DNA from: Verrucomicrobiia bacterium
Lineage (GTDB): Bacteria; Verrucomicrobiota; Verrucomicrobiia; Limisphaerales; DASXHY01
DNA: 63,496 bases
Direction: 5' to 3'
Assembly (NCBI GenBank): GCA_035629175.1
Contig: DASPIL010000003.1
Span: forward strand, 1-63,496
Shown here: positions 1-63,496 of the stretch, one piece after another
Layout: every line of letters begins with the position of its first letter
Numbering within the stretch: position 1 is the stretch's first letter
Notes under the pieces: generated by a model
What the model saw: the letters and a program-made list of their open reading frames with translations, nothing else
Told to the model about the DNA's origin: nothing
The model's database searches: none
Made by a program: the position numbers and the translations under genes

Positions 1-127
1 ATACGCCAATGAATTCGCTTTCCGCTGGAACACCCGCCATCAAACCGATGGCACCCGCCTGAAAGGGTTTGGCCAGTTGATCGAAAACAAACGGCTCACC
101 TACCGCCAGGTTTCCTGCGTTTGCTAA
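1..127 (+). mobile_element. IS1595-family (ISXO2-like) transposase, C-terminal fragment
   Basis: The frame starting at base 2 is open from the window edge to a TAA at 125-127 and encodes 41 residues. It contains YANEFAFRWN followed by KRLTYRQ, which is the characteristic C-terminal end of the DDE transposases of the IS1595/ISXO2 group (family knowledge). The catalytic core lies outside the window, so I cannot tell whether the element is intact. No terminal inverted repeat was recognised between the stop codon and the next gene. Confidence 0.75.
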
Positions 128-211
128 ATATATAAGCCCGAGCTTCGCTTGTCCCCATTTATTTCAGCTTCCTGCCCGGAATGTTTCAGCTTAAATCGCG
201 CGCACGAATTC

Positions 212-3200
212 ATGAAGATCCTTGCGCTGTTCATTTTGTCAGCCAGCCTTGCCGCCTGCACCGCCGCGGAGTCGCTGGCGCTCCAGGGAGAGTGGCGTTT
301 TGAACTCGATCAAAACGATCGCGGCCTTTCAGAACGCTGGTTCAACCGGGCGCTGCCGGAGCGGATTCAACTTCCGGGAGTGCTTCAGGCCCAGGGTTTC
401 GGTGATGAAATCAACATTCAAACGCCTTGGATCCTCTCCCTTTACGATCGCCTCTGGTACCTCCGCAAAGATTATTGGGCGCACACAAATGCGGGCAGCG
501 TAAAGGTCCCATTCGTTTGTCAGCCGCCACGGCACTATGTCGGCGCCGCCTGGTATCAACGTGAAATTGAAATCCCCGCCGATTGGCAGGGACGCCGCCT
601 GATGCTGCACCTGGAACGTCCCCGCTGGGAATCCCGTGTGTGGATCAATGGACAGATCGCGGGCACGAATAATTCCCTTTGCGCGCCGCATGAGTTCGTC
701 CTCGGAGTGGTGAACGCGCCCCACAGCCTCGTGCAAACGGGAAGGAACATTCTGACTGTGCGCGTCGATAACCGCATGCTGCTTCCGTATCGGCCCGATG
801 CTCATGCGGTTTCCGATTCGTTGAACAGCACGTGGAACGGAATCGTGGGCACGATGGAACTGCAAAGCACCCCTTCGGTATGGATCGACGATCTCCAATT
901 GTTTCCCGATGCCGCGACGGGAACCGTGCGCGTGCGCGTGCAGATTGGCAATGCCACAACCAATACGGAGAAAGTTTTCGTCTCGCTGAACTTCATTCCA
1001 GCAATGGCTTCAAGCGGCGGCAAAGCGACGCTGCGCGAAATGGCGTGCGAACCTGGCATCACAACCTTGGAAGCGCAGGTCCAGAACGCGTATCCGCTGA
1101 AGCTTTGGGATGAATTCGATCCCGCGTTATTCGAGTTCACAGCGTCGATCAGGAAGGCCGAAACAAACGCGAGCGCTTCGCGATTGTTCCATGCCCGCCG
1201 CGTGAAATTCGGATTTCGCGAATTCAAGCGGGACGGCGCGCGCATCGTGGTGAACGGGCGCGAAACACATTTGCGCGGCACACATCACGGCGGCGATTTT
1301 CCGCTCACCGGGTATCCGCCGACAGACATTGAATATTGGCGGAAACTCATTCGCACGTGCCAGGAGTGGGGCCAAAATCACATGCGATTTCATTCCTTCT
1401 GTCCCCCGAAGGCTGCGTTTGAGGCTGCGGATGAACTTGGTTTTTATCTGCAACCCGAGCCGGGAATGTGGAACACGATCGATCCCAACTCGCCCATGGA
1501 ACGCATGCTCTACCTGGAAACGGAAAGAATGCTGAAGGCGTATGGAAATCATCCGTCCTTTGTCATGTTCGCTGCCAGCAACGAACCCAAGGGCCGCTGG
1601 AGGCAGGTCCTGCCGCAATGGGCGGCTCATTTTCGGACGAACGACGCACGCCGCCTCTACACGACAGGCACGGGGTTCACTGATGCCGACGCGCCAGGAC
1701 CGATGGAGATGGTGGATTTTACGACCACCCAGCGCTTCGGGCCGCGCCAGGTGCGTCGCGAAAGCGGATGGTTTGGGCGCGATTATTCAGGCTCGCTGCG
1801 GGGCGTGAATGTGCCTGTCATCGTGCATGAAAACGGACAATGGTGCGCGTACCCGGATTTCCGCGTGATCGAGAAGTTCACGGGTTACATGCGGCCGGGC
1901 AACTTTGAAATCTTTCGCGATTCCGCCGCGGCAAACGGCGTGGTGGAAATGAACCGCCAATTTGCGCACGCATCAGGCCGTTTTCAGCTGGCGTGTTACA
2001 AGGAGGAGATTGAAGCCAACCTCCGCACTCGCGGACTCTCTGGTTTCCAATTGCTCGACCTGCATGATTACGTGGGGCAGGGCACGGCGCTGGTCGGCTT
2101 GCTGGATCCATTCTGGGAGCCCAAAGGATACGCCACTGCTCAGGAATTTCGACGGTTCTGCAGCGAAACAGTTCCGCTCGCCCGTTTGCACAAGCGCGTC
2201 TTCACAAGCGCGGAAAACTTGCAGGCCGAACTTGAACTCGCGCACTTCGGTGCCAACGCCTTGACGAACCAGGATGTGAACTGGAGCATTCGCGATCACA
2301 CCGGCAAACCCGTGGCCTCGGGACGGCTCGATACGAAAACGTTCCCGATTGGCCGCAGCTTGCTAGGCCGAATTTCCGTTGGGCTATCCAACTTCCCCGC
2401 ACCCGCTGCATACCAACTGTCGGTCACTCTGCCCGGTGCACGGACGCAAAACCACACAGTTGCCGATGCGGAGAATGGCTGGAATCTCTGGCTCTACCCC
2501 ACACAGGATCACAATCCTGTTCCTCGCGATGTTCTCGCGACGTCGTCCTGGGCCGAGGCGGAAAAGAAGCTCGAGGCCGGTGGCAAGGTGCTGTTCCTGC
2601 CCCGCAACACCGACCTGGATTGGTCAAGCCCACCGCTCGATGACGTCCCCATTTTTTGGAATCGCCTGATGAATCCCGGCTGGAGCCGAATGCTGGGAAT
2701 TTGGTGCAACACGAATCATCCCGCGCTCGCGCGATTTCCGACCGATTCGCATTGCGACTGGCAGTGGACGCAAATCATGCGCGGCGTTCGGCCCGTTAGT
2801 CTCGCAAAGCTTCCGCGCGACTTGAAACCGATCGTTCAAGCGATCGATGATTGGAATCGCAACTGGAAACTCGGCGCCATCTTTGAATGCAGGGTCGGTT
2901 CGGGCCGCTTGATGGTTTCCGCCTTCGATCTCACCCATGACCTTCCGAATCGTCCTGTCGCGCGGCAGTTGTGCCGTTCGTTGCTCGATTACATGGGGAC
3001 CGATGAATTCAACCCCAAGGTGTCCGTGTCCGCTGCCGCCTTTCGCGGAACGTTGTTCAACACGCGAATCATGCGGCAGGTGGGCGCAAGCGCATCAGGC
3101 GCTGGGAATGTGAACCAGGCGATTGATGGCGATCCGAACACGGCATGGGTGATTGGCGGAACCGGGAGAAACGCTGCCACCAACCGGCATCCGCACACTC

Positions 3201-3568
3201 TGACAATCGAGTTCCCAGAAGTCGTCTCCATGGCCGGCTTCGTCATCATGCCCCGGCAAAACGATCGGGATCACCTTGGCGACGTCCGTGAATTCCGGCT
3301 GGAGACAAGCGACGATGGCCAGCAATGGACTGAGTTGCATCGTGGCGCATTGCCGTCCACGTGGGAACCGCATCGGATCGAGTGGGATCGTGCTGTGAGC
3401 GCGCGGCGTTTGAGGTTTGTGGCGGTGAGCGGATACGGGTCCGATCCCAGTGCTGCGCTGGGCGAATTTGCGATCCTGCGCGAGGGCGAACGGTTTGCAG
3501 ACGATGCCGGCAACATGGAGTTCCGCCGTTCCCGGAGCACGAGCACGGACGTGGATGAAGGAAATTGA
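212..3568 (+). CDS. Glycoside hydrolase family 2-type lipoprotein with C-terminal F5/8 (discoidin) domain
   Basis: A probable exported beta-glycosidase acting on plant or algal polysaccharide; the substrate is not readable. The start at 212 gives a lipoprotein signal with lipobox LAAC at residues 13-16. A frame-consistent upstream start at 149 would bury that signal. A sugar-binding jelly-roll module (GAAWYQREIEIP, then WINGQ) lies near residues 100-220. A TIM-barrel follows with the GH2 acid/base motif NEP (E458) and a probable nucleophile in HENGQW (E540). The C-terminus (about 955-1085) has AIDGDPNTAWV and FRLETSDDGQQW, typical of coagulation factor 5/8 type C carbohydrate-binding domains. 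At 1118 residues it is longer than a minimal GH2 enzyme because of the added domains. It is followed by a GH31 gene on the same strand. Beta-galactosidase, beta-mannosidase or beta-glucuronidase are all possible. Confidence 0.82.
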   Translation: MKILALFILSASLAACTAAESLALQGEWRFELDQNDRGLSERWFNRALPERIQLPGVLQAQGFGDEINIQTPWILSLYDRLWYLRKDYWAHTNAGSVKVPFVCQPPRHYVGAAWYQREIEIPADWQGRRLMLHLERPRWESRVWINGQIAGTNNSLCAPHEFVLGVVNAPHSLVQTGRNILTVRVDNRMLLPYRPDAHAVSDSLNSTWNGIVGTMELQSTPSVWIDDLQLFPDAATGTVRVRVQIGNATTNTEKVFVSLNFIPAMASSGGKATLREMACEPGITTLEAQVQNAYPLKLWDEFDPALFEFTASIRKAETNASASRLFHARRVKFGFREFKRDGARIVVNGRETHLRGTHHGGDFPLTGYPPTDIEYWRKLIRTCQEWGQNHMRFHSFCPPKAAFEAADELGFYLQPEPGMWNTIDPNSPMERMLYLETERMLKAYGNHPSFVMFAASNEPKGRWRQVLPQWAAHFRTNDARRLYTTGTGFTDADAPGPMEMVDFTTTQRFGPRQVRRESGWFGRDYSGSLRGVNVPVIVHENGQWCAYPDFRVIEKFTGYMRPGNFEIFRDSAAANGVVEMNRQFAHASGRFQLACYKEEIEANLRTRGLSGFQLLDLHDYVGQGTALVGLLDPFWEPKGYATAQEFRRFCSETVPLARLHKRVFTSAENLQAELELAHFGANALTNQDVNWSIRDHTGKPVASGRLDTKTFPIGRSLLGRISVGLSNFPAPAAYQLSVTLPGARTQNHTVADAENGWNLWLYPTQDHNPVPRDVLATSSWAEAEKKLEAGGKVLFLPRNTDLDWSSPPLDDVPIFWNRLMNPGWSRMLGIWCNTNHPALARFPTDSHCDWQWTQIMRGVRPVSLAKLPRDLKPIVQAIDDWNRNWKLGAIFECRVGSGRLMVSAFDLTHDLPNRPVARQLCRSLLDYMGTDEFNPKVSVSAAAFRGTLFNTRIMRQVGASASGAGNVNQAIDGDPNTAWVIGGTGRNAATNRHPHTLTIEFPEVVSMAGFVIMPRQNDRDHLGDVREFRLETSDDGQQWTELHRGALPSTWEPHRIEWDRAVSARRLRFVAVSGYGSDPSAALGEFAILREGERFADDAGNMEFRRSRSTSTDVDEGN

Positions 3569-3678
3569 GTGACAACGAAACGAGGAACAAACCATCCCCA
3601 AAACGATGGATGGAGTTCGCGGCGTTTTTCCATGTTCCGTTGACGCAGCGTCGGCTATCGTCCCCGCGCTTTGATTAA

Positions 3679-5763
3679 ATGAAAAATCTGTTTGTTTCTG
3701 TCGTTCTCATCCTGTTGCTCACGCCGGGTTCGCGTCTCCATGCAGCCGAAGACACCAGCGGCTCGGGCTTCGTCCTCCAATCTCAATCGCTCGCCACCGG
3801 GGCGGGCACGATTGCCATCGACCAGTTGTTCTTCGAGACAGAGAACGGCCGCGTTGAAATACCAATTCAACTTGGCGAACTGCGGCGTGGCGCCAATCGC
3901 CGCGTGAAGACTTCGGACGGCCGCGAGGTGCGACTCACCGTTGATCGCCAGCGTGACGCATTCATGATCGAGTTGAATGCCCGGCCGAGTGGAGGGATTC
4001 TGAAGTGGGGTCTTTCGATTGCCGCCGATCCGGCAGAATACTTCACGGGCCTGATGGAACGGGTTGTCGATGGTCCGCAGGCGGCGTCGTGGGCGCCCGG
4101 AATCAAGGAAGCAATGGACCTTCGCGGGCAGAAGATCGACATGATTCTCAAGCCGACCACTTCGGTCTATGCGCCGTATTACATCTCGTCGCGCGGCTAC
4201 GCGACATTCGTGCAGGGCAGCTGGCCAGGGCGTTACGACTTCTGCGCCTCAGACAGCAAACGCGTGAAGCTCACATGGGAAGGGCCGTCATTTGCTATGA
4301 AAGTTTACACAGCGAAGACGCCAGCCGAACTGGTCAAGGCCCACGCGCTGGACGCCGGGCCGCCGTTTCTTCCGCCAAAGTGGATGTTCACGGCCTGGCG
4401 CTGGCGCGATGAGCATGTGCACCGCGACCAATATTACGATGGCACGCCCGTCACGGGTCCCTTTAATTCTGAAATCATGGAGGACGTGCTGCTCATGGAA
4501 GCTTATGGGATCCCTTGCGGCGTGTATTGGGTCGATCGTCCCTGGGGGCCCGGGCGGCTCGGTTACGACGATTTCGAAATTGATGAAAAGCGGTTGCCGA
4601 ACTTTGAACGCCAGGTGAAATGGCTCGAAGGCAGGAACACGAAATCAATGCTCTGGATCGGGCCGTTTTTCCAGGGCGACATGGAAACCAACGCGCTCAA
4701 GCTTGGCTATAACCTCGCAGGCCAGCGGCCGCATCGGAACAATTACCCGATGGTCGATTTCACAAATCCACGCGCTAAGAAATACTGGCAGGAGGGCGTG
4801 GCGAACCTGCTCGAGATGGGAGTTGCCGGATTTAAATTGGACCGGGCTGAGGAAGACATTCCGGAATCGGGACCATTCAAGGTCTTTGATGGACGATCGA
4901 TTCGTGAAAATCGGAATGCGTATCCCGCGATGTATGTGAAGGCCACGTACGAAATCGCGAAGAAACATCGAGGTGGCAACGATTTCCTTTGCATGCCGCG
5001 AGCGGCTTACACGGGAAGTTCGCGATACGGTGTGTTCTGGGGCGGCGATGTCGGCGGAACGCAGGAAGGGTTGCGGGCTTCGATCATCGCAATGCAACGC
5101 TCTGCCGTCATGGGATATCCGAATTGGGGCGCCGACACATGCGGATACAATCAGCAGTTGATGGAGACCGAGGTGTGCGGCCGCTGGCTTGCGTTCAGCT
5201 GTTTCAATCCGATCATGGAAGTTGGCCCGACCCGCAATCGCGCCTTTTGGAACTTTCACAATCCTCCGCGTTACGACGCCGAGCTTATCGCAATCTGGCG
5301 TCTGTATGCGCGCCTGCATACGCGCCTGATCGACTACGGATATGCCGCGGCGAAGGAAGCCACGAAAACCGGAATGCCAATTGTCCGCCCCTTGTTTCTC
5401 GTGGATCCGCAGGCGCCGGAGGCGTGGGCCAATTGGTGGACCTTTCAATACGGCCCCGACATCCTTGTGTCCGCAATCTGGCAAAAAGGACAGCGTGCAG
5501 TGGAGGTTTACCTGCCTGCCGGACAGAAATGGCAGGACGCGTGGAACCCCGGCAAAGCTTACGATGGCGGGCAAACGATTACGGTGCCGGCTGAATTGCA
5601 TCAGATTCCGATCTTCACCCGTGCTGGGTCAAAAGTGGATCTGGGCGACCTGCATCAAGAATGGCGCGATGCTGAGGCGGTTGCCAGCACGCGCCCTGAC
5701 CTGAAGAAATTGGATGCCCAATTGCGCGCGTGGTACGAACGCACATATTCCCAGTCGAATTGA
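3679..5763 (+). CDS. Exported glycoside hydrolase family 31 protein
   Basis: A secreted retaining alpha-glycosidase (alpha-glucosidase, alpha-xylosidase or relative). Residues 1-23 are a Sec signal peptide ending near LHAAED. The GH31 barrel contains GVYWVDRPWGPG, then GFKLDRAEED with the probable nucleophile D388, and FWGGDVGGTQEGLRASI with D457 in the acid/base region. The block RNRAFWNFHNPPRYD and a beta-sandwich C-terminal domain follow. The nucleophile context KLDRAEE differs from the classical WxDMNE, so substrate should not be assigned from the family name; sulfoquinovosidase-like activity is possible but not supported. It lies 110 bp after the GH2 gene, and the pair probably processes one glycan. 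Confidence 0.85.
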   Translation: MKNLFVSVVLILLLTPGSRLHAAEDTSGSGFVLQSQSLATGAGTIAIDQLFFETENGRVEIPIQLGELRRGANRRVKTSDGREVRLTVDRQRDAFMIELNARPSGGILKWGLSIAADPAEYFTGLMERVVDGPQAASWAPGIKEAMDLRGQKIDMILKPTTSVYAPYYISSRGYATFVQGSWPGRYDFCASDSKRVKLTWEGPSFAMKVYTAKTPAELVKAHALDAGPPFLPPKWMFTAWRWRDEHVHRDQYYDGTPVTGPFNSEIMEDVLLMEAYGIPCGVYWVDRPWGPGRLGYDDFEIDEKRLPNFERQVKWLEGRNTKSMLWIGPFFQGDMETNALKLGYNLAGQRPHRNNYPMVDFTNPRAKKYWQEGVANLLEMGVAGFKLDRAEEDIPESGPFKVFDGRSIRENRNAYPAMYVKATYEIAKKHRGGNDFLCMPRAAYTGSSRYGVFWGGDVGGTQEGLRASIIAMQRSAVMGYPNWGADTCGYNQQLMETEVCGRWLAFSCFNPIMEVGPTRNRAFWNFHNPPRYDAELIAIWRLYARLHTRLIDYGYAAAKEATKTGMPIVRPLFLVDPQAPEAWANWWTFQYGPDILVSAIWQKGQRAVEVYLPAGQKWQDAWNPGKAYDGGQTITVPAELHQIPIFTRAGSKVDLGDLHQEWRDAEAVASTRPDLKKLDAQLRAWYERTYSQSN

Positions 5764-5892
5764 GGCTCGTAATCTCTCTCTTCGGACCGAGCCGACGAGA
5801 GCCTCTTCGCGATTGGCTGACACTGTAAGAAGCTCGGTCTGGGTTTCATAAGCAGGCATTGACGCGCGGTTCCGGGCTGGCACTATGCGGCC

Positions 5893-7230
5893 ATGACACC
5901 CGAGACAGGAACCGTCAACCTGTTGGTTGTTTGTGTCTCCGGCCCCGATTCCGGAAAGAGGCTTGCCATCACGTCCAAACCCGCAGTCGTCGGCCGGGCC
6001 GCCGCATGTGAACTCGCCAGTGACGATCCCGATGTCGCCGAGCGGCATGTGACTCTTCACGAAGAAGCCGGCAAGCCCGCCTTTGCCGCGATCGCTGGAT
6101 GCGCTGTTTTTCTGGATGGCCAATCCAGGCAGCAGGGATTGCTCGAACCGCGGCAGCAACTTCGCGTGGGGCGTTCGCTGTGGCAGATGGAATCGGCTCC
6201 CACCGCGCAATTCAGCACGTTGATTGGCGACTTCGGCGACCGCATCACGGATATCGCGGGCGTGGAACGCATTGAAGGTTTTCGTCCTGCCGAGATGTTT
6301 TCGGAGGCATTGCGCAAGCGCACGGATGAAGAGATGGAGCAATATTTTGCCGTGGGCACGCCTTCAACCACGCCTCCGCTGGCAGAGGTGAACACGGGCT
6401 GGCCAAAGCCCTGGCTGTTCCTGAAAACGTTCCTGCTCGCGGCAACCGTTTATCTGGGTTTTCTTTTCATCTACCGGCATTTCGGAAATGCCATCGTCCT
6501 TCCGGGACTCCTGACGTTTGGCGCATTCGTGATTCCATTTTCGCTGCTGATCTTCTTTTTCGAGATCAATGCCGTCCGCAACGTGCCCTTGTACCAGCTG
6601 CTGAAGCTCATGATGCTCGGTGGTGTGTTATCGGTCATCCTGTCGTTGTTTTTGTTCGAATGGACGCGCCTCGACAGCTGGTTGGGCGCCATGAGTGCGG
6701 GACTCGTCGAAGAAGCTGGCAAGGCCGCGGCGCTGCTGCTCGTGATCAACAAACCCAAATACCGCTGGACATTGAACGGGATGCTTTTTGGGGCTGCAGT
6801 CGGAACGGGATTTGCCGCGTTTGAATCGGCGGGCTATGCATACCTGATTGGAGGCGAATACGGCCGCAGCGCCATGCTGAGCAACATCACCACGCGAGGC
6901 ATCCTGAGTATTTTCGGCGGTCACGTCCTCTGGACCGCGCTGGTCGGAGCGGCGCTCTGGCGCGTTCGCGGGACCCGCGCGTTCGAATGGTCGATGTTGA
7001 CCGAGCCGAAGTTCCTGCGGGCATACGCCGTCGCTGCCGGGCTGCACATGATCTGGAACTCTCCTCTTCAACTGCCACTCTATATCAAATACGTCATTCT
7101 CGGGTTTGTGATCTGGATCGCTCTTGTCGCATTCATTCAAAGTGGATTGCGCCAGATACGCACAGCGCAAGCCGAAGCTGCCAGCGGCGACACAACAAAA
7201 ACCCAGATTCCCCAGGCCGCATTGCCCTAG
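5893..7230 (+). CDS. FHA domain fused to PrsW-family intramembrane protease
   Basis: The N-terminus (about 8-105) reads as a forkhead-associated phosphothreonine-binding domain, with VVGRAAACELAS, then ERHVTLHEE and a terminal beta strand at LRVGRSLW. A linker leads to a multi-span membrane region from about residue 175. It carries the PrsW signatures: EEAGK (E273, E274, K277), GFAAFESAGYAY (E311), a conserved histidine in GGHVLW (H344) and HMIWN near the end. PrsW proteases are glutamic-type intramembrane enzymes that cleave membrane anti-sigma factors in Bacillus. Here the FHA module suggests gating by a phosphoprotein. No anti-sigma gene is adjacent. Start chosen at the first ATG because it precedes the FHA fold directly. 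Confidence 0.85.
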   Translation: MTPETGTVNLLVVCVSGPDSGKRLAITSKPAVVGRAAACELASDDPDVAERHVTLHEEAGKPAFAAIAGCAVFLDGQSRQQGLLEPRQQLRVGRSLWQMESAPTAQFSTLIGDFGDRITDIAGVERIEGFRPAEMFSEALRKRTDEEMEQYFAVGTPSTTPPLAEVNTGWPKPWLFLKTFLLAATVYLGFLFIYRHFGNAIVLPGLLTFGAFVIPFSLLIFFFEINAVRNVPLYQLLKLMMLGGVLSVILSLFLFEWTRLDSWLGAMSAGLVEEAGKAAALLLVINKPKYRWTLNGMLFGAAVGTGFAAFESAGYAYLIGGEYGRSAMLSNITTRGILSIFGGHVLWTALVGAALWRVRGTRAFEWSMLTEPKFLRAYAVAAGLHMIWNSPLQLPLYIKYVILGFVIWIALVAFIQSGLRQIRTAQAEAASGDTTKTQIPQAALP

Positions 7231-7295
7231 TTGACGGAGGACTCCCGGAAACACCCCAATGCATTTGCAGGCCGGCCGGGGGATAATGGGCGAGA

Positions 7296-8123
7296 ATGCT
7301 GGTGATCGTTCGGAAAACGTGGTGGGTCGTGTGCCTCTGCTTCAGCCTGCACCAGTCGGTTGCGGGTGAAACCACTTCCTCGACCAATCTCCCTCCGTTA
7401 CAGCGGCTGAATTCCGTCCTCCGCATGTCCGTGGAAACCCGCGACGGTCAGAACGTTGGCAGCGTCAGAAACATTGTTCTGGATGTCGATCGCGGAATTG
7501 TCGGCTGCGTTCTCGTCGGGCCCGACGGTTTGCTTAAGGGCCGAAAAGTGCGTCCCGTTCCGCCGCATCTGATTTCCACATCTACCGCCAAGCGCGGTGT
7601 GGCAGGGTTGAATATCATGCCGCGCGATTGGAACAGCGCGCCCGTGATCAACGCAAGCGCCCTGAACACCCCTGCAACCGCGGCCACCCTCGCTGATTTG
7701 CCGCGACGTTTCGATGCCATTTCCAAGCCTTCGGAAGGAAGCCAGCCGGCAATGCAAACGCTGGCGGCCACGGGGCGCCCTGCAAAAAGCCCGCCCCAGG
7801 GCAGGCTGATGCTCGTAACAGATCTCATTGGTGAATCGGTCTACGGAACCGATCAGAACAAGCTCGGCGAGGTGATCGATGTTCTTGCAGCGCTCGATGG
7901 GGAAAAATCGTGTTTCCTGCTGCTGTCACCTGGAAAGCGTTTCAAGTCGAATGAACACGCCTACGCAATTCCGCTGGGCCGAATCGCGATCGACGAATCC
8001 GGGCGATTGCAGCTCGACGCGGAGCCCGCTCAACTCTCGTCGGCCCGCCATTTCGATCCCACCGTGTGGCGAACCGGCGGGGTGCGAAAGAATGAGATTC
8101 TGCAATATCCTCGGACGAATTAA
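7296..8123 (+). CDS. Exported protein with two PRC-barrel domains
   Basis: An N-terminal hydrophobic stretch with a cleavage-like VAG-E (about residues 1-24) suggests export. Two PRC-barrel folds follow. The first is near residues 40-95 (SVETRDGQNVGSVRNIVLD) and the second near 165-225 (LIGESVYGTDQNKLGEVIDV), separated by an alanine/threonine-rich linker. PRC barrels are small beta folds found in photosynthetic reaction-centre H subunits and RimM; stand-alone exported double-barrel proteins have no firm function. It converges on the glcD gene, whose stop lies 23 bp away. Confidence 0.75.
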   Translation: MLVIVRKTWWVVCLCFSLHQSVAGETTSSTNLPPLQRLNSVLRMSVETRDGQNVGSVRNIVLDVDRGIVGCVLVGPDGLLKGRKVRPVPPHLISTSTAKRGVAGLNIMPRDWNSAPVINASALNTPATAATLADLPRRFDAISKPSEGSQPAMQTLAATGRPAKSPPQGRLMLVTDLIGESVYGTDQNKLGEVIDVLAALDGEKSCFLLLSPGKRFKSNEHAYAIPLGRIAIDESGRLQLDAEPAQLSSARHFDPTVWRTGGVRKNEILQYPRTN

Positions 8124-8146
8124 ATGAGCAGCCGCTTTCGCGATGC

Positions 8147-9526
8147 TCAAAGAAATTTCCCCGGATTCAGGATGCCTTTCGGATCCAAGGCGTTCTTCAC
8201 CCGATGATGCAAATCGCGCAACTCGGGCGACGCAGCGAGCGGCCACCAGCGCGCCTTGGCCAGGCCAATTCCATGCTCACCCGTGATCGATCCGCCCCAT
8301 GCAATCACCTGCTGAAATAATTCGTCCAATGCCGCTTCGGCGCGTTCCTTCGCTTCAGGCTGCGTGTAATCCACCATGACGTTCGTGTGAATGTTCCCGT
8401 CGCCGGCATGACCGAAACACGCGATCGGGAATTGGTGCCGCGCCTGCAGGCCCGCGGCAAATCGAAACAAGTCTTCAAGCCGGCCGCGCGGCACCACGAT
8501 GTCCTCATTCAGCTTCGTCAACCCCGTGTCGCGCAACGCGTAGGAGAACTCGCGCCGAATCTGCCATACTTCCTCGCATTCGCGATTTCCGAGCCCGCGC
8601 TCGACAAACAACGGTTGCTGCTTGCGAACAATCATTTCCAGGTCACGAATCTCACCCCGCACCGATCTCATCTGGCCGTCGAGTTCGACGATGAGGTGGG
8701 CGCGACAGCCGCGAAGGCGTTCGCTGCCTGTCCGCTTGTATGCGGCGCTCAAGGTGAACTCATCTGCAACCTCGAGTGCGCATGGCAGGAACCCTGACTT
8801 GAAAATCGCGTGCAGCGTCCGAATCGCGCTGCGCATTGACCCGAAACCAACCGCAAGGCACGCGCGATACGGAGGAAGCGGAATAAGCTTGAGCGTCGCC
8901 TCCGTGATGATTCCGAGCATGCCTTCCGAACCGGGAAAAAAGCGCGCGAACTCAAACCCGGTCTTGTTCTTGTGCGTTCGACCGCCGACACGCACAACGG
9001 TTCCATCGGCAAGCACCACTTCAAGTCCCAGAACGTAATCCCGGGTCACACCGTATTTCAGGCAGCGCGGTCCCCCCGCGTTCGTCGCGATGTTGCCTCC
9101 GATGGAACTATCCTTGCGGCTCGCTGGATCAGGCGGGTAATACAATCCCTTTTTTTCCACCGCGGATTGCAGGGCGCTTGTGGTTACGGCGGGTTGGGTG
9201 ACGACCACGAAGTCCGCCGGATTGATCTCGACAATCCGGTTCAGTCGTTCGACCGAAAGCACAATGCCACCGCGCACGGGAACGCAACCGCCCACGTAAC
9301 CATAACCCGCGCCGCGGGGCGTCACAGGGATGCCGTGCTTATTCGCAAATCTGAGGACCCGGGAAACCGATTCTGCATCTTGCGGAATTGCAACCGCGTC
9401 CGGCGTGTGGGCTGCAAACCACTTGTCCCCAGCGTATCGCGCGCGAATCGTCTCCTCCGTCAAAAGTTCGCCAGGGCCAAGACTGCGTTTCAGTTCGGCC
9501 AGTCGCTTCGATTGCAGCGCTGTCAT
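8147..9526 (-). CDS. glcD: FAD-binding (D)-2-hydroxyacid dehydrogenase, GlcD type
   Basis: A flavoprotein of the vanillyl-alcohol-oxidase/GlcD group that oxidises glycolate, D-lactate or another 2-hydroxyacid. The FAD-binding PCMH domain shows TPRGAGYGYVGG, then PDPASRKDSSIGGNIATNAGG and GSEGMLGIITEATLKL. The C-terminal cap has CFGHAGDGNIHTN, ITGEHGIG and the terminal PKGILNPGK, all standard for the family. At 459 residues it has the usual length. It is the last gene of the mlaE-glcD operon and its ATG overlaps the preceding stop by 4 bases. No glcE, glcF or iron-sulfur partner is visible, so the physiological electron acceptor and the substrate are open. Confidence 0.9.
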   Translation of the reverse strand: MTALQSKRLAELKRSLGPGELLTEETIRARYAGDKWFAAHTPDAVAIPQDAESVSRVLRFANKHGIPVTPRGAGYGYVGGCVPVRGGIVLSVERLNRIVEINPADFVVVTQPAVTTSALQSAVEKKGLYYPPDPASRKDSSIGGNIATNAGGPRCLKYGVTRDYVLGLEVVLADGTVVRVGGRTHKNKTGFEFARFFPGSEGMLGIITEATLKLIPLPPYRACLAVGFGSMRSAIRTLHAIFKSGFLPCALEVADEFTLSAAYKRTGSERLRGCRAHLIVELDGQMRSVRGEIRDLEMIVRKQQPLFVERGLGNRECEEVWQIRREFSYALRDTGLTKLNEDIVVPRGRLEDLFRFAAGLQARHQFPIACFGHAGDGNIHTNVMVDYTQPEAKERAEAALDELFQQVIAWGGSITGEHGIGLAKARWWPLAASPELRDLHHRVKNALDPKGILNPGKFL

Positions 9527-9750
9527 TCGCTTGCCGGAACATCAGGCGCCTCGAGAAACTCCTCCGCCTCCGCCGCTTCGGATTCAGGAACCTGCACCTG
9601 AATGCCTCCTGTTGCCTGGGAATACCCTCCGGTCGTCAAAGCAGAAAGCTCGCCCATGACGATCGCATGGAAGCCCGCAGCTTCGAGGCGGCTGCGAACG
9701 AGTTGGGCATCGCTGGGATTGAACAATCGGGTAATGGTGACGAGTGACAT
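9523..9750 (-). CDS. DUF2007 family small protein
   Basis: A 75-residue protein starting at the ATG at 9748-9750. A longer in-frame extension upstream is basic and low-complexity and would run over the end of the next gene. The sequence SLVTITRLFNPSDAQLVRSR, then EAAGFHAIV and a terminal QVQVPESEAAEAEEFL, matches DUF2007, a ferredoxin-like fold annotated as a putative signal-transducing or PII-like small domain. The stop overlaps the glcD start as ATGA, so translation is probably coupled. Function unknown. Confidence 0.75.
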   Translation of the reverse strand: MSLVTITRLFNPSDAQLVRSRLEAAGFHAIVMGELSALTTGGYSQATGGIQVQVPESEAAEAEEFLEAPDVPASE

Positions 9751-9760
9751 ATGCTTTTTA

Positions 9761-10789
9761 TTAGGTTGTCGTCGTGCCGGTTGCTGCAGGCGCATGGCGG
9801 ATTTCGGCGAACACGATGACGCCGGCGCCCGTTTGCAGGCTGCTCTGCACCTGGGCATCGACCTGCTGTCCAACGAGCTCCGACGCGTGATTCACCACTA
9901 CCATCGTGCCGTCTGGAAGATAACCCACGCCCTGGCCTTTGTCGCGGCCCTCGCGCACGATCCGAATGCTCAGCACCTCGCCCGGCAGGAGTGTCACGCG
10001 CAGCGATTTGCTCATCTCATGCAGGTTCACATAATTCACCGACTGCAGCTCCGCGATCTTGCCGAGATTAAAATCATTCGTGAACAACTTCGCCTTCAAG
10101 TTGCGCGCCAGCCGGACAAGTTTCGCATCCACTTCCTTCTCCTCGGGAAAATCGCTCTCGTGGATTTTCAATTCGTTCCGTTTGTTCTGCTGCAGGCGGT
10201 TCAACATCTCCAGCCCGCGGCGGCCGCGGGCCCGTTTCACAGGGTCGGGGGAATCGGCGATCTGCTGCAATTCCCGCAGCACAAACCTCGGCACCACCAG
10301 CGTTCCTTCGAGAAAATTAGCCTCCACGAGATCTGCAATCCGTCCATCAATGATCACACTCGTGTCGAGCAACAGCAGGTTGTCGGGTTTGTTCTGCGGC
10401 GCGAAGCGAACGTAGGGAATGATGAGCGAAAAATCCTCCTTGTTGCTGCGCATCGCCAGGATCATGCCGATGTAACTGAACCCGAGAAACAGGCAGAGCC
10501 GGATCAGCCAGCGGGTGGTATCCTCGGAATTATCGAACAATCCTGAACGATCGATCAACAGCGCGACCACGTTGCCCAGCAGCAGGCCGAATGTGATCGA
10601 AGAAAACGCCCGCAGGGAAAACCCTTTCAGCATTTCATCGATCGCGATCAGCAGCCAGCCGAAGCCAAATCCCACCAGCGCCCCCGCCCATCCATAGTGG
10701 AGCAGTTCGGGACGCACCTGGCTGATGGCGTAACCCGCGGTCGTGCACAGCGCGAGAAAGAGAACGCGTATGGTCCACAGGTTGATCAT
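9761..10789 (-). CDS. Membrane-anchored PIN/TRAM domain protein (YacL-like)
   Basis: The N-terminus has four hydrophobic helices (about residues 4-112). A PIN nuclease-like domain begins at LLLLDTSVIIDGRIADL, with further acidic residues near EVDAKLVRLA and FTNDFNLGK. A C-terminal TRAM domain follows (VGYLPDGTMVVVNHA). This four-helix/PIN/TRAM order is that of Bacillus YacL and its relatives, which are membrane-attached putative RNases. Its start overlaps the mlaD stop as ATGA, and DUF2007 starts 10 bases after its stop, so it sits inside the lipid-transport operon. RNase activity is inferred from the fold only. Confidence 0.88.
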   Translation of the reverse strand: MINLWTIRVLFLALCTTAGYAISQVRPELLHYGWAGALVGFGFGWLLIAIDEMLKGFSLRAFSSITFGLLLGNVVALLIDRSGLFDNSEDTTRWLIRLCLFLGFSYIGMILAMRSNKEDFSLIIPYVRFAPQNKPDNLLLLDTSVIIDGRIADLVEANFLEGTLVVPRFVLRELQQIADSPDPVKRARGRRGLEMLNRLQQNKRNELKIHESDFPEEKEVDAKLVRLARNLKAKLFTNDFNLGKIAELQSVNYVNLHEMSKSLRVTLLPGEVLSIRIVREGRDKGQGVGYLPDGTMVVVNHASELVGQQVDAQVQSSLQTGAGVIVFAEIRHAPAATGTTTT

Positions 10790-11781
10790 CGCCGTGAACC
10801 TTCCCGCGGCAGGCGCAGGCGTTCGCCCGAGGACTCAGCCGATTCCCGCGGCGGTTTCTTGCTCCACAGAATTCCCCAAAGGCCAAGGCGATTCAGGTTG
10901 CTGCTCGTGATTGAAAGATTTTCCACGATGTTCGCCACGTTGCCAGCAATCGCATCGTCCTGCAATAACGCGCCCGCCAGCCCCTTGCCTGAACGCGTGT
11001 CATCCAGGATCGCTTTCAGCGTCAGTGTCGAGTTCTCCACGTTCCGAACCGATGACGAAATGCTTCCGCGATTCTCCTCCACTATGCCGTTTACTGAATC
11101 GGCAAAGGTCAGCAATTCGCTCGAGGCCTGGGCCAGGTTGCTGGCGGAAAGCGACAGCGCCGGGCCATTTGTCACGAACAACGAGTTGATTTCGTCCACC
11201 GTAACCATCGCCCGCTCCGAAGCCGTTCGCAGGTTCTCCACAGTCGCCGCCAGATTGGTCAGCGTTTGTTCGTTCAGGGCATGGCGCCGCACGTCGGCAA
11301 TCGCTTCGTTCAGCCGGGTCGCGGCCTCGTCCACACGTTGCACAAATCCAGCCGCCGAACGCGCCACTTCCTGCAGGTTGAACGGCTCCTCCGCCCGCGC
11401 GTGCCCCTGGTCTGGAAGTTCCGCACCCTGGTTTCGGCCGGGATTGATCGAGACGAAATTGTCGCCCAGGAAACCCGACTGCTTGATCTGGAAAAGCGCG
11501 TCATCGCGAATCACGAACTCGCGGTAAATCGAGAGCGTGATCGTCACGTTCGTGCCGCTCGGGTTGAGCGCAATCTTCTCCACATAACCGACCTGGACGC
11601 CCGACATCAACACAGAAGCCTGCGTCTTGAGGCCGCCAATGTCGGAAGCCGTCACGTAGAGTGTGTACGATTTTCGGAAGAGCGAGCCACCCTTGCTGAA
11701 CTGCAGCAGCAGCGCTGCAAGAATCGCCAGCGCAATGACAACGAACAGTCCCACCTTCAGTTCGAATCTGGATTTGCTCAT
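10786..11781 (-). CDS. mlaD: MlaD/MCE-domain lipid-binding protein
   Basis: The periplasmic substrate-binding component of an Mla/Mce phospholipid transporter. One N-terminal transmembrane anchor (about residues 7-27) precedes a single MCE domain near 38-120 (TASDIGGLKTQASVLMSGVQ, then SGFLGDNFVSINPG). A long alpha-helical, asparagine/alanine-rich coiled-coil region (about 145-300) probably forms a hexameric tunnel or needle. E. coli MlaD is about 183 residues; this 331-residue form resembles the longer PqiB/LetB-like or plant TGD2-like single-MCE proteins. Immediately downstream of mlaF (1 base). Confidence 0.88.
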   Translation of the reverse strand: MSKSRFELKVGLFVVIALAILAALLLQFSKGGSLFRKSYTLYVTASDIGGLKTQASVLMSGVQVGYVEKIALNPSGTNVTITLSIYREFVIRDDALFQIKQSGFLGDNFVSINPGRNQGAELPDQGHARAEEPFNLQEVARSAAGFVQRVDEAATRLNEAIADVRRHALNEQTLTNLAATVENLRTASERAMVTVDEINSLFVTNGPALSLSASNLAQASSELLTFADSVNGIVEENRGSISSSVRNVENSTLTLKAILDDTRSGKGLAGALLQDDAIAGNVANIVENLSITSSNLNRLGLWGILWSKKPPRESAESSGERLRLPREGSRR

Positions 11782-11782
11782 A

Positions 11783-12529
11783 TCAAAAAAGGTCCTGTTG
11801 TGGATCCGAGATGCCGTCTATGAAACGCCGCACCAGCGGATCTTCCGAACCGAAAATTTCGTCAGGAGTTCCCTGCGCGTAAATCTTTCCGTTGTGCAGC
11901 ATCAAAATCCTGTGCCCGACACGCCGCGCGCTCCGCATGTCGTGAGTGACCACCACTGAAGTCGAATGCAAACGATCCCGCACGCGCAGGATCAACTGGT
12001 CAATGCTATCGGCCATAATCGGGTCTAGTCCCGTGGTGGGTTCATCGTAAATCACAATCTCGGGTTGATACACAATCGCCCGCGCCAGCCCCACGCGCTT
12101 GCGCATTCCGCCCGACAACTCCGACGGCTTCTTGGGCCCAGCGCCCTTGAGGCCGACCATCTCCAGGACGTCAGAAACCTTTTCGGCGATCTCATCGTTG
12201 CTGAACTTCTTGTAGCGGCGGAGCGGAAACGCAACGTTTTCATCCACGGTCATCGAATCAAACAATGCTGCTCCCTGGAAAACCATCCCGAACTTGCTTC
12301 GGACGCGCAGCAACTCCCGCTCTTCCATGCCGACAATCGGTTCGTCATCGATGAACACCTCGCCCGAATCGGGTTGCAGGAGTCCGATGAGATGCTTGAG
12401 CAACACGCTCTTGCCGCCGCCGCTGCGGCCGATAATCACCACCGATTCACCCTTCTCAATCCGAAAGCTCACCCCGTCAAGAATTGTGTGCGGACCGAAG
12501 CTTTTGGTGAGGTCGCGCACTTCGATCAT
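11783..12529 (-). CDS. mlaF: Mla-type ABC transporter ATP-binding protein
   Basis: ATPase of the lipid ABC transporter. Walker A GRSGGGKS, Q-loop in FGMVFQGAALFDSMTV, signature LSGGMRKRVGLARAI, Walker B IVIYDEPTTGLDP and switch histidine TSVVVTHD are all present. The start at 12529 (MIEVRDLTKSFG) gives 248 residues, the family length, and overlaps the mlaE stop as ATGA. An in-frame extension to 12652 lies entirely inside mlaE and is discarded. Confidence 0.93.
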   Translation of the reverse strand: MIEVRDLTKSFGPHTILDGVSFRIEKGESVVIIGRSGGGKSVLLKHLIGLLQPDSGEVFIDDEPIVGMEERELLRVRSKFGMVFQGAALFDSMTVDENVAFPLRRYKKFSNDEIAEKVSDVLEMVGLKGAGPKKPSELSGGMRKRVGLARAIVYQPEIVIYDEPTTGLDPIMADSIDQLILRVRDRLHSTSVVVTHDMRSARRVGHRILMLHNGKIYAQGTPDEIFGSEDPLVRRFIDGISDPQQDLF

Positions 12530-13305
12530 AGGAGATCCAGCAGCTTGCCGAGCGACATTGTCAGGAAAAAGTTGGTGATAAGAATCGTGATGGACGAATA
12601 GACAACGGATTCCGTGGTGGCCCGCCCGACCCCTTCGGCGCCTTCGCCGCAAAACATTCCCTTGTAACAGCCCACAAGCGCAACAATCCCGCCGAAGATG
12701 AACGACTTGATCAAGCCATTCACCACGTCGGTCGCGCCAGTGTATTTGACCATGTTGTACCAGGAGTAGGTGGGATCGATGCCCAGCAGGTAAACGCCGA
12801 CAAGATAACCCGCCCCGATGCCGACAGCGATGGCTTCAACCGTCAGCAACGGGAGTACGATGTGCGCTGCGACGAGTCGCGGCACGACGAGGTAGTCGAC
12901 AGGATGCGTTGCGAGGGTGCGGAGTGCGTCAATCTGTTCCGTGACACGCATCGTGCCGAGTTCGGCAGCAATGGCGGCTCCGACGCGACCGGCGACCATC
13001 AGGCCAGTGAGGACGGGTCCGAGTTCGCTGCACATTGAAACGCTGACCACGGCGAGCGTGGCGGTGTCCATTTTGACTTTATGAAACTGAAAGTAGGTTT
13101 GGGCGCCGAGCACCATGCCTGTGAAAGCGCCGGTGATGAGGACAACCGACTGGGATTTCACGCCCATGAAGTAGATTTGGTAGACGAGGTCGCGCCAGCT
13201 GATGCGAAGGCGGATGAGCGACAGGACGGCCTCCCGGGCCAGCAACGAAATCCGGCCAAGCCCTACGAGCCAGACAGCCGCGCGCGAATTGGCCAGGAAA
13301 TTCAT
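12526..13305 (-). CDS. mlaE: Mla-type ABC transporter permease
   Basis: Inner-membrane permease of the MlaE family (259 residues from the ATG at 13303-13305). An upstream in-frame extension is cysteine/tyrosine-rich and unlike the family. Typical segments are VLITGAFTGMVLGAQTYFQF, ELGPVLTGLMVAGRVGAAIA, and the conserved GTMRVTEQIDALRTLATHPV. It is the first gene of the operon mlaE-mlaF-mlaD-PIN/TRAM-DUF2007-glcD. The E. coli partners MlaB and MlaC were not found in the window. Confidence 0.93.
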   Translation of the reverse strand: MNFLANSRAAVWLVGLGRISLLAREAVLSLIRLRISWRDLVYQIYFMGVKSQSVVLITGAFTGMVLGAQTYFQFHKVKMDTATLAVVSVSMCSELGPVLTGLMVAGRVGAAIAAELGTMRVTEQIDALRTLATHPVDYLVVPRLVAAHIVLPLLTVEAIAVGIGAGYLVGVYLLGIDPTYSWYNMVKYTGATDVVNGLIKSFIFGGIVALVGCYKGMFCGEGAEGVGRATTESVVYSSITILITNFFLTMSLGKLLDLL

Positions 13306-13779
13306 AGTCGCGCGAAAGTAACAAAGGGTATTCGGGTTGACCAGAGCGCAATCCTGCCCAGTGCCGAGGTAGCAGAAGTAGAACCGTCCGATGACTCGTG
13401 TGATCCGCTTTTGGGGTGGAGTGTGCCGCAAGGTGCGAAACTGGGTGTCTCAATATTTCCACGAACGTCCAATCAAAAAGCCAAAAACTGAAATCCGTTC
13501 GACGTCTCTTTTCTTCGCGGCCTCCGCGGCCTCCGCGTGGGGATATTCGGTCCTGTGCTGGAATTCCAATTGGCGCAAATTCGTCAAATTCGCGCAAACC
13601 CGTGTGCCTGTCTGAATCAGTGTGCAATCGAGGATCCGGGATATACAAATGGAGATTCTCGTTTGCCTTCCCGCGCAACTTCGCGATCTTCGATTTGCGG
13701 CAATTCCGGCCCTTGGATTGACTTGTAGAAACCCGATCGATAAGTTTTGTATCCATTCGAAAATGTAGCGAAGGCGACC
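13306..13779. other. 474-bp divergent intergenic region (mlaE / zinc-ribbon gene)
   Basis: It separates two divergent transcription units, so promoters for both must lie here, but I see no convincing -35/-10 pair. It contains one of the three loci of degenerate short repeats described separately (13511-13603). Several short frames cross it, but their translations are low-complexity and follow the repeat, so I call no gene. Confidence 0.6.
13511..13603. repeat. Degenerate short tandem repeats, locus A
   Basis: Bases 13516-13537 hold the 9-mer CGCGGCCTC twice in tandem plus CGCG. Bases 13572-13603 hold GGCGCAAATTCGTCAAATTCGCGC-like alternation with roughly 12-base spacing. Similar words occur on the opposite strand sense at 34912-35064 and 47270-47461. 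Confidence 0.6.
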
Positions 13780-14508
13780 ATGCTTGAGATGATTGAAAAA
13801 TTGCTGATCCTCCAGGACCGTGACAAAAAGATCGCCCGCTTGCGGTCGGAGTTGGAACACATCGGGCCGGAGCGGCAGTCGCTCAAGACGAGGTCATCGG
13901 GAGCACAGGCTGCACTCGACGCCGCCAAGCTGCGCGTCAAGGAGCTGGAGTCGCAACGCAAGGATCTCGAACTCGAGGCTCAGGCCAAGCGGGCGTTGAT
14001 CGAGAAGTACGCCAACCAGCAGCTGCAAACCCGCAAGAATGAGGAATATCGCGCGCTGGCGCATGAGATCGACGGGTGCAAGGAGGCTATCGTCAAACTT
14101 GAGGACCGCGAAATCGCGCTGATGGAGCTGGGCGAAGCCGCCCAGAAAGCCGTGGCTGCCGCGACGCAAGTGGCGGCGGAAGCTAAAAAGCTGATGGACG
14201 ACCAGGTGGCGCAGCTAGGCGCGCGCGAGGAGAAGCTCCAGCAGGAACTTGCCGCGATGGAGGCCAGCCGGCAGGAATTGGCCGGGGCGGTTGACGACGG
14301 GGCCCGCGGACGTTACGAGCGGCTCATGAAAAGCAAGGGCGGCAATGTCGTCGTAGGCGTGCAACACGGAGTGTGCGGTGGTTGCCACATGCGCCTGCCC
14401 ACCCAGATTATCGTGAGCTGCCAGGGGCAGCAGGAGTTGGTCACGTGCACCAACTGCGGGAGGATTCTCTACTACACGCGTGACATGGACCTGGCGGTTG
14501 CTGACTGA
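13780..14508 (+). CDS. Coiled-coil protein with C4-type zinc ribbon (COG1579-like)
   Basis: A 242-residue protein starting at the ATG at 13780; a TTG 33 bases upstream is possible but adds nothing recognisable. Residues 1-175 form a long alpha-helical hairpin rich in K/E/Q/A (coiled coil). The C-terminus carries four cysteines in CGGCHMRLP and CTNCGRILYY, a C4 zinc ribbon. This matches the widespread zinc-ribbon family often found beside RNase P RNA or RNase H genes; relatives in Chlamydia act on flagellar or type III components and nucleic acid, but the role here is unknown. RNase P RNA begins 60 bp after the stop. Confidence 0.85.
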   Translation: MLEMIEKLLILQDRDKKIARLRSELEHIGPERQSLKTRSSGAQAALDAAKLRVKELESQRKDLELEAQAKRALIEKYANQQLQTRKNEEYRALAHEIDGCKEAIVKLEDREIALMELGEAAQKAVAAATQVAAEAKKLMDDQVAQLGAREEKLQQELAAMEASRQELAGAVDDGARGRYERLMKSKGGNVVVGVQHGVCGGCHMRLPTQIIVSCQGQQELVTCTNCGRILYYTRDMDLAVAD

Positions 14509-14533
14509 TTTAATCGCTTCAGACTTCATACGC

Positions 14534-14562
14534 TTGTTTCGTTGCGAGCGGTGGGGTAATTT
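14534..14562 (+). promoter_or_regulatory. Predicted sigma70-type promoter of rnpB
   Basis: TTGTTT at 14534-14539 and TAATTT at 14557-14562 are separated by 17 bases. The distance from the -10 element to the RNA 5' end deduced independently from the P1 helix (14569) is 6 bases, exactly where initiation is expected. Confidence 0.6.
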
Positions 14563-14568
14563 CATCGC

Positions 14569-15001
14569 GGTTTTGGAAGGGCGGAGGATCGCTTTTCCTG
14601 GAGCAATCCAGGCGAGGAGGAAAGTCCGAACACCGCAGGGCGCGATGCCGCGTAACCTGGCCGCGATGCTTCGGCATTGCAGGCGGGGATACACGCGGGG
14701 GACGGCGCCGCGAGGCGTCTCGACGGAAAGTGCCACAGAAAACAAACCGCCTGATTGGATCTCAATTCGTTGGGGTCCGTTGGGTAAGGGTGAAAAGGTG
14801 GTGTAAGAGACCACCGCTCCAGGCGCAAGCACGGAGGCACGGAAAACCCCATCGGGTGCAAGGCCAAATAGGGAACCTCGGAGCGGCTCGCTCCAGTGCT
14901 CGCGAAAGCGGGCCGGGTTCCGGGTACTGGCTGCTAAGACAAATGATTCTCTCCACCCGCAAGGGTGCAGACAAAATTCGGCTTACAGCCCTTCCAAAAC
15001 C
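14569..15001 (+). ncRNA. rnpB: RNase P RNA (bacterial type A)
   Basis: The catalytic RNA that matures tRNA 5' ends. The ends are fixed by a perfect 14-bp P1 helix, GGTTTTGGAAGGGC (14569-14582) with GCCCTTCCAAAACC (14988-15001). Inside are the universally conserved blocks GAGGAAAGTCCGAACACC, ACAGAAAACAAACCGCC, GGGTAAGGGTGAAAAGGTG, GTAAGAGACCACCG, and AATTCGGCTTACAG near the 3' end. The total of 433 nt is within the normal range. It lies between the zinc-ribbon gene and a DUF4142 gene; frames crossing it are not genes. Confidence 0.96.
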
Positions 15002-15166
15002 ATTCTTCCTCCCGGCGAGCGTGAGCCAACGCCGTCCTTCCCGGCGCCGGAATTTTCAAAAACCACTGCCGCTCAACGGCAAACGCGGTCACTCCCTATG
15101 GAAGGTGGTTTCCCCAGTTGTGACGTCCACCCAGGCAGATCGATGGTGCACGAAGAAAGGACTTGT

Positions 15167-15949
15167 ATGAAATCATTGATTCAACTGAGACATCGAAAGT
15201 TTATTGGCGGAATCGCTGCCTGCGCAGTTTTGGCAGCCGGCGTTGCGCAATCAGCAGACAGCCCTGCAAAGACACCCACCGTCAAGGGCGCGGGCGCCTC
15301 GAACCTCTCCGGCAATCCGGACAGCGTGACCTCGGGTGGCATTCAGCCCACGACCACGACAACCAGCGGCGGCATGAGCGGCAGTGCCAGTGCAAGCATG
15401 CCGAAGGACGCCAAGTCCTTTGTGCGCGACGCGGTGGAAGGAAATGCGGCCGAAGTAGCATTAGCCCAGGTGGCGGAGCGCAAGGCGCAGAACGCGCAGG
15501 TGAAGCAGTTCGCAGAGATGATTCGCACCGACCATGCGCAGGCGAACCAGCAATTGCAACCGCTCGCGCAAAAGCATGGCCTGTCAGTCAACCAGCCGTT
15601 GGAAGCGAAGCATCAGAAGAAAATGGACAAGCTTCAGGCGCTGAACGGCGCGGAGTTTGATCGTGAGTATTCGACGGCAATGCTCAAGGAGCATCAAAAG
15701 ACGATTGCGAAGTACGAGCACGCCAGTCGCAATATCACGGACACCGAGGTCCAGCAGTATGTGCAGGCCACATTGCCGAAACTCCGCCAGCACCTCCAGC
15801 ATGCGCAGCACGCTGCCCAGGCTGCGGGCGTTGATCAGGCGACCCTCTCATCGCTGATCAAGGATACTGACGCGATGGGTGGAACGGCTGAGCACGAGGA
15901 AAAAGCCGGCAGCCACAGCACGGGCTCGAAGTCAACGAATCAGCAATAG
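15167..15949 (+). CDS. Exported DUF4142 protein
   Basis: A 260-residue protein starting at the ATG at 15167, preceded by AAAGGA about 6 bases upstream, one of the clearer Shine-Dalgarno sites in the window. A signal peptide (about 1-29, ending VAQSADS) is followed by a Gly/Ser/Thr-rich linker. A ferritin-like helical DUF4142 domain follows, with FVRDAVEGNAAEVALAQVAE, then FAEMIRTDHAQANQQL and FDREYSTAMLKEHQKTIAKY. DUF4142 proteins are periplasmic or envelope proteins of unknown function, often stress-induced. A rho-independent terminator follows, so this is a single-gene unit. Confidence 0.88.
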   Translation: MKSLIQLRHRKFIGGIAACAVLAAGVAQSADSPAKTPTVKGAGASNLSGNPDSVTSGGIQPTTTTTSGGMSGSASASMPKDAKSFVRDAVEGNAAEVALAQVAERKAQNAQVKQFAEMIRTDHAQANQQLQPLAQKHGLSVNQPLEAKHQKKMDKLQALNGAEFDREYSTAMLKEHQKTIAKYEHASRNITDTEVQQYVQATLPKLRQHLQHAQHAAQAAGVDQATLSSLIKDTDAMGGTAEHEEKAGSHSTGSKSTNQQ

Positions 15950-15978
15950 GTTCGAATAAACAGGGGAATAACAGACAC

Positions 15979-16006
15979 GGCGGTTCCTGCGGGAACCGCC
16001 TTTTTT
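15979..16006 (+). terminator. Rho-independent terminator after the DUF4142 gene
   Basis: A 9-bp stem GGCGGTTCC/GGAACCGCC with loop TGCG is followed directly by six T. Confidence 0.9.
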
Positions 16007-16158
16007 CTGTACCAATGTTGCTCCAAAAAAGGATGAGAAAAGCGCAATCCGCGTGTGTCGGAGCGGGAAGCGCCGTTGGATAGTCGTCACAAATCTGGGG
16101 CCCGGGGGCATTGAAAACTCCAGGATTCCACCGAGGCGCAGCAGCAAGCGAAAACGTT

Positions 16159-16911
16159 ATGATGCATACCAAGCCCGACCGCACCGCATGGCTCAAAGGA
16201 GGAGAATCCAGATGTAAAACCGGCCCAAGGCTCGCTTCTCATCCGCGCCGCCTCGTATTGCTTGGCGCGCCTGGCGTCGGAAAGGGAACTCAGGCTGAAC
16301 TTCTGTCTGAACGAATGGGCGCGTGCCACCTTTCCACTGGAGATATCTTCCGCGCGGCCAAGACACTTGATGCTTGCGAACGCAGTCCGACAATGGATCG
16401 CGCGCTCGACGCCATGCGGCGCGGCGAACTGGTTTCCGATGAAACCGTGCTTGCGTTGGTCGCGGAACGGGCGGGATGCCTGCGGTGCCGCGGTGGTTTT
16501 CTGCTCGACGGATTTCCTCGCACAGTTGCGCAGGCGCAGGCGCTCGACAAGGTTCTCGCGGAACAGGGAGTAACGCTCGAAACCGTGCTGAGCTACGTCA
16601 TGCCGGTTGAGAAAATCGTTGCTCGCCTGAGCGGCCGCCAGACGTGTTCCGTCTGCAAGGCTGTGTTCCACACGGTGACGCGTCCATCGCGGATCAGCAG
16701 CATTTGCGATCATTGTGGTGCTCCACTGTTCCAGAGGGAGGACGATCGGCCTGAATCCATTCGCGTTCGCATGGCTGCCTACGAGACAAGCACTTCACCC
16801 CTGGTCGAGTTTTATCGCAGCAAAGGGAGTCTCATTTCCATCAATGCGGAAGGAACGCCTGAGGAGATCTACGAGCGCACGATGCGCGCCTTCGAAGCGC
16901 GGATTCACTGA
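16159..16911 (+). CDS. adk: Adenylate kinase
   Basis: Catalyses ATP + AMP to 2 ADP. P-loop GAPGVGKGT is at residues 36-44 counted from the ATG at 16159. The NMP-binding region has HLSTGDIFR, the core has GFLLDGFPRT, and the LID carries a four-cysteine zinc site, CSVC then CDHC. The protein ends EEIYERTMRAFE. From 16159 it has 250 residues, longer than the usual 214-220 because about 30 basic residues precede the P-loop strand, so the true start could be downstream. It stands alone rather than in the secY-adk-map neighbourhood. It converges on the LysM gene, 12 bp away. Confidence 0.9.
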   Translation: MMHTKPDRTAWLKGGESRCKTGPRLASHPRRLVLLGAPGVGKGTQAELLSERMGACHLSTGDIFRAAKTLDACERSPTMDRALDAMRRGELVSDETVLALVAERAGCLRCRGGFLLDGFPRTVAQAQALDKVLAEQGVTLETVLSYVMPVEKIVARLSGRQTCSVCKAVFHTVTRPSRISSICDHCGAPLFQREDDRPESIRVRMAAYETSTSPLVEFYRSKGSLISINAEGTPEEIYERTMRAFEARIH

Positions 16912-16923
16912 ATCGGGCCGACT

Positions 16924-18312
16924 TCATTGCTGCGCCTTGTCCGGGATGTTCAAGGTGTCGCCTGCCTTCAAGCCGCGGATGTTCAGGGTCGGATTTGCGG
17001 ACTGCAGATCCTGGAGGGAAACCCCGTATCGTTGTGCAATGCTGCCGACGGTGTCGCCGACTTCGAACCTGTAGGAATGGCGGCGAACATTGGACAACTC
17101 GGCGATATCGATTGGCAGCGGCGGTGTCAACGGCGGCTCCTCGGCCGCAGGTTCTGAAACTTCCTGCCCAAGCGCCAGGGCATTTGCGGTGAGTTGTCGC
17201 AATTCTGTTTCCTTCACGGCAATCGCCCGCTGCATCGCGGTAAGGTTCGTGTTCGACCGAATGGCTTCCAGTTCCTGGGCGGTCGCCTGATTAATCTGAT
17301 AGATCGTAGGGGCGGAGGCCGGACTATCGTTATTTTGCGCTGTGCTGACGGATTCACGATAAAGCGGATCCCGAAGCGAAACCAGCTGCTGATACCGTTC
17401 CGCGCCGAGGGCCGTCCTCAACGCAGACTCACGCTGCTGCAGGAGATTGTTGCGTTCCAGGATTGCGTTGGGATCATTACGTCCCTCCAGCGCGAGCAAC
17501 TGCCGGTCTACAAGATCTGTCGCGCGAAACAGCGCGCGGAATTCCTCAGGGCTGCTGTTGAAGTGCCCCAGCGTGCCGAGCTCCGAGCGAAGATTGTTTG
17601 CGTTCTGAGAATAGCGCAGGAGATATTCTTCAAGCTGTTGCGGTGACAAAACCCTCGCAAGGTCGTCGCGGGTTTCTCGTCGCAAGCGTGCCAGCTCTGC
17701 GGCGCGTTGAGCAGGATCCAGGCTTGCAGTTGCCGTCAGCATTGACTGCAGCTTCTCCTGCGACCGGGCCGTGATGTCCTGAACTGTTTGTTTCACTTCC
17801 ATCGGCAGCACACCGAGGACCGGGCCATCCAGCGCGACACCCGGTGTGGACGGGCGGGGCAGGCTGACGAGGTCGCCAGCTTCCCATTTGGGCCCCAGCA
17901 AGCGCGTGAGCAAGGCGCGCCGCTCTTCGTCAGCCTGCCGCGTTTTCTGGGCTGCGAGCCGCGCCACGTTGGTGTCCGGCCGGCTGCGCCACCATTGCTG
18001 GTCGGGTGTGACAAGTTCCGTCGCCAGCCGTTGCGCGTAGAGAGTGTTAACATCGGCAATGATGATGTCGCGGATGGTTTGCTCGGGGCAATTGATGCTG
18101 CGCAAGTTTGCAATGTAAGTCGGGTAGTCAGGCGACTCGACCTGGGACCACGAGAAGAACTGACGTCGCACGAGGACGTTGGTTTTGATCGTGGGACTCT
18201 CCTGGACGAGCGGGCCGCCAGCGGGCGGCGTGTGGGTTCGCGTTCCAATCCATGCGCCAGCAATCAGCAGATTGAGGGCGAGCGAAACGAAGAATAGGGC
18301 ACGCCAGCGCAT
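16924..18312 (-). CDS. Membrane-anchored coiled-coil protein with C-terminal LysM domain
   Basis: The start at the ATG at 18310-18312 (MRWRALFFVSLALNLLIAGA) places a single N-terminal transmembrane helix at residues 5-23; an in-frame TTG at 18363 is less likely. The middle 300 residues are mostly helical and Q/A/R/L-rich. The last about 48 residues form a LysM peptidoglycan-binding module (YRFEVGDTVGSIAQRYGVS, then ANPTLNIRGLKAGDTLNIP). It is probably a periplasmic protein tethered to the inner membrane and bound to the cell wall. No catalytic domain was recognised. The same-strand SDR gene ends 312 bp upstream. Confidence 0.8.
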   Translation of the reverse strand: MRWRALFFVSLALNLLIAGAWIGTRTHTPPAGGPLVQESPTIKTNVLVRRQFFSWSQVESPDYPTYIANLRSINCPEQTIRDIIIADVNTLYAQRLATELVTPDQQWWRSRPDTNVARLAAQKTRQADEERRALLTRLLGPKWEAGDLVSLPRPSTPGVALDGPVLGVLPMEVKQTVQDITARSQEKLQSMLTATASLDPAQRAAELARLRRETRDDLARVLSPQQLEEYLLRYSQNANNLRSELGTLGHFNSSPEEFRALFRATDLVDRQLLALEGRNDPNAILERNNLLQQRESALRTALGAERYQQLVSLRDPLYRESVSTAQNNDSPASAPTIYQINQATAQELEAIRSNTNLTAMQRAIAVKETELRQLTANALALGQEVSEPAAEEPPLTPPLPIDIAELSNVRRHSYRFEVGDTVGSIAQRYGVSLQDLQSANPTLNIRGLKAGDTLNIPDKAQQ

Positions 18313-18624
18313 AGTGTTCTGAAGCAATCGGTGCCACAGTGAATTCAAAAAAGCAACGTGCAAAACGCGGAGCCAGCTACATGGGCGCTCCAGAGCGTCG
18401 CTTCGATGATCTCACTGAATCGTGTGAAATGATTGCCCTGCGGGTTTGCCCACGCGCAAGCGGCGCGAACGCCGCGCGCCTCCGCATTGTGCATTCGGGC
18501 ATTGTCGCAGCCAGGAATCGAGTTCTCAGGCCGATTACCCCGCGACTCTCATTTGTGGACGATCGGTTTCTTGATCATTGCAAGGCCGCAGCAAGTCGGC
18601 GCTCGGGCGGGCAAGCGCACGCCA
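18313..18624. other. 312-bp region between the LysM and SDR genes
   Basis: It presumably holds the LysM gene promoter, but I see no clear elements. A + strand frame (18339-18671) crosses it; its product has no recognisable features and overlaps the SDR gene, so it is not called. Confidence 0.5.
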
Positions 18625-19497
18625 TTACCTGTCGAGCCAATCGTGCGCGTGGTTCTTCAGCCATTCGCTGAACGCTGGCAACGGGCGGCTCAGGACAGCG
18701 CTGGCTTTGGAGCAATCGAGGGATGTATCGGGAGCCCGTGGTGCGCCTTTGTAGGTCGACAGCGAGGCGGCCTCTATGCGCGCGTCCAGGTTGGGCCAGC
18801 ACCTCGCAAGCAGCCGCCCAATCTCCCAGCGTGACAATCGCTCCGCACCGGCAACGTGGAATATGCCGCTGCGGCGCTGCACAATGAGTTCCCACGCCGC
18901 GCGCGCAGTTTCTTCGGCTGCTATCGGACTGCGAAATTCATCCACAAACAGCGTTGCCGTCCGCCCAGCCTCGAATCCGCGGCGCAGTTGTTCGTTGAAT
19001 CCGCGATTGCCCGCCTTTGAAATTCCGCCGTTCAAGGACGTGCGCACAACCAGATGCAGCGGATTCGCGAGCACCGCCCGTTCGGCCGCAACCTTGGTGG
19101 CGCCATATACGCTTAGCGGATTGACGCTGTCATTCTCTTGGTAACCGCCTCGCGTGCCGTCAAATACGAGGTCCGTGGAAAAGAAGAGCAGGGGAATGTT
19201 CGAACAGAGATCGGCCAGCAGGCGCGTGACCTCGAAGTTGAGTTTCCACGCAAGTTCAGGATCTTGCTCGCATGCGGGACTCTGGCTCAACGCGGCACAG
19301 TGGACGACCAGGCGGGGGCGTTCGCGGTGGAAGCGTTCGCGAACGGCCGCCGAGTCAAGCAGGTCCAAATCCCCGCGCGCGAGTCCGCGAACCGAAAACC
19401 CTGTCGCGTGATGAGCCGCATGACGAACGAGGTAACTGCCGATCAATCCGGCGGCACCTGTCACCCATGCGGCGTGGTTGGTGCGAATTTCAATCAA
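18625..19497 (-). CDS. RmlD-like extended SDR (NAD(P)-dependent sugar-nucleotide reductase/epimerase family)
   Basis: Rossmann motif VTGAAGLIGSYL near the N-terminus, HCAALSQSPACEQDP, a serine in FFSTDLVFDG and the catalytic YGATK are visible. The C-terminal region IFHVAGAERLSRWEIGRLLA is typical of RmlD/dTDP-4-dehydrorhamnose reductase-like proteins. The 290-residue length fits. No other rhamnose pathway gene is present, so the substrate is undetermined; methionine adenosyltransferase beta-like and general SDR roles remain possible. It overlaps the end of the amidohydrolase gene by 8 bases, indicating co-transcription. Confidence 0.82.
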   Translation of the reverse strand: MIEIRTNHAAWVTGAAGLIGSYLVRHAAHHATGFSVRGLARGDLDLLDSAAVRERFHRERPRLVVHCAALSQSPACEQDPELAWKLNFEVTRLLADLCSNIPLLFFSTDLVFDGTRGGYQENDSVNPLSVYGATKVAAERAVLANPLHLVVRTSLNGGISKAGNRGFNEQLRRGFEAGRTATLFVDEFRSPIAAEETARAAWELIVQRRSGIFHVAGAERLSRWEIGRLLARCWPNLDARIEAASLSTYKGAPRAPDTSLDCSKASAVLSRPLPAFSEWLKNHAHDWLDR

Positions 19498-20392
19498 TCA
19501 GGCGCCGGGTGAGATTCCCGTATGCATCAATGCGCCGGTCCCGCAGAAATGGCCAGTGCGTGCGCGTCGTGTCGACTTCCTTGAGATCGACAGGCACGAT
19601 CATCGTTTCCTCCTGATCAACAGCGGCCTTTGCGATGATCTCGCCGTAGGTCCCGGCGACGAAGCTTTGTCCCCAGAACTGAATGCCGTCGCCGCCGACG
19701 TCCTTGAGAACCTCATGGCCAATGCGGTTGGGCACCGCCACGTAACAGCCGTTGGCGACCGCGTGGCTCCGCTGGATGGTTTCCCAGGCAGAGTGCTGAC
19801 GCGCGCCGTACTCGGCCTTCTCAGCCGGGTGCCACCCGATTGCGGTCGGATAAAACAGAATCTCCGCACCCTGCAGCGCAGTGAGGCGGGCGCCTTCGGG
19901 ATACCATTGATCCCAACAAACCAGGACACCGATTTTGGCGTACCTCGTCTGCCAGGCTCGAAAACCAAGGTCGCCCGGCGTGAAATAGAACTTCTCGTAG
20001 AACAAAGGGTCATCGGGAATGTGCATCTTGCGATACACACCCAGAAGCGAACCATCCGCATCGATGACTGCCGCGGTGTTGTGATACAAACCTGCCGCGC
20101 GTTTTTCAAAGAGCGAGGCGATGATGACGACAGAATGCTTCTTCGCGATCTTCTGGAATGCAGCAGTGCTCGGCCCGGGAATGGTTTCCGCGAGCTCGAA
20201 ACATCGGTGATCCTCGGACTGGCAGAAATATTGGGACCGGAACAACTCTTGTGTGCAAATGATCTGGGCCCCCTTTTTTGCGGCGGCTTCCGCAGCGGCA
20301 AGCGTCCGCTTCAGGTTTACAGCGGGACTGGGTGAGCACGCGGTTTGGATGAGGCCGAGCCTCACGACGGACGAGGAAACGGGACGCTTCAT
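19490..20392 (-). CDS. aguB: Carbon-nitrogen hydrolase, probable N-carbamoylputrescine amidase
   Basis: A nitrilase-superfamily enzyme with the Glu-Lys-Cys triad visible: E49 in CTQELF, K122 in YRKMHIPDD, and C159 in VLVCWDQWYPE. The block PDDPLFYEKFYFTPGD and the C-terminal RRIDAYGNL are typical of AguB, which converts N-carbamoylputrescine to putrescine in the agmatine route. The partner agmatine deiminase (AguA) is not in the window. Only one base separates it from the kinase gene upstream, and it overlaps the SDR gene downstream. Confidence 0.88.
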   Translation of the reverse strand: MKRPVSSSVVRLGLIQTACSPSPAVNLKRTLAAAEAAAKKGAQIICTQELFRSQYFCQSEDHRCFELAETIPGPSTAAFQKIAKKHSVVIIASLFEKRAAGLYHNTAAVIDADGSLLGVYRKMHIPDDPLFYEKFYFTPGDLGFRAWQTRYAKIGVLVCWDQWYPEGARLTALQGAEILFYPTAIGWHPAEKAEYGARQHSAWETIQRSHAVANGCYVAVPNRIGHEVLKDVGGDGIQFWGQSFVAGTYGEIIAKAAVDQEETMIVPVDLKEVDTTRTHWPFLRDRRIDAYGNLTRRLID

Positions 20393-20393
20393 T

Positions 20394-21491
20394 TCAGGGC
20401 TGTGTGCGGATGCGGACGGTGTCTTCTGTCGGCAGTGTTTTGCTCTTCACGTTGTTGCCAGACGGAACGAACTGCCCGAAGAGTTCGCGGATGTATTTGC
20501 CCAGCGTTTCGTTTGTGGGGCCGTAACCCGTGTGATAAATGTAATGCTCAAGATCATACAAGAGCTCGTCCGCTGTCGCGTAGCGTTTGTCAAGGTCGCG
20601 CGCCAGCGCCTTGTGGAGAATGTCGTTGAGCCGGTCATCAATGCGCGAATCCAGCGTGCGGAAATCCGGGATCGCCATGTTCATGATCCGCTGGCGCGAC
20701 TCCTCGGCAGTGCCGCTTTTGAAAATGTTTTTCCCAAGCAGCAGATGCGCGAGCACAACACCCGCTGAAAACAGGTCGGAACGTTTGTCCGTGATCTGGA
20801 AATTGGCCTGCTCCGGGCTCATGTAATCGGCCTTGCCGGCGACCACTTCACCTTCCTGGTCGGACAAGAATCCCTTGGCCTTTGCAATTCCGAAGTCCGT
20901 CAGCTTCACGTCGCCCTCAAAGGCAATCATGATGTTCTTGAAGCTGACGTCGCGATGGACAATGCCCAGCGGCTTGCTGTCGCGATCGGTTTTGGAATGC
21001 GCGTAGGCGAGCCCGCGGGCGACGCGGCTGACGATGAAGATCGCGAGCTCGCGCGGCAGCTGGCGTTTCTTGTCCTGGAGTTGTTGTGCGAACTGCTCAA
21101 GGTTGACGCCGCGGATCAGTTCCATGGCGATAAAATATACGCCGCGTGATTCACCGAGATGATACGTCTGGACGATATTTGTGTGGATGAGATCTGCGAC
21201 GAGCTTTGCTTCGCCGATAAAATTATCGATGAATTGTTTCTGGCTCGCGTAATTCTGGCGGATCACCTTGATCGCGATTCGCTTGATGAATTCGCGCGTT
21301 CCATTCTGCTCTGCTTCGTATACGACGCCCATTCCGCCTTCGAAAATCTTTCGGACTATGTCGTAACGAAACTCGTTTTGAATCGTGAAGAGGGCCACGT
21401 TTGCGATGTTTGCGAAACGCCCTTTCAAGTCAAGCCCCGGCTTCCGAAACGGGCGCGAGAGGGCCGCATTTTTCCGCGGGAATTCTCCCAT
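20394..21491 (-). CDS. Hanks-type serine/threonine protein kinase
   Basis: A soluble 365-residue kinase: glycine loop IFEGGMGVVYEA, lysine K75 in IAIKVI, catalytic HRDVSFKN (D181, N186), DFG at 199-201, and SPEQ in the activation segment. The HRDVS form is common in bacterial kinases. No transmembrane or extracellular sensor domain follows; the C-terminal tail (about 330-365) is short and hydrophilic. It is the first gene of the kinase-aguB-SDR operon and is transcribed divergently from HU. The FHA-PrsW protein elsewhere in the window is a plausible type of partner but not linked. Confidence 0.92.
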   Translation of the reverse strand: MGEFPRKNAALSRPFRKPGLDLKGRFANIANVALFTIQNEFRYDIVRKIFEGGMGVVYEAEQNGTREFIKRIAIKVIRQNYASQKQFIDNFIGEAKLVADLIHTNIVQTYHLGESRGVYFIAMELIRGVNLEQFAQQLQDKKRQLPRELAIFIVSRVARGLAYAHSKTDRDSKPLGIVHRDVSFKNIMIAFEGDVKLTDFGIAKAKGFLSDQEGEVVAGKADYMSPEQANFQITDKRSDLFSAGVVLAHLLLGKNIFKSGTAEESRQRIMNMAIPDFRTLDSRIDDRLNDILHKALARDLDKRYATADELLYDLEHYIYHTGYGPTNETLGKYIRELFGQFVPSGNNVKSKTLPTEDTVRIRTQP

Positions 21492-21498
21492 TTTCTGC

Positions 21499-21528
21499 TT
21501 GCACGTGTTTGGTCGCGGGTTTTAATAC
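21499..21528 (+). promoter_or_regulatory. Candidate promoter of the HU gene
   Basis: TTGCAC (21499-21504) and TAATAC (21523-21528) are 18 bases apart, which would give a leader of about 58 nt before the ATG at 21593. It lies in the short divergent region next to the kinase start. Confidence 0.4.
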
Positions 21529-21592
21529 GAGCCAAGTCGAACGACTTTCAGCGCAACCGGAACTTAAACAAAACGCAAAAACCCCCTGTAAT

Positions 21593-21880
21593 ATGGCTAA
21601 ATCACTCTCCAAATCACAGATTGCTTCAACGCTGTCAGAGAAGGTTGGAATTACCAAGAAGCAGTCCGTGCTCTACCTCGAAGAACTCGCGACGCTTGCA
21701 TATAAGAATGCGAAAAATACATTTACGCTTCCTGGCCTCGGGAAACTGAAACTTAAAAACCGCGCAGCACGAACTGGCCGCAATCCTGCGACGGGCCAGG
21801 CAATTCAAATTCCCGCCAAGCGCGTGGTGAAGTTCCAGGTCGCGAAAGCGGCCAAGGATGCCATTCTCGGCGCGAAGTAA
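21593..21880 (+). CDS. HU/IHF-family DNA-binding protein
   Basis: A 95-residue histone-like protein starting at the ATG at 21593. The N-terminal helices (SKSQIASTLSEKVGITKKQS) and the beta-arm region (FTLPGLGKLKLKNRAARTGRNP, with the conserved GRNPATGQ turn) match the HU family. The terminal VKFQVAKAAKDA completes the fold. It compacts and bends DNA. It is a single-gene unit with its own terminator. Confidence 0.93.
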   Translation: MAKSLSKSQIASTLSEKVGITKKQSVLYLEELATLAYKNAKNTFTLPGLGKLKLKNRAARTGRNPATGQAIQIPAKRVVKFQVAKAAKDAILGAK

Positions 21881-21897
21881 GCCAAGGCTCTTTTCAC

Positions 21898-21927
21898 AGG
21901 CGCTCTGAATTTCGGAGCGCCTTTTTT
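21898..21927 (+). terminator. Rho-independent terminator after the HU gene
   Basis: An 8-bp stem AGGCGCTC/GAGCGCCT with a 9-base loop is followed by a T-run. Confidence 0.88.
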
Positions 21928-21962
21928 GTTTCCATCCACAGGCTGGGAACGTCGATGCCTTC

Positions 21963-22925
21963 ATGAAAATTGCAGTGGTTGGTTGCGGGGCGCTTGGCAG
22001 TTATTACGGCGCAAAACTCGCGCGTGCCGGACAGGATGTCCACTTTCTCCTGCGCTCCGATTATGACGTGGTTCGGCGGCGCGGAGTTTTCATTCGCAGC
22101 CCTGAAGGCGACTTCAACGTTCGTGTTCGCTGCGCCCGAAGGCCGGAGGAGATTGGCGTGAGTGACCTTGTGCTCATTGGTTTGAAGACAACTGCAAACG
22201 CCCAGTTTCCAGTCCTGTTGCCACCTCTCGCCGGCCCGGAAACAGCGGTTCTCACGTTGCAGAATGGCTTGGGAAACGAGGAGCAACTCGCGCGTTTGAT
22301 TCCGCCGTCACAGATTCTCGGAGGGCTCTGCTTTGTCTGTTTAAATCGAGTGGAACCCGGCGTCATCCGTCATCTGGATCACGGGACCGTGGTGCTTGGG
22401 GAATTTCAGCGATGGCCTGAGCCACGCACGCACGCGATTGCCGAATTGTTTAAGCGGGCGGGCCTTACGTGCCGCGTCACGGATAATCTCGCGCAGGCGC
22501 ATTGGGAGAAGCTCGTATGGAACATCCCGTTCAATGGCCTGGGAGTGGCAAGCGCGGCGGGCTTCGAAGCGTTCTCAGAAAACAGTGTGGACGTGCGGGC
22601 GCAGGGTGAATGCCTCACCACGGACAAATTGCTGCGGGATCGGCAATGGGAAGGGCTCGTTCGGGAGCTGATGCTCGAGGTGATCCGAGCGGCCAATGCG
22701 CTGGGGCATGCCATTCCGGAAAACCTCGCGGAGAAACAAATTGAGCGGACGCGGACGATGGGAGCGTATCAGGCGTCGACGTTGGTGGATTTCGAACGCA
22801 ACCAGCCGCTGGAGCTGGAAAGCCTGTTTGGAGAACCGTTGCGGCAGGCGAAGGGAGCCGGGATTGCGACGCCGCGTCTCGAGCGTTTGTTTGAGATCCT
22901 CCTGGCCCTGACGCGGGGGCGTTAG
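21963..22925 (+). CDS. panE: 2-dehydropantoate 2-reductase family protein
   Basis: An NADPH-dependent ketopantoate reductase (pantothenate pathway) or a close paralogue. It has the dinucleotide-binding motif VVGCGALGSYYG at the N-terminus, LIGLKTTAN, QNGLGNEE, and the catalytic lysine K183 in WEKLVWNIPFN. The C-terminal domain has GAYQASTLVDFERNQPLELE. The 320-residue length is typical. The family contains paralogues of unknown substrate, so panE is likely but not certain. It ends tail-to-tail with the next gene, overlapping by 4 bases. Confidence 0.85.
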   Translation: MKIAVVGCGALGSYYGAKLARAGQDVHFLLRSDYDVVRRRGVFIRSPEGDFNVRVRCARRPEEIGVSDLVLIGLKTTANAQFPVLLPPLAGPETAVLTLQNGLGNEEQLARLIPPSQILGGLCFVCLNRVEPGVIRHLDHGTVVLGEFQRWPEPRTHAIAELFKRAGLTCRVTDNLAQAHWEKLVWNIPFNGLGVASAAGFEAFSENSVDVRAQGECLTTDKLLRDRQWEGLVRELMLEVIRAANALGHAIPENLAEKQIERTRTMGAYQASTLVDFERNQPLELESLFGEPLRQAKGAGIATPRLERLFEILLALTRGR

Positions 22926-23227
22926 TTCAATTCGGGCGAACGAACACTGAACGCGTTATGCCTGCCCAGTTTGTGGATTGTGCGTCCAGCGACGGGACAC
23001 TCCACATGGAATGCGAAGGTCGTGGAGGCCTGCCGCATGGCCAGGGGCCGATGTGCCACGGGCGGCGCCGGCTGAAGATCGCGGGCGGCACGTTTTTCCT
23101 GCATGCGGCGATTTTTGCGTAGTTCGATAAACTGTAGTCGAACCAGGTAACCGACCACCACAAGCGCGAGAAGCGTGAGCCAGCCGAGAAGGGGAGCCAG
23201 GACAATCTGAGAGGCAGGATAGGTCAT
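22922..23227 (-). CDS. Hypothetical small single-span membrane protein
   Basis: A 101-residue protein starting at the ATG at 23225-23227. It has one transmembrane helix (about residues 8-30, LAPLLGWLTLLALVVVGYLV), a basic stretch RKNRRMQEKRAARD, and a C-terminal tail with FHVECPVAGRTIHKLGRHNA that looks like a folded, conserved-type segment. I do not recognise the family. A perfect 8-bp hairpin lies 15 bases upstream of the start. Confidence 0.6.
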   Translation of the reverse strand: MTYPASQIVLAPLLGWLTLLALVVVGYLVRLQFIELRKNRRMQEKRAARDLQPAPPVAHRPLAMRQASTTFAFHVECPVAGRTIHKLGRHNAFSVRSPELN

Positions 23228-23242
23228 AGGAACTTTATTTTT

Positions 23243-23268
23243 GGTTCTGCAGAGTGAAAAGCAGAACC
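23243..23268 (-). other. Stem-loop in the 5' leader of the small membrane protein gene
   Basis: GGTTCTGC (23243-23250) pairs perfectly with GCAGAACC (23261-23268) around a 10-base loop. On the minus strand it sits just before the start at 23227. No T-run follows in either direction, so a terminator is unlikely. Confidence 0.5.
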
Positions 23269-23413
23269 CGTTCCCGGTCCCTGACGCATCTTTCAAGCTG
23301 ACCTTCCAGGACTGTATCGGGGAAGATCCCGTGTTCATGAAACGCCAGGGGGAATGCGATCGGGGACGGACTGACACGAAGAATTGTGCCCGGCTCTTTA
23401 AGGTTGGCCCGCT

Positions 23414-23457
23414 AAAAAAGCTGAAGCGGCGCAGCCTCCCGGGCTGAGCCGCTTCAC
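23414..23457 (-). terminator. Terminator downstream of the TlpA-like gene
   Basis: On the minus strand GAAGCGGC/GCCGCTTC forms an 8-bp stem extended inside by CAGCC/GGGCTG. It is followed by AGC and six T (23414-23419 as A on the plus strand). It lies about 80 bases past the tlpA-like stop. The remaining 23228-23537 holds only the hairpin at 23243 and a 7-bp TGCCCCA/TGGGGCA hairpin at 23504-23527. Confidence 0.75.
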
Positions 23458-23537
23458 TTTGTACCCTGCGTCCAGGCAGGAAGGTAAAACAACGCTGCTA
23501 GAATGCCCCAGCCGCTATGTTGGGGCAAATCCGGCGG

Positions 23538-24527
23538 TTACGGAATTGGATCCCGGGTTTCCACCGGGACGTTCTCGGTTGGGTTCGAGCGTTCCGTTGC
23601 CGCCAAGGCCATTTCGACTGCTGATTCCAAAATCGGGCCGTGCAGGTTGAGCGCCAGGATTCTGCCGTTGCGATCGAGGAGGAAGGAGGTGGGCAGGGCG
23701 TTGATTGCATACTTCTGCGCCACCGGGCTTTCCCAGCGTTTCCCATCCCAATGTTGCGGCCATGGAATCTCATTGCGCCGAAGGAACGTATCGAGAGCCT
23801 TGCGATCTTCATCGAGGTTGATGCCGAGAACCTCAAAGCCGCGCGCCTTGTGTTTTTGGTAGACGCGCTGAATGTTGGGCATCTCGGCCACGCATGGCGG
23901 GCACCAGGTTGCCCAGAAATCCACCAGCACCACCTTTCCTTTGAACGTGGCGATTGAAAGCGGATTGCCTTCCAGATCCTGTCCTTCGAAATCGGGAAAA
24001 GGCAGGCCGGGCCGAAGTTGCTCCCTGATTTTTTGCACCGCGACATCCCGTTCCAGGCTCTGCTCAGCCTGCTGGGCGCTGCCCGCGGTTTGGGTCGCGG
24101 GATATTCCTTCTGCACCTGCCGCAATGCTTCAGTCGCACCCGCAGGGTCGTTCAGGAACCGCACGTAGATCATCGCCTTGATCATTAGCAGCGATGCCCT
24201 GTCCTCGTCGGTGGCCGGTTTAAAATTCTGACGCAGGCGTTCCACCTGGGCGATTACGTGTTGAACATCGGATTGCGTCAACGTACCGGCGGCGAGCTTG
24301 GCATTCAGTCCCTGGCTCAAAACATCCAGCTCCTGCTGCAGTGTGGTTCCAGGCGGCGGCCCCGGAACTGAAGTGAAAACGTTGGAACCGCCCGTGACGT
24401 TCGTGGGGGCCACGGGGGCGGCTGAATAGCCTTTGGGCACCTCGCGCTTGCACGAGGTTGCGAGCCCGAGCAGGCAGCACATTCCAGCCGTGACGGCGAT
24501 GCAGGACAGAATTGCGTTTGGCTTCAT
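23538..24527 (-). CDS. TlpA-like thioredoxin-fold lipoprotein
   Basis: A 329-residue exported thiol-disulfide protein. The lipobox ends at C26 (LGLATSCKRE), so it is probably lipid-anchored. A helical TPR-like region (about 60-160) precedes the AhpC/TSA-Redoxin domain, which has FWATWCPPC (C209, C212), GFEVLGINLDED, and the cis-proline segment ALPTSFLLDRNG. Such proteins reduce periplasmic disulfides, for example in cytochrome c maturation, but no ccm gene is nearby. It follows the aminotransferase gene on the same strand after 59 bp. Confidence 0.87.
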   Translation of the reverse strand: MKPNAILSCIAVTAGMCCLLGLATSCKREVPKGYSAAPVAPTNVTGGSNVFTSVPGPPPGTTLQQELDVLSQGLNAKLAAGTLTQSDVQHVIAQVERLRQNFKPATDEDRASLLMIKAMIYVRFLNDPAGATEALRQVQKEYPATQTAGSAQQAEQSLERDVAVQKIREQLRPGLPFPDFEGQDLEGNPLSIATFKGKVVLVDFWATWCPPCVAEMPNIQRVYQKHKARGFEVLGINLDEDRKALDTFLRRNEIPWPQHWDGKRWESPVAQKYAINALPTSFLLDRNGRILALNLHGPILESAVEMALAATERSNPTENVPVETRDPIP

Positions 24528-24540
24528 TTCGCTATGGAGA

Positions 24541-24572
24541 CGCCCTGATGCTTCACGTTCACATTCAGGGCG
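24541..24572 (-). other. Stem-loop between the aminotransferase and TlpA-like genes
   Basis: CGCCCTGA (24541-24548) pairs with TCAGGGCG (24565-24572) around a 16-base loop. There is no T-run, so it could be a processing or attenuation site rather than a full terminator. Confidence 0.45.
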
Positions 24573-24586
24573 GCGCGACCAACCTA

Positions 24587-25762
24587 TCAGCGGTTCAGTC
24601 CGCGCGCGAATTTTTCGATGCGATCAAGGCCCTTCTCGAGATTTGCCATGCTCGTGGCATAGCTCAGGCGTATGTAGTCGTCGGCGCCAAAGGCGATTCC
24701 CGGGACCGCGGCAACCTTTTCCTGCTCAAGCAGCCTTGCGCAAAATTCAGCGGACTTGAGGCCGGTCTTGGAAATGTTCGGGAACAGATAAAAAGCGCCG
24801 CGTGCATTCACGCACGAGATGCCGGGAATACCGTTGAGCTTCTGCCAGGCGAATTGCCGGCGCCGTGAGAATTCGCCGAGCCACTTCGGCAGGTGATCCT
24901 GCGGTCCGTTCAGCGCTGCCACGGCACCCTTCTGCGCGAAGCTTGTAGGATTGCTCGTGCTGTGGCTCTGGATTGCGTCGATCGCGCGGGCGATCGGTTC
25001 GGGTGCCGCGAGAAATCCAAGCCGCCATCCTGTCATGCTCCACGCCTTGGCAAAGCCATGGACAACGATGGTGTGGTCGTAATGCGCAGGTGAAAAACCC
25101 GCAACGCTCACATGGCGCGCGCCATCGTAAAGCAGGTGCTCGTAAATTTCATCGCTCATGACCAGCACGCCCTTTTCCACGCAAATATCACCGAGCGCGC
25201 GTATTTCTTCGGGCGTGTAAACCGTGCCGGTCGGGTTGCTGGGAGAATTGAGGACGAACAGACGCGTGCGGGGGGTGATCGCCGCGCGAAGTTGCTCGGG
25301 CGTGACCTTGAATTCGGTTTTGTCGCTGGTTTCTAGAATGACGGGCTGCGCGCCGGCGAGCTTCACCATCTCGGGATAGCTCAGCCAGTATGGCGCTGGG
25401 ATGATCACTTCGTCGCCTTCCTGGCACGTGGCAAGAATGACGTTGTAACACGAATGTTTCCCGCCACAGGAGACAATCACCTGGGACGCCTTGTACGTGA
25501 GATTGTTTTCCCGCTTGAACTTGTCCGCAATCGCCTGGCGCAGCTCGGGTATTCCGCTGGCGGGAGTGTATTTTGTGAAACCATCTGCCAGCGCCTTCGC
25601 ACAGGCGTCCTTGATATGCTGCGGCGTGTCGAAGTCCGGTTCGCCCGCGCCAAAACCCACGACGTCGAGGCCCTCTGCCTTCATCTGTTTGGCTTTGGAA
25701 TCGATGGCGAGTGTGAGGGAAGGGCTCAACGAGGCGGCTCGTTGAGAGATTCGGTAGTTCAT
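24587..25762 (-). CDS. Class I/II pyridoxal-phosphate aminotransferase (aspartate aminotransferase type)
   Basis: Transfers amino groups between aspartate (or another amino acid) and 2-oxoglutarate. The start at 25762 (MNYRISQRAASL) gives 391 residues and the classic N-terminus of the Thermus/Rhizobium-type subgroup. PLP-binding features are NSPSNPTG, SDEIYEHLLYDG, and the Schiff-base lysine K239 in HGFAKAWSMTGWRLG, with arginine in YIRLSYATS. A start at 25804 is possible but adds an unmatched extension. Substrate range cannot be read from sequence. Confidence 0.9.
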   Translation of the reverse strand: MNYRISQRAASLSPSLTLAIDSKAKQMKAEGLDVVGFGAGEPDFDTPQHIKDACAKALADGFTKYTPASGIPELRQAIADKFKRENNLTYKASQVIVSCGGKHSCYNVILATCQEGDEVIIPAPYWLSYPEMVKLAGAQPVILETSDKTEFKVTPEQLRAAITPRTRLFVLNSPSNPTGTVYTPEEIRALGDICVEKGVLVMSDEIYEHLLYDGARHVSVAGFSPAHYDHTIVVHGFAKAWSMTGWRLGFLAAPEPIARAIDAIQSHSTSNPTSFAQKGAVAALNGPQDHLPKWLGEFSRRRQFAWQKLNGIPGISCVNARGAFYLFPNISKTGLKSAEFCARLLEQEKVAAVPGIAFGADDYIRLSYATSMANLEKGLDRIEKFARGLNR

Positions 25763-26048
25763 AAATGGCGAAAAGCTTACGAGTGAAGCAATGGACTGCA
25801 ACATTTAACATCGTGCCGCCACGGGCTCGCGAGCAGCTCGATCGGGCGCGGCGTTCACGGTGTTCGGGCGTTGGACTGACGGGTGTGTGGGCAAGTTCAA
25901 CGAGTTGCGCATGTGCCACGGTGAAGCAGGCTGAACCTGCGGTCCGTGCACAGTTTTTCTCCCTTGGCGAAAACGGCCGGAACGTTCTACAGTCACCCCG
26001 TGAGCGCGAGGCCTGCAACCAAGCTGTTCCACAAGGACCTTCCTTCCT

Positions 26049-28145
26049 ATGAAAGAATTCTTACCTGCTGACATTCGCAACTTTGCCGTGGTTGGCCATG
26101 CTTCTTCAGGAAAAACCATGCTGTGCGAGGCCATGCTCGCCAGCGCCGGGGTCATCAACCGCATGGGCAGCATCGCCGCAGGAACCACGGTGTCGGATTA
26201 CCACGAAAGCGAAAAGGCTCGCCAGATTTCCGTTTCGGCGTCGCTCATGCACCTGGAATGGCTCGGAAAGAAGTTCAACATCCTGGACTGCCCGGGTTAC
26301 GCGGATTTCATCAGCGAAGGACTCGGCGCCCTGAGGGTCGGCGATTTCGCGCTCATCGTCATCAATGCCGCACACGGCGTGGGTGTCGGCACCGATGCCG
26401 TGTGGCGCTATGCGACGCAATATGGAATTCCGAAAATGATCGTGGTGAATGCCTTCGACAAGGAGGAGTTGAACTTTGATTTAATCCTTGCCCAGGTGCG
26501 GGAGCATTTCGGTGCGACAGTGTTTCCTCTGACCCTTCCCGTGAACCCGGGTCCTGACTTCAACCAGGTGCTCGATGTGCCGCGCGATGAAATCGTCACG
26601 TACGCAACCGATCGCAGTGGGAAGTTCACGGAGTCCGCAGCTGCCGGCGAGTGGAAGGAAAAGGTCGATGCGCTTCACAAGGAATTAATTGAACATGTTG
26701 CCGAATCGGATGACGCGTTGATGGAAAAGTTTTTCGAGCAGGGCGGCCTTTCGGAAGAGGAATGGCGGGCTGGAATCCATCGCGCCATTCAGAACCAGGT
26801 GTTTGTGCCGCTCTTTGTTGCGTCCGCGGAGAAGAACATCGGCGTTGCCCGCCTCATGGATTTCATTGCGAAGTATGGATCATCGCCTGTGGACCGCGCC
26901 AAAGTCGCGGCGCTGGGCCCTGATGGCAAGGAACTGGCCGTCAAGCTGAATGATCCCGATCCCGTGTGCTATGTGTTCAAGACGATGAGCGAAGCGCAGT
27001 TCGGCGAACTCTCGTTTTTCCGCGTTTATTCGGGCCAGGTAAAGGTCGGTTCGGAAGTGTTCAACAGCGACCGGCGCATCTCGGAGAAGATCGGGCAGAT
27101 TTATCTGTTAAACGGAAAAACCCGCGAGAACGTGCCATTGTTGAACGCGGGCGACATTGGCGCCGTGGTCAAGCTGAAGGATACGCACACGGGCAACACG
27201 CTCTGCAGCGGCAAGCATCCTGTCACGCTCCCCAAGGTCAGCTACCCGCGCCCCAACATTCACGCCTCGCTCAAGAGCACGAGCAAGGGTGAGGAGGACA
27301 AGATCGCGGCCGGCCTCGCCGCCCTGCACCACGAGGACCCGACGTTTCTGCATCATGTCGACCCTGAATTGCACGAGACGATCCTGTCCGCGCAGGGCGA
27401 GTTGCACCTGGAGGTGATTGCTGACCGACTGCGACGCCGTTATGGAGTGCATGTGGAATTGCACGAGCCCCGCGTGCGTTATCGCGAAACAATCAAGGGT
27501 CACGGCGAATCCAAGTACCGCCACAAGAAGCAGACGGGCGGGGCAGGGCAGTTCGCCGAAGTGTGGATGCGCGTCGAACCCACCCCGCGCGATAAGGGAG
27601 TGGAATTCAAGCAATCACTCGTCGGGCAGAACGTCGATCGCGTCTTTGTTCCGTCCGTGGAAAAAGGTGTTCAAAAGGTTTGCGAAGAAGGCGTGCTCGC
27701 GGGCTATCGGGTCGTCGACGTGAAGGTGGATTTCTACGACGGCAAAATGCATCCCGTCGATTCCAAGGACATCGCGTTCCAGATTGCAGGATACTTTGCG
27801 TTCAAGGAAGCGTTCAGCAGCGCAAAGCCCTGCCTCCTCGAACCGATCAACACCGTTGAAATTCAGATTCCGGAAGATTGCATGGGCAAGGTCATGGGCG
27901 ATCTCTCGAGCCGGCGCGGACGCATCCAGGGCATCGACACGGACGGCAGCTTCCAGGTCATCAAGGCGCAGGTGCCGGCCGACGAATTATACCGTTATTC
28001 GAGCACCTTGCGTTCACTGACAGGCGGCCGTGGTGTGCATACGGAGGAATTCAGTCACTACGAGGAATGTCCGCGCGACGTGGAACAGCGGATTGTCGAG
28101 GAAGCGAAAAAGCATCGTCAAAATCACCAGCCAAACGGGCATTAG
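26049..28145 (+). CDS. Elongation factor G-like GTPase (EF-G2/FusA2 type paralogue)
   Basis: A 698-residue translational GTPase homologue with the five EF-G domains. P-loop GHASSGKT is at 16-23, and the G3 motif reads DCPGY (80-84) where canonical EF-G has DTPGH. The G4 motif reads NAFD (134-137) instead of NKxD. Domain IV contains HKKQTGGAGQFAEVWMRVEP, and the C-terminal region VMGDLSSRRGRIQGID is EF-G-like. The tyrosine after DxPG is usual in the FusA2/EF-G2 subgroup, but the loss of the G4 lysine is not expected and may alter guanine-nucleotide affinity. This is probably not the housekeeping EF-G. No ribosomal protein genes are nearby. Confidence 0.88.
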   Translation: MKEFLPADIRNFAVVGHASSGKTMLCEAMLASAGVINRMGSIAAGTTVSDYHESEKARQISVSASLMHLEWLGKKFNILDCPGYADFISEGLGALRVGDFALIVINAAHGVGVGTDAVWRYATQYGIPKMIVVNAFDKEELNFDLILAQVREHFGATVFPLTLPVNPGPDFNQVLDVPRDEIVTYATDRSGKFTESAAAGEWKEKVDALHKELIEHVAESDDALMEKFFEQGGLSEEEWRAGIHRAIQNQVFVPLFVASAEKNIGVARLMDFIAKYGSSPVDRAKVAALGPDGKELAVKLNDPDPVCYVFKTMSEAQFGELSFFRVYSGQVKVGSEVFNSDRRISEKIGQIYLLNGKTRENVPLLNAGDIGAVVKLKDTHTGNTLCSGKHPVTLPKVSYPRPNIHASLKSTSKGEEDKIAAGLAALHHEDPTFLHHVDPELHETILSAQGELHLEVIADRLRRRYGVHVELHEPRVRYRETIKGHGESKYRHKKQTGGAGQFAEVWMRVEPTPRDKGVEFKQSLVGQNVDRVFVPSVEKGVQKVCEEGVLAGYRVVDVKVDFYDGKMHPVDSKDIAFQIAGYFAFKEAFSSAKPCLLEPINTVEIQIPEDCMGKVMGDLSSRRGRIQGIDTDGSFQVIKAQVPADELYRYSSTLRSLTGGRGVHTEEFSHYEECPRDVEQRIVEEAKKHRQNHQPNGH

Positions 28146-28147
28146 GA

Positions 28148-28444
28148 TTAATGCGTGCCGGGTTTGCGTTCAGCCGGATTCGATGAAGGATTTTCCGGAA
28201 TGTGGATATGGTGTGCTTCCGGGTTGCTGAAGAACGACGTGTGTTGTTCCTCATTGGCGGGTTTTACCAGCACTCTGTCCACTTCCACGGTTGATCCGTC
28301 GGCTAGTTGCAGGACGGCTTTGGGCTCGCGAAATATCGGGGAGAGCTTTTCGCTGACGAGTACACCAAGACTCTGCGTCGGTTCATGAAACACCAGCGCG
28401 CCAATCCGGACATCATCCTGCTTACCGGGCCAATCTCGCTGCAT
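28148..28444 (-). CDS. Hypothetical protein, 98 residues
   Basis: Supported only by its composition. The segment DVRIGALVFHEPTQSLGVLV, then LSPIFREPKAVLQLADGSTV and EVDRVLVKP, alternates hydrophobic and polar residues like a beta-rich fold, and codon third positions look normal. The C-terminal tail is proline/histidine-rich (EAHHIHIPEN). The start at the ATG at 28442-28444 is a choice; the frame stays open to 28600, but that part is cysteine-rich and implausible. It ends 2 bp from the EF-G-like stop (convergent). Family not recognised. Confidence 0.45.
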   Translation of the reverse strand: MQRDWPGKQDDVRIGALVFHEPTQSLGVLVSEKLSPIFREPKAVLQLADGSTVEVDRVLVKPANEEQHTSFFSNPEAHHIHIPENPSSNPAERKPGTH

Positions 28445-28629
28445 TGGGCAACTGTAAGCACCTTCTGGCGACCGACAATTCGGGATGTCCCTACCGCAGA
28501 TCGTGATGCCGGCCCTATACCGGAACCAAGAAGCGGTTACATTTGGACAAGGGCAGCAGAGCAGCGAAAGAGCGGGACTGTAGCTTTCGTACGAATGCAA
28601 TTCGCCATCAACCCCTGAATTGGGTGTCC

Positions 28630-31347
28630 ATGAACGTGAACTTAAGAGAGCCGGATGCGGGTTTGCTGGCGCACGCCCTCGGGGCGGTCCACGTGGGGAT
28701 TACAATCTGCGATGATTCCGGGCGCATTGCCTGGGTGAACGACGCATTCACGCGGATATGCGGCTATTCGGCTGAAGAAGTGGCGGGCCAGCATACGCGC
28801 ATTTTCAAATCTGGAAAACAGGATCCAAGTTGTTACGCCGAGTTGTGGAACACGGTGCTCGGCGGGAACGTTTACGTGGGCGAATTGATCAACCGCCGCA
28901 AGGATGGAACGCTTTACCACGAGCGAAATACGATCACCCCAGTCACGGACGCGGAGGGCCGCCGATGGTTTGTGGCCATGAAGGAGGACGTCACCCATCA
29001 GAACGCCGCCAAGCAAGCGCTCGCGCGATCGGACGAACGTTTTCGACTGCTGTTCGAGCACGCACCCGACGCTTATTACCTCCACGACCTGGAGGGAGTT
29101 TTTCTGGATGGCAACAAAGGCGCGGAAGCGATGATCGGCTACACGCGCGCCGAGTTGATCGGCAAGAAGTTTTCCGAGGTGGAGTTGCTTCCCGCAGAAT
29201 TCCTTGGGTGCGCGCCTGAATGGCTGGAGCAAAGCCGTCTTGGCCGTCCTGTCGGTCCGCTGGACCTGGCCCTGAAACACAAAAGCGGCCATCTCGTTCC
29301 GGTAGAAATCCGCACCTATCCTGTCGAAGTCCAGGGACAGGTCTGCGTTCTGGGGATTGCTCGCGATATTCGTGAGCGAAAGACAACGGAGATGCGCCGC
29401 GGGATATTGGCGCAATTGAGCGAGCAACTAAATACCGTGCTGGACCTTCGCTCCGCGGCCACCGTGATTGCGACTGCAACGCACAAGCTCATCGAAGCAG
29501 ATGCTTGTTCAATCGATCTAAACGATGCGCAGGGATCTTCCGCTCGCCGCCTGTTCTCCGACACCACGTTCGAGGGCAAGCTAATCCCCATGACACCCGG
29601 CCTCGAGGCATCCCTGGAACATCAGGAGCGCTTCAGCCCACCTCTCGTGATTCCCATTCGAAACGCCGGCAAGGTGCTCGGATCGATATCCGTGCGCCGC
29701 CAAAAGCCGGCTGATTTCACGGACGAAGAACGCGAACGGCTGGCCTTGCTGGCAGATCATTGCGGACCAGCTGTCGAACGCATCGGCACTCGGGAGGCGT
29801 TGAGTGAGAGCGAAGCCAATTACCGATCGTTGATCGAGCGTCTTCCCGATGCAGTGATCGTGCATGTGGACGGACGGATTGTCTTTGCCAATCCTGCTGC
29901 CGTGCAACTGGTCGGCGCGGTGGATGCGAATGACATCGTCGGCCGCAGCGTCTTTGATTTCGCGGTTCCGGAAACCAGGATGCTGGTGGAAGAGCGAATT
30001 CTCAACACGCGCGCGGGCAAGGTTAGCCCGCTTTTGGAATTGAACGTCAGAAAGCTCAACGGCGCGCAGTTCCGGGCGGAAGTGATGTCGATCCCGTTTA
30101 CGTTCAAGTCCATGCCTGCCGTGCAGACCATTTTGCGCGACGTGACCGAGCGGCGTCACATCGAGCAGCAGCTCCAGCAGGCGCAGAAGCTTGAGGCTAT
30201 CGGCACGCTGGCAGGCGGCATTGCGCATGATTTCAATAACATCCTCGGCGGCATCATGGGGTACACACAACTGGCGCGAATGGATGCGGCCGATCGAAAG
30301 GAGATCAGAGACAATCTGGACCGGGTTTTGCAGGCTGCGGATCGCGCGAAGCAATTGGTGGCGCAGATCCTTACATTCAGCCGGAAGCACGCTCTAGTAC
30401 GCAGGCCATTGCGGCTGCACACCGTCGTGAACGAAACCTTACAGCTCCTGCGAGCTGCACTGCCAGCCACGATCGAATGCGTCACGTCGGTCGATTCCGA
30501 AGCTCCGCCCGTCGTGGCAGACGCCACCCAGATTCATCAGGTGCTCATGAATCTTTGCACGAATGCCGGACACGCGCTCGGAATGTCCGCGGGCGCCAGA
30601 CTGGAGGTGCGCCTCGCGTGCGAATCTTTTGCGGAGGGCCGGCCAGGTCCCGACCCTCGCTTGACCAGTGGAGTCTTCGTGCGTCTCACAGTCGCAGACA
30701 ACGGTCCCGGGATAAGGCCGGAACACTTGCCTCGAATCTTTGAACCCTTCTTCACCACCAAATCCCCCTGGGAAGGAACAGGGCTCGGCCTCGCCGTAGT
30801 TCATGGGATTGTTCAGGATCACGGTGGGGTTGTGCTCGTCTCAAGCACGCCCGGCGAGGGCGCCCGTTTTGATCTCTATTTTCCGGCGTCGGATCAGAAC
30901 CAGGATTTGCAGGCAGATATCCCTCGCGAGTTGCCGCGCGGAAAGGGTGAATCGATCCTGCTGATCGATGACGAGTTTTCTCTCGCCGACTCGGGACGTC
31001 GGATCCTGGAGCGGCTCGGATATAGCGTCACGGTGGAACTGGACCCTGGCAGGGCAATCGCACGGTTTTGCCAGGCTCCGGAGAAGTTCGCAATGGTGAT
31101 GACGGATTTAACGATGCCTGGAATGACAGGAGCGGATGTCGCGGCTGCGGTGCTGCGGTGCAAGCCAGAGGTCAAAGTGATTGTCAGCACGGGGTACAGC
31201 ACCCCTGCGAGCCGCGAACTACTGGAACAGTGTGGTGTCCGGGATTTTATCATGAAGCCCGTATCTGCCGAAACCCTCGCGTCGATCGTGAGGAACGTTT
31301 TCGACCGGCGGTTGAATACTGGCCGCAAAGGAGTAAATAGCGGGTAG
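28630..31347 (+). CDS. Hybrid histidine kinase (PAS-PAS-GAF-PAS-HisKA-HATPase-REC)
   Basis: A soluble 905-residue sensor kinase; no transmembrane segment is visible. From the ATG at 28630: PAS at about 10-130 ([20 protein letters not shown]), PAS at 140-255, GAF at 265-395, PAS at 400-515, HisKA with phospho-acceptor H533 in GGIAHDFNN, and HATPase with [16 protein letters not shown] and [13 protein letters not shown]-terminal REC follows with acceptor D826 in MTDLTMPG. The three PAS domains plus GAF suggest an internal small-molecule, redox or heme signal. The response regulator gene starts 2 bases after the stop, so the two are co-expressed. Confidence 0.93.
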
Positions 31348-31349
31348 CC

Positions 31350-32138
31350 ATGCATGCATCCCCGGACGAGACAGAGATTCGAATCCTCTTTGCCGATGAT
31401 GACTCGGCGTTTCGCGAATCGTACGCCGAGTTGCTTCGACGCCATGGGTACCATTGCCGCTGCACGGCCGACTCGGCGGCTGCACTCGAGGTGCTCAGGA
31501 ATGAACCTGTGGACCTTCTCCTCGCGGATATCCACATGCCGGGAAACGCGGACCTTGCGCTCGTCAGGGAAGCGGCTGTGGTTTGCGAAGGCGTGCCCAC
31601 GATTTTGATGACCGGACGGCCCAGTGTTGAATCGGCTGCCCTGTCGGTCCGGCTACCCGTCATTGGTTATCTTGTTAAACCACCGGATTTGCGGGAATTA
31701 CTGTCGTTGATTGCGGAAGCCGTTCCCCGCTACCGCCGCTTGCGCAGCATGGCTGCCGCACGAGATCATCTGGGAAAGTGGACGGAGGATCTTGCAGCAT
31801 TGGAAGCCCGGTTGCGGCGCTCGGATTCAGCCACAGAGCAGGTGACGCACGATTATTTTCGGGTGACGCTGGGAAACCTCATGTTGCAGCTCGCCGATCT
31901 GACGAGATTGCTCGAAATCTGCCGGACTCGCGAGGCCGTCACGCCTGCATTTCAGGAACTTGACTTCGCAAACGCGGTCCGCCACACGATTGATGTCCTG
32001 GAAAGAACGCGCCGGCAGTTTCGCAGCAAGGAACTCGGGGATCTGCGCCGCAGGTTGGAATCCCTCGTTCCATCCCGCCAGGTTCCCCAGGATGCCACGC
32101 CAGAAGAATCCCCGTCAGTTTTTCCAAAAGCTCCTTAA
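31350..32138 (+). CDS. Response regulator with REC domain and helical C-terminal extension
   Basis: REC domain at about residues 10-125, with the acidic pair in LFADDDSAF, phospho-acceptor D60 in LLADIHMPG, threonine in ILMTGRP, and lysine in YLVKPPD. The remaining about 135 residues are helical and charged and contain no DNA-binding, GGDEF or HD-GYP motif I can recognise. They could be a protein-interaction or histidine-phosphotransfer-like output. It is co-transcribed with the hybrid kinase. Output unknown. Confidence 0.85.
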   Translation: MHASPDETEIRILFADDDSAFRESYAELLRRHGYHCRCTADSAAALEVLRNEPVDLLLADIHMPGNADLALVREAAVVCEGVPTILMTGRPSVESAALSVRLPVIGYLVKPPDLRELLSLIAEAVPRYRRLRSMAAARDHLGKWTEDLAALEARLRRSDSATEQVTHDYFRVTLGNLMLQLADLTRLLEICRTREAVTPAFQELDFANAVRHTIDVLERTRRQFRSKELGDLRRRLESLVPSRQVPQDATPEESPSVFPKAP

Positions 32139-32231
32139 GTAACGCATACCGCGCCCGATAGTTCTCCCAGCGAGCCCGCGAAATGAGTTGCGGGTTGGCT
32201 TTCCCGGACAGGACGTATGGGCCTGTAAGCG

Positions 32232-32290
32232 AAGGCACGTTCGAATCAAGGTCTCCACGAGGAGGCGCAGGTTCGAACGTGCCTTTTGCA
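32232..32290 (+). terminator. Long stem-loop between the response regulator and cheW (terminator or leader element)
   Basis: A perfect 14-bp stem, AAGGCACGTTCGAA (32232-32245) with TTCGAACGTGCCTT (32272-32285), closes a 26-base loop that itself can form CTCC-ACGA-GGAG. It is followed by TTTGCATTTT. The stem is longer than a typical terminator stem and the U-run is interrupted. It may terminate the kinase/regulator unit or be part of the cheW leader (start 30 bases after). Confidence 0.6.
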
Positions 32291-32320
32291 TTTTCGGGAG
32301 CAACTCAAAATACAAACATC

Positions 32321-32791
32321 ATGGAAACTGCGACGATCGAACGCCGGAATCTTGCCGGCAAATACCTTACCTTCAATCTTGGCTCGGAATGCTACGGCAT
32401 CCCGGTTCTGCGCATCCGCGAAATCATTCGCTTTACAACGATCACCGCTGTTCCACAGATGCCTGCGTTCGTGAAAGGAGTCATCAACCTTCGGGGAAAG
32501 ATCATTCCGGTGACCGACATGCGCGTGAAGTTCGGCCTGGCTCCCGAAGACATAACCGAGCGGAGTTGCATCGTCGTTGTGCAGCTCTCAGGCGCAATCA
32601 TGAACAACAGTCAGATGGGACTGATTGTAGACGCGGTCGAAGAGGTGCTCAACGTCACGCAGGCGGATGTCGAGGATACCCCCGACTTTGGCGTGCAGCA
32701 GGATATCCATTCATTGCTGGGAATGGCCAAGATCAAAGGCAAAGTAATCACGCTTCTCGACCTCGACTCCGTCCTGGCACGCACCGCCTAA
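32321..32791 (+). CDS. cheW: CheW-like chemotaxis coupling protein
   Basis: A 156-residue CheW domain that links chemoreceptors to CheA. Family motifs: [59 protein letters not shown], and a C-terminal [11 protein letters not shown]. The start at 32321 opens directly on the domain; a longer reading upstream would translate the hairpin. It is followed after 38 bp by a receptor gene. No CheA, CheR, CheB or CheY gene is present in the window. Confidence 0.93.
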
Positions 32792-32829
32792 CCCTTTTTC
32801 TTAATCCTCAACATACCAAGGAACATTCG

Positions 32830-34446
32830 ATGAAAAATTGGACCATTGCAAAACGCATCACCGCAGGCTTCGCAACATTGCTCGCGGTCTTTCTGGGATT
32901 TGCCGCTCTCGTGGGGTGGCAGAACCGAAACGTAACAGGCTCGGTAAATATCCTTACGACCGACAGTTTGCCGGGCGTTCGCTATACCGGCCAGCTGCTC
33001 CAGGAAACACTGGAATACCGGGTGCTCACGCTCCAGCACATCATTTCAACGAACCATGCCGAAATGGTCTCAATCGACAAGTTGGCTGACGATAAAGCCG
33101 AGCAAATCCTCGAAACGCTCGAGGCCTACCGCAAGACAGTGACGCGTTCCGAAGAGAAACCGCTGGTCGAGCGCATCGGCCCGGCATTTAGCGCGTATCG
33201 GGAAAAGGCGAAAATCCAGCGAGGGCTGAGCCTCGCTGGGAAATCAGGCGAAGCCGCTGACATGATTCCCATGGTCGGAGCAATATTCGCTGCCTGCAAC
33301 AAAACGGTGATGGATTGCCGTGACATCAACATCAAGTGGGCGGCTGAAGCTACAGCAGCAGCGAACTCGTCCCTGGCGACGGCGCAAAAGGCGACGTGGA
33401 TCGCAGTCATTCTCGGCCTCGCTGTAGGAATTGCCCTTTCAGTAATGATTGCGCGCAGCGTGGCACAAGTGTTGAGCCGAATTGCGAGCGCGCTGGACGA
33501 GGGATCCGATCAGGTCGCTGCAGCAGCCGGGCAGGTTTCCTCAGCCAGTCAGACACTGGCGGAGGGCGCGAGCGAGCAGGCCGCTTCGCTGGAGGAGACG
33601 AGTTCCTCACTGGAGGAGATGGCAAGCATGACCCGTCGCAATTCGGAAAATGCCGAGAAGGCAAATGCCCTTGCACGGCAGGCGCGCACCGCCGCCGACC
33701 AGGGAGCCGAAGATATGCAGTCGATGAATGCCGCCATGGAGGCCATCAAGACCTCGAGCGACGACATTGCAAAGATCATCAAGACTATTGATGAGATCGC
33801 GTTCCAGACCAATATCCTCGCGCTGAATGCCGCAGTGGAAGCAGCGCGGGCTGGCGAGGCCGGAATGGGATTTGCCGTGGTTGCCGATGAAGTCCGAAAT
33901 CTCGCGCAACGCTGCGCTCAATCAGCGAAGGAAACTTCGACGAAAATCGAAGGCGCGATCACGAAATCGGCACAGGGGGTGGAAATCAGCACCAAGGTGA
34001 CGCATGGGCTGCAGGAAATCGTCACAAAGGCCCGTCAGGTGGACGAACTTGTCAGCGAAGTCACCAGTGCATCGCGCGAACAAAGCCAGGGCGTTTCGCA
34101 GGTCAACACAGCCGTTGGACAGATGGACAAGGTGACCCAAAGCAACGCGGCGACGGCCGAGGAGAGCGCCAGCGCTGCCGAGGAACTGAATGCCCAGGCC
34201 CAATCCTTGAAGGAAGCAGTCGTTGAACTTCTCGGGCTCGTTGGCGGCAGAGCCAAAGTCGCGGCTTCGGGAACGAAACATCGGTCCCCCGCCCATGGCA
34301 CCGCACCGCTTGTTGCCATTCACCGAAACGGGGCGCATACAAATGGACGCGGAACCGCGTCCGTCCGCAACAACCTGGCACCCGCGCTGTCGACAGATGT
34401 GAAGCGAGACATGTTGCCGCTTGAGGGCGATTTCCGGGACATGTGA
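32830..34446 (+). CDS. Methyl-accepting chemotaxis protein
   Basis: A 538-residue receptor. The cytoplasmic N-terminus is followed by TM1 (about 11-30). A helical periplasmic four-helix-bundle-type sensor domain (about 31-187) carries EAADMIPM near its end. TM2 lies at about 188-210, then a HAMP-like linker. The signalling coiled coil has the conserved hairpin tip ([20 protein letters not shown], then [14 protein letters not shown]). The C-terminus is a low-complexity tail without an obvious CheR-binding pentapeptide. It is paired with cheW and followed by a terminator. Confidence 0.94.
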
Positions 34447-34457
34447 TCGAACACAAA

Positions 34458-34494
34458 TCAAAACCCTCTTCCGCACGCGGGAGAGGGTTTTTTC
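34458..34494. terminator. Bidirectional terminator between the chemoreceptor and HPr genes
   Basis: AAACCCTCTTCCG pairs with CGGGAGAGGGTTT across CACG, with T-rich flanks on both strands. It serves the chemoreceptor (+) and plausibly ptsH (-). Confidence 0.85.
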
Positions 34495-34547
34495 GTTTAT
34501 GAATTTGATCCCACCTGTTGAAAAGTCACGCAACAGAGGAAGGTCAG

Positions 34548-34847
34548 CTATTCCTCATCAAACTTGCGCTTGATGAGACTTTCGATCTCGGCCAGCGCCT
34601 TGGGGGCATCCGGACCGTCGGCGGTCACCATGAGTTTGCTGCCCGGGCCAGCGGCCAGCATCATCAGACCCATGATGCTCTTGCCGTTCACCTTCTCGCC
34701 GTCCTTCTCGACGAAGATGTCGCAGGTGAAACGGTTCGCAGTCTTTACGAACAGCGCAGCGGGGCGGGCGTGGATGCCAAGTTTATTGACAACCTGCATC
34801 TCTTTGACTTGCGCGGCGGTTTCGTCGGACAGCTTTTTGGAACTCAT
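34548..34847 (-). CDS. ptsH: HPr-family phosphocarrier protein
   Basis: A 99-residue PTS phosphocarrier. The active histidine is H26 in KLGIHARPA and the regulatory serine is S57 in GKSIMGLMMLA. The terminal MVTADGPDAPKALAEIESLI completes the fold. Starting at the ATG at 34845-34847 leaves about 12 extra residues before the fold; upstream in-frame codons are not convincing. No enzyme I, HPr kinase or EII gene is adjacent, so it may serve regulation (HprK/S57) rather than sugar uptake. Confidence 0.9.
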   Translation of the reverse strand: MSSKKLSDETAAQVKEMQVVNKLGIHARPAALFVKTANRFTCDIFVEKDGEKVNGKSIMGLMMLAAGPGSKLMVTADGPDAPKALAEIESLIKRKFDEE

Positions 34848-35171
34848 TTCGATTACCCGTATAATTAGCTGACGCGGAACGGTTGCGCCAACGAAAATTG
34901 AAGAGAGGAACATTAACCGCGGAGGGGCACGGATTAACACGGCTCTTTGCTACTCTGCTTGCTCCCGTTCAATGTCCTGTCGAAATTCATAGAACACTTT
35001 GCTGGGCCCGGGAGGGCACTTTCCGGAGCCAGGATTCGCGAAAATTAGCGAAATTCGCGTAAACGCCGTTTCGACTCTTTCAAACGATCCAACTGCGGTT
35101 CGTTCGAACAGCAGGGAGGGTTTCTTCCCCCGTCTCGACTTTCACGCGCCACGCCGGTACGGTTTTTCCCG
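34848..35171. repeat. 324-bp divergent intergenic region with degenerate short repeats, locus B
   Basis: Bases 34912-34941 carry ATTAACCGCGGAGGGGCACG then GATTAACACGG. Bases 35033-35064 carry GATTCGCGAAAATTAGCG then AAATTCGCGTAAAC. Both resemble words at loci 13511-13603 and 47270-47461. The rest has no recognisable gene; promoters for ptsH and the helicase must lie here but are not evident. Confidence 0.55.
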
Positions 35172-37226
35172 ATGTCACGGGATTACGTGCTGCAGCCGTT
35201 CCGGCCGGCCATTCATCTGGAAATCGATTACGCGAACGAGCTGAACGAACAGCAGTGCGCAGCTGTGACAGCGCCTCCCGGCCCCTCGCTCGTGATCGCC
35301 GGCGCGGGTTCAGGCAAGACACGAACGCTCACCTACCGCGTTGCGTATCTTCTCGAGCAGGGAATTCCGCCCGATCGCATCCTGCTCCTCACGTTCACGA
35401 ACAAGGCCGCTCGGGAAATGATGCGGCGCGTCAGCGACTTGCTGGGGCAGGAATTGTCAGAGTTGTGGGGAGGAACGTTTCATTCCGTTGGCAATCGCGT
35501 GCTGCGCCTGCACGCTCCGCTGCTCGGATATCAGCGCGATTTCACAATCATGGACCGCGAGGATTCCAAGCATTTGATCACAACGTGCATCGCGGAGGCG
35601 GAGATTGATATCAAGGCAACGCGCTTTCCCAAGGCGGAAGTCCTGGGAGACATCTTTTCGATGGCGCTCAACATGCAGCAGGCCATTCCAGAACTTCTGC
35701 AGCACCAGTATGAACATTTCGAGGATCTTGCCGCCCAGGTTGAAAAGGTGCAGCAACACTATGTCGAGCGGAAGCGGACGGCGAACGCGATGGATTTTGA
35801 TGACCTCCTGGCGCTCTGGCTCAAGCTGCTGCGCGAGCATGCGGATGTGAGGGAGCATTACCAGCGACGATTCCAATTTCTGCTTGTGGACGAATACCAG
35901 GACACAAACCGCCTGCAGAGCGACCTGATTGATCTCATTGCGGAGCGCAGCCGGAATGTGATGGTGGTGGGTGACGACGCGCAGAGCATTTACGCGTGGC
36001 GCGGCGCGAACTTCCAGAACATCCTGAAGTTCCCCGACCGCTACCCGGGCGCGCACATTTACAAGATCGAAACGAATTACCGCAGCACGCCTGAAATTCT
36101 CGCCGTTGCCAACGCAGCCATTCGCGGGAACATCAATCAGTTTTCGAAGGAACTCGCGGCAGCTCGGAAATCAGGATGCAAGCCCGTGCTCGTGACGTGC
36201 ACTGATGCCTCGGAGCAGGCGGGCTTTGTGACGCAACGCGTCCTGGAATTGCGTGACGAAGGGACAAACCTCAACAGCATGGCCGTCCTGTATCGATCAC
36301 ATTTCCACGCGCTCGAATTGCAGCTGGAGCTGACGCGGCGCAACATCCCATTCAGCATCACAAGCGGCATTCGCTTCTTCGAGCAGGCTCATATCAAGGA
36401 CGTCGCCGCGTATCTCAAACTGGTGTTGAATCCGCGCGACGAGCTTTCCTTCAAGCGGCTGGCTCAGTTGCTGCCGGGCATCGGAGGGAAGGGAGCGGAC
36501 AAACTCTGGAAACGTTTTTCAGCGGAGTGGGACGCTGTTGCCGGCGGGGTCCAGAATGCGCAGCCAGAGGAATCGAAAGATGCCACAGGCGAACCTCCAA
36601 AACTTGCCGCAACCTTGCAGCGCTGCGCTGCGCTCGTTCCGAGGAAGGCGGAGGTCGCGTGGGCGCAATTCGCAACCACGTTCGCACAACTCGAGGCACC
36701 CGGCGTTCGAAGCAACGCTTCAAAGATGATTCAACTCGTGATTGAAGCGGGTTACGAGGATTACCTGGCGGAGAACTACACGAACCATGAGACGCGTGTT
36801 GACGATCTCGAACAGTTGTCGGTGTTTGCACGGCAGTTTCAGACTGTGAGCGACTTCCTCACTCAATTGGCGCTGCTCACCAATGTCGAGGCCGGCGACG
36901 ATCGGCCCGCGTCGCGCGATGACGAGCAGATCCGGCTTTCGACGATTCACCAGGCAAAAGGCCTCGAGTTCGATGTCGTGTTTGTGATCATGCTCTGCGA
37001 CGGCTTGTTCCCGTCGGGGCGATCGTTGGAAAACATCGAAGGCGAGGAGGAGGAGCGCCGCTTGTTCTACGTATCCGTCACGCGCGCCCGCAATGAACTG
37101 TACCTGAGCTATCCGCTGGTCCGCGCAATTGCTGGCGGATCGGGCGACATGATGCAGCAGGCTTCGCGATTCCTCCATGAGATCCCGCGTGAACTCCTGG
37201 ATGAATGGAACCTGCGGCGGTATTGA
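35172..37226 (+). CDS. UvrD/Rep/PcrA-family superfamily 1 DNA helicase
   Basis: An ATP-dependent 3'-5' helicase for repair or replication restart. Q motif LNEQQCAAV, Walker A GAGSGKT, GTFHSVGNRVLR, Walker B DEYQDTN, motif III VVGDDAQSIYAWRGA, motif V/VI IHQAKGLEFDVVF and RRLFYVSVTRAR are in order. At 684 residues it is slightly shorter than PcrA or UvrD; the C-terminal extension that binds UvrB or RNA polymerase seems absent. UvrD, Rep and PcrA cannot be separated by eye. Confidence 0.93.
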   Translation: MSRDYVLQPFRPAIHLEIDYANELNEQQCAAVTAPPGPSLVIAGAGSGKTRTLTYRVAYLLEQGIPPDRILLLTFTNKAAREMMRRVSDLLGQELSELWGGTFHSVGNRVLRLHAPLLGYQRDFTIMDREDSKHLITTCIAEAEIDIKATRFPKAEVLGDIFSMALNMQQAIPELLQHQYEHFEDLAAQVEKVQQHYVERKRTANAMDFDDLLALWLKLLREHADVREHYQRRFQFLLVDEYQDTNRLQSDLIDLIAERSRNVMVVGDDAQSIYAWRGANFQNILKFPDRYPGAHIYKIETNYRSTPEILAVANAAIRGNINQFSKELAAARKSGCKPVLVTCTDASEQAGFVTQRVLELRDEGTNLNSMAVLYRSHFHALELQLELTRRNIPFSITSGIRFFEQAHIKDVAAYLKLVLNPRDELSFKRLAQLLPGIGGKGADKLWKRFSAEWDAVAGGVQNAQPEESKDATGEPPKLAATLQRCAALVPRKAEVAWAQFATTFAQLEAPGVRSNASKMIQLVIEAGYEDYLAENYTNHETRVDDLEQLSVFARQFQTVSDFLTQLALLTNVEAGDDRPASRDDEQIRLSTIHQAKGLEFDVVFVIMLCDGLFPSGRSLENIEGEEEERRLFYVSVTRARNELYLSYPLVRAIAGGSGDMMQQASRFLHEIPRELLDEWNLRRY

Positions 37227-37290
37227 CCCGCGCCCCCGGGATTCAAGCGTCCAGGAATCCCCCCAGCGAAAACCGCGATCTTCTCACGAC

Positions 37291-37304
37291 TTGATCTGAG
37301 TCAA
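37291..37304 (+). promoter_or_regulatory. FNR/DNR/NnrR-type palindromic operator
   Basis: TTGAT-CTGA-GTCAA differs by one base from the FNR consensus TTGAT-N4-ATCAA and fits the looser DNR/NnrR pattern TTG-N8-CAA. It lies 34 bases before the ATG of the cupin gene. A class II activator site centred at -41.5 would put transcription start at or near that ATG, so either the mRNA is nearly leaderless or the geometry is different. Regulation by oxygen or nitric oxide is inferred. Confidence 0.6.
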
Positions 37305-37338
37305 AACACATGGCGCAGGTTCGTGTCACAGTGCGTGC

Positions 37339-37731
37339 ATGAACGAAAAGCCGGTGATTGATGCAGCAATCGAAAAAGTTATCTCATTGGAGCAGGAAAC
37401 ACGCTTCGCTCCCAACGGAATTGTCAGCCGCACCTTGTTGCGAACTCCCTTCAGCCGGATTGTGCTGTTTGGATTCGCAGAAGGCCAGGAACTGACGGAG
37501 CACACGTCAACCCAGCATGCAGTCATCCAAATTGCCTCGGGCGAATGCGAGTTTTCGCTCGCTGGAAAAATTCACAATTTAAAAGCGGGCGACATGCTCT
37601 ACATGCCGCCCGGTTTGCCGCATGCCGTACGCGCCACCCAGCAGTTTTCAATGCTGCTCACGCTGTCAAAGCCGGCGCCTGTTGAAGCCACCTCGCCGCT
37701 CGCGCTCAATTCCTTTGCAAAGGTTTCATGA
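37339..37731 (+). CDS. Cupin-domain protein
   Basis: A 130-residue single cupin (about 35-115), with IVLFGFAEGQELTEHTSTQH, then FSLAGKIHNLKAGDMLYMPP and GLPHAVRA. The metal ligands in HTSTQHA, a glutamate-poor first motif and the histidine in LPHAV suggest a degenerate or Fe/Zn/Mn-binding site. Small cupins of this type recur in anaerobic or nitrosative-stress loci (family knowledge, function unproven). First gene of the five-gene unit; its stop overlaps the next start as ATGA. Confidence 0.85.
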   Translation: MNEKPVIDAAIEKVISLEQETRFAPNGIVSRTLLRTPFSRIVLFGFAEGQELTEHTSTQHAVIQIASGECEFSLAGKIHNLKAGDMLYMPPGLPHAVRATQQFSMLLTLSKPAPVEATSPLALNSFAKVS

Positions 37732-38231
37732 GCACCACGGTCCTGGATTTGCGCGAAGAACTGCGCCGCGGCGGTGCTCCGTTTGACCGGATCATGGCCG
37801 CTGCAGGAGACCTCGGAATTGGCGGCTCGCTCGTCCTCATCGCGCCCTTTGAGCCCGCGCCATTGTATTCAGTCCTTGGCCGCCTGGGATTCACACATAC
37901 CAGCGTTGCCAATGACGCGGGGGAGTGGGAGATCCGTTTCGTGCGCAACGCAGCGAACGGGGCGCAGGCCGAAACACCTGCGGCGAAAAGCGCGGTCGCT
38001 TCAGAACCGGCAACAAGCTGGGTTGAAATCGACGCGCGCGGTCTCCAGCCACCTGAGCCCCTGGTTAAAATCCTCGAAGCTGTCACCGATCTGCCGCACG
38101 CGACCGAATTGCGTGCGCGAACTGATCGGCGCCCCATGCATCTTTATCCGCAGCTGGAAGAACGGGGATTTTCTGGCGTTACCCATGAACAACCTGATGG
38201 AAGCTTCATTACCCATATCTGCCGCCGCTAG
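37728..38231 (+). CDS. Protein with two DUF2249 modules
   Basis: 167 residues comprising two copies of the DUF2249 fold joined by an alanine-rich linker. The first is near 4-72 (VLDLREELRRGGAPFDRIMA, then LVLIAPFEPAPLY) and the second near 95-166 (VEIDARGLQPPEPLVKILEA, then ELRARTDRRPMHLYPQLEER). The fold resembles TusA/SirA-like and is often fused to hemerythrin domains or found next to denitrification genes. The characteristic HDPxPL tripeptide is replaced by FEPAPL and DRRPMHL, so ligand binding may differ from the third copy at 39946. Function unknown. Confidence 0.78.
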   Translation: MSTTVLDLREELRRGGAPFDRIMAAAGDLGIGGSLVLIAPFEPAPLYSVLGRLGFTHTSVANDAGEWEIRFVRNAANGAQAETPAAKSAVASEPATSWVEIDARGLQPPEPLVKILEAVTDLPHATELRARTDRRPMHLYPQLEERGFSGVTHEQPDGSFITHICRR

Positions 38232-39615
38232 GCTGGGCACGGCGGCCAAAGCTCCCGCGCTTCCGGCAGTGGCGTCGATCACGCTGCCCCTGCGTTTCAT
38301 GTTCGCGGGAATTCTGGCGTTGAGCGCGGGAACGGCGTGGCTGATCCTCCAGCCGTCCGTGCTCGCCACCTACCATTACAACCAGCATGTGATCGCGGTG
38401 ACACATCTCTTCGTGCTGGGCTGGATTTGTTCGGTTGTCATGGGCGCCATGTATCAACTAGTTCCAGTCGCCCTGGAAACGCAACTCCACAGCGAACGCC
38501 TCGCGAAAGTTCAATTCGTGTTCCACGTGGTGGGCTTCGCCGGAATGGTTTGGATGCTGCGCGCCTGGAACATGAAACAGGTCGGGCATTTCGGCGCAAT
38601 CCTTGCATTTGGAGTGCTGCTGTTCATCTACAACATTGCCCGGACGCTCTTGAAGGTTTCTCGCTGGAACGTTGTCGCGATCTCAATCGCGTCAGCCATT
38701 TTCTGGATCGGCCTCACCATTCTCGCGGGACTCTCGCTGGCCACAGCCAAGCTGCCGTTCGATCCTGAAGTTCAATCGCTTTCGATTTGGAGCCGCCTGC
38801 TCGAACCCGTCGCTGCAACTGTGCGGCAGTTCAATCCCCTGAGCGCGATGCACGCGCATGCGCACCTCGGCGCGATCGGATTCTTCGTGATGCTGATCGT
38901 GGGTGTGTCTTACAAGCTGATCCCGATGTTCACGTTGAGCGAAGTGCAGAACACGCGGCGCGCGTTGACCTCTGTGATTCTTCTGAATGCGGGCCTGCTT
39001 GGAAGCTTTGTGTCCGTCCTCACATCCAGCCCCGCAAAATTCGGGTTCGCACTGCTGATTGTGTCGGCCCTGGCGCTTTACGGAGTCGAACTGAGTGCGA
39101 TTTTACGCGCGCGGAAACGCGGTCCGATCGATTGGGGAGTTCGTTACTTTGTCACGGCAGTGGTTCTCCTTGCGCCGCTGTCGATCGTCGGAGTTGTTCT
39201 TGCGTGGCCGAAGTTGCCGCTCAACGCATTGACGGGCCAATTGGAAAACGTTTATGGCTTCCTGGGGTTAATCGGAGTGGTGACGTTTGCGATCGCCGGC
39301 ATGCTCTACAAAATTGTTCCCTTCCTCGTCTGGTTCGGCACCTACAGCCGTCACATTGGAAAGGCAAAGGTTCCTGCGCTGGGTGATCTCTATTCAACCC
39401 GGCTGCAGGCCGCCGGCTACGGTCTATTTCTTTCCGGCGTGTTGCTCACGTGCGTTGCAACGTTGCTCGAGCATGCATCGTGCGTTCGGCTTGGATCCGC
39501 TTTGATTGGAGGCGCGGTCCTCACACTGATCCTCAATTTCCTCGCCATGCTGCGGCACTTCCTGAGACCGCAACTCACGCCGCTCCGCATCACCACTGTC
39601 GTAAAACCCTCATGA
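38197..39615 (+). CDS. Polytopic histidine-rich membrane protein, NnrS / heme-copper oxidase subunit I-like
   Basis: About 12 transmembrane helices over 472 residues. Histidines cluster at helix ends in two repeated patterns: YHYNQHVIAVTHLFVLGW, then SVVMGAMYQLVPVA; and MHAHAHLGAIGFFVMLIVG, then VSYKLIPMF. These resemble heme/metal ligand positions in NnrS and in cbb3-type subunit I-like proteins, but the full oxidase ligand set is not evident, so I do not call it an oxidase. The start is uncertain: ATG 38185 and 38197 overlap the previous gene by 47 or 35 bases, and a GTG at 38269 avoids the overlap. It is followed by DUF59 with an ATGA overlap. Confidence 0.75.
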   Translation: MEASLPISAAARLGTAAKAPALPAVASITLPLRFMFAGILALSAGTAWLILQPSVLATYHYNQHVIAVTHLFVLGWICSVVMGAMYQLVPVALETQLHSERLAKVQFVFHVVGFAGMVWMLRAWNMKQVGHFGAILAFGVLLFIYNIARTLLKVSRWNVVAISIASAIFWIGLTILAGLSLATAKLPFDPEVQSLSIWSRLLEPVAATVRQFNPLSAMHAHAHLGAIGFFVMLIVGVSYKLIPMFTLSEVQNTRRALTSVILLNAGLLGSFVSVLTSSPAKFGFALLIVSALALYGVELSAILRARKRGPIDWGVRYFVTAVVLLAPLSIVGVVLAWPKLPLNALTGQLENVYGFLGLIGVVTFAIAGMLYKIVPFLVWFGTYSRHIGKAKVPALGDLYSTRLQAAGYGLFLSGVLLTCVATLLEHASCVRLGSALIGGAVLTLILNFLAMLRHFLRPQLTPLRITTVVKPS

Positions 39616-39929
39616 ACACCATTGAAGTCAACGCCGACGTGATCCTCGAGAATCTCCGACAGGTCATCGATCCTGAGATCAACTGCAACATCGTGGATCT
39701 CGGCCTGGTCTATAGCGTCGCGATGAGCGATGGCGTCGTCACGGTGGTGATGACGCTGACGACACCCGGATGCCCAATGCACGAAACGATTTGTTGGGGC
39801 GTGAAAAACGTCCTGATGAGCCTGCCAGGCGTGCTCGATGTGGAGGTCGAACTCGTATGGGATCCGCCATGGCATCCATCGATGATGACTCCCGCCGGCC
39901 GCCAGGCGACTGGCGCTTCTAATTTTTAA
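39612..39929 (+). CDS. DUF59 (MIP18/SufT/PaaD-like) iron-sulfur assembly protein
   Basis: A 105-residue DUF59 domain: ILENLRQVIDPEINCNIVDL, then GLVYSV and TLTTPGCPMHETI with the conserved cysteine. The ending VEVELVWDPPWHPSMMTPAG is typical for the family. DUF59 proteins help mature Fe-S clusters (SufT, CIA2, PaaD). Its coupling to the membrane protein suggests that a cluster- or heme-bearing target belongs to the same operon. The ATG overlaps the preceding stop by 4 bases. Confidence 0.88.
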   Translation: MNTIEVNADVILENLRQVIDPEINCNIVDLGLVYSVAMSDGVVTVVMTLTTPGCPMHETICWGVKNVLMSLPGVLDVEVELVWDPPWHPSMMTPAGRQATGASNF

Positions 39930-39945
39930 CTCACACTAAAAAATC

Positions 39946-40260
39946 ATGAAAAACACTACATCAATTGCTCCAGCACTTGGCGCCGATCGCGTGCTCGACG
40001 TTCGGGCAATCCCGTGTTCGATCAAGCATGGCCTGATCCTGCAGACCTTTCGCGACCTGGCTGTCGGCGAATATTTCATCCTGGTGAACGGCCATGACCC
40101 TGTGCCGCTTTACTATCAGTTCTCAGCCGAATGGCCGGGAACGTTCAAGTGGCAGCATCTCCTCAAACTGGCCGAAGAGGTTCACGTGAAAATCACGAAG
40201 ACAGCCGCACTGGCCGGCGTCGGCGAGAATCTCAAATCGTGCCCGTCCGCAACCCCCTGA
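39946..40260 (+). CDS. DUF2249 protein
   Basis: 104 residues with one DUF2249 module: RVLDVRAIPCSIKHGLILQT, then FRDLAVGEYFILVNGHDPVP and YYQFSAEWPGTFKW. It keeps the GHDPVPL motif lost in the double-module protein at 37728. The C-terminus (about 90-104) is a variable tail. Last gene of the cluster, 16 bp after DUF59; the amine oxidase gene converges 27 bp further. Confidence 0.85.
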   Translation: MKNTTSIAPALGADRVLDVRAIPCSIKHGLILQTFRDLAVGEYFILVNGHDPVPLYYQFSAEWPGTFKWQHLLKLAEEVHVKITKTAALAGVGENLKSCPSATP

Positions 40261-40287
40261 GCCTGATCCGCAGCAATCCGCGCGTCC

Positions 40288-41787
40288 CTAGACTGACGCA
40301 AACGCGCGACGTTGCTGGACGGCTTTCGCAATGGCGAGCGCAGCGGCTTTGCCAGTCTCTGCGCCGCCATTCATGAATCCCTGGTAATCGTAGCTGCAGT
40401 GTTCGCCCGCAAAGAACAGGTTGCCAACGGCGCGCCCCTCTGAGTTGCCAAGGGTTGTCCATTGGCCGGGACGATAACACGCATAGCTGGCCCGGGTGAA
40501 TGGATGCGTAGGCCAATGGAAACGCTCAACGCGTCCGTTGAACTGGGCGGCGACGCCAGGGAACACTTTGTCGAGCGATGGTAGCATTCGCTTTGCCTGG
40601 TCGACCGCAGTGCCGCGCCCCAATTCATCCGTCGCCTTGCCGCCTGAATAGCAACTGAGGCTTCCCACAGTTCCCGGCTGCCTGCGCGAACTGTCCCACG
40701 CGAGTTGGAATGGTTCGTCTGAAAAGACATTTCCCGATTCCCCGCGCGTGCGCCATACGCGAGAGTTCGTGCCCATCATCAACTTCGCGTTCATGCCATA
40801 ACCCAATTCATGAATGGCGCGACGCTTCCATTCAGGAAGTTCCACCTTCAATTCCACCTGCCGCAGCATCGTAAACGGCAGTGTCAGCAGGACGATGTCG
40901 GCATCGACCTCGCGTGTTGTGCCATCCTGGTCGAAGACGAGGCGATAGCCGCCGCCGCGCGATTCCACTGCGACCAGCCGCTGTTCCAGCTGAATGCGGT
41001 CCTGCACCCGGCGCGCGAGTTCATCCACAATCCTCTGGTTCCCGCCGATGACCTTGAACCGTTCATCGCTGTCGCCAAATAGTTCCACACGCCCGGCTGA
41101 AAGGTCGGTTGAAATCATGAAGATCATGTTCAACGCAGATTGCTCGTTCGCCTCCAGTCCGTATTCGGTGACAAACGCGACGTCCAACAACTGCCGCAAC
41201 CATCCGCGTGCGCCAATGCGGTCGAAATAATCGGCGAGGGACGTGCGATCCAATTCGCGCGCGCCGCCTTCATGCTCGAAGTCCACAACATCCTCCATAC
41301 GGTCGAAATCCTCCGCAATGAGCGTTGCAACTGGGCGGAAAGCCTCAACGACCTGCGCCGCGGTGTAGTGTGTGTTGCCGAAATAAAATGCCTCGGCATT
41401 CAGCGATTCTTCGCCGCGTCCCTGGACATCGAGCCATTTGAGGTCGAATTCCCGCGCAAGCGCGAACATCTCGGCGTGGTTGGAATCCACAAACTCGCCG
41501 CCGAGTTCAGTTGTGATCCCGGGATTCAGCAATCCTGTCGCGCTGTACATCCGTCCGCCCGTGCGGCGGCTCGCTTCGTAGATATCCGCGGCGAGGCCGC
41601 GTTTTCGGAGTTTGTAGGCAGCGTTCAACCCGGCAATGCCGCCGCCAACGATGGCGATCCTTGGTGTGTTGTGCCGCGGGTTTGGAGTGGAACAGCCGGT
41701 CAACCATGATCCCGATCCGACGGCTGCCGCAGCGAGAGCGCTTGTCTTAAGAAAATTGCGGCGGCTGACTGCGGGGCGAATTGGCAT
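40288..41787 (-). CDS. Tat-exported FAD-dependent amine oxidase-type flavoprotein
   Basis: Starting at the ATG at 41785-41787 gives MPIRPAVSRRNFLK, a twin-arginine signal, followed by an Ala-rich hydrophobic stretch and a lipobox-like WLTGC, so it is perhaps a Tat lipoprotein. The Rossmann motif is VGGGIAGLNAAYKLRKRG, followed by GGRMYSA and ELGGEFVDSNH. The C-terminal FAD contact is LFFAGEHCSYDYQGFMNGG. This is the monoamine/L-amino-acid/polyamine oxidase family; substrate unknown. A start at 41901 would hide the Tat motif 47 residues inside. Confidence 0.88.
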   Translation of the reverse strand: MPIRPAVSRRNFLKTSALAAAAVGSGSWLTGCSTPNPRHNTPRIAIVGGGIAGLNAAYKLRKRGLAADIYEASRRTGGRMYSATGLLNPGITTELGGEFVDSNHAEMFALAREFDLKWLDVQGRGEESLNAEAFYFGNTHYTAAQVVEAFRPVATLIAEDFDRMEDVVDFEHEGGARELDRTSLADYFDRIGARGWLRQLLDVAFVTEYGLEANEQSALNMIFMISTDLSAGRVELFGDSDERFKVIGGNQRIVDELARRVQDRIQLEQRLVAVESRGGGYRLVFDQDGTTREVDADIVLLTLPFTMLRQVELKVELPEWKRRAIHELGYGMNAKLMMGTNSRVWRTRGESGNVFSDEPFQLAWDSSRRQPGTVGSLSCYSGGKATDELGRGTAVDQAKRMLPSLDKVFPGVAAQFNGRVERFHWPTHPFTRASYACYRPGQWTTLGNSEGRAVGNLFFAGEHCSYDYQGFMNGGAETGKAAALAIAKAVQQRRAFASV

Positions 41788-42070
41788 TTCGATCAGTTCC
41801 GACGCTGCGGGACTATTCCGCCGGTTGGCGAGTCGTGCGACACCAAAGAGCTGTTGAAGCGAACGGAAGAGAGGAGTGCGTGCGTTGTTGTTGCGGGTCA
41901 TGCGGTTCGATCTAGCAACAAACCTCGAAGGCGAAAAGCCGAAACGCGGAAGTGGTGTGAACGCTGCGGTTCGGATCGCGTGCCTTCAAGGCAGGCGTTC
42001 CTTGCGGCAGGCTCGCGGCGTCAGGCTTTTTCCTCTTTCGCCACATTCACAACTGGCTCATCTTACGCCC

Positions 42071-43654
42071 GTGCCAAATTTGATCGCCATCGTCGGACGT
42101 CCGAACGTCGGGAAGTCTGCGCTGTTTAACCGGATCGCAGGACGCCGCATCGCCATCGTTCACGACCAGCCCGGCGTTACCCGCGACCGCGTCAGCGCAG
42201 AAGTCGAATGGGCAGGCACCCCGTTCACGCTCATCGATACTGGCGGCATCGGGCTGCTCCGACGCGAAAAATCGACCGACGTCATCACGCGCGCCGCCCT
42301 CGACCAGGTGAATCTCGCGATCGAAGCCGCGAACGTCATCCTGCTCGTGGTCAATGTTCAGGAAGGCATTGTGCCGCTCGATCGCGAGGTCGCCCAGCAC
42401 CTGCGCCGCAGCAACAAGCCCGTGCTCGTCATGGTCAACAAGGTCGATGAGTTCCGTGCGGAAGCCAATGCGGATGAATTTTCCGCGCTCGGCTTTGACA
42501 AGATCTTTCCGGTCAGCGCCATTCATGGAATGGGAATTGACGCTGTAATGACTGAAGCGCTGGGACTCCTGCATCCCCCCGAAGCCGTCGCGCCTGCTGT
42601 TGAAGCTGTCGAAGGCGAGGAAATTCCTGTCAGCCCCGACGAAGCCCGCATCCGCACTGAACCGCTCAAGCTCGCGATCGTTGGCCGTCCCAACGTCGGA
42701 AAGTCGTCCATCATCAACGCGCTCACACAGTCCGAACGCGTCATCGTCAGCCCGATTCCAGGCACGACCCGTGATGCCGTTGATGTTCCGCTGGAAATCG
42801 AAACCGAAGGCAAGCGTCAGAAATATATCCTCATCGATACCGCAGGCATTCGCAAAACCCGCAGCATCAACGATTCGATCGAGTTCTTCAGCGTCAAGCG
42901 ATCCGAAGATTCCATCGCGCGCTGCGATATTGCCATTCTTGTGCTCGATGCGGAGAGCGGAATCCTGGAGCAGGACAAGAAGGTGGCCGACCGCATCGTT
43001 GAGGAACGCAAGGCGTGCATTGTCGTGGTCAACAAATGGGATCTCGTCGAGGAACCCGTCCGCAAGGCGCGTGAGGAGGAGATTGAGCGGCGCCGCCGGA
43101 AGGATCATCACGCGCGGGAATTGATGACGACGCTCTCTGACTTCGGCGAGTGGGTTCAGGAGAAATTGTTTTTCCTGGATTACGCGCCTGTGATTTTTAC
43201 GTCCGCCAAGTCAGGTTTCCAATTGGAGCGGCTGCTGGAAGCTGTGCGGTATGTCGCGGCCCAGTTGCAGCAAAAGATCCCGACGGCCATTTTGAATCGC
43301 ACGCTGCAGGCCGCGGTTGAGCGCCGGCAGCCGGTGAGCTCCGCGGGGCATCGTTTGAAATTCTTCTATGCCACCCAGGTCCGCCAGGCCCCACCAACGT
43401 TCCTGTTGTTTGTGAACCGGGACGAACTTTTTTCCGACCAATATAAGAAGTATCTGGCAGACCAAGTGCGCGTGGCGTTCGGGTACGAAGGCTGTCCGCT
43501 CATCTTGGTTCCCAAAGCGCGGCCGCGAACCATCGAGCCTGTTCGGAAGTTCAAGAAGGCCAGCCGCAGCTCTTCCGAGGAGCGCGGCACCCGGGCAGCA
43601 CGTCCCGATCGTGGCAGGGGCCGCCGCCAGCCAGGGCGCCGCCGCGGGCGCTGA
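42071..43654 (+). CDS. der: Ribosome biogenesis GTPase Der (EngA)
   Basis: A tandem GTPase for 50S assembly. Two G domains each have GRPNVGKSALF or GRPNVGKSSI, the switch regions DTGGIGLL and DTAGIRKT, and NKVD/NKWD specificity motifs. The KH-like C-terminal domain has LKFFYATQVRQAPPTFLLFV. I chose the GTG at 42071 because VPNLIAIVGRPN is the normal Der N-terminus; an upstream ATG at 41876 would add 65 unmatched residues. The last about 28 residues are an Arg/Gly-rich tail, longer than in E. coli Der and possibly RNA-binding. Confidence 0.93.
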   Translation: MPNLIAIVGRPNVGKSALFNRIAGRRIAIVHDQPGVTRDRVSAEVEWAGTPFTLIDTGGIGLLRREKSTDVITRAALDQVNLAIEAANVILLVVNVQEGIVPLDREVAQHLRRSNKPVLVMVNKVDEFRAEANADEFSALGFDKIFPVSAIHGMGIDAVMTEALGLLHPPEAVAPAVEAVEGEEIPVSPDEARIRTEPLKLAIVGRPNVGKSSIINALTQSERVIVSPIPGTTRDAVDVPLEIETEGKRQKYILIDTAGIRKTRSINDSIEFFSVKRSEDSIARCDIAILVLDAESGILEQDKKVADRIVEERKACIVVVNKWDLVEEPVRKAREEEIERRRRKDHHARELMTTLSDFGEWVQEKLFFLDYAPVIFTSAKSGFQLERLLEAVRYVAAQLQQKIPTAILNRTLQAAVERRQPVSSAGHRLKFFYATQVRQAPPTFLLFVNRDELFSDQYKKYLADQVRVAFGYEGCPLILVPKARPRTIEPVRKFKKASRSSSEERGTRAARPDRGRGRRQPGRRRGR

Positions 43655-43858
43655 CTGCCGCATTTGTGCAGGAAAGGGGAGGGTGATAAGGTCCTTTGGC
43701 GTTATTGCTTTTAAAACTTATTCACCACTGAGAATAACCTGTGGAAAACCTCAATTTTTCAGCTCAAATTTTAACGATTTTTTGAGCGAACAAGCCTTGA
43801 ACAATTTTTTTGAGAATTTGCTTGGCGGCACCACGTGTAGTGATAGAGTTGCGGCGCT
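43655..43858 (+). promoter_or_regulatory. AT-rich upstream region of nrdJ
   Basis: Bases 43700-43820 are strikingly AT-rich compared with the neighbourhood (runs such as TTTTAACGATTTTTTGAGCG and CAATTTTTTTGAGA). It is a probable UP-element/promoter zone for nrdJ; I cannot fix -35 and -10 with confidence. No NrdR-box pair was recognised. Confidence 0.45.
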
Positions 43859-43980
43859 CCCCAACTAATTGGGGTGTCTCCGGCCTCGGAAGAGAACCCC
43901 GGAGGAACGAATTTGCCAAAAATCTGCTTGAAAACCGCAGTTCTTTCTTTGAGCGCCTCGAAGACAAGAACAGGAAAGGA
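43859..43980 (+). promoter_or_regulatory. Structured 5' leader of nrdJ
   Basis: Three or four hairpins are visible. CCCCAA-CTAA-TTGGGG is at 43859-43874. CTCCGG/CCGGAG is at 43878-43904. CTGC/GCAG is around 43925-43940. GTTCTT-TCTT...AAG-AC-AAGAAC is at 43940-43971 and abuts AGGAAAGGA (43972-43980), the probable Shine-Dalgarno of nrdJ. This arrangement suits translational control. The classic cobalamin-riboswitch B12 box was not found. An RNA motif upstream of nrdJ genes is known from comparative genomics, but I cannot align this one to it. Confidence 0.5.
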
Positions 43981-43990
43981 AAATCGAACC

Positions 43991-46900
43991 ATGATCGACG
44001 CTCGCGAGGAAGTCTTGCCGTCTGCCGCCCGGCAGCATCGCCGTCGTCCAGCCAAGGTCGCTGGCACGCGCAATCCCAAGTCCGCGAACGGCTCTGGCCG
44101 GCGCATGTTGAAGGTGGCGCGGACTTTCAGTGACGCCAAAGTAAAGCCGTTCGATCAACTCGAGTGGGAAAAGCGCATCGCCGAAATTACGGACGACGCG
44201 GGCAAGGTCATTTTCAAGCAGGAAGGCGTCGAGGTCCCGAAGTCATGGTCCGTGCTCGCGACGAAGGTCGTCGTCTCCAAATATTTCTACGGCGAACAGA
44301 ACACGCCGGAGCGGGAAACGTCGGTTCGCCAGCTCATCCATCGCATCTGTCGCACGATCGCCGATTGGGGTATCAAGGACGGCTATTTCAGCAAGGCGGA
44401 TGGCGAAGTGTTTTATGACGAACTGACATGGCTCTGCGTCAACCAATATGGCGCATTCAATTCTCCCGTTTGGTTCAACGTCGGCCTGTTCCATCAATAC
44501 GGCGTCGGCAAGAATTCGGGCAAGGGCAACTGGGTCTACAATCGCAAGACAGGCGAGGCGGAACGCGCCTTCACCCAATACGAATATCCGCAGACCAGCG
44601 CGTGCTTCATCCAATCGGTCGACGACAACATGGAATCGATCATGCGCCTGGCCTATAGCGAGGCGATGCTTTTCAAGTTCGGTTCGGGCACGGGCACTGA
44701 CCTTTCCCCGATTCGTTCGAGCAAGGAGAAGCTGAGCGGCGGCGGACGGCCGAGCGGTCCCATGTCGTTCCTGAAAGTGTACGACCAGGTCGCGAATGTC
44801 GTGAAGTCCGGCGGCAAGACCCGCCGCGCTGCAAAGATGAACACGCTGCGCGACTGGCATGGTGACATCGAGGAATTCATCGACGCCAAGCAGAGGGAAG
44901 AGAAGAAGGCATGGGCGTTGATCGAGCAGGGTTACGACGGCTCGTACAATGGCGATGCTTATGGCAGCGTGATGTACCAGAACGAGAATCTCTCCGTTCG
45001 CGCCAGCGATGAATTCATGCAGTCGGCATTGGAAGGCCGTGAGTGGTGGACCCGTTCCGTTTGCAGCGGCAAACCGCTCCAGAAGAAGGACGCCAACACG
45101 CTGCTCAACAAGATCGCTGAAGGCACCTGGGTTTGCGGAGATCCCGGAATGCAGTATGACGGCCCGATTCAGAAATGGCATACGTGCAAGGGCACGGAGC
45201 CAATTCATTCAACGAATCCCTGCTCTGAATACGTTTTCATCAACAACACCGCCTGCAACCTGGCGTCGTTGAACCTGATGAAGTTCAAGCGTGAGGATGG
45301 AAAATTTGACGTCGATCGCTACAAGGCGGCGGTTCGTATTTATATCACTGCGCAGGAAATCCTCGTCGACAACGCAAGCTATCCCACCAAGGACATTGCG
45401 GAGAATTCCCATATCTTCCGCACGCTGGGCCTCGGTTACGCCAATTTGGGATCGCTCATCATGAGCTACGGTTTGCCCTACGATTCCAACGAAGGCCGCG
45501 CCCTTGCAGGGGCCTTGACTGCGATCATGACGGGCCATGCCTACGAGCAGAGTGCCGAGATTGCGAGCGCCATTGGAGCCTTTCCGGGTTATCGCGATGC
45601 GCGTTGCGCCCACATTTCCAAGCCGCTCGCGAAGGATAATGTCGAATCCATGCTCAATGTCATCAAGCTGCACCGCGATGCCGTCGAAGAGATTCACCCG
45701 AGCGAGGACTTTGGTTACTTGAAGGATGAAGCGCGGCGTTGCTGGGACGGTGCTCTTGATCGCGGGCAGAAGGCCGGTTACCGCAACGCGCAGGTGACGG
45801 TGCTCGCGCCGACGGGAACGATCGCGTTCCTGATGGATTGCGACACGACCGGTGTTGAGCCTGACATTGCTCTCGTGAAATATAAGCTGCTGGCAGGCGG
45901 CGGGATGTTGAAAATTGTGAACCGCACCGTCGACCAGGCATTGCACCGCCTTGGCTACAACAAGACGGAAATCCAGGCGATCATTGCGCACGTGGAGAAG
46001 TTCGACACGATCGAAGATGTCGAGGACAACGGCGCGACTGTGCGCAGCGGGCTCAAGCCCGAGCATCTCGCGGTGTTCGATTGCGCGTTCAAGGCGTATC
46101 GTGGCAAGCGCAGCATCAATTACATGGCCCACCTGAAAATGATGGGCGCGGCGCAGCCGTTCATCAGCGGCGCGATTTCCAAGACCGTGAACATGCCGAC
46201 CGAATGCACGGCCGCCGACGTTCGCGATGCTTACATTCAAGCCTGGAAGATGGGATTGAAGTGCGTGGCGATCTATCGCGACGGCTCCAAGCGTTCGCAA
46301 CCGCTTAACACCCGCAAAACCAACGAAGGTGGCGAAAAGGTTTCCACCGGCTCTGTTGAGACGGCATCGCTCGAAGGCCGGATCAAGGAACTCGATCTCG
46401 AAGTGGCGAAGTATCGCGAGGCTTCCGGCAAGCCGTTGCGCCGCCGCCTCGCCGAAACACGGCCAGCCATCACCCACAAATTCGACATCGCGGGCCACGA
46501 GGGTTACCTCACGGTTGGATTGTTCGAGGATGGAAATCCCGGCGAACTCTTCATCACGATGGCGAAGGAAGGTTCGACGATCGGCGGCTTGATGGACGGC
46601 ATCGGCACCTTGACCAGCATGGCGCTTCAATACGGCGTTCCGCTGGACGCCTTGGTCAAGAAATTCGCGCATCAACGCTTCGAGCCTTCCGGCTTCACCA
46701 AGAACCCGGAAATCCGCAATGCATCATCGATTACGGATTACGTGTTCCGCTGGATGGCGCTGCAGTTCATTCCTGGATATCGCGAAACGAATTCCGCCGT
46801 GCGCCAGCAGCCTGAGCTGGCAATGCCTGGATTACTTGAAGAGCTGAAAAAAAAAGTGAATCGCCCGGTGCCTGACCTTGCGATCGCTGAGGACTCAGAA

Positions 46901-47083
46901 GTTCTGAACGTCAAGACGAGCAGCGGCAACGGCCAAAAGGATCGTGTGGTACGATCGCTGAGCGATTCCGTCGCGCACTTCCAGCAGGATGCGCCGACCT
47001 GTCCGAACTGTGGCCACGTCGCCGTCCGCAACGGCGCCTGCTACAAGTGCCTGAACTGCGGCGAAAGCCTGGGCTGCAGTTAG
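43991..47083 (+). CDS. nrdJ: Adenosylcobalamin-dependent (class II) ribonucleoside-diphosphate reductase
   Basis: Reduces ribonucleotides to deoxyribonucleotides using B12, independent of oxygen. The start at 43991 is preceded by AGGAAAGGA. An N-terminal basic, low-complexity segment (about 1-50) replaces an ATP-cone. The catalytic barrel has FNSPVWFNVGL, FGSGTGTDLSPI, the NPCSEY active-site loop and LAPTGTIAFLM. A TSCPD-type region near 830-930 (EGYLTVGLFEDGNPGELFIT, then GGLMDGIGTLTSMALQYG) is followed by a terminal zinc ribbon (CPNC, CYKCLNC). The 1030-residue length fits this vitamin B12-dependent group. It is a single-gene unit with leader and terminator. Confidence 0.95.
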   Translation: MIDAREEVLPSAARQHRRRPAKVAGTRNPKSANGSGRRMLKVARTFSDAKVKPFDQLEWEKRIAEITDDAGKVIFKQEGVEVPKSWSVLATKVVVSKYFYGEQNTPERETSVRQLIHRICRTIADWGIKDGYFSKADGEVFYDELTWLCVNQYGAFNSPVWFNVGLFHQYGVGKNSGKGNWVYNRKTGEAERAFTQYEYPQTSACFIQSVDDNMESIMRLAYSEAMLFKFGSGTGTDLSPIRSSKEKLSGGGRPSGPMSFLKVYDQVANVVKSGGKTRRAAKMNTLRDWHGDIEEFIDAKQREEKKAWALIEQGYDGSYNGDAYGSVMYQNENLSVRASDEFMQSALEGREWWTRSVCSGKPLQKKDANTLLNKIAEGTWVCGDPGMQYDGPIQKWHTCKGTEPIHSTNPCSEYVFINNTACNLASLNLMKFKREDGKFDVDRYKAAVRIYITAQEILVDNASYPTKDIAENSHIFRTLGLGYANLGSLIMSYGLPYDSNEGRALAGALTAIMTGHAYEQSAEIASAIGAFPGYRDARCAHISKPLAKDNVESMLNVIKLHRDAVEEIHPSEDFGYLKDEARRCWDGALDRGQKAGYRNAQVTVLAPTGTIAFLMDCDTTGVEPDIALVKYKLLAGGGMLKIVNRTVDQALHRLGYNKTEIQAIIAHVEKFDTIEDVEDNGATVRSGLKPEHLAVFDCAFKAYRGKRSINYMAHLKMMGAAQPFISGAISKTVNMPTECTAADVRDAYIQAWKMGLKCVAIYRDGSKRSQPLNTRKTNEGGEKVSTGSVETASLEGRIKELDLEVAKYREASGKPLRRRLAETRPAITHKFDIAGHEGYLTVGLFEDGNPGELFITMAKEGSTIGGLMDGIGTLTSMALQYGVPLDALVKKFAHQRFEPSGFTKNPEIRNASSITDYVFRWMALQFIPGYRETNSAVRQQPELAMPGLLEELKKKVNRPVPDLAIAEDSEVLNVKTSSGNGQKDRVVRSLSDSVAHFQQDAPTCPNCGHVAVRNGACYKCLNCGESLGCS

Positions 47084-47112
47084 TCCCCCGGCGAGGCGCA
47101 ACAACATTCGAA

Positions 47113-47144
47113 ATCGGAGGGCCTCAAACCCTCCGATTTTTTTT
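47113..47144 (+). terminator. Rho-independent terminator after nrdJ
   Basis: ATCGGAGGG/CCCTCCGAT stem with loop CCTCAAA is followed by eight T. Confidence 0.92.
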
Positions 47145-47603
47145 GGGCCAACGGAGAGTGGCCGTCCCGGCCACAGGAACACTCGAAAATCCGTGTTTAA
47201 AAAGATTTGCCCTCTCCTTTTTCTCCGCGATCTCTGCGCCCTACTGTCAAAAGTCCAGTTGCTGACGAATCAGTAGAAGAATCGGAAAACCACGAAACAC
47301 ACACGGCGGCAGAGCCGCAACCAAAACGCGAAAGGGAAAAAACGGGTTTACGCGAATTACGCGAATTTTCGCGAATTCAAGAGAAGTTTAACCACGGATG
47401 CGAATCACACGAAATCCGAGAACGGCCGAACGGGTTGACGCGAATTCCGGTAATTCTCGGGAACTTTCTGCTTATTTCGCCTGGTTCGGGTGATTCGTGG
47501 TTGTACGCTTCTCCTGCTGATCCGTATTCGTCAGTATCATTGGCACACTGCGGGAAGCACCTCACGCTTGGCACGTTGCCGCGCCGGCACATATATTCCC
47601 CGG
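47145..47603. repeat. Intergenic region with degenerate short repeats, locus C
   Basis: About 460 bp without a convincing gene. Bases 47215-47244 carry CTTTTTCTCCGCGATCTCTG-like sequence. Bases 47291-47310 carry CCACGAAACACACACGG. Bases 47344-47380 carry GGGTTTACGCGAATTACGCG, then AATTTTCGCGAATTC. Bases 47389-47413 carry TAACCACGGATGCGAATCAC, and 47432-47461 carry GGGTTGACGCGAATTCCGGT. The unit spacing is about 11-12 bases. A 134-codon frame through this stretch is a translation of the repeats, not a gene. Confidence 0.6.
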
Positions 47604-48665
47604 GTGATTGATACGGAACAGAAGCTCGCGGATTTCCTCAAGGTGCTGGAAAGCGCGACGTGGATTGCTGTCGATACCGAGGCTGACAGCCTGCACGCCT
47701 ACCCCGAAAAGGTGTGCCTTATTCAAATCAGCACGGCTGACGGCGACTTCCTGGTGGATCCGCTGGCTGACATGCGCCTGGATCCGCTCCTCGAGGCGTT
47801 GAACGGACACGAACTGATCATGCATGGCGCGGATTACGATCTGCGACTTCTGCTGAAGCACCACGAATTTGTTCCAACCGCCATTTTCGATACCATGCTC
47901 GCGGCGCGGCTCCTCGGGGAACGGCAGTTCGGCTATAGCAGCCTGGTTGAACGATACCTGCAGGTGAAGCTCGAGAAGGGGCCGCAAAAGGCAAATTGGG
48001 CAATACGGCCACTAACCGAGCGAATGGAGAAATATGCGAGGAACGACACCCACTATCTCCGCAGCCTGGAAGACAAATTGCGGGCGGAACTCGAGGCGAA
48101 AGGCCGTCTGGGATGGCATCAGGAATCCTGCGTGCGGCTGATCCAGGAATGCACCACGCCCCGGCCGGTGGACGAGGAATCGATCTGGCGCATCAAGGGA
48201 AGTCATGCGCTGGACCGTCCCGCGCTCGCCGTGTTGCGGGAGCTTTGGAAGTGGCGCGAGGAGGAGGCGACTCTCGCAAACCGGCCGCCGTTCTTCGTGC
48301 TGAGCCACGAGACCATGGTCGCGCTCGCAAACGCCGGCGGACTGAAGCATTCGGTTCACACATTGTTGCCCCGGAACATTTCGGACCGCCGCCGCTCGGG
48401 AATCCTCCAAGCGATCTCGCGGGGCAGGGCCGTCACTTCTGAAAAGCTGCCGCGGCTCCTCGTTCATCGGAGCCATCGGCCAACCGAGGCCGAACGCCGG
48501 CGTTTTCTGGAATTGCAAACGCGGCGGGATCAGCGCGCCACCGAGCTCGGAATCGATCCCACACTGATCGCCAGCCGCGCTACCCTTAGTGATCTGGCAC
48601 GTGACGAAAAGGCGCACGCGGCCGATTTGATGGGCTGGCAACGCGCATTGATGGGAATGAATTAA
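47604..48665 (+). CDS. rnd: Ribonuclease D
   Basis: A DEDDy 3'-5' exoribonuclease for tRNA and RNA maturation, 353 residues. ExoI AVDTEADSLHAYPEKVCLIQ, ExoII MHGADYDLRLLLKHH and ExoIII YARNDTHYL are present, followed by an HRDC domain near 195-290. The GTG at 47604 is chosen because VIDTEQKLADFL directly precedes the exonuclease core; an in-frame GTG at 47490 would read through the intergenic repeat. Confidence 0.9.
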   Translation: MIDTEQKLADFLKVLESATWIAVDTEADSLHAYPEKVCLIQISTADGDFLVDPLADMRLDPLLEALNGHELIMHGADYDLRLLLKHHEFVPTAIFDTMLAARLLGERQFGYSSLVERYLQVKLEKGPQKANWAIRPLTERMEKYARNDTHYLRSLEDKLRAELEAKGRLGWHQESCVRLIQECTTPRPVDEESIWRIKGSHALDRPALAVLRELWKWREEEATLANRPPFFVLSHETMVALANAGGLKHSVHTLLPRNISDRRRSGILQAISRGRAVTSEKLPRLLVHRSHRPTEAERRRFLELQTRRDQRATELGIDPTLIASRATLSDLARDEKAHAADLMGWQRALMGMN

Positions 48666-48860
48666 CGACCGCGGGAGGTCAAAAAAAAATTTCTACGGAC
48701 CCCGATGGCTGCTTACGGGTGCAAGCTTTCCGAAATGGGGCCAATACCCCATGTGAGCGTTTAAAACACCTCCCTAGGTTCTGCCTGTTCCTGGATTCGC
48801 TAGAACGCGACAGTTCTCGTTTTTGAGTCTGCCGCAGTGTTGTCCAGTACATGTGTTGAT
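48666..48860 (+). promoter_or_regulatory. Upstream region of the poly-HAMP kinase gene
   Basis: It contains a perfect 6-bp hairpin ATGGGG-CCAATA-CCCCAT at 48735-48752 and a nine-A run at 48681-48689. A promoter is expected but not assignable. Confidence 0.35.
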
Positions 48861-51800
48861 ATGAAGACGAAACCACTTTCGAGAACGACTACCACGGCCA
48901 GGCCGACGCCTGCGTCGCTCCCACGGGTATCCACGCCTAAAACCCCGAAGCTCAAGACCACTGCTAGTGGCAAAGCGAACGCACGCAACGGCGGCGAACC
49001 TGGGCAGGTGAACTCGGTGGAACTGCTTTCCGCGCTGGTCGCCATCAAGAATGGGGACTTTACCGTTCGATTGCCCCTCTCGTGGACCGGGGTCGGTGGC
49101 AAAGTCGCCGATTGCTTCAACGAAGTGGCGGAATTGATGTCACATTCGACGAGCGAATTGAGCCGGGTCAGCCGCGTCGTGGGCAAGGAAGGCAAGATCC
49201 AGGAACGTCTTTCGCTCGGATTGGTCACGGGCGCCTGGGCTGAACGCGTGCACTCCGTCAATACGCTCATTGATTGCCTCGCGCATCCCGTCAGCGAAAC
49301 CGCCCGCGTCATCGGCGCTGTGGCCAAAGGCGATCTCTCGCAAACGATGGCGCTGGAAATCGATGGACACCGCCTCGAGGGCGAATTTCTTCGAACCGCA
49401 AAAACGGTCAACACGATGGTCAACCAGCTCGGCGCGTTCGCATCTGAGGTAAACCGCGTGGCGCGCGAAGTGGGAACCGAAGGAAAACTTGGCGGCCAGG
49501 CGAAGGTCAAGGGCGTCGCAGGCACGTGGAAGGACCTTACCGATAACGTGAACCTGATGGCTTCGAACCTGACGTCTCAGGTGCGTAACATCGCGACAGT
49601 CACCACGGCGGTGGCGAATGGCGACCTTACCAAGAAGATCACGGTGGACGTCCGCGGCGAATTTCTCGAACTGAAGGACACGATCAACACGATGGTGGAC
49701 CAATTGCGCTCATTTGCATCGGAAGTGACCCGCGTGGCGCGCGAAGTGGGAACGGAAGGAAAGCTGGGCGGCCAGGCGAAGGTTGAGGGTGTCTCGGGAA
49801 CGTGGAAGGACCTTACCGATTCGGTGAATTCGATGGCAGGCAATCTGACGGCGCAGGTGCGCAATATTGCCGCGGTGACCACGGCGGTTGCCAATGGCGA
49901 CCTTTCAAAGAAGATCACGGTCGATGTCAAAGGCGAAATCCTCGAGTTGAAGAACACCATCAACACGATGGTGGATCAGCTCTCCTCGTTTGCTGCGGAA
50001 GTCACACGCGTGGCGCGCGAAGTCGGAACTGAAGGCAAGCTCGGCGGCCAGGCGCAGGTGCGCGGCGTGGCGGGCACATGGAAAGATCTCACGGATTCAG
50101 TCAATTCAATGGCGGGCAACCTGACTGCCCAGGTGCGTAACATCGCTGAGGTCACGACGGCGGTTGCCAATGGCGACCTTTCAAAGAAGATCACCGTCGA
50201 CGTCAAAGGCGAAATCCTGCAGCTCAAAGACACCATCAATACAATGGTGGACCAGCTTCGTTCCTTTGCGGCGGAAGTGACGCGTGTCGCGCGCGAAGTG
50301 GGAACGGAAGGCAAGCTTGGCGGCCAGGCGGAGGTGAAAGGCGTGTCGGGAACGTGGAAGGATCTCACGGATTCCGTCAATCTGATGGCCGCAAATCTCA
50401 CTGCGCAGGTGCGTAATATTGCTGCCGTAACCACCGCTGTCGCCAATGGCGATCTCTCGAAGAAAATTACTGTCGACGTCAAAGGTGAGATCCTGGAGCT
50501 GAAGAACACCATCAACACGATGGTCGATCAGTTGCGTTCGTTTGCTGCGGAAGTGACGCGTGTCGCGCGCGAAGTCGGAACGGAAGGCAAACTCGGCGGA
50601 CAGGCGGATGTGAAAGGCGTGGCGGGGACGTGGAAGGATCTCACGGATTCCGTCAATTCCATGGCATCGAACCTCACGGCGCAGGTTCGCAATATTGCAA
50701 CGGTGACAACTGCTGTGGCGAACGGCGATCTCTCGAAGAAGATCACGGTCGACGTCAAAGGCGAAATCCTCGAGCTGAAAAACACGATCAACACAATGGT
50801 CGATCAGCTTTCATCGTTCGCCGCGGAGGTGACGCGCGTGGCTCGTGAAGTGGGAACGGAAGGCAAACTGGGCGGACAGGCGGATGTTAAAGGGGTGGCA
50901 GGAACGTGGAAGGACCTCACGGATTCCGTCAATTCCATGGCGGGCAACCTGACTGCACAGGTGCGTAATATCGCTGAAGTGACGACCGCCGTGGCCAATG
51001 GAGATCTGTCCAAGAAGATCACCGTCGACGTCAAAGGTGAAATTCTTGAATTGAAGAACACCATCAACACGATGGTGGATCAGTTGCGTTCGTTTGCGGC
51101 GGAAGTGACGCGCGTGGCGCGTGAAGTGGGAACGGAAGGCAAGCTGGGCGGCCAGGCAGACGTGAAGGGCGTGGCAGGAACGTGGAAGGATCTCACGGAT
51201 TCCGTGAATTCCATGGCGTCGAACCTGACTGCGCAGGTCCGCAACATTGCGGCGGTTACGACTGCGGTTGCAAACGGCGACCTGACCAAGAAAATCACAG
51301 TCGACGTCAAAGGCGAAATTCTCGAGCTGAAGAACACGATCAACACGATGGTGGATCAGCTATCGTCATTCGCCGCCGAAGTCACGCGTGTGGCTCGCGA
51401 AGTGGGAACGGAAGGCAAACTGGGCGGACAGGCTGAAGTCAAAGGTGTCGCGGGCACCTGGAAGGATCTTACGGATTCCGTGAATTCCATGGCAGGCAAT
51501 CTGACTGCGCAGGTCCGCAACATCGCCGCTGTGACCACGGCGGTTGCGAACGGCGATCTTTCCAAGAAAATCACGGTGGATGTCAAAGGTGAGATTCTGG
51601 AGCTCAAGGACACGATCAACACGATGGTTGATCAGTTGCGTTCGTTCGCATCGGAGGTGACGCGTGTCGCACGTGAAGTGGGCTCGGAAGGCAAGCTGGG
51701 CGGGCAGGCGGACGTGCGAGGCCTTGCGGGTGTATGGAAGGATCTGACCGACAATGTGAACTTCATGGCGTCGAACCTCACGACGCAGGTCCGCAACATC

Positions 51801-54800
51801 GCAGCCGTGACCACGGCCGTGGCCAATGGCGATCTCACAAAGAAAATCACCGTCGATGTCAAAGGCGAAATCCTTGAGTTGAAGAACACGGTGAACACGA
51901 TGGTGGACCAGCTGTCATCGTTCGCCGACGAAGTGACGCGTGTCGCCCGCGAAGTGGGAACGGAAGGCAAACTGGGCGGGCAGGCGCAGGTAAAGGGCGT
52001 GTCGGGCACATGGAAGGATCTCACAGACAATGTGAATTTCATGGCATCAAACCTGACGAATCAGGTGCGAGGCATTGCGAAGGTTGTGACGGCGGTCGCG
52101 AATGGCGATCTCAAGCGCAAACTGCTGGTTGAGGCGAAGGGCGAAATTGCCGAGCTGGCTGATACCATCAACAGCATGATTGACACGCTCGCGACGTTTG
52201 CAGACCAGGTCACGACGGTCGCGCGCGAAGTCGGTGTTGAGGGCAAGCTGGGGGGCCAGGCGAGCGTGCCGGGCGCGGCGGGCACGTGGAAGGATCTGAC
52301 CGAAAACGTGAATCAACTCGCGGCCAATCTGAGCACACAGGTGCGCGCGATTGCGGACGTTGCAACTGCGGTGACCAAAGGCGACCTGACTCGCTTCATT
52401 CAGGTGGATGCCCGCGGCGAAGTGGCCGCGCTGAAGGACAACATCAACGAGATGATCCGCAACCTGAAGGACACAACCATCAAGAACAACGAGCAGGACT
52501 GGCTCAAGACCAACCTGACGAAGTTCACGCGGATGTTGCAGGGTCAGAAGGACATGCTCACGGTCGGCAAGCTGATCCTTTCCGAGCTCGCGCCCGTGGT
52601 CTCGGCCCAGCACGGCGTGTTCTATGTGATGGAGACGCCCAAGGACGAAGGCGCCGAAACGCCGGAACACAACGAACCGTATTTGAAGCTGCTGGCGAGT
52701 TACGCTTTCAGGAATCGCAAGAACATGGGAAATCGCTTCATGCTCGGCGAAGGGCTTGTCGGCCAGGCCGCGCTGGAACGCGAACGCATCCTGATCACCA
52801 GCGCTCCCGACGATTACGTGGAGATCACGTCGGGCCTTGGCCAGGCGCCGCCGACCAACATCATCGTGCTGCCTGTCCTGTTTGAAGGGCAGGTCAAGGC
52901 GGTAATGGAACTTTCCTCCTTTGAAAAGTTCAGTGCCATTCACCAGGCCTTCCTGGATCAATTGGTCGAATCGATCGGCATCGTGTTGAACACGATCGAG
53001 GCCAACACGCGAACCGAGGATCTGCTGAAGCAGTCACAATCTCTCGCGAAGGAACTGCAAAGCCGGCAGGAGGAATTGCAGAACACGAACGAGGAGCTGC
53101 AGGACAAGGCCAAGTTGCTGGCCGAGCAGAACGCGGAAGTCGAACGCAAGAATCGCGAAGTCGAGCAGGCGCGCCAGGCACTCGAAGAAAAGGCGGAGCA
53201 GCTCGCGCTTACGTCCAAATACAAATCCGAGTTTCTTGCGAACATGTCGCACGAATTGCGCACGCCGCTTAACAGCCTGCTCATTCTTGCCGACCAGCTG
53301 GCGCAAAACATCGAGGGCAACCTCACGGCCAAGCAGGTGGAATTCGCCAGAACGATCCATGCCTCAGGCAACGACCTGCTCAGCCTCATCAATGACATTC
53401 TCGACCTGTCGAAGATCGAATCGGGCACGGTCACCGTGGACATCGCCGCGCTGCGCTTCTCCGACCTCCGCGATTATGTGGACCGCACATTCCGTCATGT
53501 CGCCGAAGCCAAGGGAGTGGACTTCGAAATCGAAGTGGATTCGGAGCTGCCGGCGAGCATGTTCACCGACACCCAGCGGCTGGAGCAGGTGATTCGCAAT
53601 CTCCTTTCAAACGCATTCAAGTTCACCGAGAAAGGGCAGGTGCTGATGAAGGTTGCTGCCGTTACCGAAGGCTGGAATCCGGAGAACGAGGTGTTGTACC
53701 ATGCGCGCTCCGTCATAGCGTTCTCGGTGACAGACACCGGCATTGGGATTGCGCCGGAGAAGCAGCAGATCATCTTTGAAGCCTTCCAGCAGGCGGATGG
53801 CAGCACGAGCCGCAAGTACGGCGGGACGGGGCTGGGCCTGGCGATCAGCCGCGAAATTGCGCGTCTGCTGGGCGGGGAGATCCGGCTGGCGAGCGCTCTC
53901 GGCCAGGGAAGCACCTTTACGCTCTACCTGCCGCAGACCCACGTGCCAATGCGCTCGGTGCGCAAGGAAAGCACGCTGCAGCAGACCGAGGATGGCCGCC
54001 TGATCACCACGCCGCTGCTTTCGCAGGACGTTTCCGATGGCCAGGATTCCGGGCCGTTCGACACATCAGTGGAGGATGATCGCGGGAAAATCTTACCAAC
54101 CGACAAGGTGCTGTTGATCGTGGAAGATGATCCCAACTACGCGCGGATCCTTCTCGAAATGGCACATGACAAAGGCTTCAAAGGCATCATTGCCCATTCT
54201 GGCGCCACAGCGTTGGCGATGGCCCGGGAGTTCAAGCCAGCTGCAGTCACGCTCGACATCCGGCTGCCTGATGTGAACGGTTGGAAGGTGCTCGACCGTT
54301 TGAAGATCGACCTCGCCACTCGGCATATACCGATTCACGTGATTGCCGTGGACCTCGACGAAACCTCGAGCCGCCTGGCAGGTGCGTTCGGGTTCCTGAC
54401 GAAATCGGAATCGAAGGATTCGCTGGAGAAGGCATTCGACGAATTGAAGGAATTCACGGATCGCCCGGTCAAGAATCTCCTGGTCGTTGAAGACGACGAG
54501 ATTCAGAGCATGCATCTTCGCGAACTGGTCGGGAATGGCGACGTGAAGACAACGATTGTCGGGTCCGGCCGCGAGGCGCTTGATGCCATCCACACGGACA
54601 AGTTCGATTGCGTGGTCATGGACCTGGGATTGCCCGACATGTCGGGAGCGGAGTTGCTGGAACAAATTCGCAAGGAAAGCAGCACCGCTGCAATTCCCGT
54701 GATCGTTCATACGGCGCGCGAGTTGCCCCGCGACGAATCCGATCACTTGAAGGAACTGGCAGAGTCGATCGTGGTCAAGGACGCGCGTTCTCCCGAGCGG

Positions 54801-55268
54801 TTGCTCGATGAAACCGCAATGTGGCTGCATCGCGACGTATCCAAGCTTCCAGAGAAGCAGCGCCGAATGCTGGAGTCACTGCATCAGCGGGTCCTCGAAG
54901 GCAAGAAGGTCCTGGTCGTGGACGACGACATCCGGAATATCTTCGCGATGACCAGCGTGCTGGAACGGTTCAAGATGGACGTGGTTTCTGCGGAGAACGG
55001 CAGGGACGCCATCGACCTGCTGAATGAGCATCGCAATTTTGACGTGGTTCTCATGGATATCATGCTGCCGACGATGGACGGCTATACAACGATCCGTTCC
55101 ATCCGCGAGCTGCCGGAATTCAAGGAGCTGCCGATCATTGCAGTGACAGCAAAGGCGATGAAGGGGGACCGCGAGAAATGCATTGCCGCCGGGGCTTCGG
55201 ATTACCTGTGCAAGCCCGTTGATTCGGAACAACTCCGATCGACGCTGCACCTTTGGTTGCATCGCTGA
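48861..55268 (+). CDS. Giant cytoplasmic poly-HAMP hybrid histidine kinase with three receiver domains
   Basis: 2135 residues starting at the ATG at 48861; no transmembrane helix or signal peptide. Order: Thr/Pro-rich N-terminus; two diverged HAMP-like units (about 50-195); eleven 92-residue HAMP-type repeats (196-1207, each with [26 protein letters not shown] and [14 protein letters not shown]); GAF (about 1213-1388); coiled coil; HisKA with H1464 in [10 protein letters not shown]; HATPase with [13 protein letters not shown]; then REC1 (D1799), REC2 (D1921) and REC3 (D2066). This is the architecture of fungal group III kinases (Nik1/Os-1), which also use 90-residue HAMP repeats, and of known long bacterial relatives. 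The next kinase gene starts 4 bases after the stop. Confidence 0.95.
49446..52481 (+). repeat. Eleven tandem 276-bp coding repeats (HAMP-type units)
   Basis: Unit starts fall at 49446, 49722, 49998, 50274, 50550, 50826, 51102, 51378, 51654, 51930 and 52206. Units 2-8 are nearly identical in protein sequence yet differ at many synonymous positions. Units 1, 9, 10 and 11 are progressively diverged, as expected at the ends of an array. Confidence 0.93.
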
Positions 55269-55272
55269 CGCC

Positions 55273-56964
55273 ATGAACACAACGCTCAACGAGGCCGCAT
55301 CCATTCAGTCCACAAACGGTAATGCCATCGAGGCAGCCGTCAGCCCGGCGAACATCCTGCTGGTGGACGATCGGGCTGATAAAATGCTGGCGGTGGAGGC
55401 GATCCTGGCGCCGCTGGGACAGAACCTCGTGAAGGCGCGTTCCGGGAAGGAGGCGTTGCGGCACCTGTTGCGCCAGGATTTCGCGGTGATCCTGCTGGAC
55501 GTGGCAATGCCTGGGATGGACGGTTTTGAGACCGCGTCATTGATCCGGAAGCGGCCGCGCTCGGAGCACACCCCGATCATCTTTGTCACGTCGATCAGCA
55601 ATTCGGAGAACAACATCGTCCAGGGATATTCACTCGGCGCGGTGGATTACATCATCACGCCTATCACTCCTGAAGTCCTGCGCTCCAAGGTTTCGGTGTT
55701 CGTGGAGTTGCATCGCAAAACGGAATTGATTCGCAAGCAGTCGGAGCAATTGCGCTGCGTCGAACAGGCCCGTCATGAACGGGCCCTTGCCGAAGCGACG
55801 GATCGCCTGGAGGCGGAGACGAAGCGGAATCGTTTCTTCACGCTCGCGATCGATCTGCTGGGCATCGCAGATTTCAACGGCTACTTTCTGCAGATCAATC
55901 CCTCGTGGGAGAAGGTGCTCGGCTACTCTGAGGAGGAGTTGAAGTCGAAGTCAGGCCTGGAGTTTGCGCATCCTGATGATCGCGAGGCGATGGCTTTTCA
56001 TTTCGAGAAGCTCAAGCGCGATAATTCACCGATTTATTTTGAAGGGCGCTATCTTTGTCGTGATGGTTCCTATTGCTGGCTGGCCTGGACGGCGGCGCCG
56101 TTTGCGTCAGAGCAGTTGATCTACATCTTTGCCCGCGACATCACGGCTCGCAAAGCGGCGGAGGAGGAGATCAAGGGATTGAACCGCGAACTCAACCGCA
56201 GGATCCGGGATCTCACCGAGGTCAACAAGGAACTGGAAAGCTTTAACTACTCGATTTCCCATGACCTGCGGGCTCCGCTGCGTTCGATTGCGAGCTTCAC
56301 GCAGGTGGTATTGGCCCAGTACGACAATGTGTTGCCGGCGGAGGCGCAGGATTACCTGATGCGCGTTGAGAACGCGGCCAAATACATGGACAAGCTGCTG
56401 ATGGACCTGCTGGATTACAGCCGTCTCAGCCGTTCTGAAATCACCCTTGGGCCTGTCAGCCTTGAGAGCGCCGTCAGCGACGTCCTGTTTTCAATCGACC
56501 AGGAAATTCGCGCCAGACAGGCTGAAGTGGAGGTGGTGCGGCCTCTCGGGTTTGTGATTGGCCACCCGGCAACCATCCGCCAGATTCTGTTCAACCTCGT
56601 CGCAAACGCCTTGAAGTTCACGGCACCCACGCAGAAGCCGCGAATTGAAGTGCGATCGGATTCGACTGATGGGTATTTGCGCGTGGTCGTCCAGGACAAT
56701 GGGATCGGAATTCCACCGCAGTTTCACAAGAAGATCTTCGGCTTGTTTCAACGATTGCATTCGCACAACGCCTATCCAGGAACGGGTGTCGGGCTCGCCA
56801 TGGTGCAGAAAGGCGTGGAACGCATGGCTGGCCGGTTCGGCGTGGAATCCGAGACAGGGAAGGGCAGCCGTTTCTGGTTCATGCTGCGCGCGTCCGAGGA
56901 AGGATCCGATGAACAATTGGACTTTGCATCCGAGATGAACAAGGTCGCCGTGAGTTCCCTGTGA
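55273..56964 (+). CDS. Histidine kinase with N-terminal receiver and PAS domains (REC-PAS-HisKA-HATPase)
   Basis: 563 residues from the ATG at 55273. REC with acceptor D76 in LLDVAMPGMDG (the lysine region reads YIITPITPE, lacking the usual K-P), a short coiled coil, PAS (about 188-300, INPSWEKVLGYSEEELKSKS), HisKA with H330 in SISHDLRAPLRS, and HATPase with DNGIGIPPQFHKKIFGLFQR. Co-transcribed with the poly-HAMP kinase. Phosphate may flow from the three receivers of that protein to this receiver or the reverse. No DNA-binding output is encoded in the operon. Confidence 0.93.
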   Translation: MNTTLNEAASIQSTNGNAIEAAVSPANILLVDDRADKMLAVEAILAPLGQNLVKARSGKEALRHLLRQDFAVILLDVAMPGMDGFETASLIRKRPRSEHTPIIFVTSISNSENNIVQGYSLGAVDYIITPITPEVLRSKVSVFVELHRKTELIRKQSEQLRCVEQARHERALAEATDRLEAETKRNRFFTLAIDLLGIADFNGYFLQINPSWEKVLGYSEEELKSKSGLEFAHPDDREAMAFHFEKLKRDNSPIYFEGRYLCRDGSYCWLAWTAAPFASEQLIYIFARDITARKAAEEEIKGLNRELNRRIRDLTEVNKELESFNYSISHDLRAPLRSIASFTQVVLAQYDNVLPAEAQDYLMRVENAAKYMDKLLMDLLDYSRLSRSEITLGPVSLESAVSDVLFSIDQEIRARQAEVEVVRPLGFVIGHPATIRQILFNLVANALKFTAPTQKPRIEVRSDSTDGYLRVVVQDNGIGIPPQFHKKIFGLFQRLHSHNAYPGTGVGLAMVQKGVERMAGRFGVESETGKGSRFWFMLRASEEGSDEQLDFASEMNKVAVSSL

Positions 56965-57285
56965 TTGGCGGCTAAGGACATCGCGCCGCGACGTTCGCGT
57001 CACGCAGGCGACGCCGGCTTGAGCGCCCGCGCGAGCGGGGAATCCGTTTGTTCGCGCGGATATGCCGACGCGCAGAGCGCCCCACATCCCGCCATTGGAT
57101 ACGCGGGGAATTCCCCAACACACACGCCATAACCTCCTTTGACAACGGGAGGTTGCGTGCCAGCTTGGAACATCAACCCTCCCCGTGGCATGGCGGATTT
57201 TTTTTTGAACAGTCGCGGCGGAAGGATGGTTCAATAGAAAAACAGATGACGAGCCGGCATGTATCCGGCCTGAACACATTCGTTT
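56965..57285. other. 321-bp intergenic region upstream of htrA
   Basis: It contains two small hairpins: AACCTCC/GGAGGTT at 57131-57154 and GCCGG/CCGGC at 57253-57269, the latter 17 bases before the htrA start. A TTGACA lies at 57139-57144, inside the first hairpin's loop, but no matching -10 is clear. No gene seen. Confidence 0.4.
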
Positions 57286-58848
57286 ATGAAATTTTCCAGA
57301 CCGATGGTTGGATTGATCTCTGCGATAACGGGCGGGGTGGTGGTGCTTGGGGTTCTTCAACTCAATGGCCGCGAAACCAATAATGTGCCCGCGCGGATAA
57401 CTGTCCAGGACGCGCCACTCAATCGTGAATCGGGGGCCGTTTCCAGCTATTCCCCGGTCATCAAGCGCGCCGCGCCGAGCGTCGTGAATATTTATTCCAC
57501 CCGGACCGTTCGCGTGCCGCGGATGCGTGGAATGCCATTTCCGTTTTTTCCGTTCGGCGAAGAAGAATGGGGACCCGTGCCGGATTCGCGCCGTCGCGGC
57601 CGTCCAAGTGAGCAGGGCATTCCGCGCCAGGAGCAAAGCCTCGGGTCAGGCGTCATTGTCTCGCCAGAAGGTTACATCCTCACCGCCAACCACGTCGTGG
57701 AAGGCTCGGACCCTGATGGCGTGAAGGTTTCGCTCGCATCGGGCGGCAGGCAATTCTCCGCTCGAATTGTTGGCACCGACCCTCGAACAGACATCGCCGT
57801 TCTAAAAGTGGACGGTGAAACGTTCCCGCCCATCACGCTGGCCGACAGCGACAAAATCGAAGTGGGTGACGTTGTGATGGCCATCGGCAATCCATTCGGA
57901 GTTGGCCAGACCGTCACGGCGGGCATTGTCAGCGCGATCGGCCGGACGTCTCTCGGAATTTTGCGGCAGGGGGGGCAGGCGGGATATGAGAACTTCATTC
58001 AAACCGATGCGCCGATCAACATGGGAAATTCCGGCGGCGCGTTGATCGACGCGGAAGGACGCCTGATCGGAATCAACACGGCGATCTTCAGTCCCAGCGG
58101 CGGCAACGCGGGCATTGGCTTTGCAGTGCCTGTGAACATGGCGCGCAACGTGATGGAACGGCTGATTACTTCGGGACGGGTCGAACGGGGGTTCCTCGGG
58201 GTGACGCTGCAGGAAATTTCACCCGACCTTGTCGAGAGCTTTGGCCTTCCTGACCAAAACGGGGCGATGGTGTCAGACGTGATGGCCGATACACCCGCGG
58301 CAAAGGCGGGAATGCAGCCGGGCGACGTTATTCGGTCGCTGAATGATCGTCCTGTGACTGACGCAGCGCAATTGCGACTGGCGGTGTCCGAGTTGTCGCC
58401 GGGGACGAAGGTGACTTTGAAAATTCTACGCAGCGAACCGGGACGCAAACCCGAGGAGCGAACCCTCACGGCGAATCTCGAAGCCTTGCCAGGAGAGCCT
58501 CGGCTGGCGCGTGAAGGTTCGGGCGCAATTGAAAGTGATCCCAGCTCCGAGTTCGATGGCCTGGATGGCGTCGAGGTGACCGACCTGACTCCCGGGATTC
58601 GGCAGGAACTGGAAGTGCCTGAAAATGTCCGTGGCGCCCTGGTGGCCGAAGTGGCTCCTGATTCCAATTCAGCGGCTGCGGGATTGCGTCGCGGCGACAT
58701 CATTCTCGAAATCGATCGGAAACCCGTTCGCAACGCGGATGAAGCCGTCACGGCGAGCGAACGGGCGAAAGGCAAGCGCGTGACGCTGCGTGTCTGGCGG
58801 GGCGGGGGTTCGACCTACATGAGCGTGGACAACAGGAAGAAGGACTAG
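57286..58848 (+). CDS. degP: HtrA/DegP-family periplasmic serine protease with two PDZ domains
   Basis: A 520-residue envelope protease/chaperone. The N-terminal hydrophobic segment (about 7-26) acts as signal or anchor. The catalytic triad is H136 (TANHVVEG), D169 (DPRTDIAVL) and S249 (MGNSGGAL). An insertion rich in P/F/R (about 78-115) forms the LA-loop region. PDZ1 (about 295-385) has GFLGVTLQEIS and AAKAGMQPGDVI, and PDZ2 (about 420-515) has AAGLRRGDIILEID. It is followed by a DnaJ-class chaperone, consistent with a protein-quality-control pair. Confidence 0.93.
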   Translation: MKFSRPMVGLISAITGGVVVLGVLQLNGRETNNVPARITVQDAPLNRESGAVSSYSPVIKRAAPSVVNIYSTRTVRVPRMRGMPFPFFPFGEEEWGPVPDSRRRGRPSEQGIPRQEQSLGSGVIVSPEGYILTANHVVEGSDPDGVKVSLASGGRQFSARIVGTDPRTDIAVLKVDGETFPPITLADSDKIEVGDVVMAIGNPFGVGQTVTAGIVSAIGRTSLGILRQGGQAGYENFIQTDAPINMGNSGGALIDAEGRLIGINTAIFSPSGGNAGIGFAVPVNMARNVMERLITSGRVERGFLGVTLQEISPDLVESFGLPDQNGAMVSDVMADTPAAKAGMQPGDVIRSLNDRPVTDAAQLRLAVSELSPGTKVTLKILRSEPGRKPEERTLTANLEALPGEPRLAREGSGAIESDPSSEFDGLDGVEVTDLTPGIRQELEVPENVRGALVAEVAPDSNSAAAGLRRGDIILEIDRKPVRNADEAVTASERAKGKRVTLRVWRGGGSTYMSVDNRKKD

Positions 58849-58878
58849 AACGTTCGGAACCGCGCTTTGACAAACCTG

Positions 58879-58921
58879 GCGCCGCAGGCATTCTCCTGTT
58901 GAGCGCGCGCTCCTGCGGCGC
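58879..58921 (+). promoter_or_regulatory. Strong hairpin in the htrA-dnaJ gap
   Basis: GCGCCGCAGG (58879-58888) pairs perfectly with CCTGCGGCGC (58912-58921) around a 23-base loop. The 3' arm ends 7 bases before the ATG of the DnaJ-class gene, where the ribosome would bind. There is no T-run, so it is not a canonical terminator. Confidence 0.6.
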
Positions 58922-58928
58922 TCCGGCT

Positions 58929-59885
58929 ATGGGTGTGCAGTACAAAGATTATTATCAGACTCTTGGCGTCTCGCGAACCGCGTCGGACGCCGATATCAAG
59001 AAAGCCTTTCGAAAGCTGGCTCGCGAGTATCATCCCGACGTCGCCAAGGACAAGAAGAAGGCGGAGGAAAAATTCAAGGAGATCAACGAGGCATACGACG
59101 TCCTCAGTGATCCAACCAAGCGCAGAAAGTACGACGAGCTCGGCGCCAACTGGAAATCGGGCGCGGACTTTCGGCCGCCGCCCGGCTGGAGCGGCCCTGG
59201 AGGAAACGGCCGCGGCTTTGGACGAACGAACGGCGGCGGGCCGCAGGAATATGAGTTCGCGGGAACCGGTTTTAGCGACTTCTTTGAGCAACTGTTCGGA
59301 AGCAGGATGCGCGGCGGATTCGGACGCGGCGGCGTAGCCGAGGAGCAGGAGGTCGCCGGGCGCGGACGCGACGTCGAGGGCGACATCATGGTGACACTCG
59401 AGGAAGCAATGCGCGGCTCGGTGCGTTCAGTGTCGCTTCGTGGAGAAGCCGGAACACAGACATATCAGGTGAAAATTCCAGCGGGCGTCACGGAAGGGCA
59501 GCGTCTGCGCGTTCCTGGCCGCGGTGAAGCGGGTGCGGGTGGAGCAGGGGATTTGTATTTGCGGGTGCGGCTCGCGCGGCATCCGGACTTCGAAGTGGAT
59601 GACCACAACCTCATTTACGAAGCGCAAGTTGCGCCGTGGGAAGCGGTTCTTGGTTCCAGCCTCTCGGTTCCAACGCTCGAGGGGAGCGTTAATATTCGCA
59701 TTCCCGCGGGCACACAGAACGGGCAAAAGCTGCGGGTTCGCGGGCGCGGTCTTGCGCAACGGGATGGCACGCCCGGCGATCTCATTGTGGTGGCGCAAAT
59801 CGCCGTGCCTGCGCAGGTGAGCGATGATGAACGGGCCCTCTGGGAGAAGCTGGCCCGCGAATCGAAATTCCGTCCGCGCGGGTAA
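58929..59885 (+). CDS. DnaJ-class co-chaperone (CbpA-like)
   Basis: 318 residues from the ATG at 58929. J domain (about 5-70) with HPD in REYHPDVAKD; Gly/Phe-rich linker (about 85-150); and two C-terminal beta-sandwich substrate-binding domains (VKIPAGVTEGQRLRVPGRGE, then IRIPAGTQNGQKLRVRGRGL). The CXXCXGXG zinc fingers of DnaJ are absent, so it is a class B (CbpA/DnaJB1-like) protein that stimulates DnaK. Expression may depend on read-through from htrA past the hairpin. Confidence 0.92.
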   Translation: MGVQYKDYYQTLGVSRTASDADIKKAFRKLAREYHPDVAKDKKKAEEKFKEINEAYDVLSDPTKRRKYDELGANWKSGADFRPPPGWSGPGGNGRGFGRTNGGGPQEYEFAGTGFSDFFEQLFGSRMRGGFGRGGVAEEQEVAGRGRDVEGDIMVTLEEAMRGSVRSVSLRGEAGTQTYQVKIPAGVTEGQRLRVPGRGEAGAGGAGDLYLRVRLARHPDFEVDDHNLIYEAQVAPWEAVLGSSLSVPTLEGSVNIRIPAGTQNGQKLRVRGRGLAQRDGTPGDLIVVAQIAVPAQVSDDERALWEKLARESKFRPRG

Positions 59886-59984
59886 GGCTCACAACGTTGG
59901 CGAATTTTGCATGTGGCTGCAGCCCCTTGCGTCAACGCTGCCTGCGCGGCTATGGTTCGCCAAGCAACCGATGTCTGATCATTC

Positions 59985-61346
59985 ATGATGAAACCACGCG
60001 TACGTTTCGCTCCGAGTCCCACCGGCTTCCTGCACATTGGCGGGGCTCGCACCGCTTTGTTCAACTGGCTTTATGCCCGTCACACGGGCGGGACGTTCAT
60101 CCTTCGCATCGAGGACACCGACACCGCGCGCAATACGCAGGCTGCTGTAAATGTGATATTGGACGGGCTGCGCTGGCTCGGATTGCACTGGGACGAAGGT
60201 CCGCTGACGAGCGACGCCACAGGACCCTACAAAGGAAGCCAGGGACCGTATTTTCAAAGCCAGCGCAAAGCGAACTACCAGGTTCGAGTGGAGGCGCTGC
60301 TTTCCCGCGGACTCGCCTATGAGGAAGACGGCGCGATCAAGTTCCGCATGTCCCGCGAACCGATTCGCATTGATGACCTTGTAGTTGGCTCAGTGGAACG
60401 GAAACTCACCGATCGGGAGGAAATGGATCCCGACTTCGTGATCGTGCGTTCCGATGGCGAACCTGTGTTTCATCTCGTCAACGTGATCGATGACCTCGAG
60501 ATGAACATTACTCACGTCATCCGCGGCGAGGATCACCTGAGCAACACGGCCAAGCACATCGCGTTGTTTCGGGCGTTTGGTGTTGAGCCGCCCAAGTACG
60601 CGCATATCCCGCTGATTCTCAATCCCGACGGCACCAAGATGAGCAAGCGCGATCAAGGCGCCCTGATGACGGCTTACATGGACGGGGGATATCTGCCGGA
60701 GGCCGTCGTGAATTATTTGTGCCTGCTGAGCTGGTCACCCAAGGACAACCGTGAAAAGTTGCCGCTGGGCGATGTCGTGGAACTCTTCGATCTTCCTCAA
60801 ATCCTGAGGGCCAACGCGCGGTTCGATCACGATAAGTTGCTCTGGCTTCAGGGCGAGTACGCGCGCGAAGTTGCGCCCGATCGCTTCTATGAATTGTGCG
60901 TGCATGCGCTTGCCAGGGGTGGCATCGACACGAATCGTTATCCCGTTGAATACGTGAAGGCGGCCCTCGACACGTGCCGCGGGAAAATCAAGTTGTTCAC
61001 CGAGCTTCCGGCTTACGCAGGATTTTATTTCAAGGACGAGATCGTTCCGAACAGCGACGCCATCAAAAAGGATTTCACGCAGGAAAATCTTCCGCGCCTG
61101 CAGAAACTTCGCGAAAGCTTTGCCTCTGCCGAACCATTCCGCGCCGCGGAATTAGAGGCAGCCTTGAAGCGTGTGGCGGGGGAACTCGGTGTGAAAGCGG
61201 GCGTCCTGGTCCATCCGACGCGGCTGGCGTGCACAGGAAATTCCGCGGGCCCGAGCCTGTATCACCTGCTGGAGGTCCTGGGCAAAGAGTGCGTGCTGCA
61301 GCGCATCGATCACGCCCTGAACCGTTATTTTCAAGGTATCCAGTAA
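59985..61346 (+). CDS. gltX: Glutamyl-tRNA synthetase
   Basis: A class I aminoacyl-tRNA synthetase charging tRNA-Glu (and possibly tRNA-Gln if GatCAB is used). RFAPSPTGFLHIGGARTALF carries the HIGH-type motif, and TKMSKRDQGAL is the KMSKS loop. GEDHLSNTAKHIALFRAFG is conserved in the core. The two ATG codons at 59985 and 59988 are both usable. 453 residues, slightly short of E. coli GltX (471), with a complete anticodon-binding end (KAGVLVHPTRLACTG). Confidence 0.95.
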   Translation: MMKPRVRFAPSPTGFLHIGGARTALFNWLYARHTGGTFILRIEDTDTARNTQAAVNVILDGLRWLGLHWDEGPLTSDATGPYKGSQGPYFQSQRKANYQVRVEALLSRGLAYEEDGAIKFRMSREPIRIDDLVVGSVERKLTDREEMDPDFVIVRSDGEPVFHLVNVIDDLEMNITHVIRGEDHLSNTAKHIALFRAFGVEPPKYAHIPLILNPDGTKMSKRDQGALMTAYMDGGYLPEAVVNYLCLLSWSPKDNREKLPLGDVVELFDLPQILRANARFDHDKLLWLQGEYAREVAPDRFYELCVHALARGGIDTNRYPVEYVKAALDTCRGKIKLFTELPAYAGFYFKDEIVPNSDAIKKDFTQENLPRLQKLRESFASAEPFRAAELEAALKRVAGELGVKAGVLVHPTRLACTGNSAGPSLYHLLEVLGKECVLQRIDHALNRYFQGIQ

Positions 61347-61444
61347 CTTCTGCCCGTAGTTTGCCCGTCCTCTAAAGCCTAGGAATAGCTTGATTTTCCG
61401 GGGCGGAGAACATCTAATCGGCGGCAACCCAACCACCGTCGATT

Positions 61445-62128
61445 ATGAAACAATCAACTGGCGGAGCTACGGCAAGGAGGATTCGAGTGTTCCTGGTCGA
61501 TGATCACCCGCTAGTACGTCATGCCTTGCGCGATGCGTTCCGCCATGAACACGGGATGGAGGTTTGCGGGGAGGCTGACGATCGCGACGCCGCCCTCAAG
61601 GGCATTGCTGATGCCCAGCCCGATCTCGCCATCATCGATTTGCGGCTTCGCAGTTCTGACGGGCTTGATCTGATCCGAGATTTGCGGAACCGCCATCCCA
61701 AGGTGCTCAGTCTCGTCCTTTCGATGCAGGACGAGAGCATCACGGCCGAACGCGCAGTTCGAGCGGGCGCGCGGGGTTATGTTTCCAAGCAGGAGCCGCC
61801 GCGCAAAATCATGGAAGCCGTGCGCAAGGTTCTCGATGGCGAGATTTACTGGAGCGAGAAGGCCGCCGCACAAGTTGCTTCCCGCATCGCTTCGCCAGGA
61901 GGCGGCGCAAGCCGTTCCGCATCCGAGCAATTGTCAGAACGCGAACTGCAGGTGTTTGAATTGATCGGGTTTGGCCGCAGCACGAATCAAATCGCTGATT
62001 CCCTTCACATCGACATCAGCACCGTGGAGACGTATCGCGCGCGCATCAAAGACAAGCTTCAATTGAAGGACGGTTCTGAACTGCTGCAATCAGCCATCCG
62101 CTGGTGCCTCAACAAAGCCTACGCCTGA
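61445..62128 (+). CDS. NarL/FixJ-family response regulator
   Basis: 227 residues: REC domain with VDDHPLVRHAL, acceptor D65 in LAIIDLRLRS, and lysine in YVSKQEPP. A LuxR-type helix-turn-helix follows (LSERELQVFELIGFGRSTNQ, then IADSLHIDISTVETYRARIK). It is a DNA-binding transcription factor controlled by phosphorylation. No kinase is directly adjacent; the kinases encoded upstream (48861-56964) lack a DNA-binding partner and are candidates, by proximity only. Confidence 0.93.
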   Translation: MKQSTGGATARRIRVFLVDDHPLVRHALRDAFRHEHGMEVCGEADDRDAALKGIADAQPDLAIIDLRLRSSDGLDLIRDLRNRHPKVLSLVLSMQDESITAERAVRAGARGYVSKQEPPRKIMEAVRKVLDGEIYWSEKAAAQVASRIASPGGGASRSASEQLSERELQVFELIGFGRSTNQIADSLHIDISTVETYRARIKDKLQLKDGSELLQSAIRWCLNKAYA

Positions 62129-62380
62129 GTTGCAAAGCAGGCAGCCTGTCCAAAAACGTGCAAGCCAGCCGTGATTGCATCGAACGATTTTTCATTTGCC
62201 CATTTCAAGTGTTGCACGAAGCCCGCACGGGCCTCGCACCCGAGTTCACGCACCATCGCGCCGTGAATTGTCAGATGGGTAAATCAGCGCATTTGCCTGG
62301 AATTGCTTTTGCTTTAGTTTCCAAACAGATCAATGCCTGAGCACAGGTGAAGTCAGTAAATCGTCAAAGACGTATCGACG

Positions 62381-63109
62381 ATGAAAGTGATTCAACCGAA
62401 TTGTCGGATCCAGTTTGCAGCAGAGGATGTGGCTTTTATCCTGGCCGTACTGGGCAAAAAACTCGGAAACGCGGAATGTCTGGTTAATCTTCTTTCGGAT
62501 GAGGAATCGAGGGATGCGATTCTGGACGACGAGCAGCTGTTTCATTCGTTGCTGGAACGGGGAGGGTGTCTGCGGGTTTCCACTCGGTTTTATTTCTACA
62601 TCCTGGTCCGACATGTCTTCAACCGATCGGGCATTGCAAATCGTGCCGTGGCCGATTACGTGGCCGAACTGCTGACGGAATTTGCACACAGCGAACGCGC
62701 GCGCTGCGTGTTGCCTGGGCACGTGAACCCGCTGGATTATTTCTTCGAGATGCTCAGCGCGCTGCAGGCGGCGGATGAGCGGACGGCATTCTGCCTCCGC
62801 GCGCACATCGGCAACTATTCATTATTCCTATCGGGGGTTTTTCCCGATCGCATCCGGTTCCGAGCCGAAGCCCGCGGCTTCCCAGATGTCCGCTACTACG
62901 AAGGCCTTGGCCGCGCGCAATATCGTGCTGCAAGTGATCACCGGTTGGCGCAACGCTACGAGCTCGCCGAGATTTTCAACACGTTATCGGACCGTTTCGA
63001 AACCACGCGCCTGGCGTTGAACGATATATCGGATCGGCTCTTCGCAATGGAACCGGATTATTCGCTCGAGAAACTCCTGCTGCAACATCGTGGGGATTCG
63101 CAGAACTGA
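62381..63109 (+). CDS. Hypothetical 242-residue alpha-helical protein
   Basis: Not recognised. It is predicted to be soluble and mostly helical, with conserved-looking aromatic stretches: FYFYILVRHVFNRSGIANRA, FFEMLSALQAADERTAFCLR, HIGNYSLFLSGVFPDRI, and VRYYEGLGRAQYRAA. The C-terminus (ALNDISDRLFAMEPDYSL) is also structured. The codon pattern is normal and no competing gene overlaps, so I believe it is real. It follows the NarL-type regulator by 252 bp that contain no other feature I can see. Confidence 0.7.
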   Translation: MKVIQPNCRIQFAAEDVAFILAVLGKKLGNAECLVNLLSDEESRDAILDDEQLFHSLLERGGCLRVSTRFYFYILVRHVFNRSGIANRAVADYVAELLTEFAHSERARCVLPGHVNPLDYFFEMLSALQAADERTAFCLRAHIGNYSLFLSGVFPDRIRFRAEARGFPDVRYYEGLGRAQYRAASDHRLAQRYELAEIFNTLSDRFETTRLALNDISDRLFAMEPDYSLEKLLLQHRGDSQN

Positions 63110-63285
63110 GTGGAGGGAGTATGCCGAAATCCCGCACGGAAACGCGCGAAATCAGGACGTGTTGAGTTGTTTCGGCTCGATAGTTTCCTGCCTGCGCGGC
63201 GGGGTCTACATCCAGCCGGCATGGGAGCGCGGCTATACAGCAGGCTTGGAAACGTGCGCTAGGGCGTGATTAAAAGTGGGTGAGA

Positions 63286-63496
63286 TTAATTCCACATGTT
63301 CTCCCATTGGCCGTTTGCCCGCAGCACTCGCAAGTTGGCTATCCGGTCCGCGCTCTCAATCAACCAGGCAGCTCCGGCTTTTTTGAGTCGAGATTGCAAA
63401 ACGTGCCGATGTCCGGACTCGATCATTCCTGACCCAATCGGCAATCCGAGCGCCAGCGCACGGGGATAATCCAGACAATCCAGACGGTTGATCAAA
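63286..63496 (-). mobile_element. ISKra4/ISLre2-like transposase, C-terminal part, truncated by the window edge
   Basis: Reading on the minus strand from the edge to a stop at 63286-63288, the product contains LPIGSGMIESGHRHVLQSRL, then KKAGAAWLIESADRI. The GSGxxEsxxxxxxxxRLKkxGaxW pattern is a hallmark of the ISKra4/ISLre2-type transposase C-terminus. The frame is open at the edge, so only the end is visible. The AT-rich sequence around 63260-63285 (GGGCGTGATTAAAAGTGGG) could be the element's terminal inverted repeat, which needs the other end to confirm. Confidence 0.75.

Follow-up and report, generated by a model that had tools for sequence, protein, structure and literature searches.

Here we describe a packed operon of five genes, encoding in this order a cupin, a double DUF2249 protein (DUF2249x2), a membrane protein designated MEM, a DUF59 protein and a single DUF2249 protein, together with a palindrome that lies upstream (Table 1). 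It was found in a 63,496-nucleotide stretch of a Verrucomicrobiia bacterium genome (contig DASPIL010000003.1), hereafter the window. The tight packing claimed in a preliminary description of this DNA is confirmed by the coordinates of the reading frames: ATGA overlaps join the cupin gene to DUF2249x2 and MEM to DUF59, a gap of 16 bp separates DUF59 from the single DUF2249, and MEM overlaps DUF2249x2 by 35-47 bp, depending on its start. Of the two possible starts of MEM, 38197 is more probable than 38185, since several trimmed orthologues begin MEAS or ME. The Pfam scores of all five proteins exceed the gathering scores.

Table 1. Features of the five-gene operon and its upstream region (positions in the window)
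Feature	Position	Strand	Evidence
FNR/DNR-type palindrome TTGATCTGAGTCAA	37291..37304	.	motif match, conserved in relatives
Cupin, single-domain	37339..37731	+	Pfam Cupin_2, 40.4 bits
Double DUF2249 (DUF2249x2)	37728..38231	+	Pfam DUF2249, 107.8 bits, two stretches
MEM, 12-TM membrane protein	38197..39615 (alternative start 38185)	+	Pfam COX1, 42.5 bits
DUF59 / FeS_assembly_P protein	39612..39929	+	PF01883, 69.1 bits
Single DUF2249	39946..40260	+	Pfam DUF2249, 72.7 bits

Conservation of the core unit and of the upstream box

DUF2249x2, MEM and DUF59 occur together in all 20 larger same-order loci (19 genomes). This count leaves out six further MEM stretches. Four of them (L060-L063) are fragments at contig ends or the second G028 copy, each with one or more core partners; the other two, L064 and L065, are weak MEM matches (G049, G084) with no core partner. 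In the wider set, whose titles span several phyla, DUF2249 and DUF59 flank MEM within 3 kb in 64 of 80 loci; the core also resides on Thermus and Ensifer plasmids, and no relative was found on viral contigs. Many loci lack the cupin and the second DUF2249. In particular, the cupin, which is mostly Verrucomicrobial and has 1yhf as its best solved-structure match, is present in 8 of the 20 same-order and 11 of the 80 wider loci, and its membership of the core is not supported. Co-occurrence of the five families, proposed earlier as a check, is borne out where the core is concerned, but in part only for all five.

The palindrome TTGATCTGAGTCAA is centred 41 bp upstream of the cupin ATG and scores 9 out of 10 against TTGAT-N4-ATCAA, a value that was reached in 0.2% of 500 shuffles of the bases in the 112-bp upstream region. 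A box of the exact form TTGAY-N4-RTCAA was found before 16 of the 20 same-order operons, or 16 of the 19 with upstream sequence, versus 14 of 169 control gene starts, and the distance from box to start is 41-44 bp in 13 of the 20 same-order relatives. Moreover, the box is present in all six same-order operons that start with a cupin gene directly before DUF2249x2. The near-consensus palindrome noted at first sight is thereby borne out, along with its conservation before orthologous cupin genes, and such a TTGAT-N4-ATCAA-like element preceding an operon corresponds to a predicted site of a DNR/FNR regulon.

The idea that unrelated small genes were grouped here by chance could appeal to the many loci devoid of the cupin and the second DUF2249; nothing favours it for the core, for which it is refuted by conservation, the same unit recurring in loci that, by their titles, span several phyla and the box keeping its spacing, and we consider it scarcely credible.

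A Crp/Fnr-type gene lies in the flanks (up to 10 kb) of 19 of the 80 loci; in 11 of these 19 it is closely homologous (E 1e-80 or better) to a single family, which also matches a regulator encoded on contig C46 of this genome. On that contig, as in several relatives, a small DUF2249 gene adjoins the Crp/Fnr gene, and the protein encoded by the latter is probably the one that would switch the operon on through the FNR/DNR-type box. A further box in this genome (C11:15589) is located between nos genes and another DUF2249, and on contig C58 a NapD-like frame begins 44 bp downstream of a box (NapD match E 0.0019, below the gathering score). Neither the qNOR gene of this genome nor its DUF2249-Crp pair has a good box upstream.

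The membrane protein and its histidines

The AlphaFold2 model of MEM (pLDDT 93.6, pTM 0.91, 12 helices) matches the cbb3 oxidase subunit CcoN (8smr_E) with a Z score of 35.1 over 400 residues and the NO reductase (NOR) 4xyd_A with 32.5 over 379. The predicted structure has the complete 12-TM subunit I fold of the heme-copper oxidase (HCO) superfamily, and comes closest to cbb3 oxidase and NOR. Pfam COX1 matches MEM in two stretches, and a PDB profile search points the same way. When the whole genome was searched with COX1, the MEM stretch scored 32.6 and so fell slightly short of the 34.8 cut-off. Of the two labels first given to this protein, HCO-I-like agrees with the predicted fold and NnrS-like is not supported: Pfam returns no NnrS match at E 0.1, and hhalign gives a probability of 2.3% against one Ensifer NnrS. 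NnrS, a membrane heme protein linked to the NO response, has its own gene in the Ensifer cluster that contains MEM. It has been credited with shielding the iron pool against dinitrosyl complexes (PMC11526790, citing Stern et al. 2013).

Among 79 aligned homologues, the only invariant histidines of MEM are H74 and H225 (residue numbers refer to the start at 38185); the MEM gene of G073 is without the stretch containing H225. The catalytic subunits of HCO and NOR carry six conserved histidines, which ligate the low-spin heme, the high-spin heme and CuB/FeB. In MEM, the predicted TM7, TM8, TM9 and TM11 are devoid of histidine and TM10 has only H390, at its end, so the usual ligands of CuB/FeB and of the high-spin heme would be missing. 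A complete fold nearest to cbb3 oxidase and NOR would suit a protein that itself reduces NO, O2 or N2O; nevertheless, we set this reading aside on the missing histidines as highly improbable, and MEM is probably not a canonical reductase, because only two of its histidines are invariant.

In 2014, Pei and colleagues reportedly described families of HCO-homologous (HCOH) proteins, among which the three-unit type is said to have 12 TM helices, three homologous units, two conserved histidines and one predicted heme, and to be linked to denitrification. MEM agrees with this definition in the 12 helices of its HCO fold, its two invariant histidines and its two COX1 stretches; of the three-unit repeat, the alignment shows no more than a motif that recurs. 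A search of the literature found no biochemical study of MEM.

The DUF2249 and DUF59 proteins

Both DUF2249 proteins score above the gathering cut-off of their family (PF10006, 29.5), which we take to be COG4309. DUF2249x2 is TusA/SirA-like by its model and by Foldseek, and passes the TusA gathering score (30.9 versus 28.6). TusA sulfurtransferases carry their catalytic Cys within a CPxP motif; in the alignment, Pro replaces this Cys in the second domain of DUF2249x2, while the single DUF2249 has a Cys at the position but no CPxP, and bears KH and GHDPVPL motifs. Sulfur carriage by DUF2249x2 seems doubtful because the TusA Cys is lacking from its sequence. As to DUF59, it shares the PF01883 domain with SufT, and its Thermus counterpart is two residues off the crystallised TTHB138 (2cu6, 3cq1-3), but it falls under the SufT and SUF-associated cut-offs (96.5 versus 202.6 bits for TIGR03406, 96.9 versus 143.4 for TIGR02945), and Pfam assigns none of the proteins encoded beside it in the operon to a Suf family.

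The single DUF2249 shares 52% identity with Thermus DrpA over 69 aa (E 1e-20), so that it appears to be homologous over its length, and DUF2249x2 is 35% identical over 149 aa to Thermus DrpB, covering the C-terminal half of the latter. In Thermus SG0.5JP17-16, a MEM homologue and DUF59 follow drpAB on a plasmid, in the same direction and with two genes between. The present operon differs from drpAB in its gene order, in having a cupin, in the lack of adjacent nar genes and in the absence of the DUF1858 domain that precedes the two DUF2249 domains of DrpB.

In Thermus thermophilus, a genetic study of 2018 reported that DrpA and DrpB are needed for nitrate control and for full nitrate-reductase activity, the double mutant keeping one tenth of the wild-type activity though NarG is made, and nar expression becoming independent of nitrate (PMC6282519). 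The available part of that study interprets DrpAB mainly as sensing proteins, and offers no link between the periplasmic DrpA and the cytoplasmic DrpB. It is possible, if unlikely, that MEM supplies this link, as the membrane transducer of a DrpA/DrpB-type N-oxide sensor; heme in MEM would sense NO or redox state, and the DUF2249 proteins would relay the signal to Crp/Fnr regulators. The identities to DrpA and DrpB, the uncoupling of nar expression from nitrate, the Thermus gene arrangement and the small DUF2249 gene beside a Crp/Fnr gene are all consistent with it. However, drpAB is reported as a bicistronic unit of its own and the available part of the study does not mention MEM (PMC6282519); besides, none of the five proteins has a receiver, kinase or DNA-binding domain according to Pfam, and DUF59 has no obvious signalling role.

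Other reports place the family close to NO metabolism. COG4309 was proposed in 2005 to be relevant to NO reductase; it runs with norB in proteobacteria and accompanies nor genes under NnrR, NsrR or DNR sites, a predicted NO-responsive control that resembles the one described here; the available part of that paper names neither MEM nor DUF59, nor COG2151 (PMC1274295). In turn, all four DUF2249 genes of H. mediterranei are reported to be up under denitrification (log2FC 3.24-8.65; PMC11218638).

Nitrogen-oxide respiration and the possible role of the unit

The genome studied has NosZ-, qNOR-, NrfA- and NapA-like genes, all on other contigs. On the contig of the window, NirK, COX1, NosZ and NrfA searches gave no match at the E-values used, MEM itself under COX1 aside, in agreement with the preliminary description, which saw no nitrite, NO or N2O reductase there. 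The tie to denitrification and NO genes that it nonetheless suggested is supported both by gene neighbours and by co-occurrence. Thus, nitrate reductase genes adjoin the Thermus locus, nirK the Halobellus one, and nirK, NO reductase genes, hemN and the NnrS family that of Ensifer; NirK is encoded within about 5 kb of MEM in G008, G010, G021 and G082, and in G018 an NrfA match interrupted by one stop lies 3.3 kb away. In G051, nosZ, the counterpart of this operon, a DUF2249–Crp/Fnr pair and qNOR are all contained in 10.4 kb. In the 80 wider loci, the surroundings of MEM yielded no NosZ.

MEM was scored as present in 22 of 97 genomes, weak matches (G049, G084) being taken as negative and contig-end fragments (G082, G086) as positive; for NirK, a score of more than 200 bits was required (22 genomes, or 28 without this threshold). 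With kinship ignored throughout, NosZ was detected in 8 of the 22 MEM-positive genomes and in none of the 75 negative ones (Fisher p 2e-6), so that every NosZ genome carries MEM; two of these eight pass the curated NosZ cut-off, and the other six, including the present genome, match below it in two stretches. Any of NirK, NosZ or NOR was found in 15/22 versus 13/75 genomes (p 1.3e-5), and 18/22 versus 20/75 when NrfA is added (p 5e-6); the association with NrfA alone is not significant (6/22 versus 9/75, p 0.08). The NirS search had no match in any genome, controls included. That for NO reductase, made with Ensifer cNorB, matched 2 of the 97 genomes, this one not among them, and missed its qNOR, a gene recovered by searching with COX1 and by its Pfam match. 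The association is incomplete in both directions: none of NirK, NosZ, the tested NOR and NrfA was detected in four MEM-positive genomes (G047, G073, G088, G096), two of which are 93-94% complete, though in G088 a NapA-like frame lies close to MEM, and NirK or NOR is present in 13 of the 75 MEM-negative genomes.

A dedicated maturation of one enzyme, for instance N2O or NO reductase, could explain the presence of MEM in all eight NosZ genomes, the box flanked by nos genes and a DUF2249 gene, and the company of COG4309 and norB in proteobacteria (PMC1274295). It is, nevertheless, improbable: no NosZ was detected in 14 of the 22 MEM-positive genomes and no tested NOR in 17, and the adjoining enzymes vary by clade (nar, nap, nirK, nor, nos).

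We favour, with about even confidence, a Crp/Fnr-controlled accessory module that would support N-oxide respiration under NO, and the unit probably helps cells to live with nitric oxide. MEM would be a catalytically degenerate HCO fold holding one heme between H74 and H225, which may bind NO, or pass electrons, at the membrane; the TusA-like DUF2249 proteins and DUF59 would act with it, and the cofactors (iron, Fe-S or heme) on which N-oxide enzymes depend would thereby be kept intact or correctly inserted under NO, a role that might extend to Fe-S repair. More speculatively, and with doubt prevailing, MEM could be a membrane sensor of gas or redox state derived from a gutted HCO, and the trans-membrane partner that DUF2249 proteins of the DrpA/DrpB type have so far lacked; DUF2249–MEM–DUF59 would then be an ancient N-oxide sensing-and-maturation complex of many bacterial phyla, modified in haloarchaea.

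To speak of an undescribed system, as was done at first, is too strong, because the COG4309 paper of 2005 (PMC1274295), the DrpA/DrpB study of 2018 (PMC6282519) and the 2014 paper on HCO homologues precede this work. Word searches of one open library found no paper on the five-gene unit, although an earlier description of the neighbourhood may exist, and none for five Sinorhizobium locus tags. The protein families, and the connection between them and denitrification, are already known; what is new is the arrangement, the box and the link of MEM and DUF59 with DrpAB. Microbial N2O release depends in part on accessory genes for the turnover of NO and N2O, several of which still lack a function, and the genetically studied, unexplained DrpA/DrpB are now tied to a conserved membrane protein and DUF59, with a defined gene set, a regulatory box and the residues H74 and H225 named for testing.

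A five-gene operon and its relatives

The five genes and the palindrome of the preliminary description were borne out, with small corrections. Genes for a cupin, a double DUF2249 protein, a 12-helix membrane protein (MEM), a DUF59 protein and a single DUF2249 protein (DUF2249 reportedly being COG4309) follow one another on the forward strand, and all five products pass Pfam gathering scores (Cupin_2, DUF2249, COX1, FeS_assembly_P and DUF2249, respectively). The MEM gene overlaps that of the double DUF2249 protein; because several orthologues, as trimmed, start MEAS or ME, 38197 appears a more likely start than 38185, from which residues are numbered here. The genome amounts to 5.41 Mb at 96.2% completeness.

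MEM is matched in 24 of 97 genomes of the same order, and the weak matches of two of them (G049, G084) were counted as negative, leaving 22 MEM-positive genomes. In the 20 larger loci (19 genomes) on which the locus counts rest, the double DUF2249 and DUF59 genes always stand beside MEM (20/20), the single DUF2249 gene is present in 12 and the cupin in eight, on the operon strand in seven (in locus L045, 1.7 kb upstream) and on the opposite strand only in one; in L055, MEM sits on the other strand. Six loci keep the complete five-gene order (L038, L040, L041, L042, L044 and L048). The MEM copy of L048 (G073:C178, in a 73% complete genome) lacks some 20 residues, the stretch with H225 among them, through real loss or assembly error.

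In a wider genome collection, at least 474 candidate stretches encode MEM relatives, and the best 80 were kept (the wider loci). Within 3 kb of MEM, these best 80 of at least 474 hold DUF59 in 68 cases, DUF2249 in 75, both in 64 and a cupin in 11, ten of these cupin loci belonging to the Verrucomicrobial subset of 26; of the 12 loci in which DUF59 is missing, three break off no more than 111 bp from MEM. According to record titles, Campylobacterota, Deinococcota, Chloroflexota, Bacteroidota, Bacillota, SAR324 and proteobacteria are represented among these 80. Plasmid records carry DUF2249, MEM and DUF59 in Thermus and Ensifer, and MEM with DUF59 in Aliarcobacter. In Halobellus, a haloarchaeal relative, DUF2249, cupins and nirK lie close by, DUF59 not being annotated within the stretch.

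The FNR/DNR-type box and nitrogen-oxide genes of the genome

Sixteen of the 20 same-order loci, or 16 of the 19 having upstream sequence, carry an exact TTGAY-N4-RTCAA box no more than 250 bp from the start, among them all six operons headed by the cupin; distances were taken from MEM itself in L053 and L055, and from the double DUF2249 gene in L045. One copy is centred 41-44 bp ahead of the start codon in 13/20 loci, and at 41 bp in the window. The motif occurs at 14 of 169 other gene starts of the same loci, a harsh control because divergent neighbours can share one box. The window's genome contains 31 copies versus 8 for the reversed control, and inspection of all 31 places the majority inside longer ORFs. 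The porin-type gene on C67 is a possible further regulon member.

NosZ, qNOR, NrfA and a NapA-like protein are encoded on other contigs. With these genes the organism can probably both produce NO and N2O and remove them, of which the window itself shows nothing. NosZ scores 597.7 bits, below the NCBIfam cut-off of 625, and a cytochrome c/cupredoxin gene precedes it; no NirK match was obtained in this genome at E 1e-10. No good box was found upstream of the qNOR gene or of a DUF2249-Crp/Fnr pair in the genome, and qNOR control may differ from that of the window operon.

Features of the window and its genome, with two Thermus plasmid features (C, contig; L, fetched locus)
Feature	Position	Remark
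Cupin gene	37339-37731	+
Double DUF2249 gene	37728-38231	+
MEM gene	end 39615	+
DUF59 gene	39612-39929	+
Single DUF2249 gene	39946-40260	+
Box	37291-37304	window operon; plausible start 41-44 bp downstream
Box	C11:15589	plausible start 41-44 bp downstream; DUF2249 gene on one side, nos genes on the other
Box	C58:46636	plausible start 41-44 bp downstream; weakly NapD-like frame, then NapA-like gene
Box, perfect TTGATTTGAATCAA	C67:222547-222560 (L111:4548)	43 bp ahead of Alginate_exp-family outer membrane protein (porin-type)
NosZ	C11:17070-18698	two stretches, 234 + 298 bits; nos_propeller by Pfam
qNOR	C76:133634-135925	COX1 search; NorB_cytochrome_c-like domain
NrfA	C47:41645-42844	match
NapA-like protein	~C58:46917	900.7 bits, cut-off 904
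qNOR surroundings	C76 (L097:4992-9929)	sigma-54-type response regulator precedes qNOR; before it, a 347-residue ORF without identification
DUF2249-Crp/Fnr pair	C46 (L059:8693-9659)	minus strand; small DUF2249 gene directly upstream of Crp/Fnr-type regulator
Orphan COX1-family protein	C103:59915-61147 (L074)	487 residues
Partial MEM match	NC_006462.1:123797-124189	HB8 plasmid
144-residue protein	L034:10644-11075	SG0.5JP17-16 plasmid; weak COX1 match

Association with nitrogen-oxide respiration

Between the 22 MEM-positive and 75 MEM-negative genomes, all p values ignoring phylogeny, NosZ was found in 8 versus 0 (p 2e-6; two of the eight pass the curated cut-off), NirK above 200 bits in 10 versus 12 (p 0.006), cNOR or qNOR in 5 versus 2 (p 0.006), and any of these in 15 versus 13 (p 1.3e-5), or in 10/13 versus 6/49 when the count is confined to the 62 genomes with completeness of 90% or more and contamination of 5% or less (p 1.5e-5); NrfA gives 6 versus 9 (p 0.08), and its addition brings any of the four to 18 versus 20 (p 5e-6).

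Nearness to nitrogen-oxide genes is further evidence beside co-occurrence. NirK lies about 5 kb or less from MEM in four of the ten genomes having both (G008, G010, G021 and G082, the last with a contig-end fragment of MEM), and in G051 the order runs, within 10.4 kb, from nosZ through the five-gene operon and a DUF2249-Crp/Fnr pair to qNOR. Such pairs also occur near the operon in L038, L040, L041, L045 and L048. In the best 80 of at least 474 wider loci (flanks up to 10 kb, single reference proteins as queries, E no higher than 1e-8), the neighbours include Crp/Fnr-type genes (19 loci), NapA-like or related molybdoenzymes and hemerythrins (8 each), Rrf2, radical-SAM and siroheme-synthesis-type proteins (7 each), NirD-like proteins and FmdE (6 each), NirK, qNOR, cNOR (one weak, at 4e-11) and matches to an NnrR-like query (4 each), and the NarG family (3); NosZ was found in none. 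Eleven of the 19 Crp/Fnr genes, each of them Verrucomicrobial, are closely homologous to one family, which matches the C46 regulator as well, and the others may be different Crp/Fnr proteins.

The component families and their denitrification link are already known. In the available text of the respective reports, four DUF2249 genes of H. mediterranei go up under denitrification (PMC11218638), and COG4309 accompanies nor genes controlled by NnrR, NsrR and DNR and was proposed to be relevant to NO reductase (PMC1274295). The unit very probably belongs to nitrogen-oxide respiration or NO handling; that it matures one single enzyme seems quite improbable. We give roughly even credence to a unit that would protect or mature metal cofactors under NO. 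For NnrS, PMC11526790, citing Stern et al. 2013, reports that it guards the iron pool.

Predicted structures and Thermus counterparts

The AlphaFold2 model of MEM (79 sequences; pLDDT 93.6, pTM 0.91) has 12 long helices, and its closest solved structures are cbb3 oxidase subunits (Z 34-35), then NOR (Z 31-32.5), with 378-403 residues aligned at 13-15% identity; by profile, the first helices align to CcoN residues 300-466 (E 2e-11 to 7e-6). H74, L78, G87, G182, H225, M248 and F249 are invariant across the 79 homologues, outside which the L048 copy stands. A canonical binuclear site is unlikely because the window's MEM lacks histidine throughout TM7-TM9 and TM11, and TM10 has a single one, H390, at the helix end. 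The simplest guess is a single bis-His heme, in line with what Pei et al. 2014 reportedly describe. Subject to that same work, what is new here is the arrangement of the five genes, their conserved box with its fixed distance, the heme-copper oxidase (HCO) fold modelled for MEM, and the tie of MEM and DUF59 to DrpAB, the Thermus thermophilus DUF2249 proteins. Besides the orphan 487-residue protein on C103, COX1 proteins that are likewise short and score low (frames of about 477-547 residues, 63-162 bits) exist in G013, G047, G073, G088 and G096.

The double DUF2249 model (pLDDT 90.5, pTM 0.49) matches best a SirA-like protein and the YeeE-YeeD complex in Foldseek, TusA ranking lower, with weak E-values (2.3e-3 upward, none at 1e-3) and probability 1.00 in the first four rows. 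The protein passes Pfam TusA (30.9 bits versus 28.6), and its second domain has Pro at the position of the TusA Cys, which the single DUF2249 keeps in 14/18 aligned rows.

The single and double DUF2249 proteins share 52% and 35% identity with DrpA and DrpB, respectively, and DUF59 and MEM 41% and 32% with their Thermus counterparts. In the available text of PMC6282519, drpAB lies downstream of nar and is DnrT-dependent; in the double mutant, NarG becomes nitrate-independent, with one tenth of wild-type activity; DrpA resides in the periplasm and DrpB in the cytoplasm, in part at the membrane, and the authors lack a connection between the two across it. A unit that senses and signals together with DrpA/DrpB-type partners is a rather unlikely alternative to cofactor protection or maturation.

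In four Thermus plasmid records, including HB8, the MEM match is limited to about the last third and coincides with a gene annotated as DUF59-type, the appearance being that of a module in decay. The crystallised TTHB138, two residues different from the Thermus DUF59, may be its survivor in HB8. In Thermus thermophilus SG0.5JP17-16, the 144-residue protein between drpB and protoglobin/MEM is possibly a single-unit HCO-like protein of the same cluster as MEM.
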